The translations under genes and the position numbers were made by a program. From Bdellovibrio sp. ZAP7 (GTDB lineage: Bacteria; Bdellovibrionota; FAC87; UBA2466), in the NCBI GenBank assembly GCA_945878405.1, contig CAMCTJ010000002.1, positions 129,099-193,098 of the forward strand: a stretch of 64,000 nt of DNA, written 5' to 3'. Shown here piece after piece: positions 1 to 64,000 of this stretch (the stretch's first letter is position 1; each line of letters starts with the position of its first letter). The notes below the pieces were generated by a model. The model was not told the origin of the DNA, searched no databases, and saw only the letters and a program-made list of their open reading frames with translations.

Positions 1-39
1 TCCGATTAACAGCCCCCCGAAAAGTGCATTTCCGAACAT
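1..39 (-). CDS. N-terminus of an unknown protein, cut by the window edge
   Basis: A minus-strand ATG at 39-37 opens 13 codons (MFGNALFGGLLIG) that run off the left edge. A GGAG ribosome binding site lies six bases upstream of this ATG, which is why the short fragment is called. The residues are hydrophobic and glycine-rich, as in a membrane segment or glycine-zipper protein, but nothing more can be said. It lies downstream of ldhA on the same strand and could be co-transcribed with it. Confidence 0.45.
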   Translation of the reverse strand, partial: MFGNALFGGLLIG

Positions 40-84
40 TCGATTCTCCCGCTTTGGTAATTTATTCCTGTGCAAGAAGTGCGT

Positions 85-1083
85 CTAGGAAAAACTCACT
101 CGATTCTCTAAGGGATTTCCCCTCTCAAAAGCGGTGATATTTGAAAGAGTAGTCTTTGCTATGTTGCTCAGAGCTTCTTGAGTTAAGAAAGCTTGATGAG
201 AAGTAATGATCACATTGGGAAAAGTAAGGAGTCGCGCTAATACGTCGTCCTGAAGCACATCGCCGGAATGGTCTTGAAAAAATACTTGCTCTTCTTCCTC
301 GTAGACATCAAGCCCCGCGCCTCCTAAGTGACCCTTTTTTAAACTTTGAATGAGATCCCGAGTGTTTACGAGGCCCCCCCGGCCAGTGTTAATCAACAAA
401 ACCCCTTTTTTCATTTTGGAGAGTGAATCTTTATTGATGAGGTATCGAGTGCGGTCATTGAGAGGAACGTGGAGCGAAATGATGTCAGAATGTTGGTAAA
501 GGGCATCAAGATCAGAGTAGCGAGCTCCCAATCGTTTCGCCAAATCAAGATCGGGATTGGTATCATGAAGAAGAACGTCACATCCAAAACCTGTCATGAT
601 TTTGGCAAAAACTGCTCCAATTCTTCCCGAACCGATCACCCCGACAGTTTTTCCGTGTAGATCCATTCCCACAAGACCATCCAAGGAAAAATTAAGCTCT
701 CGGACGCGCATATAGCTTCGATGGATTTTCCGATTGAGAGTGAGGATTAAAGCAACGGCATGTTCTGCTACGGCGTAGGGTGAATACTCAGGAACTCGCA
801 CAACTACCAATCCTAACTCTTGAGCTGCTTTTAAATCGACATGGTTGAAACCAGCGCTTCTAAGGGCGATTAATTTCACTCCGGCTTTACTTAATAAAAC
901 CAGACTCTCTCGGTCCAGCTTGTCGTTTACGAAAGCGCACACACAAGGAAACTGATCCGCGAGTACGGCGGTTTCTTTAGAGAGCCTTTCTTCGAAAAAA
1001 ACCAAATCGTGATGAAATGCCTCATTTTCTGTCTCAAAAATGGGGCGTTCAAATTTATGTGTGTCAAAAAAAGCTACTTTCAC
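85..1083 (-). CDS. ldhA: D-lactate dehydrogenase (NAD-dependent, LdhA type)
   Basis: Cytoplasmic NADH-dependent reduction of pyruvate to D-lactate, a fermentative redox outlet. The 332 residues match the length of E. coli LdhA. Visible are the Rossmann motif VIGSGRIG (about 149-156), the catalytic Arg235 in NTGRGG, Glu264 in DVYEEEE and His296 in TSHQAFLT, which is the Arg/Glu/His set of the D-2-hydroxyacid dehydrogenase family. The LFF/FFQD region and HQAFLT are typical of the LdhA branch rather than of phosphoglycerate or glyoxylate enzymes. It is divergent from the universal-stress gene at 1180, with about 96 bases between them, so a shared stress or low-oxygen control is conceivable but not shown. 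Confidence 0.9.
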   Translation of the reverse strand: MKVAFFDTHKFERPIFETENEAFHHDLVFFEERLSKETAVLADQFPCVCAFVNDKLDRESLVLLSKAGVKLIALRSAGFNHVDLKAAQELGLVVVRVPEYSPYAVAEHAVALILTLNRKIHRSYMRVRELNFSLDGLVGMDLHGKTVGVIGSGRIGAVFAKIMTGFGCDVLLHDTNPDLDLAKRLGARYSDLDALYQHSDIISLHVPLNDRTRYLINKDSLSKMKKGVLLINTGRGGLVNTRDLIQSLKKGHLGGAGLDVYEEEEQVFFQDHSGDVLQDDVLARLLTFPNVIITSHQAFLTQEALSNIAKTTLSNITAFERGNPLENRVSFS

Positions 1084-1179
1084 AAAAAATCCTCTAAAGT
1101 TCTCATACCGCGGTTCCTTTTCTATTGGCGAGTAAAATGTGAAGGGTTAGATTCGAAATGACAAATGAGGAGTAAGCCA

Positions 1180-2097
1180 ATGAAAAGAAAAGTTCACAAT
1201 CAATTGCGAGTGCTCTGGGCTATTGATCTTCTTGCAGCAGACAAAAAAGTGAGGGCTTCAGCTGAGTCCCTATTAAAAGTGTTTTCCAAGCTGACTTCAT
1301 TGGAAATTCACCCAAGCTATATCGTCCGCTTTTCCGAACAAGCCCAGCCTTTATCTCAAGGGCAAGAGAGAAAGATCTTGATCGCAAACGTGCGAGAAGC
1401 GATGAAAAAATGGTTATCAGGGGTAAAGCTACAACTGGAAGAACCCAGAGCGGTTCTCCAAAAGGGAGTTTACTTACGATCCGACGTAGATGCTTTGGTG
1501 TCAGAGGCAAAAAAAGCAAAAGTCGATTTCATTTTAGTGAATACGCATGCGAGAAAGGGCTTCTCTCGATTTTGGATGGGAAGCTTCGCTGAAAACTTAA
1601 TGTATCAATCAACCATACCTGTTTTGTTTTTAAATCCTTCTTCGAAACCAGTCTCAGGGATCAAGACGATTCTTTTTCCAACCAATTTGTCACCGGATTC
1701 TCATAAGGCAATGCGTAAAGTGGGTGAAATGGCGAATCGTCTAAGAGTAGAACTAGTTCTCTATTATAACGTGGAGTACTTTGCGGCGACTACGGGCCTA
1801 GCTCTTTCGGAAATGATGGTCTTGACGGAGAACATTGAGAAGAATGTCGAAGAAAGGAAAAAGACTCTTGAGAAGTGGGCGAACCAGATGAAAAAAGAGT
1901 ATGGAATTAAAGTAAAAACCATCATAGACGATTCTGATGTTCGAGTTTCTCACGGTATTATCAAAGCATCCCAGCGGCTTCCCGCTTGTATGATTGCGAT
2001 GGCTTCTCAAACTGGCCCTGTATTGTCGGTTTTGGTAGGGAGCACCACTCGGCGAGTGGTGAGAGAAGCTGGAGTACCGGTTTTGGCACTCAGATAG
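1180..2097 (+). CDS. Tandem universal stress protein (two UspA domains)
   Basis: About 305 residues carrying two UspA-like alpha/beta domains (roughly 8-155 and 160-305). The second ends in the nucleotide-binding-like stretch VGSTTRRVVREAGVPVL. The first has the parallel MGSFAENLMYQSTIPVL, with fewer of the canonical glycines. Such proteins bind ATP or act as stress regulators in the cytoplasm; the specific role here is unknown. The ATG at 1180 is preferred over the in-frame ATG at 1165 because AGGAG sits seven bases before it. It is divergent from ldhA. Its stop codon directly abuts the stop of the convergent gene at 2098. Confidence 0.82.
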   Translation: MKRKVHNQLRVLWAIDLLAADKKVRASAESLLKVFSKLTSLEIHPSYIVRFSEQAQPLSQGQERKILIANVREAMKKWLSGVKLQLEEPRAVLQKGVYLRSDVDALVSEAKKAKVDFILVNTHARKGFSRFWMGSFAENLMYQSTIPVLFLNPSSKPVSGIKTILFPTNLSPDSHKAMRKVGEMANRLRVELVLYYNVEYFAATTGLALSEMMVLTENIEKNVEERKKTLEKWANQMKKEYGIKVKTIIDDSDVRVSHGIIKASQRLPACMIAMASQTGPVLSVLVGSTTRRVVREAGVPVLALR

Positions 2098-3045
2098 TTA
2101 CTTAAAAGGAGTCCATCCCAGAGAGTGATAGGTTTTCACACTCTGATTGTTTTTACCTGGCCAATCCGGAAAACAGGCATCGATGATTCTTGCATCCATG
2201 ATGTGGTGGACGATTGATTCTTTTATCTCACGAGCAGATCTTTTAGTTTTTGCCATTTCTTTTTCCAGATCTTCCACTTTCAGCTCTCTTGAGTGTTCTT
2301 CCAATGTTAAAAAGTGTTTTTCTGCAGCTTCTTCAACGGAGTGACTTCTGAAAACTGTATCCGGTGTTCCAGCAGAGGGCCCCTCAGTGATTAATTTACT
2401 TTCAGAATCATAGCAACACTGTTGAGAAGGTATTTTGTCTATCAACATTTCAGCGATCTTGGGATCAAGGCCCTTGAACCATTCTTGTCCAATGCACTGC
2501 CAGACCGTTTTCTTGGGTTCACATTTTTCAGGGCGGCTAGCCCCCAATCGCATGCACTTGTAAGCACCTGGATGATAATTTGCTGTGCCCCATTTGTTAT
2601 CTTTTACCCAAGGAGGACTTTTTGGCGCTTTGGGGGGGCAGCTAGGCACATAAGAAGTCCAATTTTTTCGGTCGATGGGATCTCCTGGAAGGCCTGCACA
2701 TTTGAGACCGGTAAAGTAGTAAGCAAGAGACTTTTTTCCTTCAGCTGTTTGGGTCAAATTAGCTAGGGTGTTTAACTGATCAAAACTCACGCTGTTTCGA
2801 GCCGCATAGAACTGGATAAAATATTCCAAGGTTTTTCTGAGGGTGAAGCCCGGACCATAAACGACCGGGGGAATTTTACAGTTTAATTTAGCTACTAAAT
2901 CTTCAATATGGTTCTTACACGTTTCAAAAGTAGCAAAATGATCAGATTCTTGCGGTCTCGAAACTTGAGAATCACTGTGTTTGGGTTCGGAAGTACCCAA
3001 GAGAGAAAAAAAGAGCAGGAGCGCAAGGAGTTGGCATTTGGTCAT
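2098..3045 (-). CDS. Unknown secreted Cys-rich protein
   Basis: I do not recognise a family. The protein (about 315 residues from ATG 3045) starts with MTKCQLLALLLFFSLLG, a convincing Sec signal peptide. The mature part holds many cysteines (CKNH, CKIP, LKCAG, SCPP, KCMR, KCEP, WQCIG, QQCCY, ACFPDW), consistent with a disulfide-stabilised periplasmic or extracellular protein. A charged helical stretch follows near the C-terminus. A longer form from TTG 3081 is possible: it has an AGGGA about nine bases upstream, whereas the ATG has no clear ribosome binding site. The gene converges with the universal-stress gene, stop codon against stop codon. Confidence 0.65.
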   Translation of the reverse strand: MTKCQLLALLLFFSLLGTSEPKHSDSQVSRPQESDHFATFETCKNHIEDLVAKLNCKIPPVVYGPGFTLRKTLEYFIQFYAARNSVSFDQLNTLANLTQTAEGKKSLAYYFTGLKCAGLPGDPIDRKNWTSYVPSCPPKAPKSPPWVKDNKWGTANYHPGAYKCMRLGASRPEKCEPKKTVWQCIGQEWFKGLDPKIAEMLIDKIPSQQCCYDSESKLITEGPSAGTPDTVFRSHSVEEAAEKHFLTLEEHSRELKVEDLEKEMAKTKRSAREIKESIVHHIMDARIIDACFPDWPGKNNQSVKTYHSLGWTPFK

Positions 3046-3131
3046 TAGAAGAGGATAAGGGGTATGACTCACCCTGTTCAATACGCGTAGTCCCTAGTCT
3101 CAATTAATAAAAACTATGTTAAAAGAAGGTG

Positions 3132-3686
3132 ATGAAAACTTATTTCTTTTTACTATTTCTGTTGGGGAGCTTTTGTATGGCAGTGGAAGAGCCTAAATTT
3201 GAGATTTTAGAGAGTTTTGGGGATGTGGAGATTCGCCAGTACGGCTCTGTTGTAATCGCTGAGACGGAAGTGGAGGGGGAATTTGGTTCGGCGGGAAATG
3301 AAGGCTTTCGTCGAGCTGCCTCTTATATTTTTGGAGGTAACCAAAAGAACCAAAAAATCAGTATGACTGCTCCCGTTCTTCAAGAAGAAAAGGACGGAAA
3401 AAAACGAGTAGCCTTTGTTATGCCTCAGGACGAAAAGGTTGCAACCTTACCGCAACCCAATGATTCAAGAGTGAAGTTAAAAGAAATTCCCTCCCGAAAA
3501 ATGGCTGTCCTAAAGTATTCCGGAACCTGGTCGGAAGAGCGGTATCGAGAGAAAGTTAAAGACCTTCTGGAAGTATTAAAGAGCAAAAACGTAAAAACTA
3601 AGGGCGAGCCCGTACTCGCTCGATACAATCCGCCCTGGATTCCCTGGTTTCTCAGAAGAAATGAAGTATTGATTGAAATAGAGTAA
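3132..3686 (+). CDS. SOUL family haem-binding-like protein, exported
   Basis: A 184-residue protein with an N-terminal signal peptide (hydrophobic FFLLFLLGSFCMA) and a SOUL/HBP domain. Recognisable blocks are FEILESFGDVEIRQY near the mature N-terminus, KISMTAPV in the middle and the C-terminal RYNPPW followed by RRNEVLIEI. Family members bind haem or tetrapyrroles in eukaryotes; the bacterial role is uncertain. The exported location suggests a periplasmic or extracytoplasmic role. ATG 3132 is chosen over GTG 3129, although the GAAGG upstream lies unusually close to either. It converges on the small gene at 3703 through a shared hairpin. Confidence 0.8.
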   Translation: MKTYFFLLFLLGSFCMAVEEPKFEILESFGDVEIRQYGSVVIAETEVEGEFGSAGNEGFRRAASYIFGGNQKNQKISMTAPVLQEEKDGKKRVAFVMPQDEKVATLPQPNDSRVKLKEIPSRKMAVLKYSGTWSEERYREKVKDLLEVLKSKNVKTKGEPVLARYNPPWIPWFLRRNEVLIEIE

Positions 3687-3706
3687 TCGAACTATTTTTC
3701 GATTAC
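3683..3706. terminator. Symmetric hairpin holding both convergent stop codons
   Basis: A perfect 9-bp inverted repeat (GTAATCGAA, six-base loop, TTCGATTAC) spans the ends of the convergent genes at 3132-3686 and 3703-3993. The TAA stop of each gene lies inside one arm. It is placed like a bidirectional terminator but has no clear T-tract on either side, so termination activity is an inference. Confidence 0.5.
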
Positions 3707-3993
3707 GGGAATTGCTGGATAACGTTTTGCGCTATTTCCAAGGAGTTTGGACAAGATTCGCCGTACATCAATTGCCACAGCCGTTCGATTTCTTCTTTTA
3801 GTCCTTGTAGCGAGAGAGCATTTCCAGCTTCGCGGTGCTTTAAAACATAAGCCGCGATTCGAGCTGCTTCTGGCTCATACTCATCCTCAGGGGCGCCATG
3901 AGGTTTTCCGGGTTGCACCTTCATAGGATCCCAGAAAGAGATGATCTTCATGATCTTTGTTTTTGTCTCTGCAAACTCTGGATGTGCAGCCAT
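3703..3993 (-). CDS. Small acidic protein, DUF1871-like
   Basis: A 96-residue soluble protein without signal peptide. The central part, with FWDPMKV followed by DEYEPEAARIAAYVL and a helical C-terminus, resembles the small DUF1871 family of Firmicutes (a WDP motif followed by an acidic YxxE region). That link is by eye only. The start is well supported by AGGGG five bases upstream of ATG. It lies downstream of the ABC ATPase gene on the same strand with a 126-base gap and no visible terminator. Function unknown. Confidence 0.7.
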   Translation of the reverse strand: MAAHPEFAETKTKIMKIISFWDPMKVQPGKPHGAPEDEYEPEAARIAAYVLKHREAGNALSLQGLKEEIERLWQLMYGESCPNSLEIAQNVIQQFP

Positions 3994-4119
3994 GTTGACC
4001 CCTTGTTTCTTACACGATGTAGAAAAATGTTAACCCGTTCGAATAGATAAAAAAAGAAAAATTCTGAAAATATTGAACTTTTTTTGATTGTACGCGGCGC
4101 GTAACTTTGTTTTTCGATA

Positions 4120-5439
4120 TTAGGTGGTCTCTTGTCCCACATCCAAGTAGAGCTCTTTAGTATCGTCGTTGTATCCAAAATACTCAGCAAATCGTCCCCA
4201 GGTGATAAGCGAAGAAAGAAGGTCATTGGGGTTTTCGTTGGGAAGCCACTCAGTGAGTTTCTCGATTACTAAATCAACTGGAAGCCGCAAAGTGGGGCTT
4301 TGACGCAAGAGTTGGGCGACCTCGTTCACCAGGGAGAGCTCCCCATAGAGCTCATGCAACATCCTCTTTTGAACATTGATATCCCCCTCAACCAGATGTC
4401 TTCCCAAATCGGTCAGAATAACTTTTTGTTTAGGGGTGTCCACGAGTTCCAAAATTTCCGCTGCCTTTACTAGAAAGAGCGTATAGCCGAAGTCTTTCTC
4501 AATCTGGTGCCCTAATTTGAAAATATCGGCCGTTCCGCCATTCGCATGAATGGTCTCTAAAAGACCAATCACTTCCGATACCGAAACATTGGGAAGCACT
4601 CGTAAAGTTGCTTCTCTTGTCGCTGTCTCCGTGTTTCCCAGGCCTGCTTCCACTTTGGGAACGTCGGGCATCAGGGTTTCAGTAACAAGCGAGTGAACCC
4701 GATCCACCATTTGAGAAAATGCCGGAGAGCTATCATTTCGAGGATACGGCAAATCATTAATGACTTGTCCTCGGATATGTCCAGGATTTACTCCCATGAC
4801 CAAAATCCGATGTGCCATATTTACAGCTTCGTGAATGTGGTGAGTAACCACAAGCACTCCTCGCGTGGCTGTTTGCTGGCTTTGAAAAATTTCTACAATT
4901 TCATTTCGAAGAGAATCCGCAGTCAAAATATCCAGTGCACTAAAGGGTTCGTCTAAGAGCAGAACGGACCGTTCCATCACCAAAGCTCGAGCAATTCCCA
5001 CTCTCTGCTTCATCCCACCTGAGAGTTCTCTGGGGTAGGCTTCTTCAAAACCTTCAAGCCCGACCATATCGATAACTTTTTTAACGCGCTTTTTTACTTC
5101 CTCTGAGTGAAGATTTAAGGGCTCAAGAGCCAAGGCAATGTTCTCAAAAACAGTTTCCCAAGGAAAAAGAGCAAAAGACTGAAAAACTAAAGCAACATTT
5201 TGATTGGCTCCCCGCGATGGTTTTCCATTTACAAAGACCTCGCCATTGGTCTTTTCCATCAGTCCGGCCATAATTCTTAAGCAAGTAGATTTGCCAGAGC
5301 CTGAGGGCCCCAAGAGAGCCACTATTTCTCCCGGGTAAAGATTCAAATCAATATTGTCTAACACTCGAATCTGGTTACCCGAGTCTAAAGTAAAAGTTTT
5401 AGAAACCTTCTTTAGTTCAATCAATGAGGTTTCCGGCAT
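4120..5439 (-). CDS. ABC importer ATPase with C-terminal AAA-associated domain
   Basis: ATP-binding subunit of a nitrate/sulfonate/taurine-type (SsuB/TauB/NrtD-like) importer. The ATPase domain (about 1-255) shows Walker [10 protein letters not shown] at 44-52, Q-loop Q87, signature LSGGMKQR at 139-146, Walker [12 protein letters not shown] at 160-170 and switch His200. The extra 180 residues after it look like the AAA-associated C-terminal domain (PF09821 type), a winged-helix-like region probably used for regulation. GGAG precedes the ATG at a normal distance. The gene follows the permease at 5450 by ten bases, so the two form an operon. No substrate-binding protein gene is nearby, so the substrate cannot be named. 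Confidence 0.88.
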
Positions 5440-5449
5440 AAGTTTCTCC

Positions 5450-7192
5450 TCAGTACAAATCTAGTCGGTACCGTGTCTGGGCTAAATGATAAACCTTTGC
5501 CCAAAGAGTTCTATTTAAAACAACCACAGCAGCAACCATGACCATAAGACTCGCTGCGAGCAAATTAAAGTTTTTTGAGAAAGCGGCTTGGCTAATAACT
5601 GATCCTAACCCTCGAGTGCTCATGAGCTTCCCTTCGTAGTAAAGGTATTCCGCCACGATGCTAGCGTTCCAAGCTCCACCCGCTGCTGCAACCCAACCCG
5701 ACACCAAAGAAGGGAAAATGCTTGGTAAATAGAGCTTAACCCACCTTTTCCTACGGCTCGATCCAATCACTCTCATAGCTTCGTCTAACTCTTGGGGAAT
5801 TCTCATTGCTCCCGCTAACACGTTAAACAAAATGTACCATTGGATCCCTAAAAGCAGGAGGAGCATAGAACCTACTGAAAAAGGAATCTTGAGCCACAGA
5901 AAAAGACCCAGAGCAAGCGGGTAGAGCATGGGTGCTGGAAATGAAGCCAAGATCTGAATAATGGGTTGTGCTACCCGAAGCCTTTTACCGTTAGTCCCGA
6001 TCCAAAGAGCGGTGGGGACGGCCCAAGCTGTACCCAACAAAATGGCGCCAAAAACTCGAAGAAAAGTAAAAAGAGTGCCTTCTAAAACGAGTTCCCATTC
6101 ATCTGCAGGGACGGCTACCAGCTGGCCCACCAATTTACCGGTTCCAAAAATCAAAAGCAGGAGAAAAAACAGAATAATGGCTGCGGTTATTATTTTTGAA
6201 ATCAACCTATTTTGAAAAAACTTTAAAAAGTTAATTTTGAGAATCCATGGGGTCTGTCGATTGTTAGAGACTAATTCAGTTTCAATAAACTTTCTTCTTA
6301 GGGCCCTCCGTCTCAAGTAAAGAGTAAACCAGTTCAAGATTGCAGAGTCGCGAAGTAAGTTGTTCATCAAGGGTTCTGAGGCCGTGAGTCCCGGAATGTC
6401 TTCTAATCTAAACTGGTGAGCCCAAGCTAAAATGGGTCTCCAAATGAGCATATCCATCACAATGATGAGTCCCGCCATCGAGCTAATTCCCAAAAGAATT
6501 GAAGACAAATCATTGTTTTGAATCGCGACTGCCATATAGGCCCCTAGCCCAGGCAGTCTGTAGTTTTGGCTTCCTAAAGTGAATGCTTCGCAAACCATGA
6601 GAAAGAACCAACCACCCGATAGGGACATGAGGCAGTTCCAAATAAGGTTGGTCATCGCAAATGGCACTTCTACTTTCCAAAGTTTCTCCCAGGAATTAAG
6701 GCCCACCAAATTTGAGACCTCCTCAAAATCACTCGGGAGTGATTTTATCGATGCATAAAAGCTAAAGGTCATGTTCCAAACCTGACCCGTAAAAATCATG
6801 ATGATGGAAGCAAGCTCAAGCCCGACATTCGTTGTGGGAAAAATAGCCACTAACGCGAGAACAAGACCCGGGAGAAACCCAAGCACAGGGATGCTTTGTA
6901 AAATATCTAGAAGGGGAATGATGATTTTTTCAGCTCTAGAAGATTTAGCGGCCCAGTAACCGACAACGAAAGTAAAAAGCAATGAAATAATAAAAGCACT
7001 CAGTCCCCGTAAAGCAGAAAAGAGGGCATATTTTGGAATTGAGGAAACGGACAAATCAATTTCGATTGAGGGATTAAAATCCGACTGCCACTCTTGTCCA
7101 AAGGCGATGAGGGCATAGACGAGCGCTCCCAATAGGGCCAAAACCAGCAGATCTGAAGGTAAAGACCGGTATTTGATTTGTACTTTTTGCAT
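5450..7192 (-). CDS. Fused double ABC permease
   Basis: A 580-residue integral membrane protein made of two binding-protein-dependent transport permease domains (about 60-265 and 365-570). Each has its own EAA loop: [21 protein letters not shown] in the first half and [20 protein letters not shown] in the second. One polypeptide therefore probably supplies both membrane halves of the importer whose ATPase is the next gene. AAGGA lies just upstream of the ATG. Fused permeases of this kind are known to accompany ATPases with the AAA-associated domain. Assignment to nitrate, sulfonate or bicarbonate transport would be a guess. Confidence 0.86.
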
Positions 7193-7212
7193 AGATCCTT
7201 CAAAGAATCATA

Positions 7213-8778
7213 CTAGGTTTTTTTATAAACTTCAGTACCTGCAAAGAAAGTTTCCAAGACTTCTTGTTTTAAGATTTCCTCTGGCCGAAGTTCTAGCAAA
7301 TTGCTCTCGACCAAAATAAAGTCAGCCCATTTGCCCGGCTCAAGACTTCCTAAAGAATTCTCCTGAAAGGAAGAGTAAGCGGCCCCTTGCGTAAAAGCAT
7401 CGAAAGCCTCAGAGAGTGAAATGCTTTCTTCGGGGACAAACGTCCTCGTAATCGATGAAAACAGGCCGGGCCAAGGGGTGAATGCTTCAATCGGGGAATC
7501 GGTACCAAAAGCGAGAGGTGCTTTTGCCTTTAAAAGAGAGCGCCAAGGGTAAGCGGTTTGAGCCCTTTTTTTTCCGATGCGTTCTATGACCCAGGGACTG
7601 TCCGATGAGCAGTGAACCGGTTGCATCGAAGCAATGATTCTTAATTTTCCCATTTTCTGGATGAGGCCATCGGTCAGAATCTGAGCATGTTCAATTCGGG
7701 GTCGTTTTAGCGCCGTGTTCTTTCCCCAGAGTTTTTCAAAAAGAGAAACTGCCATTTCATTTGCTCGACTTCCAATGGCGTGAACAGCCACCTGGAATCC
7801 CTGACTATCGATTTTTCGAACAAGGTGTTCCAGTTCCTTTTCTTTCCAAATTTGAATCCCTTTTGTTTCTGGAGCGTCGTCATAAGGCTCCTCAAAAAGA
7901 GCTCCTCGACTCCCCAAAGCACCATCGAGATAAACTTTTACTGTCCTCAAAGTTAACCGAGAATCCAGAAGATTTTTCTGAGGCCCTATCTTTAGAAAAT
8001 GCTCAAGTTCTTCCGGGGTTGACGACGAAGCCATTTCATAAAAGCGAAAGGGAAGATTTTCTTTTTCGATAGTAGCTTTCAAAAGTTCAAATTCTTTTTT
8101 TGTGATCCCGGCATCGTGAATAGAGGTAACCCCTTGACGAAGGGCTTCCTGGACAACGGTCTTTATCTCGTCTTTCATTTCTGTATCTGATGAATCCGGA
8201 ATGAGCCGTTGTAATTTTTCAAGACCTAGGTCAACAACAATTCCTTTGGGAAGCCCTGCAGTTTTGGAAACCTTTAAAAGACCCGACCGAATGAGGCCTA
8301 CTGTGTTTGTCCAGGCGGCATGGCCATCAATTCTAAAAAGAATGATGGGTATTTTTTTTGAAAGAGAATCCAGAAAATCGATTTCAGGAAATTTCTTATT
8401 TGGCCAAAGGTTCTGATCCCAGCCAAAACCAACCAGTAGTTTCGGTTTCTTATCCAAGGCTGTTTTTAAAAGTTCTCGAATTTCTGGGAGCGATTTTCCT
8501 TTGAGATTTAACTGTTTTTTTTCTTTGCCTGTTGAAAATAAGTGCACATGAGAATCAGTAAGAGCTGGAAAAACCCATTTTCCTTTAAGGTCATGCCTTC
8601 GAACTCGTTTTGATACAGGTAGTTGATTTCCGATCTGAATTACTTTTCCGTTTTCTACTAAGAGTTGCGAGAAATAGGTGTTCTTAGAAAAAGTGGGAAC
8701 AATTTTGCCATTAAAAAAGAGAATGGGTTCAGCAAAACTGGTGATACAGGCAAAGAAAGCTAAAAAGTTGAGTTTCAT
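7213..8778 (-). CDS. Exported amidohydrolase (amidohydrolase family 3, YtcJ-like)
   Basis: A metal-dependent amidohydrolase of about 521 residues. The N-terminal metal motif is DSHVHLF. Further ligands appear in HAIGSRANE and RIEHAQIL, with the catalytic Asp in FGTDSPIEAF and the family-typical WADFILVE at the end. The start is taken at ATG 8778 because MKLNFLAFFACITSFA forms a clean signal peptide; the longer frame begins with TTG at 8814. Family members hydrolyse diverse amides and formamides, and the substrate cannot be inferred. It lies just upstream of the permease gene (gap 20 bases) and may be co-transcribed with the transporter. Confidence 0.85.
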   Translation of the reverse strand: MKLNFLAFFACITSFAEPILFFNGKIVPTFSKNTYFSQLLVENGKVIQIGNQLPVSKRVRRHDLKGKWVFPALTDSHVHLFSTGKEKKQLNLKGKSLPEIRELLKTALDKKPKLLVGFGWDQNLWPNKKFPEIDFLDSLSKKIPIILFRIDGHAAWTNTVGLIRSGLLKVSKTAGLPKGIVVDLGLEKLQRLIPDSSDTEMKDEIKTVVQEALRQGVTSIHDAGITKKEFELLKATIEKENLPFRFYEMASSSTPEELEHFLKIGPQKNLLDSRLTLRTVKVYLDGALGSRGALFEEPYDDAPETKGIQIWKEKELEHLVRKIDSQGFQVAVHAIGSRANEMAVSLFEKLWGKNTALKRPRIEHAQILTDGLIQKMGKLRIIASMQPVHCSSDSPWVIERIGKKRAQTAYPWRSLLKAKAPLAFGTDSPIEAFTPWPGLFSSITRTFVPEESISLSEAFDAFTQGAAYSSFQENSLGSLEPGKWADFILVESNLLELRPEEILKQEVLETFFAGTEVYKKT

Positions 8779-8904
8779 CCCCCAGCTATACCCTTTTTGG
8801 GAGCTGGGTGACAAATTTTGTCAGTTTTTTCCTCTCAATAAAAGCCGTGAGGTTCAAAAGCGCTAGGTACCACACTTGCAGAATACAGGGGTGGGGGGAG
8901 GGGC

Positions 8905-9765
8905 ATGCGCCTTTTTTGGGGATTAGTTTGGGGCTCGTTAAGTGTCAGCGCTATGGCCCAGCGACCCCGGCATACGATGCCGGATCTATCAGTTTTGCGT
9001 TCTCAATCTCCAGCCATTTCAGCTCCTCAACCAATCACGGGACTCTTAGAAATTCGCCCGACTTTAGGTACCCGGAAAGGTAATATTGGTACTGAAAACT
9101 TCTATGAGCTGAGCTGGTGGGTTAATCCTAGGGAAAGGCTTTCCTTCGGTGAGAGCGTCTTTACTATCCCTGGTCCTGACAAATCTCAAAGTCTTTCAAT
9201 GGGTGATGGATTTTTACGTTATCAGTGGCGTGAATTTAAGAAAAATGAAGTTACCGGATTAACTGCAACTGCCGATGTCCGAGCCAATTTACCTTTGAGC
9301 AAAGCTTCCAGAGACGCTGGTTTGATCACCGCGATTCGCACCACTTTTACTTTAGCAATGCCTATTACTCCTACGACCCGCTTTGAATTTAGAGAAACTC
9401 CCATTATCTATTTTTTCAAAGGCCCCGGACACGAGGGTTCTTCGGGAGCTGTAGCTCACCCGATCATTGAAAATAGAATTTCAATTGGACCGGTGTTCGC
9501 ATTAAGTCCGACCCTAACTTTGTCGACTCCAATCAATTTTTCGTTAACGAAATATCGTAACTATTCGGCTGGAGCCTCTCACAATAAAGAGCTTTTGCCT
9601 GATTTAGCTTTTAATCCAGAGTTAGATTGGCAAGCCAATAGTCATCTTTACTTAGGACTAGCTTACCGAACCGAAGCTTTTATTATTCGAGATCAAATTG
9701 GGATGGTGTTAAATAACACTGCCGGAAATGGGTCTATCCAATTCGTTTTGGGCCTTAGTTTCTAA
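8905..9765 (+). CDS. Outer-membrane barrel-type protein, paralogue A
   Basis: A 286-residue exported protein: signal peptide with cleavage near VSAMA, then alternating amphipathic strands and a C-terminal phenylalanine (LGLSF), which fits a BAM-assembled beta-barrel. It is clearly related to the protein at 23463-24347. Both contain AG(L/M)ITA(I/L)RT in the middle, an (E)xPII block, then PIIENRI followed by a strand ending in xSxTK. No named family is recognised. A very strong GGGGAGGGG tract precedes the ATG. Role unknown: channel or structural outer-membrane protein. Confidence 0.75.
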   Translation: MRLFWGLVWGSLSVSAMAQRPRHTMPDLSVLRSQSPAISAPQPITGLLEIRPTLGTRKGNIGTENFYELSWWVNPRERLSFGESVFTIPGPDKSQSLSMGDGFLRYQWREFKKNEVTGLTATADVRANLPLSKASRDAGLITAIRTTFTLAMPITPTTRFEFRETPIIYFFKGPGHEGSSGAVAHPIIENRISIGPVFALSPTLTLSTPINFSLTKYRNYSAGASHNKELLPDLAFNPELDWQANSHLYLGLAYRTEAFIIRDQIGMVLNNTAGNGSIQFVLGLSF

Positions 9766-9808
9766 TTCTTGTGCTCCCGTCGTGAGTGCGATAAGACCAG
9801 GCTTAGAC

Positions 9809-10234
9809 ATGACGAAAGAAATAAACCCCGAAACTCCTCTCGATGAAGCCTTAAAGTCCGCCTTAGCCGACCCTAAATTCGCGAATTTTTTCTACGACAC
9901 TTTTCTCAATTCGATAATTGTAATGCCAGTTAAAAAAGAGGGCACACAACAGGGCAACTGGACCGAGCTCAGTCTGAAAGAACGATTTTTTCCTCTTTTT
10001 CTGTCGTTTGAAAACGGAAGGGCTGTTCCCGTTTTCGACTCAAAAGAGAGATTACAAACTTGGTCCCAAAACCAAAACTTTGATTACATCAAAATCAAAG
10101 CTCATGTGCTTTTGAAATTACTCGATCCTTCTATGGCTATTGTTTTGAACTGCGGAACTGAGTTCGAATATGTTTTGACGGTGGAAATTCTGGATTTACT
10201 CAAAAACTCTATGCGTCCCGTTAATCCCACTTGA
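9809..10234 (+). CDS. SseB-domain protein
   Basis: About 141 cytoplasmic residues. The core FPLFLSFENGRAVPVFDS followed by LQTWSQ, then AIVLNCGTEFEYVLTVEIL, matches the N-terminal domain of the SseB family (usually VPVFTS, then a glycine- or serine-containing loop and a final helix). The function of the family is poorly defined. The ATG at 9809 is preferred to the earlier in-frame ATG 9728, which would overlap the upstream barrel gene by 38 bases and add a stretch without family similarity. The 3' end overlaps a small gene on the other strand by 14 bases. Confidence 0.75.
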   Translation: MTKEINPETPLDEALKSALADPKFANFFYDTFLNSIIVMPVKKEGTQQGNWTELSLKERFFPLFLSFENGRAVPVFDSKERLQTWSQNQNFDYIKIKAHVLLKLLDPSMAIVLNCGTEFEYVLTVEILDLLKNSMRPVNPT

Positions 10235-10355
10235 TTTGTTTCAAACGTTTTAACTTTTGAGGCAGGTCTTTGGAAATGCCTTTCGAGTGAGTGGTTGCTA
10301 AAACCGAAAAGGTAAAGAAACCCAAGAGAACAAGAATTAAATGAGTAAACTTCAC
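10221..10355 (-). CDS. 44-residue exported peptide coupled to the ClC gene
   Basis: Starts at GTG 10355 with a near-ideal AAGGAG six bases upstream. That ribosome binding site is formed by the stop codon region of the ClC gene (TAA at 10366-10368), so translation is probably coupled. The product begins MKFTHLILVLLGFFTFSVLA, a signal peptide, leaving a basic mature peptide of about 24 residues rich in Lys (KGISKDLPQKLKRLKQIKWD). No family is recognised. It could be a periplasmic peptide or a single-span membrane accessory of the transporter. Convergent with the SseB gene (14-base overlap). Confidence 0.6.
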   Translation of the reverse strand: MKFTHLILVLLGFFTFSVLATTHSKGISKDLPQKLKRLKQIKWD

Positions 10356-10365
10356 TTTGGTCTCC

Positions 10366-11625
10366 TTACTGAGTTTTGTTGATGCGTTGTTGAAGAAAAT
10401 GAGAAGTCCCATAACTCGCAATCGACGCGACCATCAACGGAAATATTGCCGATCTCCGGTCTGACATCTCCATTACAATCACCCATGCTGTAAAGGGAGC
10501 TCTGACTACCGCGCTTAAGAAAGCCGACATACCTACTAAAACGAGAAGGTTGTGATTCGAATAGTCGGTGACGGTTGAAAACCAAGATCCAATAGCAGCC
10601 CCTAATGCGAGAGAAGGCGCTAAGAATCCCCCAGCACAGCCGCTTAAATGAGAAAGGGAAGTAGCCAAAAATCGAGCAACCACTAAAGACCAATCAGCTC
10701 GAAAATCAGATTCAAAAAGGAGACTTTGGATAACTGAGACCCCCCCACCAATTGAATCGGCATGTAGAAATACAGCAATCGCCGCAACCATTGCTCCCGT
10801 GACGGCTGCGATTTGAATACGGGTGTGAAAATAGTGGGTAAACCAGTTTCGAACTTTAGGACTTCCCATCAGAATAAAGGGAACCGAAACGAGACCTGCT
10901 AAGATTCCCAGTCCCAGGGCCCAGGGAATAGCACTTAAGGGAACTACTCCAAGTTTTGGATAACCTAAAAATAGATACCGACCTGAAAGCCATTGAGAAA
11001 CGACCCCACCAATGATGGCAGCTGTCAGCACTGCAGTTTTAAATCGATGGAAATGTTGTTGAGCTAGCTCTTCCAATACAAATACCACTCCGGCCAAGGG
11101 GGCGTTGAAAGCAGCAGCAATTCCCGCCGCTGCACCAGCCATAATCCAGGAGCGGTGCTCAACAACTGGCCAAATTTTTCCGAACTTTTTTCCAACCACG
11201 TAAAACAAGCAGGCTCCGATGTGAACCATAGGCCCTTCGCGGCCTAATGCCCCGGAGCCTAAAGTACAAAGAATGGAGCTGAGAATCACAACAACAGCTA
11301 CCCGTAAGCTTAAGATGGCTTCGATTTCAGAGTTCTGTCTGGGGCTATCTAGTGACAAAGCCTGAATGACTTGAGGAACCCCGCTTCCTCCAGCTGCAGG
11401 GGCAAATTTTTCAACTAGCCACCTTCCTAGAACAAAACAAATAGGAGCGAAGACAAAAAGCCAAGAGGGGTAATTCACCAAGACCCAGCGTGCAGTAACC
11501 ACAGCTTCTTCAAAAATCTGAGAATAAAAGATAGCGACACCACCCACCAGAAATCCTGCGACCCAATAGGGAAAACCTTCAAGGACGGGATTTTTGCGTA
11601 GCTGTTTTTGAAGGTAATCAAGCAT
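10366..11625 (-). CDS. ClC-family H+/Cl- antiporter
   Basis: A 419-residue ClC transporter. Selectivity-filter motifs are visible: GGSGVP (79-84), GREGP (128-132) and GGFLAPSLALGA. The external gating glutamate (Glu130) and the internal proton-transfer glutamate (second Glu of LEELAQQ, Glu186) are both present. By analogy with E. coli ClcA this predicts a proton-coupled exchanger rather than a channel. There are no CBS domains. It lies 22 bases downstream of the PEP-synthase-like gene and upstream of the small peptide gene, forming a three-gene minus-strand unit. A likely role is acid or chloride homeostasis. Confidence 0.88.
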   Translation of the reverse strand: MLDYLQKQLRKNPVLEGFPYWVAGFLVGGVAIFYSQIFEEAVVTARWVLVNYPSWLFVFAPICFVLGRWLVEKFAPAAGGSGVPQVIQALSLDSPRQNSEIEAILSLRVAVVVILSSILCTLGSGALGREGPMVHIGACLFYVVGKKFGKIWPVVEHRSWIMAGAAAGIAAAFNAPLAGVVFVLEELAQQHFHRFKTAVLTAAIIGGVVSQWLSGRYLFLGYPKLGVVPLSAIPWALGLGILAGLVSVPFILMGSPKVRNWFTHYFHTRIQIAAVTGAMVAAIAVFLHADSIGGGVSVIQSLLFESDFRADWSLVVARFLATSLSHLSGCAGGFLAPSLALGAAIGSWFSTVTDYSNHNLLVLVGMSAFLSAVVRAPFTAWVIVMEMSDRRSAIFPLMVASIASYGTSHFLQQRINKTQ

Positions 11626-11647
11626 GAACTGTCGAAGTTTACTCTAG

Positions 11648-13000
11648 TTAACCTTCGAGTGCTAGGATTTGGTCCTGGGACATGCTCCAAATGGCATCGT
11701 CGTTCGAGAGTAATCCCCTTGAGTACCAGCCGAGCGCTTTTATTTGGATGGCACTGTAGACTTTTGTAAGCGCTTCGATTGTAGAGCTTCTCAAAAGTGA
11801 TTCAGCGAGTTGCACTCGGGCCTCTAATTTCCCTAGGGGCAACAGCCCAGAACCGTAACGAATTATTAATAAAAAAGTAGAAAGTCGATACTGAGCATGG
11901 CTGGAAGCGATAAAAATGCTTTGCCACTCTTGAAAAAGCTCTGAAAAGGGTTTTTCCGGATTTGTTTGAAAAAGTTTTAATTTCTTTACCAGTCGATAGG
12001 CAATTCCCGGTCCCATGGTTAGATCACGCAGAAACCGAAACAGGCGAGGCAGGTTTCTCCAAAAACGGATCGTGTTTAAGGGGCTGACCGGTAAAGAAAG
12101 TTCTGGGATGAGCAGTTTCAAAGAGCGATTGGAAAGACCGAAAATTCTCAAAAAATCATTCACTAAAGAAATATTGAATTGGAGTTGGTTTTGTCTCCAA
12201 ATAACGAATGGCCGTTCGTCGGAGAGTTCAGGCGCCCAAGGGTTAAAATATTGGAACAACTTGTGAGAGCAGGAGGAGATGACAGTTCCCTCAAGAGTCC
12301 CCGGGGTATCCGGAGTGTTTTCCCACTTGGGTACTCTCAGAAAAAGGTCTTGTACAAAATGTGAAGAGGTGTTTTTTTCAATAGCAGTGAGAAAAATGTT
12401 TTCATCGGCATCAATCCAATCGATCTTCCAATTGTCCTCGCCTAAAGCTCTTCGAATCGATCGAAGTAAATCCTGAACTCGCCCTCTGAAGTCACCCTGC
12501 AGTCGAATCTCACCCAAAGAAAGTTTTTCGATAAATATTTTAGTAACCGGCATTGAATCTTCCGGAGCGCCCAACTGAAATTCAATACAATCATCGCTAT
12601 AACCCGCCTGAGAGAAAGCCAGTCCTCGGGCGAAACCCTGAATCCGTTCTAAAATCAGAAAATCAATTCGCTTTGATCGAGATAAGTTTTCAATAGCCTG
12701 TTTAAAAACAGCGCCTAAAGTTTCTAGGGTGCAAGGTTGAGTGAAAGTGGGCACATTTTCTTCGTACCCAAAAGCACTAAGAATTAAATCTGGTTTAAGT
12801 TCTCTTTGTCTGATTTCTTCCTGGAGCTCTTCAAAAAAGGCTGGTTCCAAGCTTTCCTGATCCAGAGTTGGCTGAATGAGAATAATTCCATTTGGGATAG
12901 GAAAGTTAAACAGTTTCAGTTGGTGAATCAGCGCAAGCGAAGGGTGTGTTTCCCAGGGTAGAACTTGTCCGGAACCTACTGGAATAAAAGGTGAATCCAT
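11648..13000 (-). CDS. Degenerate PEP-synthase N-domain-like protein
   Basis: A 450-residue protein whose opening resembles the PEP synthase/pyruvate phosphate dikinase nucleotide-binding domain. It has a GSGQVLPWE opening, then LKLFNFPIPNGIILI (family: GFPVPPGFVIT). Later come LILSAFGYEENVP at the place of the family VRSSATAEDLP and a GFARGLAFSQAG block at the place of SGVAFT. Finally DNWKIDWIDADENIFLTAI stands where the family has QDIEWAID and YLLQARP. The arginine of VRSS and other nucleotide contacts are not recognisable, and there is no phosphohistidine or PEP-binding domain. It may bind rather than phosphorylate. It is divergent from pckA, which acts on PEP. Confidence 0.5.
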   Translation of the reverse strand: MDSPFIPVGSGQVLPWETHPSLALIHQLKLFNFPIPNGIILIQPTLDQESLEPAFFEELQEEIRQRELKPDLILSAFGYEENVPTFTQPCTLETLGAVFKQAIENLSRSKRIDFLILERIQGFARGLAFSQAGYSDDCIEFQLGAPEDSMPVTKIFIEKLSLGEIRLQGDFRGRVQDLLRSIRRALGEDNWKIDWIDADENIFLTAIEKNTSSHFVQDLFLRVPKWENTPDTPGTLEGTVISSCSHKLFQYFNPWAPELSDERPFVIWRQNQLQFNISLVNDFLRIFGLSNRSLKLLIPELSLPVSPLNTIRFWRNLPRLFRFLRDLTMGPGIAYRLVKKLKLFQTNPEKPFSELFQEWQSIFIASSHAQYRLSTFLLIIRYGSGLLPLGKLEARVQLAESLLRSSTIEALTKVYSAIQIKALGWYSRGLLSNDDAIWSMSQDQILALEG

Positions 13001-13037
13001 CGCCCAGAGAGTACCATTGTTTGGAAGTGTCGTCCGA

Positions 13038-13065
13038 TTGAGGTGTAACCCATTGAAAATAAATA
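13038..13065 (+). promoter_or_regulatory. Weak candidate promoter for pckA
   Basis: TTGAGG, a 16-base spacer and TAAATA lie about 66 bases before the pckA start codon, in the divergent gap to the gene at 13000. The match to a sigma-70 promoter is only partial. Confidence 0.25.
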
Positions 13066-13131
13066 ACTTTGGAGGTGTTTTCAGACATTTTGTCCGGTGG
13101 TATAACTATTCTTTCGTTTAAGGGAGCCATC

Positions 13132-14715
13132 ATGGAATCAAATTTTGATTTGTCGTTAGAAGGAATTACAGCCAAAAAAGTTTTAAGAAATGCCCCACCT
13201 GCAAAACTTTATGAAGAAGCTCTTCGCAATGAAACGGGCTCCGCTATTTCTAATACGGGCGCTTTAATGGTTTATTCGGGGGAAAAAACAGGTCGCAGCC
13301 CGAAAGACAAACGAATTGTTGAGAATCCTGAAAGCGCAAAAGATATTTGGTGGGGAGATGTCAATATTCCGTTGGATCACCACACTTTTAAAATCAATCG
13401 TGAACGAGCCATTGATTACTTAAATACGTGTCCCCAAATCTATGTGGTCGATGGATACGCTGGGTGGGAACCCGAAAATCGCCTTAAGGTGCGAGTCATT
13501 TGCTCCAGGGGCTACCATGCTCTGTTTATGCACAACATGTTGATTCGGCCTACTCAAAGAGAACTCGAAAATTTCGGTAAGCCAGATTTTACGATTTATA
13601 ACGCTGGAGCTTTTCCTGCTAATCGATACACAAAAGGGATTTCTTCAAAAACCAGCGTGGCTGTTAGTTTCGAAGATAAGCAGTTGGTGATCTTGGGAAC
13701 GGAGTACGCCGGAGAAATGAAAAAGGGCGTTTTCACTATCATGAATTATTTGATGCCGAAGAAAAATGTGCTCTCGATGCATTGTTCGGCCAACGTGGGT
13801 AAAGATAATTCGGTCAGTTTATTTTTTGGGTTGTCCGGGACTGGCAAAACAACCCTTTCTGCAGATCCTCAACGAAAATTGATCGGTGATGATGAGCATG
13901 GTTGGAGCGATAAAGGTATCTTTAATGTTGAAGGAGGGTGCTATGCAAAGTGTATCGAACTCTCCGCAGAGAAAGAGCCAGAAATTTTCCAGGCTATTCG
14001 CTTTGGTACTGTTCTGGAAAACGTAGTTTACGATCCGATGCAACGACTCGTTGATTTTGATAACAAGTCGATTACCGAAAACACTCGAGCTTCTTATCCC
14101 ATTGAGTACATTCCCCAAATTGCAATGCCATGCGTGGGTGGTCATCCGAAAAACGTCGTGTTTTTAACTTGCGATGCTTTTGGAGTTCTTCCACCCGTTT
14201 CAAAGTTAAGTCCAGAACAAGCCATGTACCACTTTATTAGTGGTTACACTGCCAAAGTTGCTGGAACTGAAATGGGAGTGACAGAGCCTCAAGCGACTTT
14301 TTCCGCCTGTTTTGGAGCAGCTTTTATGGTTTGGCATCCGACTAAGTATGCTGAACTTCTCTCGCAAAAGATTCAAAAGCACGGCTCTCAAGCTTGGTTG
14401 GTAAACACGGGTTGGAGCGGTGGCGGTTACGGAAAAGGAAGCCGCTTATCTTTGAAATTTACTCGAGCGATCATCGATGCCATTAACAACGGGGAACTGT
14501 TAAAAATTGAGACCCATAAAGATAAATTGTTTGGATTTGAGATTCCGACTGCTTGTCCGGGAGTTCCCTCTGAAATATTGAATCCACGCAATACCTGGGA
14601 AGATAAAGCTGCTTATGATGCTACTGCTCGTAAACTTGCAGACCTGTTTAAAAACAACTTCAAGAAGTACGAAACGAGCGGCTCTAAGAAGATTTCGGAT
14701 GCTGGCCCTGCTTAA
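13132..14715 (+). CDS. pckA: Phosphoenolpyruvate carboxykinase (ATP)
   Basis: Catalyses oxaloacetate + ATP to PEP + CO2 + ADP, the first committed step of gluconeogenesis. The 527 residues are close to the 540 of E. coli PckA. Visible are TGRSPKDKR near 53-61 (oxaloacetate-binding arginine), the kinase P-loop [14 protein letters not shown] at 233-246 and the Mg/Mn-binding GDDEHGW at 252-258, followed by NVEGGCYAK. The ATG at 13132 is chosen because AGGGAG lies five bases upstream; the longer frame from 13069 has no such site. The 3' end overlaps the convergent flavoprotein gene by 32 bases. Confidence 0.95.
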
Positions 14716-15628
14716 GTGGAAAGCAATCCGACAGTTCTAAAGCAGAAGTAAGCGCTCCTCGGAGTCCTCCTCCGCTAAATGAGTCACCAATAGCAAAAAG
14801 AGGGAGCGGTTCAGTAGCGCTTAAAAAAGGTAATGCAGTCGGGGTCAAACAGTTGCTGTAGCGCCACCGCTTGAGTTCTAAGTGTTTGATTGGGCCGATT
14901 TTAAGATTTTCTAGAGAATCCTTGATTTCATTTAAAATTACTTCATCAGATTGATGCCACCGAGAATCGCTGAAGGTCTCATTGAGATAAAAGGTGATGA
15001 ATCCTGAATTGTTCACAACCAATTCAAACGGGGCTCTTGGAGTCTCTTGCAAATCTTGCAATGAAGGAGCTTCGATAAAAGCAAGCGCCACCAAATGAGA
15101 GCGGTAGCGAATCGTTGAGAGTACTTTTTCCATTCCTGAATCCTCGAAAAGACCCGATGCTCTTAAGAGTTCGATAGTTTGAGGAGTTGGACTAGTCAAA
15201 ACCAGAAAGTCGCTCAAAAATACTTTGTTTGAATCATCAAAAACTCTCCAAGTGGCTGAGTCTTTAAGAAACTCAAAGCTAACAACACGGGTTTTTTTGT
15301 GAACTGTGAGATCTTTCGCAAGAAGCTTTGCCGTCTGTGTCAGTCCCTGAGGAGCGATATATTTCAAATCACTTGAGTTTGGCCTCTTAGTCATCACGGG
15401 GGACCATAGTTTCCAAATGGCTTCAGGAATGTCTTTTCTGTCGAATGAGGGAATTCCATGATCCCATTTCCCGTCTTCCCAACGCCTTGTCGCAATTCTG
15501 CCGCCCAGACCGTTACTCTTTTCTAACAAGGTAATGGCAAAGCCCTTCTGACTAAGAAAATAGCCGAGCGTTAAACCTGAGCTTCCTGCTCCGACAATTA
15601 AGACCGAATTCTTTTTTGAGTGATCCAA
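14684..15628 (-). CDS. Renalase-like FAD/NAD(P)-dependent amine oxidoreductase
   Basis: A 314-residue flavoprotein. The dinucleotide-binding motif [15 protein letters not shown] lies at about 12-26. [14 protein letters not shown] near 41-54 is the GGR signature of the amine oxidase/renalase group, and the C-terminal [18 protein letters not shown] closes the FAD site. DHGIPSF corresponds to the usual DHGAQYF region. Substrate unknown; bacterial renalase-like enzymes oxidise dihydro-NAD(P) isomers, but many relatives are uncharacterised. Convergent overlap with pckA; divergent from the SDR gene at 15689 with 60 bases between. Confidence 0.8.
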
Positions 15629-15688
15629 GCGCTTGTTCTCTTAGGTTGATGAGCATATGATTATCAAACTTTAGATGAGGTTTAAACC

Positions 15689-16438
15689 ATGGAACGTAAG
15701 GAAAATGTCGTTATTTTAGGGGCAAGTGGGGGAATCGGAAAATCACTTTGCCTTGAGTTAAAGAAACGAGGCGCTTCGTTATTTTTGGGCGCAAGAAACG
15801 AGTCAAATCTAAAGACTGTCGCGACGGACCTAGATTGTGGCTATCTTGCTGGAGACGCAATAAAACTCGAATACGTTGAAGATCTGTTTTCCAAAGCTGA
15901 GAAAGAACTGGGAACCATTACCGGGGCTGTCTGTTTGGCTGGTTCGATTTTATTAAAGCCTGCGCATTCAACCACTGAGGATGAGTGGCGGGTCACTTTA
16001 GAGCAAAATCTGTTTACGAGTTTTCATCTTTTACGAACGGCTGCACCAAAAATGCGTAAAGAAGGCGGTTCGATAGTATTAGTTTCGTCAGTGGCTGCTC
16101 GGCTGGGATTGGCGAATCATGAGGCGATAGCAGCCGCTAAGGCAGGTGTAGAGGGCTTGGCTGTTTCTGCTGCAGCTACCTATGCGCCTTTTAAAGTGAG
16201 AGTGAATGTCGTTGCACCCGGATTAGTGAAGACAAGTCTTTCCGAGAAAATTACTGGTAACGAAGCTTCAGCTAAGGCTTCGCTAGCCATGCATCCTTTG
16301 AATCGTTTTGGTGAACCCCAAGATATTGCTTCAGCAATTTCCTGGTTTCTAGATCCTAAACAAAGTTGGGTGACCGGTCAGGTTTTAGGAGTGGATGGAG
16401 GATTGTCTCGAGTGCGATCCAATCGAGTTGGACTTTAA
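15689..16438 (+). CDS. Short-chain dehydrogenase-like protein lacking the catalytic Tyr
   Basis: A 249-residue SDR fold with cofactor motif GASGGIG (11-17), LAGS at the NNAG position, Ser133/Ser134 and Lys151, and the C-terminal QVLGVDGG. In the classical YxxxK motif the tyrosine position is Ile147 (sequence NHEAIAAAKAG), 13 residues after Ser134 as in active SDRs. It therefore lacks the general acid/base and may be a non-classical reductase or a binding protein. The NHEAIAAAKAG sequence recurs in related bacterial SDR proteins as I recall them. It is followed after 16 bases by the nitroreductase gene in the same direction. Confidence 0.82.
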   Translation: MERKENVVILGASGGIGKSLCLELKKRGASLFLGARNESNLKTVATDLDCGYLAGDAIKLEYVEDLFSKAEKELGTITGAVCLAGSILLKPAHSTTEDEWRVTLEQNLFTSFHLLRTAAPKMRKEGGSIVLVSSVAARLGLANHEAIAAAKAGVEGLAVSAAATYAPFKVRVNVVAPGLVKTSLSEKITGNEASAKASLAMHPLNRFGEPQDIASAISWFLDPKQSWVTGQVLGVDGGLSRVRSNRVGL

Positions 16439-16454
16439 TAAATTAGGATATGTT

Positions 16455-17093
16455 ATGAATTCAAACTTGTTAGAACAGCTTAAATGGCGTTATGCGGTCA
16501 AAAAATTTGATAGTCAGAAAAAGATATCAGAGAGCGATTGGAAAACTTTGGAAGAATCCTTGATTTTGACTCCGTCTTCTTATGGCTTGCAACCATGGAA
16601 GTTTTTAGTGGTACAGGATCCTAAAGTAAGAAAACTACTCACTCCCCATTCTTGGAACCAGACCCAAGTGGAGGACTGTTCCCATTTTGTAGTGCTAGCT
16701 GCTCGAGTTGAATTGGATGATTCTTATTTGGAATTTTACCTCGATGAAATGTCGAGGATTCGAAATGTTCCGAAGGAAACCTTTGCTGGTTACCACAAAA
16801 TGATTGCGAGCGATCTCAAGCAGGGGCCAAGAAGCAAAATGATTCCAGAATGGGCAACCCGTCAGGTTTATATCGCTCTTGGAAACCTCATGACCTGTGC
16901 GGCGATCATGAAAATTGATACCTGTCCGATGGAAGGGATTGCTCCTCCGAAGTACGACGAGATCTTGAACTTAAATGGCACTTCCTACCGAACTGCTGTG
17001 GCTTGTGCTGTCGGTTATCGAAGCACAGAAGATAAATATGCCGAAGCCAAGAAGGTTAGATTCTCTCGAGAAAAATTGGTCGAGATTATTTGA
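16455..17093 (+). CDS. NAD(P)H-dependent nitroreductase family oxidoreductase (NfsB-like)
   Basis: A 212-residue FMN-dependent nitroreductase-fold protein: KWRYAVKKFD at 9-18, TPSSYGLQPWKFLVVQD in the FMN-binding region, then the C-terminal PMEGIAPPKYDEIL and VGYRSTEDKYA. These match NfsB-type enzymes, which reduce quinones, nitroaromatics or flavins. The ATG at 16455 has AGGA six bases upstream and begins 16 bases after the SDR gene, so the two are likely co-transcribed. The 3' end overlaps the convergent acyl-CoA-binding protein gene by eight bases. Confidence 0.88.
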   Translation: MNSNLLEQLKWRYAVKKFDSQKKISESDWKTLEESLILTPSSYGLQPWKFLVVQDPKVRKLLTPHSWNQTQVEDCSHFVVLAARVELDDSYLEFYLDEMSRIRNVPKETFAGYHKMIASDLKQGPRSKMIPEWATRQVYIALGNLMTCAAIMKIDTCPMEGIAPPKYDEILNLNGTSYRTAVACAVGYRSTEDKYAEAKKVRFSREKLVEII

Positions 17094-17343
17094 TCAGTTT
17101 TGTGACGAGAGCGATGTAATCTTTCATTGCTGCCTCGCATGAGAGCCCTTTTTTCTTGGCCCAAGCATCGAATTTTGCCCTGCCTTTGACATCGAGCATG
17201 CCAGGACGCGAACCGGAGACATCTCCGTCAGTGGCCTGTTTAAAAAGGGCATACAATTCGAGAAGCGTTTGATTGTCCGGCCGGCTTGAGAGCTTTTTTA
17301 CATCTTCGGCTGCTTGATTGAACTGTGTTTTTAAGTCCACCAT
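17086..17343 (-). CDS. Acyl-CoA-binding protein (ACBP)
   Basis: An 85-residue four-helix acyl-CoA-binding protein that carries long-chain acyl-CoA in the cytoplasm. The family signature is nearly complete: LLELYALFKQATDGDV, then GMLDVKGRAKFDAWAKKKG and the final helix. The Tyr and Lys that contact the CoA moiety are in these segments. ACBP is common in eukaryotes and patchy in bacteria. The ATG at 17343 (MVDLK) is used. The gene lies six bases downstream of the glutaminase-like gene and may be expressed with it. Confidence 0.9.
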   Translation of the reverse strand: MVDLKTQFNQAAEDVKKLSSRPDNQTLLELYALFKQATDGDVSGSRPGMLDVKGRAKFDAWAKKKGLSCEAAMKDYIALVTKLIK

Positions 17344-17349
17344 CAACTC

Positions 17350-18249
17350 CTAATAACAGTGATTGGGTAAGAAAGCAGTATAATCTGCCCAGTCTTGATA
17401 AGGAGCAGGAGCCCGCAGAGCTTTTTGAATATCTCGAATATCTTCGCATCGCCAGCCCACAGGGGGATTCTCGGGATCTAAATCTTGAGGGGTGTAGTGA
17501 TACATGCTGGCCGTGATGACTACACAACCGCCTTCATCTTCAGTTGCTTTGTAATCGTGCAGACTTTTTAGTTTTCGGCAGGAGTTTGCTTTTGAAGCAA
17601 AGTGGAAAACCCATTTTTTAAGAGAAATCGGTAGTTTTTCATAACTTGGATCCAGAACGATTTCATATTCGCCATCAGTCCCTTTAACATTCACATAGGG
17701 GGCGACGTGATACCACCAATTGAAATTGTTTTCTTTTCGATAACCGGCAGTAAAGAGAACAAAGACTTTCATGGAGTTCACTTTGTGATCGACTTCGAAA
17801 GCTCTGGCCCAGTAGTGAGCTCGGTTGTAGCAGTCGTCACTTAAATCGGCATCAGAGTAAGAATCGACGGAATCAAAAAGGGTTTTTGTCTTGAGGTAGT
17901 TTGAAATCAGCGAAGGGCTGTAAAGGCCCGGATTCCAGCGAAGCGACCGGGGGGCTAAAATTTCCTTTTTTTCTTGGGCTAAAGTAATTTTGGAAATTTC
18001 GGCCGTTGATGAATCAACTTCTAGGGAGACCGCAGAGCCCATTTGAATAGCCAATCGAGCGGTAATGAGTGACTCAGTATTTTCTGAATCGAGATAGAGA
18101 ATTCTCGGAGAGCTGAAGGTTAAAACTTCCATCTGGGGGGAATCTTCGGAAGCTTTCTCAAGTGAAAATAAATGGGTTTCGATTGAGTCTCCCCAGGAGA
18201 GTTGAGTGAGGCAAAGAACCAGGAAAACGAAGACAGTGAAAATTTTCAT
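17350..18249 (-). CDS. Secreted protein-glutaminase-like cysteine hydrolase
   Basis: A 299-residue protein with signal peptide (cleavage near LSWG). The central domain resembles the transglutaminase-like fold of bacterial protein glutaminase. Cys140 lies in DDCYNRAHYWARAF, His181 in NWWYHVAPYV and Asp200 in YEIVLDPSY, giving an ordered Cys-His-Asp triad with the expected local sequence (C-Y-x-R-A-H; W-x-Y-H-V; V-L-D-P-S). Protein glutaminases deamidate side-chain glutamines; the target here is unknown, and a peptidase or transglutaminase activity is an alternative. A terminator hairpin lies just upstream, ending the repeat-protein transcript. Confidence 0.65.
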   Translation of the reverse strand: MKIFTVFVFLVLCLTQLSWGDSIETHLFSLEKASEDSPQMEVLTFSSPRILYLDSENTESLITARLAIQMGSAVSLEVDSSTAEISKITLAQEKKEILAPRSLRWNPGLYSPSLISNYLKTKTLFDSVDSYSDADLSDDCYNRAHYWARAFEVDHKVNSMKVFVLFTAGYRKENNFNWWYHVAPYVNVKGTDGEYEIVLDPSYEKLPISLKKWVFHFASKANSCRKLKSLHDYKATEDEGGCVVITASMYHYTPQDLDPENPPVGWRCEDIRDIQKALRAPAPYQDWADYTAFLPNHCY

Positions 18250-18300
18250 CGGGGCGAGTTATAGTCTAATTAACGCAACGAGTCAATGAGGTGGTGAGAG

Positions 18301-18338
18301 AAAACAAAAAGGGCCTACCCTACCGGGTAAACCCTTTT
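18301..18338 (-). terminator. Rho-independent terminator of the repeat-protein gene
   Basis: Read on the minus strand: AAAAGGG, inner stem with a short loop, CCCTTTTT, then GTTTT. The outer arms are perfectly complementary and an inner ACCC/GGGT pair extends the stem. It lies about 30 bases downstream of the stop codon of the gene at 18367-19083. Confidence 0.75.
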
Positions 18339-18366
18339 AAGTTCTTATTTTCTTAGGTTTAAAGGC

Positions 18367-19083
18367 TTAGTAGCCGAAGCCTCCCATTCCACCCATGCCC
18401 ATTCCACCCATGCCCATTCCACCCATACCCATTCCACCCATCATGCCGGGCATACCCATACCCATGCCGCCCATCATGCCGGGCATACCCATACCCATGC
18501 CGCCCATCATGCCTGGCATACCCATACCCATGCCGCCCATCATGCCGGGCATACCCATACCCATGCCGCCCATCATGAAGGGATCCATACCCATTCCGCC
18601 CATACCCATGCCGCCCATCATGTATGGGTAGTAAGGATAATAGGGGTAGTAAGGATAATAAGGATAATAAGGATAATAGGGGTAGTAAGGATAGTAAGGG
18701 TACATTCCGGGATAGCCCATGCCGCCCATACCCATTCCGCCCATGCCGCCCATGCCGCCCATTCCACCCATACCGTAGCCGCCATACATATACGGGTCAT
18801 AAGCAGGCATGGTGTAATTTTGATTGAAGTTACTAAACCCAATATCAAAACCACCGAATGGTAATCCCATTCCTAAATTAAAACTGTTACCAGTAGAGCT
18901 TCCACCGTAAGTGGTATAAGCGTTCTGTTGCGTATCCACTACTGGACGTTTGGTAATACCGCGAGAAGAAGAGCTTTCCGCACGAAGAGAACGACCGCTA
19001 GCACTATGGTCACCGGCTGTTCTTGCATAAGACAAAGAGCCGATAATCATCAAACCTATTACGTACCACTTACTGTTTTTCAT
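18367..19083 (-). CDS. Exported Gly/Met/Tyr-rich tandem-repeat protein
   Basis: A 238-residue low-complexity protein with an N-terminal signal peptide (KWYVIGLMIIGSLSYA). After about 70 ordinary residues it is almost entirely repeats: MGGMGGMG-type tracts, a PYY tract of nine or more units, four copies of the 11-residue MGGMGMGMPGM, and a final MGGMG run ending in GGFGY. It is not related to a catalytic family that I recognise. The composition suggests a surface, adhesive or structural filament protein, or a disordered metal-binding one through its many methionines. GGAG lies eight bases before the ATG, and a hairpin sits in the 5' leader. Confidence 0.7.
   Translation of the reverse strand: MKNSKWYVIGLMIIGSLSYARTAGDHSASGRSLRAESSSSRGITKRPVVDTQQNAYTTYGGSSTGNSFNLGMGLPFGGFDIGFSNFNQNYTMPAYDPYMYGGYGMGGMGGMGGMGGMGMGGMGYPGMYPYYPYYPYYPYYPYYPYYPYYPYYPYMMGGMGMGGMGMDPFMMGGMGMGMPGMMGGMGMGMPGMMGGMGMGMPGMMGGMGMGMPGMMGGMGMGGMGMGGMGMGGMGGFGY
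18439..18570. repeat. Four tandem 33-bp repeats inside the repeat-protein gene
   Basis: Units at 18439-18471, 18472-18504, 18505-18537 and 18538-18570, identical except for one base in the third. Each encodes 11 residues in frame. A fifth, diverged copy follows. The near-identity indicates recent expansion by slippage or recombination. Confidence 0.95.
18626..18706. repeat. 9-bp repeat tract encoding poly-(Pro-Tyr-Tyr)
   Basis: Repeated ggataataa/gggtagtaa units encode consecutive PYY triplets on the minus strand. Synonymous differences between units show it is somewhat older than the 33-bp block. Confidence 0.9.
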
Positions 19084-19118
19084 TTTCCAAACTCCACAAT
19101 AAAACGCTCAACTCGTAG

Positions 19119-19140
19119 GAACCTCCACCGAGGAGGATCC
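19119..19140. promoter_or_regulatory. Inverted repeat in the 5' leader of the repeat-protein gene
   Basis: CCTCC-ACCGA-GGAGG with outer GGA/TCC pairing across one mismatch, 36-57 bases upstream of the start codon at 19083. On the transcript it would form a stable small hairpin. It could be an operator or an mRNA structure; there is no direct evidence for either. Confidence 0.35.
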
Positions 19141-19259
19141 CTGGACGCGTACACCTAGAGCATTCTCTATACCAATTGTGAAGCTAAGAGATTTCGAGGG
19201 GTTATGAAGCCCCCTCTCATTTGAAACGCAAAAAGGCTCAACGCATGTCTAAAAGCTGA

Positions 19260-20984
19260 TCACTTTTTTTCAAGCAGGAGATAGGATCGGTTTTTACCTA
19301 AGGGAACTTCTAAAGCTGTTTTGAAGTGTGATTCAAGCCAACTTCGAAAAGCTGGTACTCCAGCGAATCGTTGATATTGGTATTCTTCCTTACCTGTTGT
19401 CTTGTCCTGTTTCTTTTGGGCAGATACCAAGACGTATTTGAGGCTGGGATTGTCGATGGTCTTAATGGCCTCCTGGGCAGGGGTAATCTTTGATGTAAAT
19501 CTCATCGTATTCGTATCTGAAAAATCCTTCTCAAGACGACGATTAGAAAGAATTGCTACGATTCCGACTGTAATGGAATCGCCAAACAGGGTGTCACGTT
19601 CAGTTGAGTTCTGGGCGATAAAGTTAGACAAAGTGTTGAAGGGTTTAAAAAAATCTCCAGTTCGATAGAGAATTTCTTGAGCGTTTCCATATTCAACACC
19701 ACCTAATGCTATGGAATCCCAACAGCACCATTTAAAGAAACTGTTTGCCGTGGGAATGGGGGAGTCTCTCCATTTCATTTCCTGATCTTTCTTTCTAAAG
19801 GCTCCAGGACTGAATGCTTCATAGCTAGGACGGTACAGAGCGTAGCCCCCCAGTAAAACAGAAATAAAGAGTAAACGAAATGCCAGATTATCGTTCCACT
19901 GCACTGAAAGACGGGATCTTAAATGCCGGACCGATATCAAAACCCATTCGAACACTTGCTCGGCCAAATAACCGGAACAGAGCGCAAGACCCGGGAAAAC
20001 AAGATGGTAATAAAAACTAAATCGTTTCTTCAAAAGATGCAGAAAAACCAAATAACCCAAAGCCCAGACACCGCCAATAAATGCTACTGAAAACCGTTCA
20101 TCATCAAAGATAAAATGCTTGAGCCGTATCATGAAAAAAGGGTTTTTCTTCTTCTGTTTCCCAGCTAGTTGATTTTTTCTCTCTAGAAGAGCCAACCAAA
20201 GCCCATTTAAGCCCATCCAAAAAAGCGAGAAATTCATGAAGAAGTGCTGGATGGTATCTCTCCAAGCTGACTGCTTTGCTTCCGGCTTTCTAAAGTGAAA
20301 TAAATATACTGAGCGGAGATATTCACTTCCGCCCAAAATGATCCCAGCAATTTGAGTGATGCCCCATACTCCCAGAAAAGAACGGCCGTATTTTTTTAAA
20401 GTTTCCCGCTCTTCAATTCGAGCAAGAGCACCTACCAAGACTGCGGCTGGAAGAATATAAGTTCCAGTGCACACTCCGAGAGCGAGACAGACTCCCGCCC
20501 AAGTAGGTTTTTTTCGAAGAAAAAACCATAAACCCATTGTTGCTAAAAGAACCGATTCGTGAACACCAGTCCAAAAAGTGGTTGATCTCAAAAGTGAAAA
20601 AGCTGTTAAAAATAGAAAGGCGCTAAAGACTGCTGCAATTCTCCCGATTTTCTGTTTGCTGATAAGAAAAATAAAGACGGCTGTCAGGGAGGTGGCAACG
20701 AGGGGCAAAGCCTTGGCTGCAACCGGATTAAATCCAAAAAGGGCAAAGACGGGAATGGACCAAACGAGTTGAAAAGGAGGATGAGCAAAAAAGTAATCTT
20801 TGTAGGGGATCGCGCCATGATCGAGAGCTGCCCATGACATATAGAGATAGATTGCTTCATCTCCGGGTTCCCATTGAAAACTAAATGACTTAAGTCCCCA
20901 GAAAAAAACAAGCATTAAGCCGAGACCGACCCAGCTAACTACGTCCAGAATTAGAGAAACCTTATCTTCGGAAGATCGTTGCAT
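19260..20984 (-). CDS. Membrane glycosyltransferase, GT-C fold (PMT/ArnT-like)
   Basis: A 574-residue polytopic protein. The first extracytoplasmic loop has the GT-C signature: EPGDEAIYLYMSWAALDHG with an acidic pair, followed by YKDYFFAHPPF, as in family GT39/GT83 dolichyl- or polyprenyl-phosphate-sugar transferases. About ten hydrophobic segments follow, then a soluble C-terminal domain of about 170 residues. It probably transfers a sugar from a polyprenyl carrier to a protein, lipid or glycan on the periplasmic side. It is the last of three closely spaced minus-strand genes after the DUF255 and Rieske genes (gap nine bases). Confidence 0.78.
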   Translation of the reverse strand: MQRSSEDKVSLILDVVSWVGLGLMLVFFWGLKSFSFQWEPGDEAIYLYMSWAALDHGAIPYKDYFFAHPPFQLVWSIPVFALFGFNPVAAKALPLVATSLTAVFIFLISKQKIGRIAAVFSAFLFLTAFSLLRSTTFWTGVHESVLLATMGLWFFLRKKPTWAGVCLALGVCTGTYILPAAVLVGALARIEERETLKKYGRSFLGVWGITQIAGIILGGSEYLRSVYLFHFRKPEAKQSAWRDTIQHFFMNFSLFWMGLNGLWLALLERKNQLAGKQKKKNPFFMIRLKHFIFDDERFSVAFIGGVWALGYLVFLHLLKKRFSFYYHLVFPGLALCSGYLAEQVFEWVLISVRHLRSRLSVQWNDNLAFRLLFISVLLGGYALYRPSYEAFSPGAFRKKDQEMKWRDSPIPTANSFFKWCCWDSIALGGVEYGNAQEILYRTGDFFKPFNTLSNFIAQNSTERDTLFGDSITVGIVAILSNRRLEKDFSDTNTMRFTSKITPAQEAIKTIDNPSLKYVLVSAQKKQDKTTGKEEYQYQRFAGVPAFRSWLESHFKTALEVPLGKNRSYLLLEKK

Positions 20985-20993
20985 TGTTTTATT

Positions 20994-21302
20994 CTACCAT
21001 CGGATTTGAACGTTTTTCCCACTCAGAATGACCTGATAAGTCTTAAGAGCGCCAAGTTTCGAATTCGACAAGCAATGTCCTGAATTTAAATCAAACTGAG
21101 CGTGATGCCAGGGGCAGGTCACGCATCCGTTTTCTAGTTTCCCTTCGCTTAGTGGGCCGCCTCGATGGCTGCACCTATCATCGATTGCAAACCAGCCCTC
21201 AGCGGTATGAAAAAGTGCAATCATTCTTCCAGAAACTTCCACTAGCTTTGAATTGCCTAAGGGAATTTCTTCCACCGATGCCACAGTAAGAGCACTATCC
21301 AT
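20994..21302 (-). CDS. Rieske [2Fe-2S] ferredoxin-like protein
   Basis: A 102-residue soluble Rieske protein. The cluster ligands are Cys44 and His46 (CSHRGGPL) and Cys63 and His66 (CPWHHAQF), the CxH...CxxH pattern of ferredoxin-type Rieske proteins and NirD-like subunits. It has no transmembrane anchor. It may pass electrons to an oxygenase or reductase not encoded here. The start overlaps the end of the DUF255 gene by eight bases, so translation is likely coupled. Confidence 0.88.
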
Positions 21303-23373
21303 CTAAAGCTTCCTTTAGTTTAGACAGATCTGTAAAAGGTGCGAGACAGGTTCGATTTTCACACAGATAAGCGGTTGCGAGTCCCTTCACAGATTTTCGT
21401 TCCTGCAGCATTTGAAGATTTGAGTTTTTTTCGGTTTTTAGAAGCGTAACAAGATTGGGATAGAAATGTCCTCTAATAAAATCCAGAAAATCTTTTTCGC
21501 TTTCCTCTTCAGTTCCTGGGACTAAAACAAGTTCTTTGGATTTGTTATTCAGTAGCTCAAGAGCCAAAAGAAATTGTCCCGAAGCTAACGGCGCTCGAGT
21601 GATAAAAGAAGAGTAACTAGTTAAGACTTTTTCCGCTTTCTCTAAATAAAGGGCATTCCCGTTGAGTTTTCCCAATCGAACCAATCCACTAACCATCATA
21701 CCTGTGGCACTGGGAAGGGCTCCATCCTGATATTCTTTAGGTCTAAAAATTAATGATTCGTAGGTTTTTCCAGTGAAAAAAAAGTCATTATTTTTAGAGT
21801 CCCAAAATTCGGAGAGTACGGTATCTGCCAACTTTTCTGCCCACTTGATCCAACGAGGATCAAAATCTGATTCAAAGAGAGCCAGAAGGCCATTGATGAA
21901 ATAGGCATAGTCATCCAAATAGGCATTGAAATAGGGCTTTCCATCTTGAAAGCAGTGATAAAGCTCACCCGATTCGGGCCTTTTTAAAAACCGCTCCACA
22001 AACAAGGCGCAGTTTCTTGCTGAGTCAAGGTAGCTTGGCTCGTCGAGAACTTGATAGGCTCGAGCCATTGATTCGATCATGAGACCGTTCCATGCAAGAA
22101 TCACTTTTTCATCTCGATGAGGAGAAACCCGCTCGCTTCTGAGAGCCAAAAGAATTCGCTGTGATTTCGACAGGGAATTCTCAAGCCAGATAGGATCAAC
22201 TTGTTTTTCCGAAGCATAAACTTCTAGGGATCGAGACAAGTGTAGGATGTTTACCCCCTCCCAATTTCCCCGTTCGGTAACTCCGTATACATCGCAAAAA
22301 AGAGAAGCATCCTCGGCGCTCAAAGCTGCTTCAATCTCTTTTTTGCTCCAAACATAGAATTTACCTTCTACTCCCTCACTATCCGCATCTTCAGTACTAA
22401 AATAACCACCGAGTGGGCTTGTCATTTTCTGACATACATAATCTAGCGTTTCTCGTACAACTCTTGCGTAGTTAACTCTGTGAGTAGCTTGAAAAGCCTC
22501 CAGATAAACTTGGACTACCAAGGCATTGTCATAAAGCATCTTCTCAAAGTGGGGTACTAACCATTCTCTATCAGTCGAATAGCGATGAAAACCTCCTCCG
22601 AGATGGTCGTAGATCCCTCCTCGAGACCACTGATCTAAAGTGTTTTCTAGTGCAGAAAGACCCTCTGGGTTTCTTGAGTTTTTCCAGTGGCGTAAAACCA
22701 CTCTCCAGTCTGTCGTGTGAAAAAACTTTGGAGCAGAACCAACACCACCCCACTCGTGATCCGTTTTTTCGTAGATAGCCTGATAGGCTTGGGCTGTGGT
22801 TTTTATACTTTCAGAGAGATTGGTTTCTCCCGTGGTTTCGCCACCCTGAGTTCCCAGTTCGGTCATTTGAGATAAGGCTTGGGTAAGTTCTTGGGCAGTT
22901 TGAAGTATTTCTTCCGGACGGTTTTTCCAAGCCTGAGCAATTCCCAGTAGTACTTTTTTGAAACTGGGCATTCCCATTCTGTCCTGAGGAGGAAAGTAGG
23001 TGCCTCCGTAAAAGGGTTGAAGACTCGGAGTTAAAAAAACGTTGAGTGGCCATCCCCCTCGATGAGTAAGAGTTTGAACGGCAGCCATGTAAACATGATC
23101 CAGGTCGGGCCGTTCCTCCCGATCGACTTTAATACTTACAAAATGTTTTTTGAGAATTTCTGTAGTCTCTGGGTCTTCAAAGCTTTCTCGTTCCATAACG
23201 TGGCACCAATGGCAGGCCGAATAGCCAATGGACAAGAAAATAGGCTTGTTTTCTTTCTTTGATTTTTGGAGGGCCTCGGAACCCCAAGGATACCAATCTA
23301 CCGGGTTCGTACCATGTTGTTGCAAATAGGCGCTGGACTCATAGGCTAAGCGGTTTTTTGGGGGGGACTTCAT
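21295..23373 (-). CDS. DUF255 thioredoxin-domain protein (YyaL/SSP411 family)
   Basis: A 692-residue protein of the YyaL/spermatogenesis-associated protein 20 family. The N-terminal thioredoxin-like domain opens with [23 protein letters not shown] and the CxxC motif CHWCH at 54-58, followed by MERESFED. The remainder is an (alpha/alpha)6 barrel related to N-acylglucosamine epimerases and glycosidases, with [17 protein letters not shown] and [11 protein letters not shown] blocks. Length and motifs are typical of the full family. Function unresolved; a redox-linked sugar-modifying activity is often suggested. First gene of the three-gene minus-strand unit. Confidence 0.9.
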
Positions 23374-23398
23374 GGGTTTAATCTAGTCCTGCGGAGAG

Positions 23399-23414
23399 AG
23401 CCCTTTCAAGGGCT
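23399..23414. promoter_or_regulatory. Inverted repeat in a divergent intergenic region
   Basis: AGCCCTT-TC-AAGGGCT, a perfect 7-bp inverted repeat between the divergent DUF255 gene (starts 23373) and outer-membrane gene (23463). As neither gene ends here it is not an obvious terminator and may be an operator; TTAATTTGTT follows on the plus strand. Confidence 0.35.
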
Positions 23415-23462
23415 TAATTTGTTATTGTGCTGCGTTTCACGCTTAGGTATACGTGAGGAATG

Positions 23463-24347
23463 ATGCAAATTCATTTGTTAGTTCTAGTGGCTTTTCTTTC
23501 GAGCACCCTGGCTTTGGCAGCTCCTAAAAATCAGGATGAGGAGATGGGTTCCCAATTGAAAGATTTACAAATGTTGGAAAGTTCAGGGGCTCTGACTAAT
23601 TCTAAATTTGTGGGTGTTTTGGATGTTCGTCCAACGGCTTCGCTAAAAGGCCAGGATAGTTTTCGTTTCGAGAACTCCGTAGAAATCGGATACCAGTTTT
23701 CTCCAGTTTTCAGTCTGGTTTACCACCAGGATTTTTGGACCAACCTTTACAATTCTACTTTAGCCGGGGGTTCCGATGGGATTGGCCTTCAACCACAAGA
23801 TGGTTTTTTTGATTGGTATCGTGATCGCGTGTTGGAAAGTTCCGATAAGACTCTTTCCTTGAGCTATGAGGGACGTTTATTTGTCCCGACGATGGCTAGT
23901 CGCCAACAGGCAGGAATGATCACAGCTCTGAGAACTTATTTCATTCTCGGAAAAAAACTTGGGGAAACTGTCAGTCTGAATTTAATTGAGGCTCCCATTA
24001 TTCACGCTTACAGCCAGGCTTCTCATGGTGGTAAAGCGAATCCGCTAATTGAGAATCGGATCGGTTTACAAGTGTCCTTTAATTTATCTAAAGAACTCAG
24101 TTTTACTATTCCGCTTTCGTGGAGTGCTACCAAAATGCGTTCAGCTCCTGGAAACAAATCCTCAAATGCTGTTGAACACTTTGTTTGGGTCAATCCCGAG
24201 CTGAGTTATGCGGTAAATTCGAATTATAGTTTCGGAATGGGCTACTACGATACAACGAGTCTGATGAGTTCTGACCTTTCTTCCTTTCAGATTGGCGAAG
24301 GATTAGAGGACGGCGTCGTTCAGGTGTTCCTCAGAGCCAGTTTATAA
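23463..24347 (+). CDS. Outer-membrane barrel-type protein, paralogue B
   Basis: About 294 residues with a signal peptide (LLVLVAFLSSTLALAA) and a strand-rich mature part. It shares with the protein at 8905-9765 the blocks AGMITALRT, EAPII, NPLIENRI and the following SxTK strand, at similar spacing, so the two are paralogues. The C-terminus LRASL ends in Leu rather than Phe. A helical charged stretch (residues 22-45) precedes the barrel-like part. GAGGA lies before a doubled ATG; the second is used here. The HEAT-repeat protein follows after 46 bases and may be functionally linked. Family unknown. Confidence 0.72.
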   Translation: MQIHLLVLVAFLSSTLALAAPKNQDEEMGSQLKDLQMLESSGALTNSKFVGVLDVRPTASLKGQDSFRFENSVEIGYQFSPVFSLVYHQDFWTNLYNSTLAGGSDGIGLQPQDGFFDWYRDRVLESSDKTLSLSYEGRLFVPTMASRQQAGMITALRTYFILGKKLGETVSLNLIEAPIIHAYSQASHGGKANPLIENRIGLQVSFNLSKELSFTIPLSWSATKMRSAPGNKSSNAVEHFVWVNPELSYAVNSNYSFGMGYYDTTSLMSSDLSSFQIGEGLEDGVVQVFLRASL

Positions 24348-24393
24348 ACGTGGTACAATTAAGGCCTCTATTCACCTACAAAACAGGGGCCAT

Positions 24394-25527
24394 ATGACTC
24401 GAAGCATCCTCACTTTTGTTTGTACCTTTTTGGCAATCGTATCAGTTGCGGAAGACACTATTCCCTTAAAATCAAAAACAACCCAGCCAAAACAAGAAAC
24501 AGCAGCATCTCTCCAGCCTCAACCCTATATTTCTTCTCTGGGTGTTTTTGGTAGCTCTCGAGTAAATGAAACGATGCTTCGACAAGCTCTCGGGAAAGAA
24601 TTGGATACCTGGTTAGGAAAAGGGCTGAAGGGAGATGAGACCGCTCTTCAAATGGAGTTGGAACTCGCCGAAAAAGCGAAAAAGAAATTTGATTTTGCAG
24701 TCGCCGATTGGACAGTGATGCAGTTTTTTGAGCCAACGGACTTGGCAATTCACGTGACCTTAGATGTGGTCGAAAAAGCAGATGTCTCAAAAAGAATGCC
24801 TTTTAAATCAGCACCGAAAGGCGAGTTTAAAGATCCGGATGGTCTCTTAAGCTCTTGGAGGCAATATGAGGAAATAGCACTTGATTTAGTTGAGGCTGGT
24901 GCAATTACTCCCGACACCGAAAAATGCCCAGCTGTGCATTGCCCGTTCGGACACTCTCATAAGAAATTAAAGCCCTTCGAAAAGATCTTTTCTGAAGGGG
25001 TTAAGAAGAACGAGAAAGTACTCGTTGAAATTTTAAATCAAAATGCGCAAATGGATGACCGAGCCTCAGCCGCTTATCTCCTTGCCTATCTTAACGAACC
25101 AAATAAAGTTTCTTCGTTATTGATCCCAGCTATTAAAGACTCCGAGCCCTTGGTTCGAAACAATGTTTTACGGGTTTTGGGGGATATAGCCGAAAGAAAT
25201 AAAGATGTCGTTTTGCCAAGCAAACCTTTTCTCGAGGCATTGGAGTTTCCCCGGTCCTCCGATCGGTCAAAGGCCGTATTTGTGGTGCTAATGATGAGTT
25301 CAGGATCTCAACAAGTTCGCGAAGATGTTCTAAAATCGAGCGTTCCTGCACTCTTGGCCATGTTAAAGGGGAATCAGCCCGACCAAAGAGACTTTTCACA
25401 CAACATCCTCAGGAAAGTTTCAGGTAAAGACTTTCCGGTAACGGATTATTTAGCCTGGAATACCTGGTATCAGAAGCTATCCAAGGAACGGGCCCTCACC
25501 TCCGGAAAACCTAAGGAATCTAATTAG
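24394..25527 (+). CDS. Exported HEAT-repeat protein with POTRA-like N-domain
   Basis: A 377-residue protein with signal peptide (LTFVCTFLAIVSVAE). Residues about 50-130 run SSLGVFGSSRVNETMLRQAL and end in DLAIHVTLDVVEK, which resembles a POTRA module of Omp85 systems (a first strand, two helices, then a hydrophobic last strand). The second half (about 205-350) is helical with HEAT-like units such as DDRASAAYLLAYL and DSEPLVRNNVLRVLGDIA. CPAVHCPFGHSH in the middle is a possible metal-binding Cys/His cluster. Both domain calls are by eye. AGGGG precedes the ATG. It is likely periplasmic and acts through protein-protein contacts. Confidence 0.62.
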   Translation: MTRSILTFVCTFLAIVSVAEDTIPLKSKTTQPKQETAASLQPQPYISSLGVFGSSRVNETMLRQALGKELDTWLGKGLKGDETALQMELELAEKAKKKFDFAVADWTVMQFFEPTDLAIHVTLDVVEKADVSKRMPFKSAPKGEFKDPDGLLSSWRQYEEIALDLVEAGAITPDTEKCPAVHCPFGHSHKKLKPFEKIFSEGVKKNEKVLVEILNQNAQMDDRASAAYLLAYLNEPNKVSSLLIPAIKDSEPLVRNNVLRVLGDIAERNKDVVLPSKPFLEALEFPRSSDRSKAVFVVLMMSSGSQQVREDVLKSSVPALLAMLKGNQPDQRDFSHNILRKVSGKDFPVTDYLAWNTWYQKLSKERALTSGKPKESN

Positions 25528-25530
25528 ATT
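25517..25530. promoter_or_regulatory. 14-bp perfect palindrome before hemA
   Basis: AATCTAATTAGATT is fully self-complementary and includes the stop codon of the HEAT-repeat gene. It lies about 65 bases upstream of hemA and could be a dimeric regulator site; alternatively it is a chance AT-rich palindrome. Confidence 0.3.
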
Positions 25531-25543
25531 TAGATGGCGATCA

Positions 25544-25585
25544 TGACAAAGATGTGACAAAACAAGCCTAAGTTTTTGGTAGGCT
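25544..25585 (+). promoter_or_regulatory. hemA leader: direct repeat and hairpin
   Basis: TGACAAA occurs twice with an 11-base period (25544-25550 and 25555-25561), about one helical turn. It is followed by a hairpin AGCCTA/TAGGCT (25565-25570 with 25580-25585, nine-base loop) ending eight bases before the hemA ATG. The hairpin occupies the place of the ribosome binding site, and no good Shine-Dalgarno is visible, so a control function at the head of the haem operon is plausible. Confidence 0.4.
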
Positions 25586-25592
25586 CAAAGTC

Positions 25593-26810
25593 ATGAAGTT
25601 ACATCTTTGGGGAACAGATTTTCGTCGTAGTTCTGCAGAATTACGTAAGCAGCTCGCATTTTCGCCCGAGAAGCGGAACGAACAGATTCGGGGGCTGCTT
25701 TCATTGGGATTCCAAGATCTGGTTTATATTGCCACCTGCAATCGCGTTGAATTCTACACCACCGTTCCTGATTATTTCAGCGACAGTCGCCCGCTCTGGA
25801 TGAGCCTTTTGAATTCCCTCGGCTTGGGAGAAGACGCGTTTTTTAAGGGCTATCATTTGGAAGGTAAGTCTGCTGTTAGGCATCTTCTTCGAGTAGCTAG
25901 TTCTCTTGAATCTCTAGTAGTTGGAGAATCTCAGATTTTAGGTCAACTCAAGGAATCTCTATTTTTGACTAAAGAAGCCGGTCTTCCCGTTAAAAGTGCA
26001 TTAGAGAGATCCTTTCATTTGGCTTTTGAGACGGCAAAAAAAGTGAGATCGGAAACTCCCTTAGGAGAAAAATCAGTTTCAGTCGTAAGTTTGGGACTCG
26101 ATCATTTAAAAGAAATGCAGACGAGAGTGCCGTTAACAAAGGCAGTAGTCGTTGGCCGAGGTTCCACCAGTATTTCAATCATTCATTGGTTGAGAAAGCA
26201 TCACCCCGAAGTTCCTATTTTATGGGTAAATAGAAATTTAGAAGTGCTAGACCAATTTGCCGAAGGAGTCGTGCTTCAAAAACAAAGCTTGAGAGATTTT
26301 CTAGATTCCCCTTCAGATTTCTCACACTTATTTACTGCTACGGCTAGTTTAGATCCCATCTTCAATCAAGAGTTCTTTGATAAATTGCCTTTGAACTCGC
26401 GAGCAGTATTCGATTTTGCTCAACCTGCTGATGTGGGGACAGTGAAAGGTGAAGGGCTTGAGGTTTTTCGTTTAGAACATATCCAGCAGGAAGCAAAAAG
26501 AAATCGTGAGCTTCGAACTGAGTCAGTGAAACAAGCTGAAAAAATCATCGAAGAAGCCTTGAAGTCACATCTTCTTCAACAAAAAGAAACGCCCGTTTTG
26601 CGCGATTTTAATCAGATCGAGGCAGTTTTTGAAGAAGAGCTTCTCAGAGCATACTGTTTTATAGAAAAAGATTTTCCACTTGAGTACCAATCCAGTCTCA
26701 AAAAATTAGCTGAAGGTATTGTGAAGAAGAATCTTCATTTATCTCGAGAACATCTTCGAAATATACTTCGGAGAGTGGCCGATATTGGTCCAGATTCAAT
26801 GGTTGTATGA
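25593..26810 (+). CDS. hemA: Glutamyl-tRNA reductase
   Basis: Reduces glutamyl-tRNA(Glu) to glutamate-1-semialdehyde with NADPH, the first step of C5-pathway tetrapyrrole synthesis. The catalytic Cys49 lies in IATCNRVE, and SSLESLVVGESQILGQLK (about 103-120) is the family core. The NADPH-binding segment reads VVGRGSTSISI instead of the usual GxGxMG type, so this domain is divergent. The C-terminal dimerisation helix is present. It is the first gene of the haem operon and overlaps hemC by four bases (ATGA). It supplies the substrate of HemL, encoded three genes later. Confidence 0.9.
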   Translation: MKLHLWGTDFRRSSAELRKQLAFSPEKRNEQIRGLLSLGFQDLVYIATCNRVEFYTTVPDYFSDSRPLWMSLLNSLGLGEDAFFKGYHLEGKSAVRHLLRVASSLESLVVGESQILGQLKESLFLTKEAGLPVKSALERSFHLAFETAKKVRSETPLGEKSVSVVSLGLDHLKEMQTRVPLTKAVVVGRGSTSISIIHWLRKHHPEVPILWVNRNLEVLDQFAEGVVLQKQSLRDFLDSPSDFSHLFTATASLDPIFNQEFFDKLPLNSRAVFDFAQPADVGTVKGEGLEVFRLEHIQQEAKRNRELRTESVKQAEKIIEEALKSHLLQQKETPVLRDFNQIEAVFEEELLRAYCFIEKDFPLEYQSSLKKLAEGIVKKNLHLSREHLRNILRRVADIGPDSMVV

Positions 26811-27745
26811 AGTATCGTTTGGGCACCCGAAAAAGCGAGCTGGCTCTTAAGCAGTCAGAATCCATTCAAAAGCTTTTGGAAAAAAAAGGCTGTTTGACCG
26901 AGTTGGTTCTTATTGAAAGTGAGGGAGACTCCCAAACAACCAAACCCCTGTACGAAATAGAGAGTGAAGGTCCTGGGCTATTTACCAAACGACTTGAAAA
27001 AGCTCTTCTTGAAAATAAGATTGATCTAGCAGTTCATTCCCTAAAAGATCTTCCGACGCTTCAACCAGTTGAATTAAAAGTAGCTGCCATTCCAAAAAGA
27101 GAATCTGCTCAGGATTGTTTGATTCTCTTGGAATCGCAATTTGATGCTTCTCAGTTCTTGGGTCTTCGAGAAAGAGCAGTTGTGGGTACTAGTTCTCTAA
27201 GACGACAGGCCCAGCTCAAAGCAGTTCGACCCGACCTAGAAGTGGTTTCTTTGAGAGGGAATGTTCCGACTAGGCTGAATGCTGTCCGTTCAGGAAAAGT
27301 AGAGGCCGTGGTGTTAGCGGAGGCAGGACTTAATCGTTTGGGTATCTCGTTAGAGGGACTCAGAAAACAAACCCTGCCTTTGGAGAGGTTTGTTCCGGCT
27401 CCGGGACAGGGTGCTTTGGCTATCGAAGTAAGAAAAGATTGTCCAAAAGACCTATTGGAAGCTATTCAGCTTTTAAATGACCCAGCTACCGAGCTCGCCA
27501 CTCAAATAGAGCGAAAAGTTTTAAGAGAGCTCGAAGGGGGCTGTACTTTACCTTTGGGGGTTTTTTGTCAAAAAGAAGGCAAAGAACTGAAATTACAGGC
27601 ATTTTTAGGGGTGGAAGAAGGCCGATCGCAAGGAGTGCCTGTATGGGGTGATTTTCATCGTTTTGACATCCTGGGCGCAGTTGAACACACTCTCGTGGCC
27701 CAAACGGTGGAGTATTTCAGGAGTCGAAATCATGCGCGGAAATAA
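26807..27745 (+). CDS. hemC: Porphobilinogen deaminase (hydroxymethylbilane synthase)
   Basis: Polymerises four porphobilinogen units to hydroxymethylbilane. The 312 residues match the family length. Motifs: LGTRKSELALKQ at the N-terminus, AVHSLKDLPT (substrate arginine/lysine and Asp region), GTSSLRRQAQL and LRGNVPTRL for cofactor binding, APGQGALAIE, and Cys in ELEGGCTLPLG, the attachment site of the dipyrromethane cofactor. The start codon overlaps the hemA stop by four bases, and the 3' end overlaps hemD by 14 bases. Confidence 0.95.
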   Translation: MKYRLGTRKSELALKQSESIQKLLEKKGCLTELVLIESEGDSQTTKPLYEIESEGPGLFTKRLEKALLENKIDLAVHSLKDLPTLQPVELKVAAIPKRESAQDCLILLESQFDASQFLGLRERAVVGTSSLRRQAQLKAVRPDLEVVSLRGNVPTRLNAVRSGKVEAVVLAEAGLNRLGISLEGLRKQTLPLERFVPAPGQGALAIEVRKDCPKDLLEAIQLLNDPATELATQIERKVLRELEGGCTLPLGVFCQKEGKELKLQAFLGVEEGRSQGVPVWGDFHRFDILGAVEHTLVAQTVEYFRSRNHARK

Positions 27746-28472
27746 GAAAATTATAGTAACGGGAGAGCATAACGACTCAGGTAATCGTTATCCTGCTGCA
27801 GACAAAACGGGAAATACGTTGTTGTGGCAAGAAGTGCCTGTTCTAAATTTTGAGCGACTCCCTGTTGAAGAAAAATTATTCACTGAAATGGCCCAAAAGC
27901 CTTTTGATTGGATTATTTTTACGAGTGTGCGCGCAGTTCGTTTTTGGAGTGAAATTCTTCTTGAACACAACACCGACTTTCCGGTTGAGACCCAAGTAGC
28001 TTGCATCGGTGAAACAACTGCTTATGCCGCTGAAATGGATGGATACACGCCCGATTTTTTTCCAACCGAGCCTGGAAGCGAAATTTTTCTAGAGGAGTTT
28101 GAAGATCTCTTAAGCAATCGAAGCGAGAAACCTCGATTGCTTGTTCCCGCAGCTCTGGGAGGGCGTACAACTATTTCTGATAGACTGCGGATGCTTGGGT
28201 GTGAAGTAGTTCGTCTTCCCATCTACAAAACTAATCCAAGAAATGACATTTCCGCTCACTTATCTCAAAAAGATCTGGAAGAAGCAGCTCTTGTTCTTTT
28301 TACCAGTCCCTCTTCAGTGGATGCAGTGAGTTCGCTCTTCGAACTAAATAATAAAGTAACCGTGGGCTCCATGGGAACATTCACTCGTGACCACTTAATC
28401 AATAAGGGTATTTCAAATGTATTGGTATTGCCCGAGGGCGACTTTCAAAAAGTGGGCGAAATTTTATGTTAA
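27732..28472 (+). CDS. hemD: Uroporphyrinogen-III synthase
   Basis: Cyclises hydroxymethylbilane to uroporphyrinogen III. The 246-residue sequence shows the weakly conserved two-domain HemD pattern: FDWIIFTSVRAVRFW in the first domain, VACIGETTAYAAEMDGYTPDFFP, LLVPAALGGRTTISDRLRMLG, and the typical ALVLFTSPSSVDA followed by VGSMGTFTRDHL. The ATG at 27732, inside the end of hemC, gives the right length; the longer frame from 27648 would add residues lacking family similarity. Position between hemC and hemB supports the call. Confidence 0.88.
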   Translation: MRGNKKIIVTGEHNDSGNRYPAADKTGNTLLWQEVPVLNFERLPVEEKLFTEMAQKPFDWIIFTSVRAVRFWSEILLEHNTDFPVETQVACIGETTAYAAEMDGYTPDFFPTEPGSEIFLEEFEDLLSNRSEKPRLLVPAALGGRTTISDRLRMLGCEVVRLPIYKTNPRNDISAHLSQKDLEEAALVLFTSPSSVDAVSSLFELNNKVTVGSMGTFTRDHLINKGISNVLVLPEGDFQKVGEILC

Positions 28473-29461
28473 TCAGGCCTCGTCGACTCCGAGATAATTC
28501 CCTGATTCGAAACCTTATTCATGAGACCCATCTCTCTTTAGAGAATCTTATTCAGCCTTATTTTTTAACGGGAAATCGAAATGCTCAAGAACTCATTCAG
28601 GGTTTTTCCGGAGTTTATCGTTGGGGAATCGATGCGCTAAAAAAACAGGTGGAGCAAGATTTAGAAAAAGGGGTCAAAAGTTTCCTTTTGTTTGGGGCTT
28701 CTGAAGTCAAAGATAAAGATGGGGTGGGCTCACGCTCAAAAAACTCAGAGGATTTGCTCGCTCAAGCAATCCTGAGTTTAAAAAAGACATTTGGAGACGG
28801 TATTCTTTTATTTTCCGATGTCTGTTTATGCCCCTATACCAATCACGGGCATTGTGGGGTCATCAAAGAGGGAAGAGTCGACAATGATAGTTCTCTTATG
28901 CCCTTGGCTGAAATGGCTTTGGCCCATGCGGAAGCGGGAGTCGATTTCGTAGCTCCCTCCGACATGATGGACGGTCGAATTGCATTCATTCGAAACGTTT
29001 TAGATGAAAAGGGATTTACTCAAACAGGGATTCTTGCTTATTCGGCTAAATATGCTTCTAGTTATTACGGTCCCTTTCGTGAGGCCTTGGGATCCTCGCC
29101 CCAAGTAACTGATTTGCCACGGTTAAAAGATCGAGCCACTTATCAAATGGATTTTAGAAATAGCAGTGAAGCTCTCAGAGAACTTCGATTAGATATCGAG
29201 GAGGGGGCTGATCTGGTGATGGTGAAACCCGCTTTGGCTTATTTGGACATCATCGCCTCCTTCAGATCGCAAAGTCAGGTGCCGGTGGTTGCCTATTCGG
29301 TAAGTGCAGAGTTTGAAATGGTGAAAGCCCTTGTCGCTAAGGGAATGGCGGATGAAAAATCGATGGTGATTGAAAATCTCACGGCTATTCGGCGGGCAGG
29401 TGCGCATTTGATTGTAACGTATTTTGCAACGGAACTAGCCCAGAAAGGATGGCTTAAATGA
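28466..29461 (+). CDS. hemB: Porphobilinogen synthase (ALA dehydratase)
   Basis: Condenses two 5-aminolevulinate molecules to porphobilinogen. The 331 residues contain the Schiff-base lysines Lys195 (AYSAKYASSYYGPFREA) and Lys254 (MVKPALAYLDII). The Cys120/Cys122/Cys130 cluster (DVCLCPYTNHGHC) marks a zinc-dependent active site rather than the magnesium-only type. The start overlaps the hemD stop by seven bases, and the stop overlaps hemL by four bases. Confidence 0.95.
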   Translation: MLIRPRRLRDNSLIRNLIHETHLSLENLIQPYFLTGNRNAQELIQGFSGVYRWGIDALKKQVEQDLEKGVKSFLLFGASEVKDKDGVGSRSKNSEDLLAQAILSLKKTFGDGILLFSDVCLCPYTNHGHCGVIKEGRVDNDSSLMPLAEMALAHAEAGVDFVAPSDMMDGRIAFIRNVLDEKGFTQTGILAYSAKYASSYYGPFREALGSSPQVTDLPRLKDRATYQMDFRNSSEALRELRLDIEEGADLVMVKPALAYLDIIASFRSQSQVPVVAYSVSAEFEMVKALVAKGMADEKSMVIENLTAIRRAGAHLIVTYFATELAQKGWLK

Positions 29462-30738
29462 ACTCAGAAAAAGGTCAGAAACTCTTTCAGCGATCCGAAA
29501 AAGTCATTCCGGGCGGAGTGAACTCCCCAGTTCGTTCTTTTAAACATGTCGGGATGAACCCCCTGTATTTTGAAAGGGCAGAGGGGCCCTTTCTTTATGA
29601 CGTAGATGGCAAGCGCTACGTTGATTTTTGTCTCTCCTTTGGCCCCCACTTGTTAGGACATAGTCATCCCAAAGTAGTGAGCGCTATCAGCGAACAAGTG
29701 AAAAAAGCCACGAGCTTTGGAGCTTGTCATCCTTTGGAGGTCGACCTAGCTGAGGCGGTTTTGAAGTTTTATCCTTTTTTGGACAAAGTAAGATTGGTCA
29801 ACAGCGGAACAGAAGCTGTCATGACTGCGGTCAGAGTCGCTCGTGGCTATACTCAGCGACCTAAAATCATCGTCTTTGATGGCTGCTACCATGGGCATAG
29901 CGATGGCTTGTTAGCAAAAGCGGGAAGTGGCGTAGCTGAGTTGGCGGAGGCTTCCTCCAGTGGGGTTCCTTCTTCCATCATCGAAGACACTTTGATTGCA
30001 CGACTTGATGATTTTTCTTCTCTTGAGTCACTTTTCAAAAAATTTCCTAATGAAATAGCTGCTATTTTGATGGAGCCTATTCCTGCAAATTATGGACTTT
30101 TGGTTACTTCGAAAAGTCTCCTTGAAAAGATCCAACAGCTCGCAAAACAACACGGAGCTTTGTTAATTTTTGACGAGTGTATTAGTGGGTTCCGAGTAAC
30201 TCCCCAGGGGGCTTGTGGATATTACGATATGCAGCCCGATTTAGTTACGATGGGAAAAATAGTCGGGGGAGGCTTGCCTCTCGCGGCTGTGGCTGGAAAA
30301 AAAGCGATCATGGATAAGCTGGCTCCCGTCGGAGATGTTTACCAAGCGGGCACGCTCTCAGGAAATCCACTTGCAGTGGCTGCCGGCTTGGCGGTCTTAA
30401 CTGAAATTTTGGAGACCCCTCCCCATAAAATAATTGAAGAAAGAACTAAACGGTTTGTAGCCAAACTTGAGAAAGTTATTTCGGCCCAATATCCGCTGAA
30501 AATCCGACAGTTGAGTTCTTTGTTTTGGATTGAATTTGGGGCTGGCTCGACTGCGTTTCCGCCTGAAATCAGTGCTGAAAACAAAAAGACTTATTCAGAG
30601 TTTTTTAGAAAAGCCTTAGAGGCTGGACTGTATTTTGCTCCGTCTCCGTATGAGGTTTCTTTCATGTCGGTGACTCACACTGATGCGGTTTTGGACGAAG
30701 CTTTAGAGAAGTTAGAGAAATGCCTGACAGGACACTAA
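29458..30738 (+). CDS. hemL: Glutamate-1-semialdehyde 2,1-aminomutase
   Basis: PLP enzyme converting glutamate-1-semialdehyde to 5-aminolevulinate. The 426 residues are the usual length. Visible: PGGVNSPVRSF near the N-terminus, NSGTEAVMTAVRVARG (PLP phosphate binding), the IFDECISGFR region with the PLP-contacting Asp, and Lys267 in VTMGKIVGGGLP, which forms the Schiff base. It shares an ATGA overlap with hemB. Its last 19 bases overlap the start of the histidine kinase gene. Confidence 0.95.
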   Translation: MNSEKGQKLFQRSEKVIPGGVNSPVRSFKHVGMNPLYFERAEGPFLYDVDGKRYVDFCLSFGPHLLGHSHPKVVSAISEQVKKATSFGACHPLEVDLAEAVLKFYPFLDKVRLVNSGTEAVMTAVRVARGYTQRPKIIVFDGCYHGHSDGLLAKAGSGVAELAEASSSGVPSSIIEDTLIARLDDFSSLESLFKKFPNEIAAILMEPIPANYGLLVTSKSLLEKIQQLAKQHGALLIFDECISGFRVTPQGACGYYDMQPDLVTMGKIVGGGLPLAAVAGKKAIMDKLAPVGDVYQAGTLSGNPLAVAAGLAVLTEILETPPHKIIEERTKRFVAKLEKVISAQYPLKIRQLSSLFWIEFGAGSTAFPPEISAENKKTYSEFFRKALEAGLYFAPSPYEVSFMSVTHTDAVLDEALEKLEKCLTGH

Positions 30739-31706
30739 AACAAAAGCGCTGGGGCCGATTGTTTTTGGCTCTTCACTTGCTGTTAATTTCCCAGATCGTC
30801 TGGTGGGCTATTGTTTTTTCTCGATACGTTAATTCCAATAAGGAATTAAAAATGAGAAACGCAGTGCTAGAGTCTCAGCTCAATCACGTTCCCGCTCGTC
30901 CTATAACAGAGTTGGAGCAAGAAGCTTTTCATCAAAAAACGATGTTTCTTTCGGAGTCAGCTTTTTTTGCCCTCATCGCTTCTTTGGCATTATGGCTACT
31001 TTTCCGTGCTCTTAAGACAGAAGAGCGGTCGAGAAAGACCCAAAGAAATTTTATTGAAGTTCTCACTCACGAATCCAAAACACCGTTAACGGCTTTAAAA
31101 CTGCGATTAGAATCAATCAAAGAAAAACTGGGATCCAACCCACTCTCAGAAGATTTGCGCCGGGCTCTTGAGGAAGTAAGAAGGCTCATTGGAATTTTTG
31201 ACAAGTCCTTGGAATTGAATCGGTTAGACAGATACTCCCCGACTTTTGAACAAGTCAATTTAGGGGAATTGACAGCTACCCTTCTAAAAAGAATGGAACC
31301 TCTCTTCAAAGAGAGGGAAGTGAAAGTTGAAAGTGAGGTTCCTAAAGAATTGTGGGTTAGAGGTGATAGCTTTGGTCTGCAGAATTCAATCCAGAGCTTG
31401 GTTGAAAATTCAGTTTTCTATAATGACTCTCAAGAAAAAAAACTATTTGTAGCCCTAAAAAAGGATCAGGGATCAGCCGTTTTGTCCGTTAAAGACAACG
31501 GTCCTGGGATCACTCAGTCAGACTCTGCTTTAATATTTGAAAGATTTTACCGTGGGAAGGCGGGTAAAAGAGTTCCGGGTACTGGGCTTGGTCTTTATCT
31601 TTGCCGACAAATCATTTCTGCCCACAAGGGAATCATTCGATTGATACCTGAAAATGGTGGGGCTCATTTTGAAATCAAATTACCCCTGCAGGAGAGTCTG
31701 GGATGA
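30720..31706 (+). CDS. Membrane sensor histidine kinase inside the haem operon
   Basis: A 328-residue kinase with two transmembrane helices (about 13-34 and 79-97) and a short, roughly 45-residue extracytoplasmic segment. There is no PAS or clear HAMP domain. The phosphoacceptor is His117 in the H-box (EVLTHESKTPLTALKLRLE). The catalytic domain has the N-box (SLVENSVFYND), G1 (VKDNGPGI) and G2 (GTGLGLYL). With so small a sensor region it may sense membrane state or a partner protein. It overlaps hemL by 19 bases and the response regulator by four, so it is translated as part of the haem operon. Its signal and targets are unknown. Confidence 0.9.
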   Translation: MPDRTLKQKRWGRLFLALHLLLISQIVWWAIVFSRYVNSNKELKMRNAVLESQLNHVPARPITELEQEAFHQKTMFLSESAFFALIASLALWLLFRALKTEERSRKTQRNFIEVLTHESKTPLTALKLRLESIKEKLGSNPLSEDLRRALEEVRRLIGIFDKSLELNRLDRYSPTFEQVNLGELTATLLKRMEPLFKEREVKVESEVPKELWVRGDSFGLQNSIQSLVENSVFYNDSQEKKLFVALKKDQGSAVLSVKDNGPGITQSDSALIFERFYRGKAGKRVPGTGLGLYLCRQIISAHKGIIRLIPENGGAHFEIKLPLQESLG

Positions 31707-32407
31707 GCGAGCGAATTTGCCTCATTGAAGACGATCCGACCATACGGGAACTGGTGGCAGAAAAGCTCGTTCAAAAGGGCTATTTCGTTGAAAGTTTTTC
31801 TGAGGCAGAGGCTTTGAAGAATCGGTTTGATGGGTATGATTTATTTATTTTAGATGTCATGTTGGAAGGGGAGCAGTCAGGCCTTGAGCTCTGCGAAGAG
31901 ATTAGAAAATCTAAACCGGAAGTGCCTGTTCTGATTTTATCTGCCCTCTCAGAACCGCAGGATCGTATTGAGGGCTTGCGAATGGGTGCTGATGACTATC
32001 TCGGAAAACCTTTTGAGATGGAGGAATTAGTTCTCAGAATCAATGGAATGCTAAAAAGACGCCAGTGGTATGCTATGCGACCACCGAGGGGAAATGTGTT
32101 TGCCTGGGAAGCTGGCGAAGTTGATTTTAGCAACCGAATAGTGAAAACCAATCGTGAGAAAGTTCAGTTGAGCCAGAAGGAAAGTATGATTTTGAAACTC
32201 CTCATCGAGCGCGAAGGGGAGACTGTGAGTCGAGATGAAATTTTAGAAAAAGTGTGGGGCTATCACCTGTTTCCCACGAATCGTACCGTAGATAATTTTA
32301 TGGTTCGGCTCCGAAAAATATTTGAAGCGAACCCAAGTGATCCAAAATACTTTCACTCGGTCAGAGGAGAGGGGTATCGGTTTACGAGCGCAAGAGGAGA
32401 ATCATGA
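31703..32407 (+). CDS. OmpR/PhoB-family response regulator inside the haem operon
   Basis: A 234-residue regulator. The receiver domain (1-120) has acidic residues Asp10/Asp11, phosphoacceptor Asp51 (LFILDVML), Ser80 (LILSALS) and Lys102 (YLGKPFEM). A winged-helix DNA-binding domain follows (about 130-232), with the characteristic TVDNFMVRLRKIFEANP and SVRGEGYRF. It is the cognate partner of the kinase just upstream (4-base overlap) and overlaps hemE by four bases. It plausibly controls the haem operon itself or haem-linked respiration genes; that is inference from position alone. Confidence 0.93.
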   Translation: MSERICLIEDDPTIRELVAEKLVQKGYFVESFSEAEALKNRFDGYDLFILDVMLEGEQSGLELCEEIRKSKPEVPVLILSALSEPQDRIEGLRMGADDYLGKPFEMEELVLRINGMLKRRQWYAMRPPRGNVFAWEAGEVDFSNRIVKTNREKVQLSQKESMILKLLIEREGETVSRDEILEKVWGYHLFPTNRTVDNFMVRLRKIFEANPSDPKYFHSVRGEGYRFTSARGES

Positions 32408-33441
32408 GTTCAAAACCATTTCTCATAAGGCATTTAGAAGGAAAATCGGAAGGGCGTTTTCCTGTGTGGATGATGCGCCAAGCGGGTCGGTATTTGGAAT
32501 CTTATCGAGCCATTCGTAAAAACCATTCTTTTTGGGAAATGGCCACCCAGCCGGAAGTTGCAGCTGAGGTAAGTTTGCTCCCCCTCGACGTGCTACCTGT
32601 GGATGCCGTTATTTTTTTCTCTGATATTTTGACGCTTCCGTTTGGCTTGGGACTTCCCATTGAGATGAGGGAATCGATTGGTCCTGTTCTAGAAAAACCG
32701 CTGCTGACTCGCCAACAATTCGATGTCTTTGAAAGCTTTGAAGCCAAAAAGCACACTCCTTATGTGGGGGAAGCCCTTCGTCTTATCAAAGAAAAAATTT
32801 CCCCAGAGACTGCTCTTTTAGGTTTTGCAGGGGCTCCTTGGACTGTCGCCTCTTATTTAATCGAGGGAAAATCCAACCGACACTTTTCACAGATTAAAGG
32901 GTGGCTTTATCGAGATCCAAAAGAACTGTTTGCCTCGTTGAACGTTTTGGCAGAAGCCACCTTGAAATACCTAAAGCTTCAAATTGAAAGCGGAGTGGAT
33001 GCGGTTCAACTATTTGATACTTGGCTGTGTGAGATGCCTCGGAATATTTTTAATGAATTTTATCTCCCGATGCTAAACCAGCTGTTTCGCGAGTTAAAAA
33101 ATGAAAGAGTTAAGACGATATTTTTTGCCAAGGGTTCAGCGCACCTCTTATCTGATTTTAACCGCTTGGAATGTGATGTTTTAAGCATAGACAACCTGAC
33201 AGACTTGAAGACCGTTGAAAAGTTAACCGAAGGAAAATTTTCTCTTCAGGGAAATTTAGACCCCGTCCTTCTCCTTAAGGGCGAACCAGGAGTAGTGAGA
33301 AGAGAAACTCGACTTCTCGTCCAGCAGGCGCGAGAACTTGCTCGTCCTGCGATTTTGAATCTTGGCCACGGGATTTTACCAAACACCCCACTGGAAAACG
33401 CCAAGGCATTCGTTGAGGAGGCTCGCTCTCTATGGCTTTAG
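32404..33441 (+). CDS. hemE: Uroporphyrinogen decarboxylase
   Basis: Removes four carboxyl groups from uroporphyrinogen III to give coproporphyrinogen III. The 345 residues start with the signature RFPVWMMRQAGRYLESYR (18-35). FSDILTLPFGLGLP, GFAGAPWTVASYLIEG and NLGHGILPNTPLENAKAFVE are further family blocks. It overlaps the response regulator by four bases and hemN by ten. Confidence 0.95.
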   Translation: MSSKPFLIRHLEGKSEGRFPVWMMRQAGRYLESYRAIRKNHSFWEMATQPEVAAEVSLLPLDVLPVDAVIFFSDILTLPFGLGLPIEMRESIGPVLEKPLLTRQQFDVFESFEAKKHTPYVGEALRLIKEKISPETALLGFAGAPWTVASYLIEGKSNRHFSQIKGWLYRDPKELFASLNVLAEATLKYLKLQIESGVDAVQLFDTWLCEMPRNIFNEFYLPMLNQLFRELKNERVKTIFFAKGSAHLLSDFNRLECDVLSIDNLTDLKTVEKLTEGKFSLQGNLDPVLLLKGEPGVVRRETRLLVQQARELARPAILNLGHGILPNTPLENAKAFVEEARSLWL

Positions 33442-34799
33442 TCGAGCTCATTAGAAAATATTCTACCTCTGGGCCTAGATATACTTCGTATCCGACAGCC
33501 CCCCAATGGAAGGAAGAGGTAAATGAGGAAGCCTATCGTCGCGAGCTACACGAGGGCTTCTCCGGATCCAACGAAGAGCTTGCCATGTATGTCCACATCC
33601 CCTTTTGCGAGCAACTTTGCTACTACTGTGGTTGTAATATCCAGATCACAAAAGACCACGGACGTTCCCAAGCTTACTTGGAGGCATTGCTTCGGGAGAT
33701 TAAAGAAAAAGCTCGTCTGCTTGGAAAGCAGAGACGCCTTTCACAAATCAGTTGGGGAGGCGGCACTCCTAGTTTTCTAACGGTTTCGGAGATCGAAAAA
33801 CTTCAAAAAGGAATTTTGGATCATTTCTCCTTAGCTCCTGGAGCTGAAGTCAGTATCGAGATTGATCCCCGAGTGACCTCTGATGAACAACTTGAAGTCT
33901 TGCAAAGCGTTGGCTTTAATCGCGCAAGCCTTGGGGTCCAAGATTTTAATGAGCAGGTTCAAAAGGCCGTTAATCGAATTCAATCTGCGGAGATGACCCA
34001 AAAGATGTTGAAAACTTGTCATGCTTTGGGTTTTTCGGGAGTCAACTTCGATTTGATGTATGGGCTGCCATTACAGACGATTCAAACGTTTCAAAAAACA
34101 ATTGAAGACGTTATTCGAATCCGACCTGATAGAATCGCTCTCTACAATTATGCGCATCTTCCAAGTCTTCGACCACACCAGAAGATTTTGGAAAAATTAA
34201 AAATGCCGGCTGCTGAAGAACGAGTGGAGATTTTTACACTTGCTTATGAAGCCCTCATTTCAGCGGGCTATCGCTCAATTGGAATGGATCATTTTGCACT
34301 CGAGACTGACGAAATGTTTCAGTCTCTTTTAGATGGTCGGCTCTATCGAAACTTCATGGGCTACAGTGTGAAGAAGGGTGCGGGTCTTTTGGGAGTGGGA
34401 GCTTCTGCAATTGGAGAGTCCCAAAATGCTTATTTTCAAAACGTCAGGGAAGCCAAAAACTACGAAGAGCGAGTGGAAAAAACAGGGCTTGCTACTTTGC
34501 GAGGCTGCCTTTTGACTGATGATGATCGCGAAAGGAAATGGACCATTCAGAGTCTGATGTGCCAGTTTAGATTAGATGCCAAAGAGTTCGAAGAGCGCTT
34601 TAAAAAGCCATTCGAAGAAAAGTATGGGTGGGAACTTTCCCAATTAGGCGACTTTTTCAAAGAAGGAATTTTGGAAGGAAATACCCAATCCATGAAGGTC
34701 ACAAACCTAGGGCGTCTCTTTGTTCGTAACGTGGCGATGATTTTTGATGCTTACTTAAAAAATCCCAATCAAAAAGCTACTTATTCTAAGACGGTGTGA
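33432..34799 (+). CDS. hemN: Oxygen-independent coproporphyrinogen III dehydrogenase
   Basis: Radical-SAM enzyme converting coproporphyrinogen III to protoporphyrinogen IX without oxygen. The 455 residues show the cluster motif Cys59-x3-Cys63-x2-Cys66 with Cys68 next to it (PFCEQLCYYCGCN). The opening KYSTSGPRYTSYPTAPQW and the later GGGTPSFL and VNFDLMYGLPLQT support true HemN rather than the HemW look-alike. No hemF is in the window, so this step may rely on HemN. The stop shares one base with the following start (TGATG). Confidence 0.94.
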   Translation: MALVELIRKYSTSGPRYTSYPTAPQWKEEVNEEAYRRELHEGFSGSNEELAMYVHIPFCEQLCYYCGCNIQITKDHGRSQAYLEALLREIKEKARLLGKQRRLSQISWGGGTPSFLTVSEIEKLQKGILDHFSLAPGAEVSIEIDPRVTSDEQLEVLQSVGFNRASLGVQDFNEQVQKAVNRIQSAEMTQKMLKTCHALGFSGVNFDLMYGLPLQTIQTFQKTIEDVIRIRPDRIALYNYAHLPSLRPHQKILEKLKMPAAEERVEIFTLAYEALISAGYRSIGMDHFALETDEMFQSLLDGRLYRNFMGYSVKKGAGLLGVGASAIGESQNAYFQNVREAKNYEERVEKTGLATLRGCLLTDDDRERKWTIQSLMCQFRLDAKEFEERFKKPFEEKYGWELSQLGDFFKEGILEGNTQSMKVTNLGRLFVRNVAMIFDAYLKNPNQKATYSKTV

Positions 34800-35563
34800 T
34801 GATATTTGGCCCCAAAAACTCGGTTATAGTTCCGTATGACTATTTAGGCCCCGAATCATTTCAAGATTTTGAAAGCCAGCTGGAAGCTATAAAGGAACAT
34901 TATCGATTTGCGAAGTTAGGCCAGATCATTGATTGCATCGAGAAGCGAAAACGGCAGGGTTTTGCAGCTATCGTTTTAGAAAACCCCAGAAAAGGCGTTT
35001 TTCTCCAGGCAATAAAAGTGCTCACTTCGTTGGAGATTCCTTTTACCCTCTTTATAGATCCCGATTACGTGGGACTGAATCGTCTCCCTCTTAAAGAGGA
35101 GTTGGAAGCGTACGCCAGCTCTTATCCTGAAAAATTCACGAAGTCTGATCTTAAGCATTGGCTTGAGGTTTCTCGATCTCATCCTGGTTCTGCCGATGCT
35201 TTCTTGAAAGAATGTCGTAAGACCCTTGGGCCATTGAGAGTCGATGAAATGGATTCCCTCCGATTTTTTACTACGTGGGGAAAAATTTTAGATCTTTCTC
35301 CTGATTTGGTAGAGGTCGGTTTAAGTGTCAAACACGAGATATCTTCCCGGCAACAACTAGAAGAGAAAATCGTTTTTACTGAAAAACAGCTCAAAATGAG
35401 GCCGCAAATTTTTCGCACTTCTGAAATGGAATTGGAAACTAAAGAACTAGACCTGATCAAAAGTTTTGGATTTAGAGGGGCTCTCGGCCATCAGGTTTCT
35501 GAAGTGACTAAGGACAGTCCGGTTTTTAATCTGCCGATATGGAAGTTATCGCCTTCTCTCTAA
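34799..35563 (+). CDS. Degenerate polysaccharide-deacetylase-like protein
   Basis: A 254-residue protein at the end of the haem operon. Its layout follows the NodB fold: an LxPYDY opening, then AAIVLENPRKGVFLQAIKVL leading to IPFTLFIDPDYVG (family: ALTFDDG...GIPATFFV). VEVGLSVKHEISSRQQLEEKI stands where active enzymes have a GSHTxxH metal motif, and PQIFRTS where they have FRPP. Both catalytic signatures are lost: the DD pair is replaced by ENPRKG, and no HxxxH remains. It is probably not a metal-dependent deacetylase. It has no signal peptide. The ATG at 34799 overlaps the hemN stop, so coupling is likely. Function unknown. Confidence 0.6.
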   Translation: MIFGPKNSVIVPYDYLGPESFQDFESQLEAIKEHYRFAKLGQIIDCIEKRKRQGFAAIVLENPRKGVFLQAIKVLTSLEIPFTLFIDPDYVGLNRLPLKEELEAYASSYPEKFTKSDLKHWLEVSRSHPGSADAFLKECRKTLGPLRVDEMDSLRFFTTWGKILDLSPDLVEVGLSVKHEISSRQQLEEKIVFTEKQLKMRPQIFRTSEMELETKELDLIKSFGFRGALGHQVSEVTKDSPVFNLPIWKLSPSL

Positions 35564-36817
35564 GATCTTAAGAAACGATCGTCCCCGAAATTCCTCGATG
35601 GTAAGACCTGTCTTCAAGGCCTCTTCTTCAGTAATGGCTCCGCAGCTCAAAGCTCTTAAGAAAAAGTTTAAAAGTCCTTGTCCAGTGGCTGCATCATCAA
35701 AGACATCTCCCAGAAGAGTGGCTTTCGCAGCCTTTTCCACAAAGCTTTTTAAGCGCTCGGAAGCGGAACTTAATGCCTCTAAAAAGAAAGCATAAGTAGC
35801 AGCATAGCGAACAGGTAGTTGCGCGGGATGGAGGTCCCAACCCTGATAAAATCCTGTCGCTAAAGAGTGCCGAATATTATCGTAACTTAATTTCCAAGCG
35901 CGGTGGACTGATTCGCGATTTCCCACCGGCATCACGGTTGTTGCACCATCTGAAAGCAGAACAGGTAGACCCGCAAGGGATACTTGCATGATGTGTTTAG
36001 CAAAATCGCAAACCGGACTTACCATTGTTTGGTAATGGGCAGCTATCCCGCAACCTGCTGTATAGTCGTAAGTGCCAAAATGAGCGCCGACGCACCGGCC
36101 GTTTCCCGATTCTACAAAAGCTCTCAAGGGGGTTCGGCCGTCCGGTCCTAAGATGGCTTGTGTGGTTTCCACCATGAATTCAAATTTTAAAGTGCCAGGA
36201 GCGAGTTTATTTTTCTTTTCGATCACTTCAAAGATTTCAACGAGTGCAGCACATTGTTCGGCGTGAGTTACTTTGGGAAGGGTGACCACAAAGTTAGAGG
36301 GAACTTTTCCCGAAGTGGCCTTTAACAGAGTTGAAAGAAAAATCTCAAGCGTTCGAATACTTCTTTTGTGGCATTCTTCAGAAAAAGGCTTAATACGAAG
36401 GCCGATAAAAGGGGGGAGGGAATTTTGCCGCAGTCCTTTCGCAACCTCTAGAGCTCCAGTTTCCGCATGTCCATCCTCCTCACCGTCAGGCCGTGTTCCA
36501 TAGCCATCTTCATAATCAATTCGAAAATCCTCAACGGCTTCGTTGGTGAGTTTCTGGATGATGCGGTTATAAATGAGATTCCAAAGATTCGGATCGGCTT
36601 TTTCTTCTCCTAAGGCCCTCATCAAAGAACTGGCGTCAGGGGCGTGCTCTTTTAAGTTTTTTAGAGCCACAGTGCTCATTTTCTGAGCGGTTTCAGCAGA
36701 AAAAATCTGAGCTCCGCCGTAAACAGTGTGTACGGGTTGCCGGTCGTGAGATCCCCCCGGATAAGATTTTAGAAACGTTTGGTTGGAGAGTGAGATTTTT
36801 CTGGTGATTTCGTTCAT
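35546..36817 (-). CDS. DUF6986-type aldolase-superfamily protein
   Basis: About 423 residues similar to proteins once annotated as phosphoenolpyruvate kinase and now as DUF6986, in the HpcH/HpaI aldolase/citrate-lyase-beta superfamily. Typical blocks: YPGGSHDRQPVHTVYGGA, EDFRIDYEDGYGTRPDGEED (acidic metal-binding region), VTLPKVTHAEQC, KFEFMVETTQAI, VGAHFGTYDYTAGCGIA and GWDLHPAQLPVRYAA. It probably cleaves or forms a C-C bond in a CoA ester or keto-acid; the substrate is unknown. The start is uncertain: ATGs at 36817, 36838 and 36886 are possible and none has a strong ribosome binding site. Divergent from the P5C dehydrogenase gene. Confidence 0.72.
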   Translation of the reverse strand: MNEITRKISLSNQTFLKSYPGGSHDRQPVHTVYGGAQIFSAETAQKMSTVALKNLKEHAPDASSLMRALGEEKADPNLWNLIYNRIIQKLTNEAVEDFRIDYEDGYGTRPDGEEDGHAETGALEVAKGLRQNSLPPFIGLRIKPFSEECHKRSIRTLEIFLSTLLKATSGKVPSNFVVTLPKVTHAEQCAALVEIFEVIEKKNKLAPGTLKFEFMVETTQAILGPDGRTPLRAFVESGNGRCVGAHFGTYDYTAGCGIAAHYQTMVSPVCDFAKHIMQVSLAGLPVLLSDGATTVMPVGNRESVHRAWKLSYDNIRHSLATGFYQGWDLHPAQLPVRYAATYAFFLEALSSASERLKSFVEKAAKATLLGDVFDDAATGQGLLNFFLRALSCGAITEEEALKTGLTIEEFRGRSFLKILERRR

Positions 36818-36930
36818 CTCGCGCAACGAGTCAATCATTGGGCAATCATAAGCGTAACTTCTTACAATTAAAAGGACCTTTCCCATCTGCTATCTCACAT
36901 GGTATTTCTTGGACTTTTTGGGAATTTTTT

Positions 36931-38568
36931 ATGAGCCTAACTAATTTGAATGCAGAAGTGCCAAAACCAGTAAACGAGTCCGTTCTTGCTTATAAGCCAG
37001 GCTCTAGTGAGACCTTAGCCCTAAAAAAAGAACTCGATCGCCAATTAGGTGAAAAAGTCGATATTCCCGCAATCATCAATGGCAAAGAGGTCCGCACAGG
37101 AAAAACCGATAAATGCGTTGTTCCCCATAATCACCGACACGTCTTGGGACAGTTTCATCAAGTAGGTCCTGAAGAAATCAGGGCGGCTATTGAGGGATCG
37201 CTTAAAGCTTGGCAAGAGTGGTCTCGAATGCCTGCTGAAAGCCGCCAGGCCATTTTTTTAAAAGCTGCCGAACTTCTCACCCACAAACATCGATTCATTT
37301 TAAATGCAGCAACTATGTTGGGACAGAGTAAGACCTGTTACCAAGCTGAAATCGATGCTGCTTGCGAATTCATCGATTTCTTAAGATTTAATACCCACTT
37401 CCAAGAACAAATTTATGGCATTCAGCCTCTTTCGAACTCTGCGGTGTGGAACAGAATGGAATATCGCCCACTCGAAGGCTTTGTTTTTTCCGTGACTCCA
37501 TTCAATTTTACTTCAATTGCCGGAAATCTTCCTACTTCTGCAGCGCTGATGGGCAATGTTTCTCTTTGGAAGCCTGCTTCAACGGCGGTTTACTCAGGTT
37601 ATTTCATTATGAAACTCCTCGAGGAAGCCGGCCTTCCTCCAGGAGTCATTCAGTTTATTCCCGGGAGTGGAGCTCTCGTAGGAGACATGGTTTTAAAAGA
37701 TAAACACTTGGGTGGAATTCACTTCACCGGAAGCACCGGTGTCTTCCAAAACATGTGGAAGAGGGTAGGTGAGAACATTCATCAGTATCGAAGTTATCCC
37801 CGCATTGTTGGCGAAACGGGTGGTAAAGATTTTGTCTTTGCTCACAGTTCTTGTGACCAAAAAGCATTGGTCACAGCTTTGGTAAGAGGTGCTTTTGAGT
37901 ATCAAGGGCAAAAGTGTTCTGCAGCTTCCCGGGCGTACATTCCTAAAAGTATCTGGCCCAAAGTGAAAGAAGCTCTTGTTGCAGAACTGAAAACCGTGAA
38001 AATGGGTGATGTCCTCGACTTTAGAAATTTCATGTCAGCTGTAATTGATAAAAAATCTTTCGACAACATCAGCCGCTATGTGGAAACCGCTAAAAATAGC
38101 CCCGATTGCCAAATTATTTCTGGAGGCAAAGGAAACTGTGAAGAAGGATATTTCTTCGAGCCAACTGTAATTGAAACAACCAATCCTAACTATCAAACTC
38201 TCTGTGAGGAAATTTTTGGACCCGTCCTGACTATCTATGCGTATGACGATTCAAAATTTGATGAAACCTTAAAGCTTTGCGATGAAACGTCCCCTTATGC
38301 TCTAACGGGAGCCCTGTTCTCACAAGACAGAAGTGTCATTGAACGTGCCACTCTTCAACTTACTCATAGTGCCGGAAATTATTACATCAATAATAAGCCT
38401 ACGGGAGCGGTCGTGGGACAGCAGCCCTTTGGTGGTGCAAGAGGATCCGGAACCAATGATAAAGCAGGTAGTATTTATAATCTTTTAAGATGGGTATCGG
38501 TGCGAACCATCTCCGAAACATTGAATCCGCCGACTCAGTATGGCTACCCTTTTATGGAAGGAAAATAA
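36931..38568 (+). CDS. 1-Pyrroline-5-carboxylate dehydrogenase (ALDH4-type)
   Basis: Oxidises glutamate-gamma-semialdehyde to glutamate with NAD in proline catabolism. The 545 residues and sequence resemble the stand-alone, eukaryote-like P5CDH rather than the PutA fusion. Visible are PFNFTSIAGNLPTSAALMGN, GETGGKDFVFAH with the catalytic Glu, the Cys nucleophile in YQGQKCSAASRAYIP, and the final QQPFGGARGSGTNDKAG. ATG 36931 is chosen, with GGGAA upstream; the longer frame from 36838 runs into the promoter region of the divergent gene. No proline dehydrogenase gene is present in the window. Confidence 0.88.
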   Translation: MSLTNLNAEVPKPVNESVLAYKPGSSETLALKKELDRQLGEKVDIPAIINGKEVRTGKTDKCVVPHNHRHVLGQFHQVGPEEIRAAIEGSLKAWQEWSRMPAESRQAIFLKAAELLTHKHRFILNAATMLGQSKTCYQAEIDAACEFIDFLRFNTHFQEQIYGIQPLSNSAVWNRMEYRPLEGFVFSVTPFNFTSIAGNLPTSAALMGNVSLWKPASTAVYSGYFIMKLLEEAGLPPGVIQFIPGSGALVGDMVLKDKHLGGIHFTGSTGVFQNMWKRVGENIHQYRSYPRIVGETGGKDFVFAHSSCDQKALVTALVRGAFEYQGQKCSAASRAYIPKSIWPKVKEALVAELKTVKMGDVLDFRNFMSAVIDKKSFDNISRYVETAKNSPDCQIISGGKGNCEEGYFFEPTVIETTNPNYQTLCEEIFGPVLTIYAYDDSKFDETLKLCDETSPYALTGALFSQDRSVIERATLQLTHSAGNYYINNKPTGAVVGQQPFGGARGSGTNDKAGSIYNLLRWVSVRTISETLNPPTQYGYPFMEGK

Positions 38569-38569
38569 A

Positions 38570-40327
38570 ATGAAGAAAACTCTATTCCTCTCTTTGATTG
38601 TTCTGACTGGGTGTGCCTCAAAAAATATTCGTAGTTTAGATGCAGCCTCTCAAGAGAAAGACCTTTCTCCAGGGTGCCTGGCGATAAAGAAGTTATTCAG
38701 CGAGGACTTGTCTTCATTTCAAGACCGGATGGATCAAGCCTCCGCCGATTATCAAATTGAACAATGGAAAGTAGAGGCCAACGAGCCTGGAGCTTCGCCT
38801 GAGAAGATGGGAAGCCTCTTTGAAACCTACCAAAAAGTAGCGTACGACAAAGAGATTCTCAAAAAGACCGTAGCATTAGCAAAAAGCTCCACCGGTGTTG
38901 AAGCTCAGTGTATTTGGAAAAGACGGTTAGAGCGTGCAAAACAACTGTTAGAAACCAGTATTCTCACTCAAGAAGCAGTCATTAAAAAAGAGAAAGAAAA
39001 TCAAGATCAACAAGATGCTCTTTCAAATAAGAGCAATGCGTTTCGAATTGAAGTACCAGGAGAGCCTGAGCCGATTTCAAGAGCTCTGCTTTCAAAGCGC
39101 ATTGGCAGCACAGAAGATCGCGCCCAGAGAGAGTCTCTCTTTAAAAAATATAATGCTTCTCGCGCCGAAGCTTGGTTGAAGTGGGGATTTCGTGATTTGA
39201 TCAAATCTCGTAACGCCGAGGCACGACAGGCTGGATTTAAAAACTATTACGACTATCGATTTTTTCGAAATCAGTTAAATCTCAAAAACTATCTTGCAAA
39301 TGTGAAGGAAGTTCGGACCAAGCTTGCTCCTCAAATTAGAAAAATACTCAAGGCCATGGGAAAGCGTTATGGCATAAATAAAGTTGAGGCGTGGGACATC
39401 CGGTACTTGAGGGAAAAATCGGCTTCTGGAGAAGTGAATGCACTCTTCAAGGATTTTCCAGAAACTGAAGTAATGAAAGTCGCTAGTGATTTCTATTCTA
39501 GCTTAGGAATCGATGTGGCTTCTTATGATTTCAAGATGGATCTCTATCCACGCCCGGGAAAAAACACCCATGCTTTTGCTATGGGGGTTGTAGCTCCTCA
39601 TGTGAATGAGCAGGGAGAAGTTCTTACAAGCCCTAAACCGGATATTCGATTTTTGGCAAACCTCAAAAAGCCAGTACAGTGGGATGATATCAGCACCATC
39701 ATTCACGAGCTCGGACATGCAATTCATTTTGGGGAGATCCGGCAACCCGTTGCTGCTTTTCGAGGTTTTGGTTCAGTAGAAACCGAAGCCATCGCGATGA
39801 CTTTGGAGCGAATGGCGGATTCATCTGAATGTTTAGAGGATACCTTGCCTAAATATACGGCGGTCAGTTCGGATGCGCTGAAACCCATCTTGAGCAATCA
39901 AGAGCGATCGACTCGAATCGAACAAGCTTTCGTTTTGTTACGGCAAGTTCTATTTAGCGAGTTCGAACGAGCACTTTATCTTAACCCCGATCAGGACTAT
40001 GGAAAGCTATGGTCGACTATTTTTCAGGACTATTGGGGAGTAAGTTTAAAGCCAGAGTATGCCGATTGGGATGTGGATCATTTTGTGATGGCACCCGTTT
40101 ATGTGCAGAATTATGCCATTGGCATTTTGATGGTGCAGCAGTTCTACGAATCTATCGTGAAAGAGTTTGGAACGGCTTACCGATCGAAAGCCATCGGTGA
40201 CAAACTCAAGGCCAAGTACTTTGGACCTGGACTGGAGTTTGATTATCTGACCCTAACGAAGGATTTTACCGGAAGCCCACTAACTGCCAAAGCGGCTCTT
40301 AAGCTTCTTGAGGGAATCACCGAATGA
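38570..40327 (+). CDS. M2/M3-type zinc peptidase lipoprotein
   Basis: A 585-residue gluzincin-like peptidase. The N-terminus MKKTLFLSLIVLTGC is a lipoprotein signal with the modified Cys15. The zinc motif HELGH lies at about 379-383 (IIHELGHAIHFGEI), with the third ligand Glu in VETEAIAMTLE downstream. The helical N-terminal half and the DHFVMAPVYVQNYAIG block resemble peptidyl-dipeptidase/oligopeptidase families M2 and M3. It is probably anchored at the periplasmic face of a membrane, degrading peptides. GGAAGG lies upstream of the ATG, one base after the P5CDH stop. The stop overlaps gmhA by four bases. Confidence 0.82.
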   Translation: MKKTLFLSLIVLTGCASKNIRSLDAASQEKDLSPGCLAIKKLFSEDLSSFQDRMDQASADYQIEQWKVEANEPGASPEKMGSLFETYQKVAYDKEILKKTVALAKSSTGVEAQCIWKRRLERAKQLLETSILTQEAVIKKEKENQDQQDALSNKSNAFRIEVPGEPEPISRALLSKRIGSTEDRAQRESLFKKYNASRAEAWLKWGFRDLIKSRNAEARQAGFKNYYDYRFFRNQLNLKNYLANVKEVRTKLAPQIRKILKAMGKRYGINKVEAWDIRYLREKSASGEVNALFKDFPETEVMKVASDFYSSLGIDVASYDFKMDLYPRPGKNTHAFAMGVVAPHVNEQGEVLTSPKPDIRFLANLKKPVQWDDISTIIHELGHAIHFGEIRQPVAAFRGFGSVETEAIAMTLERMADSSECLEDTLPKYTAVSSDALKPILSNQERSTRIEQAFVLLRQVLFSEFERALYLNPDQDYGKLWSTIFQDYWGVSLKPEYADWDVDHFVMAPVYVQNYAIGILMVQQFYESIVKEFGTAYRSKAIGDKLKAKYFGPGLEFDYLTLTKDFTGSPLTAKAALKLLEGITE

Positions 40328-40902
40328 GTTTTTTTTCTGCTTCTTTAAAAGAGGCTCACGATGTACTGGGGTCGTTTTTGGGGGATCCCAAGCAAATTGA
40401 TCTTTGCGATAACTTTGTAAAAGAAGTCGTTGAGCTTTATCGCAGAGGCGGAAACCTCTTTATTTGCGGAAACGGTGGGTCACACTGTGATGCCATGCAC
40501 TTTGCTGAAGAATTCACAGGGCGTTTCAGAAAAGATCGGAAGCCTCTAGGGGCGTTGGCTCTGGGGGATCCTTCTCACGTGACCTGTGTATCCAATGACA
40601 TGGGCTTTGAGCATGTATTTTCTAGGCAACTTGAGGGGCTAGGGCGCAAAGGCGATCTCTTAGTTCTTCTTACCACGAGTGGAAATTCGCAGAATCTTCT
40701 TCAGGTTATGGACGTTGCTCAAAAAAGGGGAATTCGAACGGTGGTTCTTTCCGGTAAAGACGGGGGCAAGCTGAAAGGCAAAGCAAACGTAGAAATTATT
40801 ATTCCTGGGAAGTCTTCTGATCGGATTCAAGAAATGCACATGAAGATCATTCACACTGTCATTGAATGTGTGGAAAGACAGCTTTTTCCTGAAAATTACT
40901 GA
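40324..40902 (+). CDS. gmhA: Sedoheptulose-7-phosphate isomerase
   Basis: A 192-residue SIS-domain enzyme that converts sedoheptulose-7-phosphate to glycero-manno-heptose-7-phosphate, the first step of LPS inner-core heptose synthesis. GNGGSHCDAMHFAEEFTGRF and LTTSGNSQNLLQVMDVA are diagnostic, with RKPLGALAL and ASxD-like VSNDMGFEHVF between them. It has an ATGA overlap with the peptidase gene and converges with rpoH (overlap seven bases). It implies that the organism makes heptose-containing LPS; no other LPS genes are here. Confidence 0.9.
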   Translation: MSFFSASLKEAHDVLGSFLGDPKQIDLCDNFVKEVVELYRRGGNLFICGNGGSHCDAMHFAEEFTGRFRKDRKPLGALALGDPSHVTCVSNDMGFEHVFSRQLEGLGRKGDLLVLLTTSGNSQNLLQVMDVAQKRGIRTVVLSGKDGGKLKGKANVEIIIPGKSSDRIQEMHMKIIHTVIECVERQLFPENY

Positions 40903-41903
40903 TCCTGAGTAAGAATATTAAAATCCGGATAGTGCTGGGCTACGTATTTCTTTAATTTGTCTTTAACCTGTTCTTCTAATTGTCTCGCTCGTTCTTTAGA
41001 GACTTTATATTTGGCGCCAATTTCCTGTAAAGTCAGAGGATTCTCTGAAATTAAGCGGTTTTGGAAAATGATTTTTTCTCTACCTTCTAGCGTTTGACCA
41101 AACTTTTTCAAAACCTCTTTGAAAAGTTGTGCTTGCTCTTCATCTCCGAGTCGTTGATCTACTGGGGCTTCTGGATCAGCTAGATTTTGGATGTGTTCTT
41201 GTTTCTCATTGTCCCCGATAGGGGCATTGAGAGAAACGTCGGGACCAGAGAGACGTTGGCTCATTTCTTCTACTTCCTTCTCTTTGACATCCAGTTTACT
41301 TGCTAAAAGCTTAACGTTTTGACCAGGAGAAAGACCCATCTCCTCGAGTTTTTGTTGCTCTTTTTTTAGTCGGTAAAAAAGCTTTTTCTGGGCCTGCGTG
41401 GTTCCCATTTTGACCAGTGAAAAATTTTTTAAAATAGCTTCTTGGATGTAACTGCGAATCCACCAAACAGCATAAGTGGTAAGTCTCACTTCTTTATACG
41501 GATTAAAATCCTGAACCGCTTTCAGTAGTCCCGTATTTCCCTCTTGAATTAAATCCATCAATCGAATTCGGTAGTGAAGATATTCATAGGCAATTTTGAC
41601 CACAAACCGTAAGTTCGCTGTCACGAGCTTTTGTAGCGCTTCTCGATCTTTAGTTTCGTAATACTTAACTGCTAGTTCATGTTCTTCTTCTTTGGTGAGA
41701 AGTGGGTATTTAGATATTTCTCTGAAATAAGTGGCCAGTAAGGGATCAGTAGGCGCAATGCTGGTCGAAGCTTTGCGTTTTTTGGCTGGCAAGACTTCTG
41801 GAGCCACCGGAGCAGAGGGCGTCCCCCCATCGCTTTTGGCCTTCTTTTTTGAGTCTGATTTATCCACACCCTTAGAAATACCAAAGCCGCCACAGAGTGG
41901 CAA
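40896..41903 (-). CDS. rpoH: Heat-shock sigma factor RpoH (sigma-32 type)
   Basis: Sigma-70 family factor that redirects RNA polymerase to heat-shock promoters. Region 1.2/2 is seen in DPLLATYFREISKYPLLTKEEE, then LVTANLRFVVKIAYEY, DLIQEGNTGLLKAVQDF and RLTTYAVWWIRSYIQEAIL. AQKKLFYRLKKEQQKL corresponds to the RpoH box that separates this group from RpoD. Region 4 ends in TLQEIGAKYKVSKERARQLEEQ. An extra basic, low-complexity N-terminus of about 50 residues precedes region 1.2. The start is odd: the only full-length option is TTG at 41903 without a ribosome binding site; GTG 41867 is an alternative. Confidence 0.85.
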   Translation of the reverse strand: MPLCGGFGISKGVDKSDSKKKAKSDGGTPSAPVAPEVLPAKKRKASTSIAPTDPLLATYFREISKYPLLTKEEEHELAVKYYETKDREALQKLVTANLRFVVKIAYEYLHYRIRLMDLIQEGNTGLLKAVQDFNPYKEVRLTTYAVWWIRSYIQEAILKNFSLVKMGTTQAQKKLFYRLKKEQQKLEEMGLSPGQNVKLLASKLDVKEKEVEEMSQRLSGPDVSLNAPIGDNEKQEHIQNLADPEAPVDQRLGDEEQAQLFKEVLKKFGQTLEGREKIIFQNRLISENPLTLQEIGAKYKVSKERARQLEEQVKDKLKKYVAQHYPDFNILTQDQ

Positions 41904-41959
41904 AATATTAACCGAATTTTAATGTCTAACAGCGTTGGCTCGTTTAAGATGGTTGGTCC

Positions 41960-42595
41960 ATGGAACGGTTGTTCGAGTTTTTAACTGATTTATCTGGTGG
42001 CGTTGCCTACCTCCTGATTTTTGGAATTCTAGTTGCCTGTGGTTTGGGATTTCCTCTTCCTGAGGATATTCCTCTGATTGCAACTGGGTACCTCATTTGG
42101 GACCGAACCATGACCTGGTTCGGGGGAATCACGGTCACGATTTTAGGAGTTCTCATTGGGGATTCTATTCTCTTTTTTATTGGGCATCGGCTCGGCGGTA
42201 GTATTCTCAATCGAAAAAAGAAGCCCCTGTTTTCTCCAAAAAGAGTTCGTAGAGCGCGAGCCTATTTTCGAAAGTATGGACCCAAAGTCGTTTTTTTTGC
42301 GCGATTCGTTGCGGGATTAAGAGCCGTTGTTTTTTTCATGGCAGGTTCCATGCACATGAAATTTCGGACTTTTATTCTGTTAGATTTTCTAGCGGCTTTG
42401 ATCAGCGTTCCTTTGTGGATTGGGGGCGGGTACTATTTGGGGCACTACTTTGGAAGTGAGATTTCCGATCTTCTTTTAAAGCTCAAAGAAATTAAAATGG
42501 TCATTACGATTGTGGTTTCTCTCCTGATCGTAGCCGTGATTATTCGAAGTTTACTTCAATACCGAAACACGAAAAGAAAAGCCAAGAAGGCCTAG
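41960..42595 (+). CDS. DedA-family membrane protein
   Basis: A 211-residue integral membrane protein of the DedA/SNARE-associated family. Motifs: the re-entrant GLGFPLPEDIPLIATG near the N-terminus, GDSILFFIGHRLGG, and the FARFVAGLRAVVFFMAGSMHMKFRTF block containing the conserved F-x-R-x-x-x-G-x-R motif. Members take part in membrane homeostasis and lipid-carrier (undecaprenyl phosphate) flipping. The C-terminus is basic (NTKRKAKKA). It is divergent from rpoH and converges with the rhomboid-like gene with a four-base overlap. Confidence 0.88.
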   Translation: MERLFEFLTDLSGGVAYLLIFGILVACGLGFPLPEDIPLIATGYLIWDRTMTWFGGITVTILGVLIGDSILFFIGHRLGGSILNRKKKPLFSPKRVRRARAYFRKYGPKVVFFARFVAGLRAVVFFMAGSMHMKFRTFILLDFLAALISVPLWIGGGYYLGHYFGSEISDLLLKLKEIKMVITIVVSLLIVAVIIRSLLQYRNTKRKAKKA

Positions 42596-43269
42596 CGCCA
42601 TATATCCTTATCAAATTTTTTTCTATTTGCCGCGACCCTAGCTTTACTCCGCAGTTCTTTATAAAAATAAGGACCAAAAAAGAGAAAATAGGGAAACAGA
42701 GCAAACAAAAGGAAAAGTTTGTAATCTCGTTGTCCAAATACGAATTGAACCAGCAGAGGAACACCAGAGAATAGGGTCAACCACTTTGCTTTTACGGGGA
42801 GAATAAAAAACAAAAGAATTTCAAAGTTGGGAAAAAGAGTGCCAAAGACCAAGCTCACGTTCAGAAGAACATAGTGCCAGACATTTGTGCGAAACCCTAA
42901 AACTAGGGCTCCCGCAACAATGCTAAGGTAGCTTAATAAAACAAAAACAGTGAGAGGACCCGCGCCCCACTGAGATTCGATGGATTGAAAAACAAAGTAG
43001 GTAAAAAGAATAAAAAATAAAAAGAAAATAGGATTTGAGGGAGTGGAAGCCGGATCCGACATGGGAAAAGCAAACAACCTCCACCATTCGCCTCCTTCGC
43101 GAATCGCGATAGGATCAAAGAGAAACTTATCAACAGCACTAAATCCCGTTACCTGGGAAAAATAAGCCATGGCTCCTAAGCCACACACCAGCATTCCCAA
43201 ATTAGGGAGGCCCAAAAAATCAAGTTTGCGAACAAAAGTCCTTAGCCATTGGGGAAAACGATGATCCAT
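42592..43269 (-). CDS. Rhomboid-like membrane protein without catalytic Ser/His
   Basis: About 225 residues with six or so transmembrane segments. EGGEWWRLFAFPMSD corresponds to the rhomboid opening (G-x-x-WR-x-x-T). FVFQSIESQWGAGPLTVFVL corresponds to the segment that in rhomboids carries the E-x-x-x-G-x-x-x-F pattern. There is no GxSG catalytic serine, and no His is visible in the last helix: NVSLVFGTLFPNFEILLFFILPVKAKW occupies the region. It is therefore probably a rhomboid-like, non-proteolytic protein. The start is ATG 43269, or possibly TTG 43278, which has AAGG nearby. It follows pdxT by 10-20 bases and may be co-transcribed. Confidence 0.6.
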   Translation of the reverse strand: MDHRFPQWLRTFVRKLDFLGLPNLGMLVCGLGAMAYFSQVTGFSAVDKFLFDPIAIREGGEWWRLFAFPMSDPASTPSNPIFFLFFILFTYFVFQSIESQWGAGPLTVFVLLSYLSIVAGALVLGFRTNVWHYVLLNVSLVFGTLFPNFEILLFFILPVKAKWLTLFSGVPLLVQFVFGQRDYKLFLLFALFPYFLFFGPYFYKELRSKARVAANRKKFDKDIWR

Positions 43270-43288
43270 GAATATCAATATACCTTAC

Positions 43289-43867
43289 TTAGAGGCTTTC
43301 TTGACAGAGTTTCACAAAGTACTGATGTAGTTTATTGCTTTCGGAGAGTTCTGGATGGAAAGTCGATGCCAGTTTGTTCCCTTCTTGAACCATCACTGGT
43401 TCCCCTTCAAAAGTAAAAAGAGTTTTCACCTGGGAGCCAGTCCGCTTGATTTTGGGAGCACGGATAAATACTCCTTCGATCGATTCCAGATCCATCCAAT
43501 CTGAGCTCGGCTTCAGAGGCGAAACAAAACTTTCATTTTGGCGACCATACGCGTTTCTAACAATACCGATATCCATGGCTTTCAGAGAATCCTGATTGGG
43601 TGAAGTAACTTCATTCGCAAGTAGGATGGCCCCAGCGCAGAGTCCCCAGCAAGGTTTTTCAGAAACAAAGAGTTTTAAATCGTCCCAAAGGCCCCGCAGC
43701 TTCAGTAGGTGAAGCATTGTCGAGCTTTCGCCTCCGGGCAGAATCATTCCCGCCAGACCAGTCAAATCCTTGGGGTGTTTCACCAGACGAGATTCTATTC
43801 CCAGATTCTTAAGCTTTTCTCCGTGCGGATCGACTGCCCCTTGAAGCGCTAAAATCCCGATCAGCAT
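43289..43867 (-). CDS. pdxT: PLP synthase glutaminase subunit
   Basis: Class I glutaminase that delivers ammonia to PdxS for pyridoxal 5'-phosphate synthesis. The 192 residues show ILALQGAVDPHGEKL, LPGGESSTMLHLL, nucleophile Cys77 in CWGLCAGAILLA, and His171/Glu173 in TFHPELSE. It lies seven bases downstream of pdxS on the same strand, the usual order for the deoxyxylulose-independent pathway. GxGxR-type residues for PdxS contact are not resolved here. Confidence 0.93.
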   Translation of the reverse strand: MLIGILALQGAVDPHGEKLKNLGIESRLVKHPKDLTGLAGMILPGGESSTMLHLLKLRGLWDDLKLFVSEKPCWGLCAGAILLANEVTSPNQDSLKAMDIGIVRNAYGRQNESFVSPLKPSSDWMDLESIEGVFIRAPKIKRTGSQVKTLFTFEGEPVMVQEGNKLASTFHPELSESNKLHQYFVKLCQESL

Positions 43868-43874
43868 TGAAATC

Positions 43875-44753
43875 TTACCAGCCTCGTTCTGAAAGACGCT
43901 CTTCCGCTTTTAAGAGATGAACATCCAGGCCCTTCATAGCGGTTCCCAGTCCTTTTGAGCATTCAGAAACAACTTTTATATCTTGATAATGGGTGGTCGC
44001 TTCAACAACCGCGTGAGCTAGTTTTTCCGGATCTTGAGATTTAAAAATTCCCGAGCCTACGAAAACTGATTCAGCGCCCAGCCAACGACAAAGAGCTGCA
44101 TCAGCCGGTGTAGCCACTCCACCCGCTGCGAAATTGGGCACAGGAAGCTTACCGTTGGCAGCTACCCATTCAACAAGAGCGAGGGGAGCTCCGAGCTCTT
44201 TTGATTCATTGACGAGTTCTTCTCGTCCAAGAGTGGTTAGTCTTCGAATTTGCGTTCTCAAAGCACGGAGATGTCTCACTGCTTCTACAATGTTTCCGGA
44301 ACCGGCTTCTCCTTTGGTTCGAATCATTGCAGCCCCTTCTCCTATTCGTCGAAGGGCTTCTCCTAAATTCCTAGCCCCACAAACGAAGGGAACTTTGAAT
44401 TGAAATTTATCAATGTGGTATTGCTCATCAGCTGGAGTGAGAACTTCACTTTCATCCACAAAATCCACTCCCAGAGATTCTAGAATCATCGCTTCTACAA
44501 AATGACCAATTCTTGCTTTGGCCATAACGGGAATGGAGACCACTTCCATGATTTCCAAAACTTTATCGGTAGGGGACATACGAGCGACCCCACCTTCTTT
44601 TCGAATGTCTGCAGGAATCCGCTCTAAAGCCATGACGGCGACGGCCCCAGCTTTTTCTGCGATTTTTGCTTGTTCGGCGTTGACCACATCCATGATCACT
44701 CCGCCCTTAAGCATTTCAGCAAGTCCGGTTTTTAATTTCATTTCAAAAGCCAT
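43875..44753 (-). CDS. pdxS: PLP synthase subunit PdxS (Pdx1)
   Basis: Builds PLP from ribose-5-phosphate, glyceraldehyde-3-phosphate and ammonia in a dodecameric TIM-barrel complex with PdxT. The 292 residues include [30 protein letters not shown] and [14 protein letters not shown] with catalytic Lys79, followed by [15 protein letters not shown] and [15 protein letters not shown]. It is the first gene of the minus-strand pdxS-pdxT-rhomboid-like unit and is divergent from pyrB. PLP made here is the cofactor of HemL in the same window. Confidence 0.95.
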
Positions 44754-44801
44754 GGTAACACCTCTTTTTAAGATGTCTCTTCAATAACGCAGATAGCCTT
44801 T

Positions 44802-44823
44802 GGAAGCAATAAAGAGCGCTTCC
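44802..44823. promoter_or_regulatory. Inverted repeat between pdxS and pyrB
   Basis: GGAAGC, ten bases, GCTTCC in the 106-base divergent region that must hold both promoters. Candidate operator or leader hairpin for pyrB; evidence is symmetry only. No clear ribosome binding site is seen before the pyrB ATG. Confidence 0.3.
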
Positions 44824-44859
44824 CATTCGCATAGATTTATCCTAAAGTCTTGAACTCAA

Positions 44860-45834
44860 ATGACCATCCCAAATGCCTCTCCGGCAAATGCGTTGCAGTT
44901 GAAATCACTCCTGGGGACAGAATTTTTAAAAAAGGAACAAATTCAAATACTTATATCGACCGCTCTTGCTTTTAAAGATCGCTATGAAAAAGGACAATCG
45001 ATCCCGCCCACTTTATCGGGAAAAACGGCTTTTATGCTGTTTTTTGAAGCAAGCACCCGGACGCGAAGTTCATTTGAATTAGCAACTCAGAGACTGGGTG
45101 GAAATTCGATTGTTTTAACCAAGGGGGGAAGCTCCACAGAGAAGGGTGAAACGCTCCTAGATACTGCCCGGAATATTGAGGCGATGCGGCCTGATATCCT
45201 CATTCTCCGCCACCCTTCAGCAGGATCTCCCTTCTTATTAGATCAAGCTTTGAATCTTCCCCTCGTGAATGCGGGAGATGGCTTTCATGAGCACCCGACT
45301 CAAGCACTTCTTGATTTGATGACTGTTTTCGAAGGAAGAAAACAAATTCGAGGAACTCGTGTTTTGATTGTTGGTGATATTGCCCATAGTCGAGTCGCAC
45401 GTTCAAATATTTACGCTTTAAAAACGATGGGTGCTGAGGTCTCTGTTTGTGGTCCACCGACTCTTTTGCCCCCTAAAGTAGAAAAAATGGGTGTGAAAGT
45501 TTTTTACGAATTAGACAAAGCCGTAAAAGACCAAGATGTCGTCATGATGCTGAGGATTCAATTTGAAAGATTCAGTCATGGCCAAACTCCTTCTCAAGGA
45601 GAATATTCTCGGTTTTATGGACTGAACCAAAGAGTGTTAAAACTTTGCCAACCCGAAGTTTTGATTATGCATCCGGGACCTGTAAATCGAGGCGTTGAGC
45701 TTGCGACAGATGTTGCTGATAGTTCTCGTTCTGTGATTCTGAATCAGGTTTCAAACGGAGTGATGCTTCGGATGTCAGTGCTTCATTTGTTATCAGGGGG
45801 AGAGCCCTTTTCTTGGAAGGATGCAATTCAATGA
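44860..45834 (+). CDS. pyrB: Aspartate carbamoyltransferase catalytic subunit
   Basis: Forms N-carbamoyl-aspartate from carbamoyl phosphate and aspartate, the committed step of pyrimidine synthesis. The 324 residues show the carbamoyl-phosphate site FEASTRTRSSFELA, TKGGSSTEKGETLLDT, the HPTQALLDLMT motif and HPGPVNRGVE. No pyrI regulatory gene is adjacent, so the enzyme is probably the unregulated trimer or associates with PyrC, encoded next (ATGA overlap). First gene of the pyrimidine operon. Confidence 0.95.
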   Translation: MTIPNASPANALQLKSLLGTEFLKKEQIQILISTALAFKDRYEKGQSIPPTLSGKTAFMLFFEASTRTRSSFELATQRLGGNSIVLTKGGSSTEKGETLLDTARNIEAMRPDILILRHPSAGSPFLLDQALNLPLVNAGDGFHEHPTQALLDLMTVFEGRKQIRGTRVLIVGDIAHSRVARSNIYALKTMGAEVSVCGPPTLLPPKVEKMGVKVFYELDKAVKDQDVVMMLRIQFERFSHGQTPSQGEYSRFYGLNQRVLKLCQPEVLIMHPGPVNRGVELATDVADSSRSVILNQVSNGVMLRMSVLHLLSGGEPFSWKDAIQ

Positions 45835-47126
45835 GTACTAACTCTCTTCTCATCAAAAACGGCAGAGTGATAGATCCCAGTCAAAATAAAGATGCCGTCC
45901 AAGATATTTTCGTTCTGAATGGAAAAATTCAAGCCCTTGGAAAAAATCTCGAAATTCCCAAAGACGAACCTCTTCCTGAAATTGATGCAACGGGATTTGT
46001 TGTGACTCCGGGATGGATAGATATTCACACCCACCTAAGAGAGCCCGGTGGAACTCACAAGGAAACAATTGAAACAGGAACTCGTTCAGCGGCAGCAGGA
46101 GGGTTTACCAGTATTGCCTGTATGGCTAATACCCAACCCGTCAATGATAGTTCATACATTACGACCTATATCCGCCAAAAAGTAGCTACTGATTCTCCAG
46201 TAAATGTCTTTCCGATTGGAGCGGTCACCAAAGGACTCAAAGGAGAGGAGTTAGCCGAAATTGGTTCGATGAGAGAAGCCGGCATTGTTGCTATTTCAGA
46301 TGATGGAAAAACAGTAATGAATGCCTATCTGTTCCGTAAAGCTCTCGATTATTCAAGGCGCTTTGATTTAACAGTGATTAGCCATGCCGAAGATCTCAAT
46401 CTGAAAGGTCTCGGGGTCATGAACGAAGGGTATAACTCGGCCCGTTTTGGCCTTCGAGGAATCCCCAAGGCTGCCGAGGAAGTCATTGTCGCGCGAGATA
46501 TTTACTTGGCCGAACTTACCGGAGCAAAGTTACACATTGCCCATGCCAGCACGGCGGGAAGCGTAGCGTTGATTCGAGAGGCAAAAAGAAGAGGAATTCG
46601 AGTGACAGCTGAAGTCACTCCGCACCACCTGACTTTGACGGATGAGGTGGTTGGCACCTATGATACCAATACAAAAGTAGCACCGCCGTTAAGAGAAAAA
46701 GAAGATATTGAAGCGCTCCAAGAAGCAGTGGCTGATGGAACTATAGATGCCTTGGCTTCTGATCATGCGCCTCATTCAAGGGAAGAAAAAGAAGTGGAAT
46801 ACGATCATGCTGATTTTGGAATGGTGGGACTGGAGACGGCCTTTCCACTTTATTATGCAAAGGTTTTAAAAAACCATTGGGATTTATCAAAGATGGTAGC
46901 AGCTATGACTCTGAAGCCTGCACAAATTATCGGAGTAAAAAAGGGAACGCTCCAACTCGGATCTGACGCGGACATTTCAATTTTTGATCCCGGTCAAGAA
47001 TGGGTGGTGGACCGTTCTCAGTTTCAGTCGAAAAGCCAGAATTCTCCTTTTCATGGCTGGACCATGAGGGGGAAGCCAGTTTTCACGATTGTAGGTGGAA
47101 AAATCGTTTATCGAGGGAATATTTGA
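45831..47126 (+). CDS. pyrC: Dihydroorotase (class I)
   Basis: Zinc amidohydrolase that cyclises carbamoyl-aspartate to dihydroorotate. The 431 residues have the metal motif DIHTHLREPGGTHKETIETG, then ISDDGKTVMN, HAEDLNL, LHIAHASTAGS and ALASDHAPHS. This is the class I type (often next to pyrB) rather than the short class II E. coli PyrC. ATG 45831 is used: it overlaps the pyrB stop, and GGAAGG lies ten bases upstream. The stop overlaps the carA start by one base. Confidence 0.94.
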   Translation: MSTNSLLIKNGRVIDPSQNKDAVQDIFVLNGKIQALGKNLEIPKDEPLPEIDATGFVVTPGWIDIHTHLREPGGTHKETIETGTRSAAAGGFTSIACMANTQPVNDSSYITTYIRQKVATDSPVNVFPIGAVTKGLKGEELAEIGSMREAGIVAISDDGKTVMNAYLFRKALDYSRRFDLTVISHAEDLNLKGLGVMNEGYNSARFGLRGIPKAAEEVIVARDIYLAELTGAKLHIAHASTAGSVALIREAKRRGIRVTAEVTPHHLTLTDEVVGTYDTNTKVAPPLREKEDIEALQEAVADGTIDALASDHAPHSREEKEVEYDHADFGMVGLETAFPLYYAKVLKNHWDLSKMVAAMTLKPAQIIGVKKGTLQLGSDADISIFDPGQEWVVDRSQFQSKSQNSPFHGWTMRGKPVFTIVGGKIVYRGNI

Positions 47127-48247
47127 TGCAAGACTCCTTTTGGAAAGCTGCTCTCTACCTCGAAAACGGCCATGTTTTTCTAGGTAAAGGATTTGGAGCC
47201 AAGGCCATCCAAGGGGGCGAAGCTGTTTTCAATACAGGAATGAGTGGCTACCAGGAAATTTTCTCTGATCCTTCTTATTCTCATCAAGTGGTCGTGATGA
47301 CACATACTCAGATCGGAAATTACGGTGTAAATGGGTCGGACATTGAGTCTGATTCATTATTATTAAAAGGGGTTGTTGCGCGAGAGTATTTTTCCAAACC
47401 CTCGAATTGGAGAGCCCAGCAGAGTTTGGGAGATTATCTTCAAAAGGCAGGCGTACCAGGGATTTCCGAAGTTGATACGAGGAGAGTAACTAAGCTCTTG
47501 AGAGATGAAGGAGCCCAAAGAAGTATTATTTTTCCAGTCGATACTGAAAACGTAGAAGAAATTAAAGAAAAGGGGGCCTCTCTCTTAGCCCAGATCCCGC
47601 AAATGGAGGGTCTGGATTTGGTAAGTCAGGTTAGCTGTCGCGAGCCCTGGGAATTTGAAGCCGAAAAAAATAAATTAAAAAATTCTGCAGGGACGATTGT
47701 TGTTTATGATTTTGGTGTGAAGTGGAATATTTTAAGAAGTCTCTCATCTCGTGGATTTCGAGTGCGCGTAGTTCCTTACCAGATGCCGGCTGAGGAAGTT
47801 AAAAAAGAAAAACCGGTGGCCGTCTGCTTATCAAACGGCCCTGGAGATCCTGCGCGAGTTCCTCATGCCGTCAAAGAAATTCAAGCCTTGATGGGGCAGT
47901 TCCCGATTCTAGCTATATGCATGGGACATCAGTTGATGGCGAGAGCACTGGGTGGGGAGACCTATAAGTTAAAATATGGGCACCACGGCGTGAATCATCC
48001 GGTAAAAGACCTGGAGACAGGAAAGATTCTCATTACCTCTCAAAATCATGGGTTTGCTGTAAAGCCGGAATCTCTTCCCAAAAAAGATATTCAAGTCAGT
48101 CTTATCAATTTGAACGATCAAACTTTAGAAGGTTTTACTTCAAAAAATTTAAAAATATCGAGCATTCAGTTTCATCCGGAAGCAAAGCCGGGGCCGAGTG
48201 ACGCTAACTTTCTTTTTGATCAATTCATTAAGGGGTTCTTAACATGA
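47126..48247 (+). CDS. carA: Carbamoyl-phosphate synthase small (glutaminase) subunit
   Basis: Hydrolyses glutamine and channels ammonia to CarB. The 373 residues begin ALYLENGHVFLGKGFGAK and contain VFNTGMSGYQEIFSDPSY, the glutaminase nucleophile Cys in LAICMGHQLMA, and the His/Glu of IQFHPEAKPGP. The ATG at 47126 follows the pyrC stop (TGATG). The ATGA at its end starts an unknown gene rather than carB. Confidence 0.95.
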   Translation: MQDSFWKAALYLENGHVFLGKGFGAKAIQGGEAVFNTGMSGYQEIFSDPSYSHQVVVMTHTQIGNYGVNGSDIESDSLLLKGVVAREYFSKPSNWRAQQSLGDYLQKAGVPGISEVDTRRVTKLLRDEGAQRSIIFPVDTENVEEIKEKGASLLAQIPQMEGLDLVSQVSCREPWEFEAEKNKLKNSAGTIVVYDFGVKWNILRSLSSRGFRVRVVPYQMPAEEVKKEKPVAVCLSNGPGDPARVPHAVKEIQALMGQFPILAICMGHQLMARALGGETYKLKYGHHGVNHPVKDLETGKILITSQNHGFAVKPESLPKKDIQVSLINLNDQTLEGFTSKNLKISSIQFHPEAKPGPSDANFLFDQFIKGFLT

Positions 48248-48918
48248 AAAGTGAAATCGTAACTTCAAAACGAAACCTACCCGGTAACCTTTATCCTGAT
48301 TTTGTAACGATCGTGGATGAGCTTATTGAACTAGTGGATCAAGCACAGTTAGAAAATCTACGAAAAGATTTTCATACAAGGCTTCGAATGACGCTTTCTC
48401 AACCCGAAAGAGCAGAGCTAGTTGAAGATCTCTGGGATTTTTTCTACGACTGGTGCCTTTTTGAAAAGCAGATTCCCGCTGGAGTTGAAAAATTATCTTC
48501 CAATATTCGAGGTCTCTGGAATCAGCTACAGCAGGGAAACCTACGAGGTCTTTACAGTGTTCAAAAAATCAACGATGAAGGCCTGAAATTGAAGGAGCTC
48601 TTCACAGGAAAATCGCATTTCATTGCGAGAAAATATGATTCTGATTTCTTGGGGCTTCAAAAAGGCGATCTCATTGAAGGACGGTTGATTGAGGATGGAT
48701 CAGGAAAAAGCGAAGCGAGCGCCTTCGTTCGGCGCCCCTCTTACCACCCTGTAGAGGTACATGACTACATCAAGGCAAAGGTAAAACAGTTTAAAAAAGA
48801 AAAAGATTTTGAAACCTATCAGAGCTGGCTCTGGCTCTTGGTGGGGATGTACCTGAAGTATCGCATGTATGAGCACATGCCGATCGAAAAAATTTATGAT
48901 GATAACAGTAGGATTTGA
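48244..48918 (+). CDS. Unknown protein encoded between carA and carB
   Basis: A 224-residue soluble protein, translationally coupled to carA (ATGA) and ending six bases before the carB ATG. The core runs [22 protein letters not shown], then [31 protein letters not shown] and [17 protein letters not shown]. This resembles, by eye, a domain found beside SEC-C motifs in other bacteria (a WxxFD-type element, then GLYEV...GL.LRDL.TGE, then L..GD...ARLV). No SEC-C cysteine motif is present. The tail is helical and charged. Neighbourhood suggests a role connected with carbamoyl-phosphate synthesis or its regulation, but the position could be coincidental. Confidence 0.75.
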
Positions 48919-48923
48919 GTCGA

Positions 48924-51900
48924 ATGCCTAAAAGAACAGACATCAAAAAAGTGCTGGTGATTGGATCGGGTCCCATCATCATTGGCCAAGCGTGCGAATT
49001 TGATTACTCGGGTACTCAGGCCTGCAAAGCGCTTAAAGAAGAGGGCTACGAGGTTGTTTTGGTCAATAGCAATCCAGCAACCATCATGACGGATCCTGTT
49101 TTTTCCCATCGTACTTACATTGAACCGCTGACCTTGCCCTATCTTGAGGATCTCATTCGGCGAGAAAAGCCCCAAGCACTGCTGCCAACGGTCGGAGGTC
49201 AGACTGCTCTAAATTTGGCAATGTCCCTTCATCGCGAAGGCATTCTCGAAAAATATGGGGTTGAGCTGATTGGAGCAAATGAAGTTGCTATTGAAAAAGC
49301 GGAAAGCCGAGAATTATTTAAGCAAGTTCTCATCAAAGTAGGTGTTGATTTTCCAAAAAGTGGCGAAGCAAGTACAGTTGATGAGGCCTTGGAAATTGCG
49401 AGCCAAGTAGGTTTTCCCTGTGTGATTCGACCCTCTTTTACTTTGGGGGGAACGGGTGCCAGTGTCGCCTATAACATAGAGGAGTTTAGAGTCGAGTGCG
49501 CCAGAGGACTTGAAGCAAGCCCAACCAGTCAAATTTTGGTCGAAGAATCTGTTTTAGGGTGGAAAGAATTTGAACTAGAGCTTATCCGAGATAAAAAAGA
49601 CAACGTGGTTGTAGTCTGCTCCATCGAAAATGTGGATCCCATGGGGGTTCATACGGGTGACAGCATTACAATAGCTCCCGCTCAGACATTATCGGATGTG
49701 GAGTATCAGGATCTCCGAGACAAAGCACTTGCGATCATTCGTGAAGTGGGCGTTGATACAGGGGGATCCAATATCCAGTTTGCTGTTCATCCTGAGACGG
49801 GCAGGGTGGTGGCTATTGAGATGAATCCTCGAGTTTCTCGAAGCTCAGCTCTTGCCTCCAAAGCAACAGGATTTCCGATTGCCCGCATCGCCACCAAACT
49901 GGCGATTGGTTACACTTTAGATGAAATTCCAAATGACATTACCAAAAAAACGCCTTCCTGTTTTGAGCCCAGCATTGATTATGTAGTTACCAAGATTCCT
50001 AGATTTGCATTTGAAAAGTTTCCTCGATCCGATTCCCGCCTTTCGCCTTCGATGAAGTCAGTGGGCGAGGCGATGGCGATGGGACGAACCTTTAAAGAGT
50101 CTCTACAGAAAGCTCTTCGCTCTTTGGAAGTAAAGTGGTGGGGGCTCAATCCGCTGTCAGAGAGACGCACGATTAAAACAGAAGGTGGGTGGATTGAGGG
50201 AATACGAAATTACATTAAGACTCCCAAACCAGACAGGATCCTCTGGGTAGCTCAGGCTTTTCGAGAGGGCTTTACTGAAAAAGAAGTTTATGAACTTACT
50301 TCAATTGATCTTTGGTTCTTAAGACAAATAAAAGAACTCACAGAAGAAGAGAAGGAAATCCGTGCTTATGTGGGCAGGCTTTCAGATATTTCAAAAAAAC
50401 AATTACGAGAATGGAAACGCCTGGGATTCTCTGACAAATCCCTTTCCATCCAATTACAAACGAGCGAAGAAAATATCCGAAAACTGAGAATGAAGCACCA
50501 GATCGTTCCAGTTTATAAATGTGTGGACACGTGCGCAGCAGAATTTGAGTCCTTTACACCTTATTTTTATTCAACCTATGAAGAAGAAGGGGATGATATC
50601 TCCGTAAATGATCGCAAGAAGGTCATGATTTTAGGAGGCGGCCCTAATCGAATCGGTCAAGGAATTGAATTTGATTATTGTTGTGTCCAAGCGCTTTTTG
50701 CACTTCAAGAAGAAGGCGTCGAAAGCATCATGGTCAACTGCAATCCGGAAACGGTCAGTACTGACTATGATATGAGCGATAAGCTTTATTTTGAACCGCT
50801 AACTCTTGAAGACATTCTGCATATCATTGATCACGAAAAGCCAATGGGAGTTGTAGTTCATTTTGGAGGACAAACCCCTCTGAATTTAAGTCGAGAGCTT
50901 GCCAAATTAAACGTCCCGATTTTGGGGACATCGGCTCAGGCTATTGAAATCGCTGAGGACCGAGACAAGTTTAGAGCTCTCTGTAATCGACTCCAGATCA
51001 ATCAACCAGAAAGTGTGGTGGTGTCGGACGCTTCTCATGTCTTAGAGGCTGCGGAAAAGATCGGGTTTCCCCTTTTGGTAAGACCTTCTTATGTCCTGGG
51101 CGGGCGAGGAATGGAAATTATCTACAACAGTAGAGAGCTTCAAAAATGGCTTGGGAAGAAACACGAAATTTCGGAAGACTCTCCTCTGTTAATGGATCGA
51201 TTCCTGAAGAATGCAATCGAAGTAGATGTCGATGCCATTTGCGATGGCCAAGAAGTGTTGATTGTGGGCATGATGGAACAAATTCATGAAGCAGGGGTAC
51301 ACTCTGGGGATTCTGCCTGTAGTTTGCCTCCGATGTCGCTTTCACCCAGCATTCAAAAAGAGTTGGAACGGCAAACCTGCCTGATGGCCTTGGAACTTAA
51401 AGTGAAGGGCCTTATCAATATCCAATTTGCCATTGAAGAACAAAACATTTTCGTTATTGAAGTGAATCCGAGAGCTTCGAGAACCGTGCCCTTTGCCAGT
51501 AAGGCGCGAGGAATTCCGTTTGCAAAACTCGCCATGAAAGTCATGTTAGGGAAAAAGCTTAAGGATCTTGAAATTTCTCAAGCTGGCATGGATTTGGTTT
51601 ATGTTAAAGAATCGGTTTTTCCCTTCAAGCGATTTCCAGAAACAGATATCGTTTTAGGACCGGAAATGCGATCTACTGGTGAGGTCATGGGCGTTGGAAA
51701 AACCTTTGGCGAAGCCTTTGGCAAAGCAACACTTGCGTCCGGCTATCCTTTGCCCTTAACTGGAACTGCTTTCTTGAGTGTTAAAGATGCGGATAAAGAA
51801 GCTTGCCTCAGCATTGCAAAAGATCTGGTCGGCTTAGGATTTGAATTGGTCGCTACTCGCGGTACCGCACAGTTTTTAAATGAAAAGGGACTCAGTGTTC

Positions 51901-52157
51901 GGAGCGTTAATAAAGTAAATGAAGGACGCCCACATATTGTCGACCACATTAAAAACGGCGAAATTAGTTTAGTGGTCAATACTTCGGCTTTAGGGGTCCA
52001 TGAAGTCGGAGCTGCGTACGAATTAAGAAGAAATACACTCATGAGAAATTTGTGCTACTTTACGACGGTTGCAGCTGCCAGAGCAGGGGTCCAGGCAATT
52101 GCAGAGCATAAGCGAATACCCGTAAGTACCCATTGTTTGCAGGAGCGAGAGATATGA
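48924..52157 (+). CDS. carB: Carbamoyl-phosphate synthase large subunit
   Basis: Makes carbamoyl phosphate from ammonia, bicarbonate and two ATP for PyrB and arginine synthesis. The 1,077 residues show the two homologous ATP-grasp halves: [19 protein letters not shown] at the start, [20 protein letters not shown] in the first half, and [19 protein letters not shown] and [16 protein letters not shown] in the second. The C-terminal MGS-like allosteric domain holds [16 protein letters not shown] 48924 is preferred over the TTG at 48915. The 3' end overlaps greA by four bases. Confidence 0.96.
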
Positions 52158-52627
52158 GTACGGTACCAATGACCGTGAATGGAAAGAAGAAACTCGAAGA
52201 AGAGTTAAAGCATTTAAAAACCCATGAGCGACCCAAGGTGATTCAAGCCATTGCCACTGCTCGTTCACACGGCGACCTTTCTGAAAACGCTGAGTACGAT
52301 GCTGCAAGAGAACAACAAGGCTTTATCGAGGGGCGAATTAAAGACTTGGAAGATAAAATCGCTCGTTCTCAAGCAGTAGATCCTTCTCAAATCAAATCGG
52401 ATCGTATTGTTTTTGGAGCGACTATCGAAGTAAAAGATCTCGAAACCGATACCACAAAGAAATATCAGATCGTTGGTGTGGATGAATCGGATATCAAAGA
52501 GGGAAAGCTCTCGATTGAATCGCCCATAGCCCGACAACTTCTCAATAAAAAAGAAGGGGATGTCGTCACTATTCGAGTTCCCAAAGGTGAACTGGAATAC
52601 GAAGTCGTTAGTATTAGGTATGAGTGA
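52154..52627 (+). CDS. greA: Transcript cleavage factor GreA
   Basis: Rescues backtracked RNA polymerase by stimulating transcript cleavage. The 157 residues comprise the N-terminal coiled coil with [18 protein letters not shown] and the tip motif [20 protein letters not shown] (acidic Asp/Glu that reach the polymerase active site). The C-terminal FKBP-like domain ends in [16 protein letters not shown] 52154 overlaps the carB stop. That greA is coupled to carB and recG places transcription and repair functions in the same message as pyrimidine synthesis. Confidence 0.95.
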
Positions 52628-54704
52628 TGTTTTAAATTCACCCATTCAGTTCGTTAGAGGGGTGGGACCTAAACTGGCAAAGCTCCTTTCCAAAAAGGGA
52701 ATTGCTACCATTGAGGACGCTCTCTATTTTCTCCCACGGGATTATGAGGACAGAAGGCGGTTAACTCCTTTGGGATCTCTTAAACCCGGTTCTTTTGCCG
52801 TGGTTTTTGGAAAAGTATCTCGAGTTAAACCACAACGAATGGGGCGGAAACATCGACTAGAAGTTGTCTTGTCCGATCCGTCAGGTGAAATCACCCTCTT
52901 TTGGTTCCATGCGTATCCTGCATTGCTTGAGGAATTTCAATTAGAAAACTCCTATGTCGTGGCGGGGGAAGTAAGACCCTCAACTCGAGGGCTCCAGATT
53001 GCCCATCCGGAGTTTGAAAAAGTAACTGAAATGAGAAACGGCAAGCCAGTCATTAGTTTGAATTTTGGAAGGGTCGTGCCGATTTATAGTGAGACGGAAG
53101 GGTTACACCAAAAAACGTTACGCAAAGTAATGAGAGAGGCCATTCACACATCGTTGCCCCACCTTCAAGAGAGTCTCCCGGAAAAACTTCTTACTGATTT
53201 AGAACTTCCCAGTCTTCGGCAAAGCTTTACCAAAGTGCATTTCCCCGATGAGTTACCCAATTCTGAAGAGCCGAACGAAGCTATCAAACGAATTGTCTTT
53301 GAAGAATTTTTTGTCCTCGAATTGGGACTGGGACTCATCAAACAAAAACACCAGAGAGAAAAAGCCCCCATTTTAAAAGATCCCGAAAACACGCTGGAGG
53401 CGCTCCTGAAAAACCTCCCTTTTTCACTGACGGATGATCAAAAAGAAGCATTGGGAGTGACCCAAAAGGATCTCGCCAGAGGTTTTTCCATGTGCCGTTT
53501 AATACAGGGGGATGTGGGAGCGGGTAAGACGGTTGTCACGTTAGGAGCGGCAGCGATCGCCAGTGGAAGCGGATACCAAACTGCCTTTATGGCTCCCACG
53601 GAAGTGTTAGCACAGCAGCATTATCGTACCGCAAAAAGCTTACTCGATTCGGCACAGGTTCCTGTCTATCTCCTGACTCACTCGAACGAGGGAAAAAAAG
53701 AAGCTCTCGAAGCCATTCAGAATCAAGAAAACTGTGTCGTGATTGGCACTCATGCCCTCTTCCAAGAGAGTGTAAAATTTAAGAAATTGGGCCTGGTGAT
53801 TGTTGATGAACAACACCGTTTTGGCGTAGAGCAAAGAGGCCTCTTACTGAAAAAGAGCGCTTCCGGAAAACCTCATTTATTGATGACTACCGCAACCCCT
53901 ATTCCCAGAACCCTGGCACTAACGCTTTATGGGGACTTAGACTTAAGTATCATTCGACAAAAGCCAAAAGGCAGAAAACCTATTCGGACCCGAATCCTTC
54001 GAGACAAAGACCGACCTCGGCTTTACCAACAAATCAGCGAAGTTGTAAAAAAGGGGCAACAAGTCTACGTGATCTACCCTCTTGTTGAAGAATCCGAGAA
54101 GCTAGAACTTAAATCTGCCACTGAAATGCATCGGAAACTGAGCCAGGAAGTTTTTCCTGATTTAAAGGTGGGGTTGGTGCATGGTCGAATGAAGAGCGAG
54201 GACAAAGAAACGATACTTTCTCGTTTTAAAGAAAAGGAATTTAACATCCTCATATCGACAACTGTGATCGAAGTGGGAATAGACGTACCCAACGCTACAT
54301 TAATGATCATTGAACATCCGGAGCGTTTGGGGCTATCCCAATTGCACCAGCTCAGGGGCCGAGTGGGCAGAGGAACTGAGGAAAGTGAGTGCATCTTGCT
54401 GGCCGATGCTTATGTTACCGAACGCCTCAGAATTATGACAAAAACTGAAGATGGTTTTGTTATTGCCGAGGAAGATTTACGCATCCGTGGGCCCGGAGAA
54501 TTTCTGGGTACTCGACAAAGTGGTCTGCCTGGATTTAGGGTAGGGAATCTCTTAAGAGATGCGGATCTCTTACAGCGTGCAAAGACTGAAGCTGATAAGT
54601 TACTTAAAGAAGACCCCTGCTTAAAAAAGCAGGAGCATGCGATTATCCGTCAGTTGGTGGAGAGTCGATGGAAACAAAAGATTGAAAGACTTCGTGGGGG
54701 ATAA
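52620..54704 (+). CDS. recG: ATP-dependent DNA helicase RecG
   Basis: Branch-migrating helicase for stalled forks and recombination intermediates. About 694 residues: a wedge/OB domain with [18 protein letters not shown] and [10 protein letters not shown], Walker [22 protein letters not shown] (DExH box), [18 protein letters not shown], and helicase C motifs [10 protein letters not shown] and [12 protein letters not shown] 52620 lies inside the greA end (8-base overlap). Length is typical of RecG. Confidence 0.95.
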
Positions 54705-54708
54705 AAAG

Positions 54709-55455
54709 ATGAAATTAATCAGTATCCTATTTTTGATTTCACTCCAGGCGATTGCTGCGTCTGGAAAAGTATTCCTGTATGAAGGAAAAGGGACTTGGGA
54801 TGCGGGAACGGAAAACCTAGAAGCGTTTTTAACTGCACAGGGATTTTCTTATGAAGCAAAACAGCCAAAAGATTTGATTTTAGGAGATCTTGCTTCGGAT
54901 GATCCCGCTTTATTGATCATGCCCGGGGGAGAATCATGGGTGTATTTGGAGGATCTGGGAGATGTCGGAGCTCACAGTATCCGGGAATATGTTCGTAAGG
55001 GAGGAAGTTACTTGGGGATCTGTGCTGGAGCTTTCTATGCCACTTCTCATCGCGAGGGAGGCCATACCACCGGTCCTTATGGGATAGGGCTTTTAGACGG
55101 AACTGCTTATGATGGCACGTCCCTTGAGGCTCCTAGTTATATCGAAGGGGTCATGGAATTTCTCTGGGAGTTAGGAAACCCACTGGTAAAAGGACTGGGC
55201 AAGAGCGTCCGAATGCTTCTCTACGGCGGACCAGCATTTCATTACAGTCCAGAAGAGGCAGAGAGGAAAAACATTGAAGTGGTTCTACGATTTTCGGAAT
55301 CAAAAGATCCGGCGATGATTCGCTTTCAGTATGGCAAGGGAAGAGTATTCCTAGCAGCTCCTCATTTTGAAATTAAAGAAGAGAAGGGCGAAAAGCCTGA
55401 ACATGATTTTAGTTGGCCATTTCTAAGAAGGGTTGTGGATTCTCTATGGCATTAA
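54709..55455 (+). CDS. Exported BPL_N-type glutamine-amidotransferase-like protein
   Basis: About 248 residues with signal peptide (LISILFLISLQAIAASG). The mature domain is a class I glutaminase-like fold of the BPL_N type (named from the N-terminus of fungal biotin-protein ligase). FLYEGKGTWDAGTENLEAFL, LIMPGGESWVYLEDLG, GGSYLGICAGAFYAT with the nucleophile-position Cys, and FLAAPHFEIKEE with a His are visible. Periplasmic location excludes a normal biotin ligase role; substrate unknown. The ATG lies five bases after the recG stop, and its end overlaps the next gene by ten bases. Confidence 0.75.
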   Translation: MKLISILFLISLQAIAASGKVFLYEGKGTWDAGTENLEAFLTAQGFSYEAKQPKDLILGDLASDDPALLIMPGGESWVYLEDLGDVGAHSIREYVRKGGSYLGICAGAFYATSHREGGHTTGPYGIGLLDGTAYDGTSLEAPSYIEGVMEFLWELGNPLVKGLGKSVRMLLYGGPAFHYSPEEAERKNIEVVLRFSESKDPAMIRFQYGKGRVFLAAPHFEIKEEKGEKPEHDFSWPFLRRVVDSLWH

Positions 55456-56024
55456 CACCTTCAACCATGCTGGATTTGGGGACAGAAGCACCTGATTTTT
55501 CGTTGCCTGATACAGAGGATAAAATCATCACGCTTTCCGAAGTTAAGGGAAAAAAGCCATTTCTTGTAATGTTCATTTGCAATCACTGTCCCTACGTCAA
55601 ACACATTGAGACAAAATTGGCTTCTTTGACCCGGGAAATTCAGGAAAAAGGGATTGCTGTTTTTGGAATAAACTCAAATGATACCGTCTCCTATCCAGAC
55701 GACAGCCCTGAAAAAATGGCCCTTGAGAAGAAGCGTCTCAACTATACGTTTCCTTATCTTATTGACGCCTCTCAAGAAACTGCCAAAGCTTATCGAGCTG
55801 CTTGTACGCCAGACTTTTTCTTATTCGATAAAAAAGGAAAACTTGTTTATCGTGGCCAATTTGATGACAGCCGTCCTGGAAATAGAATTTCGGTAACAGG
55901 CCAAGACCTACAAAAAGCTCTCGAAGCGGTTCTGAGCAACCAGCCAGTATCTGTTGAGCAAAGAGCTAGTATTGGCTGTAATATTAAATGGAAAAAAGGG
56001 AATGCCCCTAATTACTTTGGATGA
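55446..56024 (+). CDS. Thioredoxin-fold protein (AhpC/TSA-like)
   Basis: A 192-residue thioredoxin-like protein of the group with GTEAPDFSLPDTEDKIITLSE, then FICNHCPYVKHI holding the CxxC (Cys-Asn-His-Cys), and TPDFFLFDKKGKLVYRGQFDD with the cis-Pro region. The C-terminal IGCNIKWKKGN is typical of this subfamily and adds a third Cys. It has no signal peptide, so it is probably a cytoplasmic thiol reductase or peroxiredoxin-like protein. The start is inside the upstream gene; msrB follows after nine bases, consistent with a redox-repair pair. Confidence 0.84.
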   Translation: MALTPSTMLDLGTEAPDFSLPDTEDKIITLSEVKGKKPFLVMFICNHCPYVKHIETKLASLTREIQEKGIAVFGINSNDTVSYPDDSPEKMALEKKRLNYTFPYLIDASQETAKAYRAACTPDFFLFDKKGKLVYRGQFDDSRPGNRISVTGQDLQKALEAVLSNQPVSVEQRASIGCNIKWKKGNAPNYFG

Positions 56025-56033
56025 GGATGTCCT

Positions 56034-56438
56034 GTGGAAGATTGGAAAAACAAACCAGATTCTTTTTGGCGTGAACAACTGAGTAACGACCAATATGCCG
56101 TTTGTCGAAAAGGGGCTACGGAAAAGCCTTTTACTGGCAAGTATTACCATCACCATGAAGCGGGTATCTACCACTGTGCTGGCTGCAACTTGCCTTTGTT
56201 TCGTTCAGAGGAAAAATACGAATCTGGGAGTGGCTGGCCGAGCTATTGGGCACCCGTAGATCCCAAAAATATTGAGACCGTTTCGGATACTTCTCACGGC
56301 ATGGTTCGTACAGAAATTCGATGCGCTCGTTGCCAAGCCCATTTGGGCCATGTTTTTGAAGATGGTCCAGCTCCGACCTATCAGCGCTTCTGTGTGAATT
56401 CGTTATCGCTTAACTTTAGTAGTAGTTCCCGTAAATAG
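56034..56438 (+). CDS. msrB: Peptide methionine-R-sulfoxide reductase
   Basis: Repairs methionine-R-sulfoxide in proteins. The 134 residues have two zinc-binding CxxC pairs (YHCAGCNLP and EIRCARCQAH), the substrate pocket SGSGWPSYW, HLGHVFEDGP and the catalytic Cys in RFCVNSLSL. The start is GTG 56034, with GAGGA upstream at normal spacing. Its last 23 bases overlap the convergent Ig-like lipoprotein gene. It may receive electrons from the thioredoxin-fold protein encoded just upstream. Confidence 0.92.
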   Translation: MEDWKNKPDSFWREQLSNDQYAVCRKGATEKPFTGKYYHHHEAGIYHCAGCNLPLFRSEEKYESGSGWPSYWAPVDPKNIETVSDTSHGMVRTEIRCARCQAHLGHVFEDGPAPTYQRFCVNSLSLNFSSSSRK

Positions 56439-57948
56439 TTTCATAAGTATCACAGGTGGCTGTTCTACCAGCTGAATCTCTTAAGCGTGCGGTAACTTTC
56501 CAAGTTCCTGGATAATAGAAATAAACGTATCGATAAATAGCCGAAGAGTAGGCACTACTTAAACTCTCCTGAGCCGCGCTGCTATCCAACGCCATGTAAT
56601 CTGGATAATCTGAAGTGAGACTTTCTAGCCAGTAACTACCTTGTGCACCCGATGCGGTGATCGTTGCAAGAATCCAAGTATAGGTATAGGTCGGATTCGG
56701 TGTCATCGAAAGACTACAGGAAAAGGGAGTTTGTGAAGACGAAATATAAATGGAGGTCTGTAAATAAGCTCCGTTATTACAAAGAACTCCCGAGCTAGTT
56801 GAGCGAGCGAGTGCTGTCACGAGTTTTGTTCCTGTGTAATAGAAATTAATGTAGGGGTTCTGCGAAGGAGTGCCCCCAACAACCGTACCATCCGTTACGT
56901 TGATTTGAGTGACTGTTAAAGCTTCTCCGGTGCTTGCCGTAATACTGAAAGGAACATTTTGATTTGTTGTATAGGTTCCAGGGGTATAAGAAATTGAGCA
57001 ATTAAGGGTAGAGCTGCCTGCTGTAAAAGTAAGCGGAATATTAGAAGTTGCCGTCTCACTTCCGTTTGTCGCGACGACAGTAACGGTTCCTGTTCGAGTA
57101 CTATAAGCATCAATAGCTGTCACGGTAGCCGTATTTCCAGATGAACTTAAATTCAATCCAGAACCTACAATCGACCAAGTATAAGTAGGAGTGGCGCTAA
57201 ATCCTGACGGGGTTGCGGTTAGGGAGATCGACTGAGTTGCCGGCACCGTCGTTGAGGGGCTAGCGGTTAAACTAACGGATTGGCCTGCTTGAACTGTAAC
57301 TGTCTTGGCACAGGTGGCGCTATTTCCAGCTGAGTCTGAAACGTAAAACACAGATGTGTAAAGTCCTGAGTAACTGTATCGCGCTCCAGCGGTCGCTTGA
57401 GTAGAGTTAATCTGATTCAGAGAAGCAGTGATCGTCCCGCTTCCGCCAGGAATAAAACCAGTAAAAAAGTATGTGCCACTGCCATTAGCTGCAGTCGCAG
57501 TATAGGTAACGCTTTGATTGATATCTGGAGTTTCATCGGATGCCGCAACGGAGCAGCTTAAAGGAGCTGTAGAGGTAGTAGTTTCAGGGGTCACCGTAAT
57601 CGCTAACTGGCAGCTAGTCGATTTTCCAGCACTGTCTGTCACGGTAAACGAAGTCGAAGTCACTTGGCTGTTATCAGTGGCGTTTGTTAAGGTTTTGGGG
57701 ATCGTATAAGTCGTTAAGAAGGTTCCCGTTGTGCCTGACAGCGTATAAGGAGCCGCGCCACCAATCACCTGAAGGGTAACTGGGAAAGTTTGACCGGAGA
57801 CCACTGAGCTAAGGGAAGCAGTTGCCGCACAAGTAAGGCTTCCGGAGTTCACTGTAAATGTCACTCCACTCGTCTCAATTTTACAACTACTTATGAAAAA
57901 GGAAGTGAGGGTCAGTGCTAATAAGTTCAAAAATCGAAAAGTTTTCAT
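56416..57948 (-). CDS. Lipoprotein with Ig-like/PKD-like repeats
   Basis: A 510-residue surface or periplasmic lipoprotein: signal ending FFISSC with the lipidated Cys, then a Ser/Thr/Gly/Tyr-rich, strand-forming sequence. At least four modules of about 85-100 residues can be traced by recurring blocks. One type is LxCxxAxS...VVSGQTFPVTL or DINQSVTYTATAANGSG. Others are YSGLYTSVFYVSDSAGNSATCAKTVTV and the similar SFTVTDSAGKSTSCQLAITV. Paired cysteines recur once per module. The C-terminal module ends with a Tyr-rich strand. It resembles bacterial adhesin-type Ig domains; the binding partner is unknown. AGGAG is well placed before the ATG. Confidence 0.78.
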   Translation of the reverse strand: MKTFRFLNLLALTLTSFFISSCKIETSGVTFTVNSGSLTCAATASLSSVVSGQTFPVTLQVIGGAAPYTLSGTTGTFLTTYTIPKTLTNATDNSQVTSTSFTVTDSAGKSTSCQLAITVTPETTTSTAPLSCSVAASDETPDINQSVTYTATAANGSGTYFFTGFIPGGSGTITASLNQINSTQATAGARYSYSGLYTSVFYVSDSAGNSATCAKTVTVQAGQSVSLTASPSTTVPATQSISLTATPSGFSATPTYTWSIVGSGLNLSSSGNTATVTAIDAYSTRTGTVTVVATNGSETATSNIPLTFTAGSSTLNCSISYTPGTYTTNQNVPFSITASTGEALTVTQINVTDGTVVGGTPSQNPYINFYYTGTKLVTALARSTSSGVLCNNGAYLQTSIYISSSQTPFSCSLSMTPNPTYTYTWILATITASGAQGSYWLESLTSDYPDYMALDSSAAQESLSSAYSSAIYRYVYFYYPGTWKVTARLRDSAGRTATCDTYETIYGNYY

Positions 57949-58075
57949 CTAAAGCTCCTGCTTAAAAAAATCTCCGTTGTGAGAGATTGCAACTTTAAGG
58001 CCTGCTCAAACTCAGAGAACCCAGCCGGACTAAAAATAAGAGTTTAAGAGGGTTAAGTCGTATACGAAAGGTGGG

Positions 58076-58092
58076 GAATACCCAGTGTATTC
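58076..58092. terminator. Small inverted repeat downstream of the GT-C-like gene
   Basis: GAATAC-CCAGT-GTATTC, a perfect 6-bp stem with five-base loop, about 45 bases downstream of the stop of the minus-strand gene at 58137. There is no T-tract, so a terminator role is weakly supported; it could be an upstream regulatory site of the lipoprotein gene instead. The rest of the 188-base gap shows nothing else. Confidence 0.25.
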
Positions 58093-58136
58093 TGATGGAA
58101 AACTAGACGGTCAATGAGGTTTGAATGCGAATCACC

Positions 58137-59285
58137 CTATGACCGTATTGCGAAAAGAAAAAATGACAATCCGTAAATTATATCGAGGGGCATCCGAAAC
58201 CGAGGATCACTATTTGTCATAACAAAGGGTACAGAATAGAAAAATATAAAGACTGCGGTTCTTCTCGAAATAAGGAAAGACCTAAATGGAGAACGAAAAA
58301 GAAACAATCCCCACCAAACAAAAAAAGGAAATGCCAAAAAAAGTTGTGCGATTGCCTTAACAGGCGTATTAGCCAGCCGTAAGTTGGGTCTTAGTAACAA
58401 GTTGTATAATTTTAGAAGGGTAGTTTTCACAAAAAGCAAAGGCTCTTCAAGAACGAATCTTTGTGCGCAATGTAAAAAAACGGGACCAGTTGTTGAAAAC
58501 CGCGTTTCATTTTGTCCACACCACTTCAACGCCGAATCTAAAGAGTACTCAGCATTGTAGTTCCTTATTATCTCATCAAAAGCAAAAGGGTTGTTTCCCG
58601 CAAAGAAGTTATAGGGGCCATTGGATGGCCAAAACCAAAAGGATTGTGTTAGCAGATAGGAAAGAAGCGCGTAAGTAATAAAGGTTGTTAAAGCCAGACA
58701 ACAGAACGCTCTGAGGCTCCTGTTTGAACTAAGTGCAAAAACGGGTAGCAAGGAAACTGAGTTCGGTCTTATTAAAACAAAAAGCCCCATAAGAAGTCCG
58801 ATAAAAAGCCAAGGTTGCAAAGATCGGGTGTGGTCTGTTTTTAGGAATAAACAAAAAAGAAGGGCGATAATGCCCAAATTAAAAGAATTGTCAGAAGTTC
58901 TTACAATACCCCTAAAAAACAAGGGATTTATAAATATTAAAAAAAGGCTCAAATAAATCAGAAGTAAGTCCCATTGCGAAAGTTGCATGAGAACCCGAAG
59001 CTTTTTGTTTCTCATCCAAAAAAATAGGTAAATCCATGTGCCCCATAAAGCCAGCAGTTGAATTAATCTAATATTATTTTCTAGACCAATTCCCAACCAG
59101 TCCGCAATCAAAGCAGAATATCCAATGGGCAGGAAACCAAATTGTGCAGTCCCCTTTGGTAAACTATTAGCGAGATCAAAATAGGCTGGCATGATATTTT
59201 CAATTGGAAAATAAATCGCCACGATTGCAGACAGAAGAATTCCCGACCCAAAGAAAAACCAAAAAGTTCGAAAAGAGATGCGCAC
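58137..59285 (-). CDS. Polytopic membrane protein, GT-C glycosyltransferase-like
   Basis: A 382-residue protein with about ten transmembrane helices. FLPIGYSALIADWLG after the first loop, RTSDNSFNLG and LIRPNSVSLLP are arranged as in the PMT_2/GT-C membrane mannosyltransferase-like proteins (an acidic residue in loop 1, then an RP motif at the end of a helix). The extracytoplasmic C-terminal part (NNPFAFDEIIRNYNAEYSLD) may be the acceptor-binding loop. The start is a GTG at 59285 with only a weak ribosome binding site. The coding sequence looks more AT-rich than its neighbours, which could mark transfer. Substrate unknown. Confidence 0.6.
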   Translation of the reverse strand: MRISFRTFWFFFGSGILLSAIVAIYFPIENIMPAYFDLANSLPKGTAQFGFLPIGYSALIADWLGIGLENNIRLIQLLALWGTWIYLFFWMRNKKLRVLMQLSQWDLLLIYLSLFLIFINPLFFRGIVRTSDNSFNLGIIALLFCLFLKTDHTRSLQPWLFIGLLMGLFVLIRPNSVSLLPVFALSSNRSLRAFCCLALTTFITYALLSYLLTQSFWFWPSNGPYNFFAGNNPFAFDEIIRNYNAEYSLDSALKWCGQNETRFSTTGPVFLHCAQRFVLEEPLLFVKTTLLKLYNLLLRPNLRLANTPVKAIAQLFLAFPFFVWWGLFLFRSPFRSFLISRRTAVFIFFYSVPFVMTNSDPRFRMPLDIIYGLSFFLFAIRS

Positions 59286-59347
59286 CTGGGCCGTATTTTA
59301 CCACAAGGGGTGTTATTTTTTAAGGCATCTGTGGATTAAAAAGTTGC

Positions 59348-61792
59348 CTAAAAAAGCTGTTGGAAAATATTTTCGCAAGGTGATGATATGAGTTCATCTC
59401 TTTTAGGATCTGTCTTAGGGATTTGGATTTTGAAATCCTCAAGCACACCCGTTTGATTTCTCTTAATTTTATTCAGGGTTGAAATAAACTGCTTATCATT
59501 GGACATCACAGTGGATGCCAGAATTCCCTTTTTTGCTTGGGAATTAAAGAGCTTTCGAAGTCTTTCCTCAAGTTTTTCTGGATCAGTTGTTTCAAAAACG
59601 TGACTTTTCGGTAGGGGCTTTAGTTCATTAGGAAGTTCAAGCGCTTTTCTCTTCTCATTCAACAACCTGGCAAAATCTGAAATCTCGTCAGGTGGGACTT
59701 TCCCAGCAGAAATCAATGACAGAATAGAAATGCCCATTTCCGATTGTAGTGCCTGTGCAAACTTTTCAAAGGCGGGGCCCTTCCACGTAAAATCACCCGC
59801 ATCAATCTTTTTTCCAATCAAGACCGCTAAGGGAGTATTCGGATTTTTTTCTTTTTCGGCGAGCGCTTCCGGTGAAAGAATAGACTCTAATGACAAAAGC
59901 GTGGATTCCATCCCAGACCAAGGGTTTACTTCTCCCAACCCTAGAGCCTTAAAAGCTCCATTGAGAAGCTTGTGCTGTTCCTCGATACTAAGCTGTGGCC
60001 TATCAATGACCTGACTTAAGAGGTTGGCCTTTATGTGGTCCTTCATAGCTGGTTGGGCAATAACCAAAGCCATGCCGATCGTTCTTTGCACTCGAATATC
60101 AAATTCTGCGTTCGAGGGGGGAATGTTTTTCGCGTACCAGTCCAAGAAACTGATAAATTGGTCCACTCGTTCGTCTTTTGTTTCGGGGTCTAATTTCCAG
60201 TTAAGTTGAGTCCTGGTTTCCTTAAGATGATTTAAAATCTGTTTCATATCTGAAAAGTTTCGTCGATCAATCGCATTTAAAAGTTTGCCGCTTTGTTCAA
60301 GGGGAATTTCGAGGTCAGTTATTCCTAAAACAAGCGCGACTGCATTTCTAAGAGAAGCTTCGAGCGTCGGAACCGCCCATTGGGGCTCATTTGAAACGAC
60401 TTCTTCGATGCTGTGCTTAACTGCTTTTCGAATCCAAGAGTCACGGGGAAGATTGAATTGAACCTGAAACTCTGAATTGGCTACGTTGTTACTTAAGTTA
60501 AAGCTACCAGTAAATATAGCTGTCCTCTCTTTTCCTGTCTTATCTTTAAAGTCGATGAGAGTGGTTTTGTCGTGCCAGACATGCCGTGAAGAGGGGGGGC
60601 CCTCCTCAGATCTCTCAACCCTCACTTTTCCGGTATCTGGGTCAACCGCAGGTCTTTGATAGACAAAGCTTTCAATCCTTCCGAAAGCTGAGGGCTTAAG
60701 GCCAGTAAATTTTCTATTGTAAGGATCTACTACTTCAATTCCAGCTAGTGCCGGTGACAGACCCCAGCCCTTGATTGCTGAGAAACGGTCATCCGTAACG
60801 GCGTACCCAGTAGCCTCAGGATTTTTCGAAATGGCTTCGCCCAAAGCATTAAAAAAGCCTCTATGAGTCATTACAAAGTGAGACAAGTCGATATGTTCAA
60901 GGGAGTTGTTTTTAAGAATGTCTACGATGCGATCATTGGGATTATATTGGCCGTCTGTGAAAGCTAATTCCATTTCCGTCCCATCAGGGTATTGAATCAG
61001 AGTTCTTCCCGCGGGGGCTATCTCGCTCGTTTCTTTGCCTTTTTTATACAACTCAGACAAAGCATCGACATGCTCTCGATAAGCATCAAAAAAGACCGGA
61101 TCCTGAACTTCAAAGAGTCGATTGTATCTTGGATTTCGAGCTAGGTTGGCTGTCCCAAAAAACGCCGTTTTCTTTTCTCCCGACTGTAGGAGAAGCGCCT
61201 TTTCATGCATGATAGGAACTCGCTCTAACTCGGGACTATAGAGCGGTTGTGAAAGAATATCTTTTTTTAATTCAAATCCAGCGTCCAATAGCTCCTGAAT
61301 TACTTTGGCACCTTCACTCTTGTAAGGGTCCTTGAGCTCTGCTTTTGAAAAAGCCGCGGTAATTTGTCCTTGGATTTGTGAGAAATTCCCCTTCATTACG
61401 GGGTTTAAATCCGTAATCAAAGTAACTTTTATTCCACTCTTTTTTGCCTTAATCAGGGCTCCCGTGATTCTTGGATCCCCCATTGTGTACCGTATGAGAG
61501 TTAATTCCTTTTCTTTATCAGGAACCGATTTGTCTTCAATAAGCCGGTCAATGGCTTCGATTTCGATAGATGCAAGGTCAGGCTTGAAGACAAGGTTGGG
61601 AAGGGTCGGTGAACTGTTCTTTTCTTCGGCGCTCACATAGACCGCTTTCACTGCTTGGTCGACGCCTGAAACCGAGCTTTTGATTTTTGTAATCTCCGGC
61701 TCAGCGGCATAAAGGAAGCCTACAACCAAAAAAAGGAACGCATGCGTAATAGTTTTTGACAATTTAAGTGGCCGTAACTGATCTAACTTCAT
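59348..61792 (-). CDS. Large exported phospholipase D family protein
   Basis: An 814-residue protein with a signal peptide (THAFLFLVVGFLYAAE) and two PLD half-sites. The second, at 407-414, is a full HxK(x)4D motif (HDKTTLID), followed by FTGSFNLSNN. The first, at 196-203, is HEKALLLQ: His and Lys are kept but the Asp is Gln, followed by FGTANLARNP. Active PLD enzymes pair two HxK sites, so activity is possible but the first site is altered. The last 380 residues are helical and unassigned. It could be a secreted lipase or nuclease. AAGGAG is nine bases before the ATG. Confidence 0.75.
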   Translation of the reverse strand: MKLDQLRPLKLSKTITHAFLFLVVGFLYAAEPEITKIKSSVSGVDQAVKAVYVSAEEKNSSPTLPNLVFKPDLASIEIEAIDRLIEDKSVPDKEKELTLIRYTMGDPRITGALIKAKKSGIKVTLITDLNPVMKGNFSQIQGQITAAFSKAELKDPYKSEGAKVIQELLDAGFELKKDILSQPLYSPELERVPIMHEKALLLQSGEKKTAFFGTANLARNPRYNRLFEVQDPVFFDAYREHVDALSELYKKGKETSEIAPAGRTLIQYPDGTEMELAFTDGQYNPNDRIVDILKNNSLEHIDLSHFVMTHRGFFNALGEAISKNPEATGYAVTDDRFSAIKGWGLSPALAGIEVVDPYNRKFTGLKPSAFGRIESFVYQRPAVDPDTGKVRVERSEEGPPSSRHVWHDKTTLIDFKDKTGKERTAIFTGSFNLSNNVANSEFQVQFNLPRDSWIRKAVKHSIEEVVSNEPQWAVPTLEASLRNAVALVLGITDLEIPLEQSGKLLNAIDRRNFSDMKQILNHLKETRTQLNWKLDPETKDERVDQFISFLDWYAKNIPPSNAEFDIRVQRTIGMALVIAQPAMKDHIKANLLSQVIDRPQLSIEEQHKLLNGAFKALGLGEVNPWSGMESTLLSLESILSPEALAEKEKNPNTPLAVLIGKKIDAGDFTWKGPAFEKFAQALQSEMGISILSLISAGKVPPDEISDFARLLNEKRKALELPNELKPLPKSHVFETTDPEKLEERLRKLFNSQAKKGILASTVMSNDKQFISTLNKIKRNQTGVLEDFKIQIPKTDPKRDELISSPCENIFQQLF

Positions 61793-61946
61793 GGAGCAAA
61801 ACTCCTTCAGGTGAAGGAGAGCAAGAGAGGGGCCGAACGAACTGTGAGCTTTTAGAATACACTCGAGCTTGTTTAATTAATTCAATTGCCCCCAAACAGG
61901 GCCAAGAGCAAAGGATGAGTAAAAGACCAAGGGTTCTTGAATTCAT
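61764..61946 (-). CDS. 60-residue exported peptide overlapping the PLD start
   Basis: The ATG at 61946 has GGAG seven bases upstream, and the product starts MNSRTLGLLLILCSWPCLGA, a standard signal peptide. About 40 mature residues follow with one Cys. Its last 29 bases overlap the start of the PLD-family gene in another frame, so ribosomes finishing it would release near the PLD start: either a leader peptide that couples translation or a small secreted partner. No family recognised. It begins 35 bases from the oppositely oriented tRNA gene. Confidence 0.55.
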   Translation of the reverse strand: MNSRTLGLLLILCSWPCLGAIELIKQARVYSKSSQFVRPLSCSPSPEGVLLHEVRSVTAT

Positions 61947-61980
61947 AGCATTTCTCCGGTAGAACCTCAAAAGTCAAAGT

Positions 61981-62056
61981 GGGCGGGTAGCTCAGCTGGG
62001 AGAGCATCAGGCTGGCAGTCTGAGGGTCGTGGGTTCGATCCCCATCCCGTCCACCA
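61981..62056 (+). tRNA. tRNA-Ala (anticodon GGC)
   Basis: A 76-base cloverleaf. Acceptor stem GGGCGGG pairs with CCCGTCC (one G-U), D-arm GCTC/GAGC, anticodon loop CTGGCAG with anticodon GGC reading GCC/GCU codons, T-arm with TTCGATC loop, discriminator A and an encoded CCA end. The diguanylate cyclase gene ends 14 bases downstream on the opposite strand. Confidence 0.96.
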
Positions 62057-62069
62057 AATTTCTCCGTGA

Positions 62070-63425
62070 TTAACTAGCCGCTTTTTCTTGCTTATCCGCA
62101 AATAAATCTGGTGTGTAAATGTGTACTGTATTTCGAGAAAGCTCTTTCGCTGAATACATCGCCATGTCAGCAAGTTTTAGCAGGCTGTCTTGATCTCTGG
62201 CATGTTCGGGGTACATGGCAATTCCTACGCTAATCGTAGTTTTTAATTTCATTCCATGAATGGAAAAAACTCTTCGTTCGATAGATAGCCTCATTCGCTC
62301 AGCAATAAACTTGGCACCTTCCAGTTCCATTTCATTAAGAATCACTACGAATTCATCGCCCCCGTAGCGGAAAACTACATCCGTTTCTCGAACTGAATTT
62401 TTAATCGAGCGGCCGATAGCAATCAAAAAATCACTTCCGACGACATGCCCATGAGCTGTGTTAATTGATTTAAAATAATCAACGTCGATAAAAAGAACTG
62501 AGAAGTTTTTAACTTTAGTTTTTGAACGGTTAATGGCACTGGCTAAGGCATGTCGAAGGTAGCGAGAGTTGTATAACCCAGTTAATTCATCCACAAAGGT
62601 CAGTTGTTTTACTTCCTCAAATTTTTCAAGATTCAATAAGGATAGCTCAGCGTGTTCTAGCAGGGTTTTGGAAAGTAACAGTGTTTCTTCTTGGATTTTA
62701 TTTGGAATTCCCCAAATCAGAACTCCTTGCGTATTTTCTAAGCATGAAAGAAAAATGTGTTGGTTCTCATTTGTCGACCAAGTAACCGCGGGGGGTGGGG
62801 AATTTGTTTTTTTCAATTGAGTCAATATAGTCCTAATTTCATTCTCATTCGCTCCCTTTGGATAAGAACACATAATGGTAGTATCGGGTTCCTTGAAGGA
62901 TATCCATCCGGCTCCCTTGCTTTTGAAAAAATCCTGCAGAAATTCCATTGTGGAAAGGCGAACTAACGACGGAGTGGAAGAACTGGATATTTGCGTTAAG
63001 GCCCTGACTAACTGAGTTTCGGGCTCTTGAAGCTTTTGAAAAAGCTCATTTTTCTGGATTGCTTTTTTAATACTCCAATGGAGTTCTTCTGGACTAATGG
63101 GTTTCAAAAGGAAATCTGAAAACCCAGATCGAATAACAAGAAGAGCAGTAGGAGCTGAGTCAACACTAGAAATTGCGATCATTTCCGATTTAGGAAAATG
63201 AAATCTTAAATTTTCAAGGTGGGGTTCCAGAGGACGGGAAAGAGAATCAATATCAATGATCACAGCTAAGGGAGAGTCTGTCTTGTTTTGGGAGAGCTCC
63301 CCAAAAGAAGTAACCCACTCTGCTTTTAAGTTCATCTTCGAGAACAGGCTTTCGTAAGGATGCCTCATTTCCTCGGACGCACCTAAGAAAAGAATAGTCT
63401 GCTGGTTTTTGGGTGAAATAAGCAT
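62070..63425 (-). CDS. Receiver-like/GGDEF diguanylate cyclase
   Basis: A 451-residue protein predicted to make cyclic di-GMP. The N-terminal 130 residues look like a receiver domain (AVIIDIDSLSRP at the phosphoacceptor position, DFLLKPISPEEL with the conserved Lys). A poorly conserved middle (about 140-275) may be a GAF-like sensor. The GGDEF domain (about 285-440) has VDELTGLYNSRYL, FIDVDYFKSIN and the intact RYGGDEFVVIL. RETD five residues before GGDEF is the product-inhibition I-site. No signal peptide. It is preceded by sppA on the same strand with a 35-base gap. Confidence 0.9.
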   Translation of the reverse strand: MLISPKNQQTILFLGASEEMRHPYESLFSKMNLKAEWVTSFGELSQNKTDSPLAVIIDIDSLSRPLEPHLENLRFHFPKSEMIAISSVDSAPTALLVIRSGFSDFLLKPISPEELHWSIKKAIQKNELFQKLQEPETQLVRALTQISSSSTPSLVRLSTMEFLQDFFKSKGAGWISFKEPDTTIMCSYPKGANENEIRTILTQLKKTNSPPPAVTWSTNENQHIFLSCLENTQGVLIWGIPNKIQEETLLLSKTLLEHAELSLLNLEKFEEVKQLTFVDELTGLYNSRYLRHALASAINRSKTKVKNFSVLFIDVDYFKSINTAHGHVVGSDFLIAIGRSIKNSVRETDVVFRYGGDEFVVILNEMELEGAKFIAERMRLSIERRVFSIHGMKLKTTISVGIAMYPEHARDQDSLLKLADMAMYSAKELSRNTVHIYTPDLFADKQEKAAS

Positions 63426-63460
63426 TTTGAAATGGAGAGAAAAGGGGTGAAAAACTTACT

Positions 63461-64000
63461 TTAGTATATCATGTCCCCAGACCAATAAAGAAACGGCTGG
63501 TCAGATAAAAGAGCGGGCTTTAACCCCTCGAAGACTTGAGCACTCCCCAAAAAGGGTTGAGAGATTGCGCTCTGCTTCACTACCATCAAATCAGTGAGAG
63601 ATTCTAAAAACTTACTGGGGGGGTAAATCAAGGTAACCACTGATTCGGTGAGTCCAGCTTGGCGTTGGGCTTCTTCGATTGCAGCTTGAAGGCCTCCCAG
63701 TCCGTCTACGAGCTTCCCATCCAAAGCTTTTTTACCCAGCAAGACTCTGCCTTGGGCAAGCCCATCTATTTTATCCATGGGTATTTTTCGGTTGTCAGAA
63801 ACAAATTGCGTAAAAATTTGATAGTACTCTTGTACTTGGCGCTCAATAATTGCCCTTTCTTCTTTTGTCCAATATTGGCTTTCGGAAAACAGTCCTGGAT
63901 AAGGCGCTCGGGTAAAAATCTCTTTTCTTAAATCTATCTTTTTATAAAGGCTGGCAAGATTAGGCTTTCCAGTAAAAACCCCAATCGATCCTGTTAACGT
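63461..64000 (-). CDS. sppA: Signal peptide peptidase SppA, C-terminal part
   Basis: The frame stays open from 63461 to the right edge (180 codons; the start lies outside). The visible N-terminal end LTGSIGVFTGKPNLASLYKK and TRAPYPGLFSESQYWTKEE, then the GLAQGRVLLGKKALDGKLVDGLGGL block, are diagnostic of SppA/protease IV, a membrane-bound serine protease of the S49 family that degrades cleaved signal peptides. The catalytic lysine or serine regions lie partly or wholly beyond the window. The family Ser lies just before TGSIGV. A final stretch of about 60 residues (from PPSKFLESL) is poorly conserved. Confidence 0.88.
   Translation of the reverse strand, partial: TLTGSIGVFTGKPNLASLYKKIDLRKEIFTRAPYPGLFSESQYWTKEERAIIERQVQEYYQIFTQFVSDNRKIPMDKIDGLAQGRVLLGKKALDGKLVDGLGGLQAAIEEAQRQAGLTESVVTLIYPPSKFLESLTDLMVVKQSAISQPFLGSAQVFEGLKPALLSDQPFLYWSGDMIY

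What the first reader, a model, noticed from the sequence alone, without database searches (positions are those of the whole stretch)
18367..19083. Recently expanded Gly/Met/Tyr repeat protein, exported
Seen: four 33-bp units differing by a single base, plus a 9-bp PYY tract and MGGMG runs, after a signal peptide, with its own terminator. All unit lengths are multiples of three, so slippage changes length without frameshift. Inference: a surface fibre, glue or methionine-rich metal/oxidant sink whose length varies between strains; msrB elsewhere in the window could act on such methionines.
Basis: partly seen in the sequence, partly recalled or inferred. Interest (0 to 1): 0.55.

Follow-up and report, generated by a model that had tools for sequence, protein, structure and literature searches.

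The report
Exported glycine-methionine-tyrosine repeat protein
A freshwater bacterium and its close relatives carry an exported protein made almost entirely of sticky glycine, methionine and tyrosine repeats that each species has rebuilt in its own way, most likely a self-assembling structural material of the cell envelope.

Summary
The gene at 18367-19083(-) encodes 238 aa: a signal peptide, a 37-aa linker, a conserved block and a 135-aa tail of 40% Gly, 32% Met, 15% Tyr and 11% Pro. The tail has four 33-bp units differing by one synonymous base, eight PYY units, and a terminator. Orthologues occur in both other genomes of the genus. The block is nearly invariant (pN 0.03-0.05, pS 0.81-0.98), while the repeat units are lineage-specific. 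Six of nine copies found in the family are cut by a contig end inside the repeats (0.4 expected by a rough calculation). So the array is real, in frame and re-expanded per lineage, but strain-level length variation could not be tested. Met varies from 4% to 32% between copies, whereas Met plus aromatics stays at 34-48%. That argues for interchangeable 'stickers' in a self-associating material rather than a dedicated methionine sink. The window's MsrB has no signal peptide and lies 37 kb away. New: a sigma54-like promoter element and a leader hairpin with paired changes, both conserved in the genus; similar promoter elements occur in two other genera. Best reading: an abundant, exported, disordered structural protein (about 0.5). 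Function is untested.

The parts
18367..19083 (-). CDS, 238-aa exported Gly/Met/Tyr/Pro repeat protein
   Evidence: no Pfam or NCBIfam family
19024..19083 (-). predicted Sec signal peptide, residues 1-20 (no lipobox Cys)
   Evidence: sequence; same pattern in both orthologues; no signal-peptide program was available
18913..19023 (-). Ser/Arg-rich linker, residues 21-57, fast evolving
   Evidence: signal+linker pN 0.29-0.43 between species
18784..18912 (-). conserved block, residues 58-100 (NSFNLGMGLPFGGFDIGFSNFNQNYTMPAYDPY), near-invariant in three species; similar motif at the C-terminus of genus g6 proteins
18715..18774 (-). first GGM-type tract, residues 104-123
18628..18699 (-). eight PYY units, older, synonymous differences only
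   Evidence: also in G002 and, in another genus, G012
18445..18576 (-). four 33-bp units (MMGGMGMGMPG), one base different among them
18307..18338 (-). intrinsic terminator
19159..19174 (-). sigma54-like -24/-12 element TGGTATAGAGAATGCT, 91 nt upstream of the ATG, conserved in genus
   Evidence: RpoN gene present in genome
19117..19141 (-). mRNA leader hairpin, 4 of 9 pairs with changes on both sides among three species
17350..18249 (-). neighbouring gene downstream, exported-looking protein-glutaminase-like protein (PF18626); synteny marker
20994..21302 (-). Rieske ferredoxin-like gene upstream; synteny marker, directly adjacent to the orthologue in G001 and G002

Best explanation
The gene makes an abundant, Sec-exported, mostly disordered structural protein that self-associates outside the cytoplasm into a coat, matrix or fibre-like layer. 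Its tail works as 'stickers and spacers': Met, Tyr, Phe and Trp side chains are the stickers; Gly and Pro are the flexible spacers. The conserved block (residues 58-100) is the fixed, selected part, perhaps an anchor or assembly nucleus. The repeat array changes length in frame by slippage or recombination and is re-homogenised in each lineage, so composition is kept while sequence is not. Transcription probably starts at a sigma54-dependent promoter, and a leader hairpin may stabilise the mRNA. Shown: gene, repeats, orthology, synteny, selection on the block, conserved leader. Inferred: export, self-assembly, location, abundance, sigma54 control, length variation within a species.
For: Signal peptide pattern in all three genus members. 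Conserved block under strong purifying selection (42 codons; pN 0.03-0.05, pS 0.81-0.98), linker not. Repeat region is 85-99% Gly+Met+aromatic+Pro in 8 copies, but about 75% in G006, where S/T/N/Q make up 21%. Met is 4-32% while Met+aromatics stay at 34-48% across 9 copies. AlphaFold finds only the signal helix (mean pLDDT 42, pTM 0.14), compatible with disorder, though three sequences are too few to say more. Different units per lineage: 11-aa MMGGMGMGMPG (window), 12-aa GGFGMGPMMGGM and 6-aa GGGYGM (G001), GYGMG (G010), GYGYGYPGFGM (G011). Contig ends inside the gene in 6 of 9 copies against 0.42 expected, P about 3e-7 (rough, post hoc); the longer CstA gene is cut in 1 of 9 g1/g6 genomes. 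Leader conserved in all three, found once in each g1 genome and in none of the other 11 family genomes.
Against: No experiment, no homologue of known function, no solved relative of the head. Export rests on sequence pattern only. Nothing shows assembly, surface location or abundance. The structure prediction is uninformative rather than positive evidence for disorder. Contig breaks can come from repeats longer than the k-mer without any strain variation. The window's sigma54 site scores only 8 of 12 against the recalled consensus (407 of 1000 shuffles as good), and the genome-wide pattern is barely above its reversed control (6 against 4). Clear orthologues by sequence occur only in one genus (3 of 368 phylum genomes at E below 1e-3).
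Confidence: 0.5

Rival explanations
1. A methionine-rich oxidant or metal sink: exported Met residues are oxidised sacrificially (recycled by a methionine sulfoxide reductase) or bind Cu(I).
For: 32% Met in the tail, 43 Met of 135 residues; the precedent of a periplasmic Met-rich peptide with a periplasmic Msr (Melnyk et al. 2015, cited in PMC7464077, reference line seen; the paper itself is not held).
Against: Met drops to 4% (G006), 7% (G007) and 10% (G011) in the counterparts of other genera while Tyr/Phe rise. No His or Cys in the window's tail. The MsrB in the window lacks a signal peptide and is 37 kb away. No msr or copper gene among the immediate neighbours examined.
Confidence: 0.15
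2. An adhesin or glue for prey, particles or biofilm, or an accessory layer of the flagellum or pilus, switched on with sigma54.
For: Tyr/Gly-rich tail; sigma54-like site. One other genomic match of the same pattern lies 29 nt before a flagellar rod gene (PF00460/PF06429), one before a PF10116 'Host_attach' protein.
Against: No Pfam domain of any kind, adhesion domains included. Sigma54 control is unproven. None of the neighbours examined is a flagellar or pilus gene.
Confidence: 0.15
3. Only the head matters; the tail is a tolerated slippage product with no material role.
For: Repeat units diverge between species while the head block is fixed.
Against: Composition is conserved although sequence is not; PYY units differ only at third positions and recur in another genus; the anchor G-M-D-P-F is kept in all three species.
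Confidence: 0.1
4. A substrate or partner of the neighbouring secreted protein-glutaminase-like enzyme.
For: Conserved adjacency: both genes together in the window and G001; in G002 the two contigs end on either side of the gap.
Against: The tail has no Gln, the whole protein only three. In genus g6 the counterpart gene lies next to CstA/RecN, not next to a glutaminase.
Confidence: 0.03

Closest known systems
Gly/aromatic low-complexity 'sticker-spacer' proteins; yeast ataxin-2 (Pbp1) Met-rich low-complexity domain (PMC8394241, passages read)
   Same: Low-complexity tail rich in Met as sticker; in Pbp1, changing Met to Tyr kept droplets but made them oxidant-resistant, which parallels the natural Met/Tyr exchange between species here.
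   Different: Pbp1 is an intracellular yeast protein and poor in aromatics in that region; this one is bacterial, probably exported, in-frame repetitive and Gly-rich. No homology claimed.
MrpX-type periplasmic Met-rich peptide with a periplasmic Msr (Melnyk et al. 2015; name recalled, reference line seen)
   Same: Exported and very rich in Met.
   Different: No Msr partner in the neighbourhood; Met not conserved across counterparts; Tyr/Pro/Gly architecture.
Intragenic tandem-repeat surface proteins (e.g. SasG, Yersinia Ilm; PMC6868369, passages read)
   Same: In-frame repeats that break or collapse in assemblies and can vary in number.
   Different: Those repeats are folded domains of about 100 aa; here they are 3-12 aa units without predicted fold.
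GroEL C-terminal GGM tail (recalled)
   Same: GGM repeats.
   Different: Cytoplasmic chaperone; no other similarity.

Membership tests
Met-rich oxidant scavenger (MrpX-like; features recalled) | exported | tested here: inconclusive
   signal peptide pattern only
Met-rich oxidant scavenger (MrpX-like; features recalled) | very high Met conserved across relatives | tested here: not met
   4-32% across 9 copies
Met-rich oxidant scavenger (MrpX-like; features recalled) | linked exported methionine sulfoxide reductase | tested here: not met
   neighbours are glutaminase-like, glycosyltransferase-like, Rieske, DUF255; the only MsrB found in the window is unlinked and lacks a signal peptide. The rest of the genome was not searched for MsrP.
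Sticker-spacer self-assembling low-complexity protein | low-complexity tail of spacer plus aromatic/Met stickers, composition conserved over sequence | tested here: met
Sticker-spacer self-assembling low-complexity protein | phase separation, gel or fibre formation | not testable with these tools
   needs purified protein
Hypervariable intragenic repeat surface protein | in-frame near-identical units | tested here: met
Hypervariable intragenic repeat surface protein | repeat number differs between strains | not testable with these tools
   one genome per species; between species the units differ
Hypervariable intragenic repeat surface protein | surface exposure | not testable with these tools
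   no localisation data
Sigma54 regulon (consensus recalled) | -24/-12 element with GG and GC 12 nt apart upstream, RpoN present | tested here: met
   activator and transcription start not shown; the window's own site is weak

The most novel reading that the evidence does not exclude
A redox-tunable extracytoplasmic condensate or gel: an exported bacterial protein whose Met stickers loosen on oxidation and whose Met:Tyr ratio has been tuned between species (32% Met in the window, 4-10% in some other genera), giving a natural series of oxidant-sensitive and oxidant-proof materials from one protein plan under sigma54 control.
Probability: 0.12. Interest if true: 0.75.

Novelty: new member of a known kind. 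Interest (0 to 1): 0.4.

Why it matters
It is an uncharacterised exported protein family (no Pfam or NCBIfam match) with unusual Met use. Related species supply a natural series of tails in which Met is swapped for Tyr/Phe, so whether Met acts as a redox-sensitive sticker outside the cytoplasm becomes directly testable. It also warns that such genes tend to be cut in short-read metagenome genomes: 6 of 9 family copies lie at contig ends.

Tried and rejected
Rfam on the gene and leader: nothing above gathering except a tRNA elsewhere. Viral contigs: no relative. PDB by sequence with the head: none. AlphaFold on three sequences: pLDDT 42, so no fold search was run. First covariance model R1 covered too much sequence and was not used; R2 found the leader only in the three genus genomes. 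Window and G001 leaders fold no better than shuffles (z -1.2 and -1.6; 0.05 and -0.8); G002 does (z -3.7 and -2.5), G011 moderately (z -2.1). So the hairpin rests on paired changes in three sequences only. The genome-wide sigma54 pattern is not clearly enriched (6 against 4 controls). Weak phylum hits of the head profile (E 0.017-0.09, 5 genomes) were treated as noise. Of 37 genomes with the GYGMGG pattern, 8 failed the test of at least 30% Gly around the hit in a frame of at least 30 aa, among them G002, a true orthologue; unrelated membrane proteins or very short frames explain several others. The antisense ORFs inside the repeats (e.g. 18395-18631 +) are taken as by-products of the repeats. 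The literature searches 'glycine-rich/tyrosine-rich/methionine-rich...' and 'Bdellovibrio/glycine-rich...' showed no description in their listings. The phylum was not identified by name; my thought of Bdellovibrionota is a guess and is not used in the argument.

Full report
**What is there.** Residues 1-20 look like a Sec signal peptide. Residues 21-57 are a Ser/Arg-rich linker, and residues 58-100 form a block of mixed composition. Residues 104-238 hold 54 Gly, 43 Met, 20 Tyr, 15 Pro, 2 Phe and 1 Asp. A terminator with a 14-pair stem follows. Four 33-bp units encode MMGGMGMGMPG; three are identical and one carries a synonymous change. A 63-nt exact repeat exceeds every one of 2000 synonymous-codon shuffles (maximum 57), so the array is a real, recent duplication. 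The eight PYY units vary only at third positions, so that tract is older and kept at the protein level.

**Relatives in the genus.** A protein search of the relatives sample finds it only in the other two genomes of the genus: 3 of 39 including the window's own and 3 of 14 in the family. With the head profile, 3 of 368 phylum genomes match below E 1e-3; five more at 0.017-0.09 were treated as noise. The same contigs are named as Lake Lanier metagenome-assembled genomes ('bacterium isolate LLD_281', 'Proteobacteria bacterium isolate LLD_190'). In both, one contig ends inside the repeats. The other side of the locus sits at the end of a different contig: the protein-glutaminase-like gene with, in G001, 65 residues of the same protein's C-terminus, and in G002 only the last bases before the stop. 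G001's C-terminal half keeps the GMDPF anchor and the GGFGY end but has other repeat units (12-aa GGFGMGPMMGGM, 6-aa GGGYGM). Residues 71-90 are identical in all three species. The block has pN 0.03-0.05 against pS 0.81-0.98 over 42 codons; the signal peptide and linker have pN 0.29-0.43.

**Relatives in the family.** A codon pattern for GYGMGG hits 7 of 14 family genomes. In genus g6 a counterpart lies convergent to CstA, next to RecN: G010, G012 and G013, then G007 and G011 through a CstA search. G011 has an intact 239-aa gene: signal-like N-terminus, linker, GYM repeats and a C-terminal motif SSWGFGLGIGGLGLNFGGSSGGFTY. The C-terminal motifs of G010, G012 and G013 resemble the window's head block. 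With one partner shuffled, 0-13 of 5000 shuffles reached the observed scores in six tests; the comparison was chosen after seeing the sequences. G006 (genus g5) has an intact Gly/Tyr-rich relative. Homology between genera is therefore plausible but not proven. No copy was identified in the other five family genomes (G003, G004, G005, G008, G009).

**Contig ends.** Six of the nine family copies (G001, G002, G007, G010, G012, G013) are cut by a contig end inside the gene. The intact ones are G000, G006 and G011. Uniformly placed breaks would give 0.42, P about 3e-7 (using rounded contig numbers and about 700 bp per gene). As a control, the longer CstA gene is cut in 1 of 9 g1/g6 genomes (G009). 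Long identical repeats explain this. Strain-level length mixtures would too, and the two cannot be separated here. The window's copy number could itself be underestimated, a known effect (PMC6868369, passages read).

**Composition argues for stickers.** Across nine copies the repeat region has 4-32% Met, but Met+Tyr+Phe+Trp stays at 34-48% and Gly at 33-53% (short contig-limited fragments included). Met and aromatics replace each other, which fits a self-associating material. A review of Met in phase separation reports that the Met-rich domain of yeast Pbp1 forms droplets that melt on oxidation and recover with Msr, and that Met-to-Tyr variants resist melting (PMC8394241, passages read). The analogy is mechanistic only.

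**Regulation.** The upstream 100 nt are conserved in the three genus members. They contain TTGGTAY-N6-TGCT with GG and GC 12 nt apart, 90-91 nt before the ATG, as in sigma54 promoters (consensus recalled). RpoN is encoded in the genome. G011 has TGGTACGACACGTGCT at -123, and G006 has the 10-of-12 match TGGCCCGAATCCTGCT at -90. Shuffles as good: G002 4, G011 15, G006 15, G001 53 and window 407 of 1000. The window's own site is thus weak on its own and gains credit only from conservation. Genome-wide the pattern gives 6 hits against 4 for its reversed control. Besides this gene, one hit lies 29 nt before a flagellar rod gene and one before a PF10116 protein. A leader hairpin (19117-19141) has changes on both sides in 4 of 9 pairs among three sequences (22 of 500 shuffles as good). 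The leader model finds no other copy in 14 family genomes.

**Wider picture.** The GYGMGG pattern hits 37 of 368 phylum genomes. In 29 of these 37 at least one hit lies in a frame of 30 aa or more with at least 30% Gly around it. Several are long exported-looking proteins with other heads and a Gly/Met-rich tail. PYYPYYPYY occurs in 6 of 368.

Observation confirmed. 'Exported' and 'recently expanded' are well supported by sequence. 'Fibre or glue' is the better half of the guess; 'methionine sink with msrB' is the weaker half, because MsrB (56034-56438) starts without a signal peptide and Met is not the conserved feature. Length variation between strains remains the key untested prediction.

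Noticed in passing
17350-18249 (-): Exported-looking protein with a Gln_deamidase_2 domain (PF18626, E 8e-17), a secreted protein-glutaminase-like enzyme, beside the repeat gene's locus in the three genus members; g6 genomes carry more distant ones, two in G010.
   Followed up: partly
19260-20984 (-): A 574-aa PMT_2/STT3-like membrane glycosyltransferase (weak family matches) sits between the repeat gene and the Rieske gene in the window but is absent at that place in G001 and G002, so it was inserted or lost.
   Followed up: no
21295-23373 (-): DUF255 (Thioredox_DsbH) protein overlapping a Rieske ferredoxin gene, a conserved pair in the genus.
   Followed up: no
L088, L084, L087, L058, L080 and others: In families f9 and f8 of the phylum, exported-looking proteins with a globular or coiled-coil-like head carry long Gly/Met-rich tails; several f8 copies also end at contig ends (L077-L079, L082).
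   Followed up: partly
L118 903-1487 (-): A PF10116 'Host_attach' protein gene starts 30 nt after a sigma54-like site in the same genome.
   Followed up: no
56034-56438 (+): MsrB (SelR, E 1e-50) with a GTG start and no signal peptide, right after a gene that by eye looks like a peroxiredoxin/thioredoxin-like protein.
   Followed up: partly
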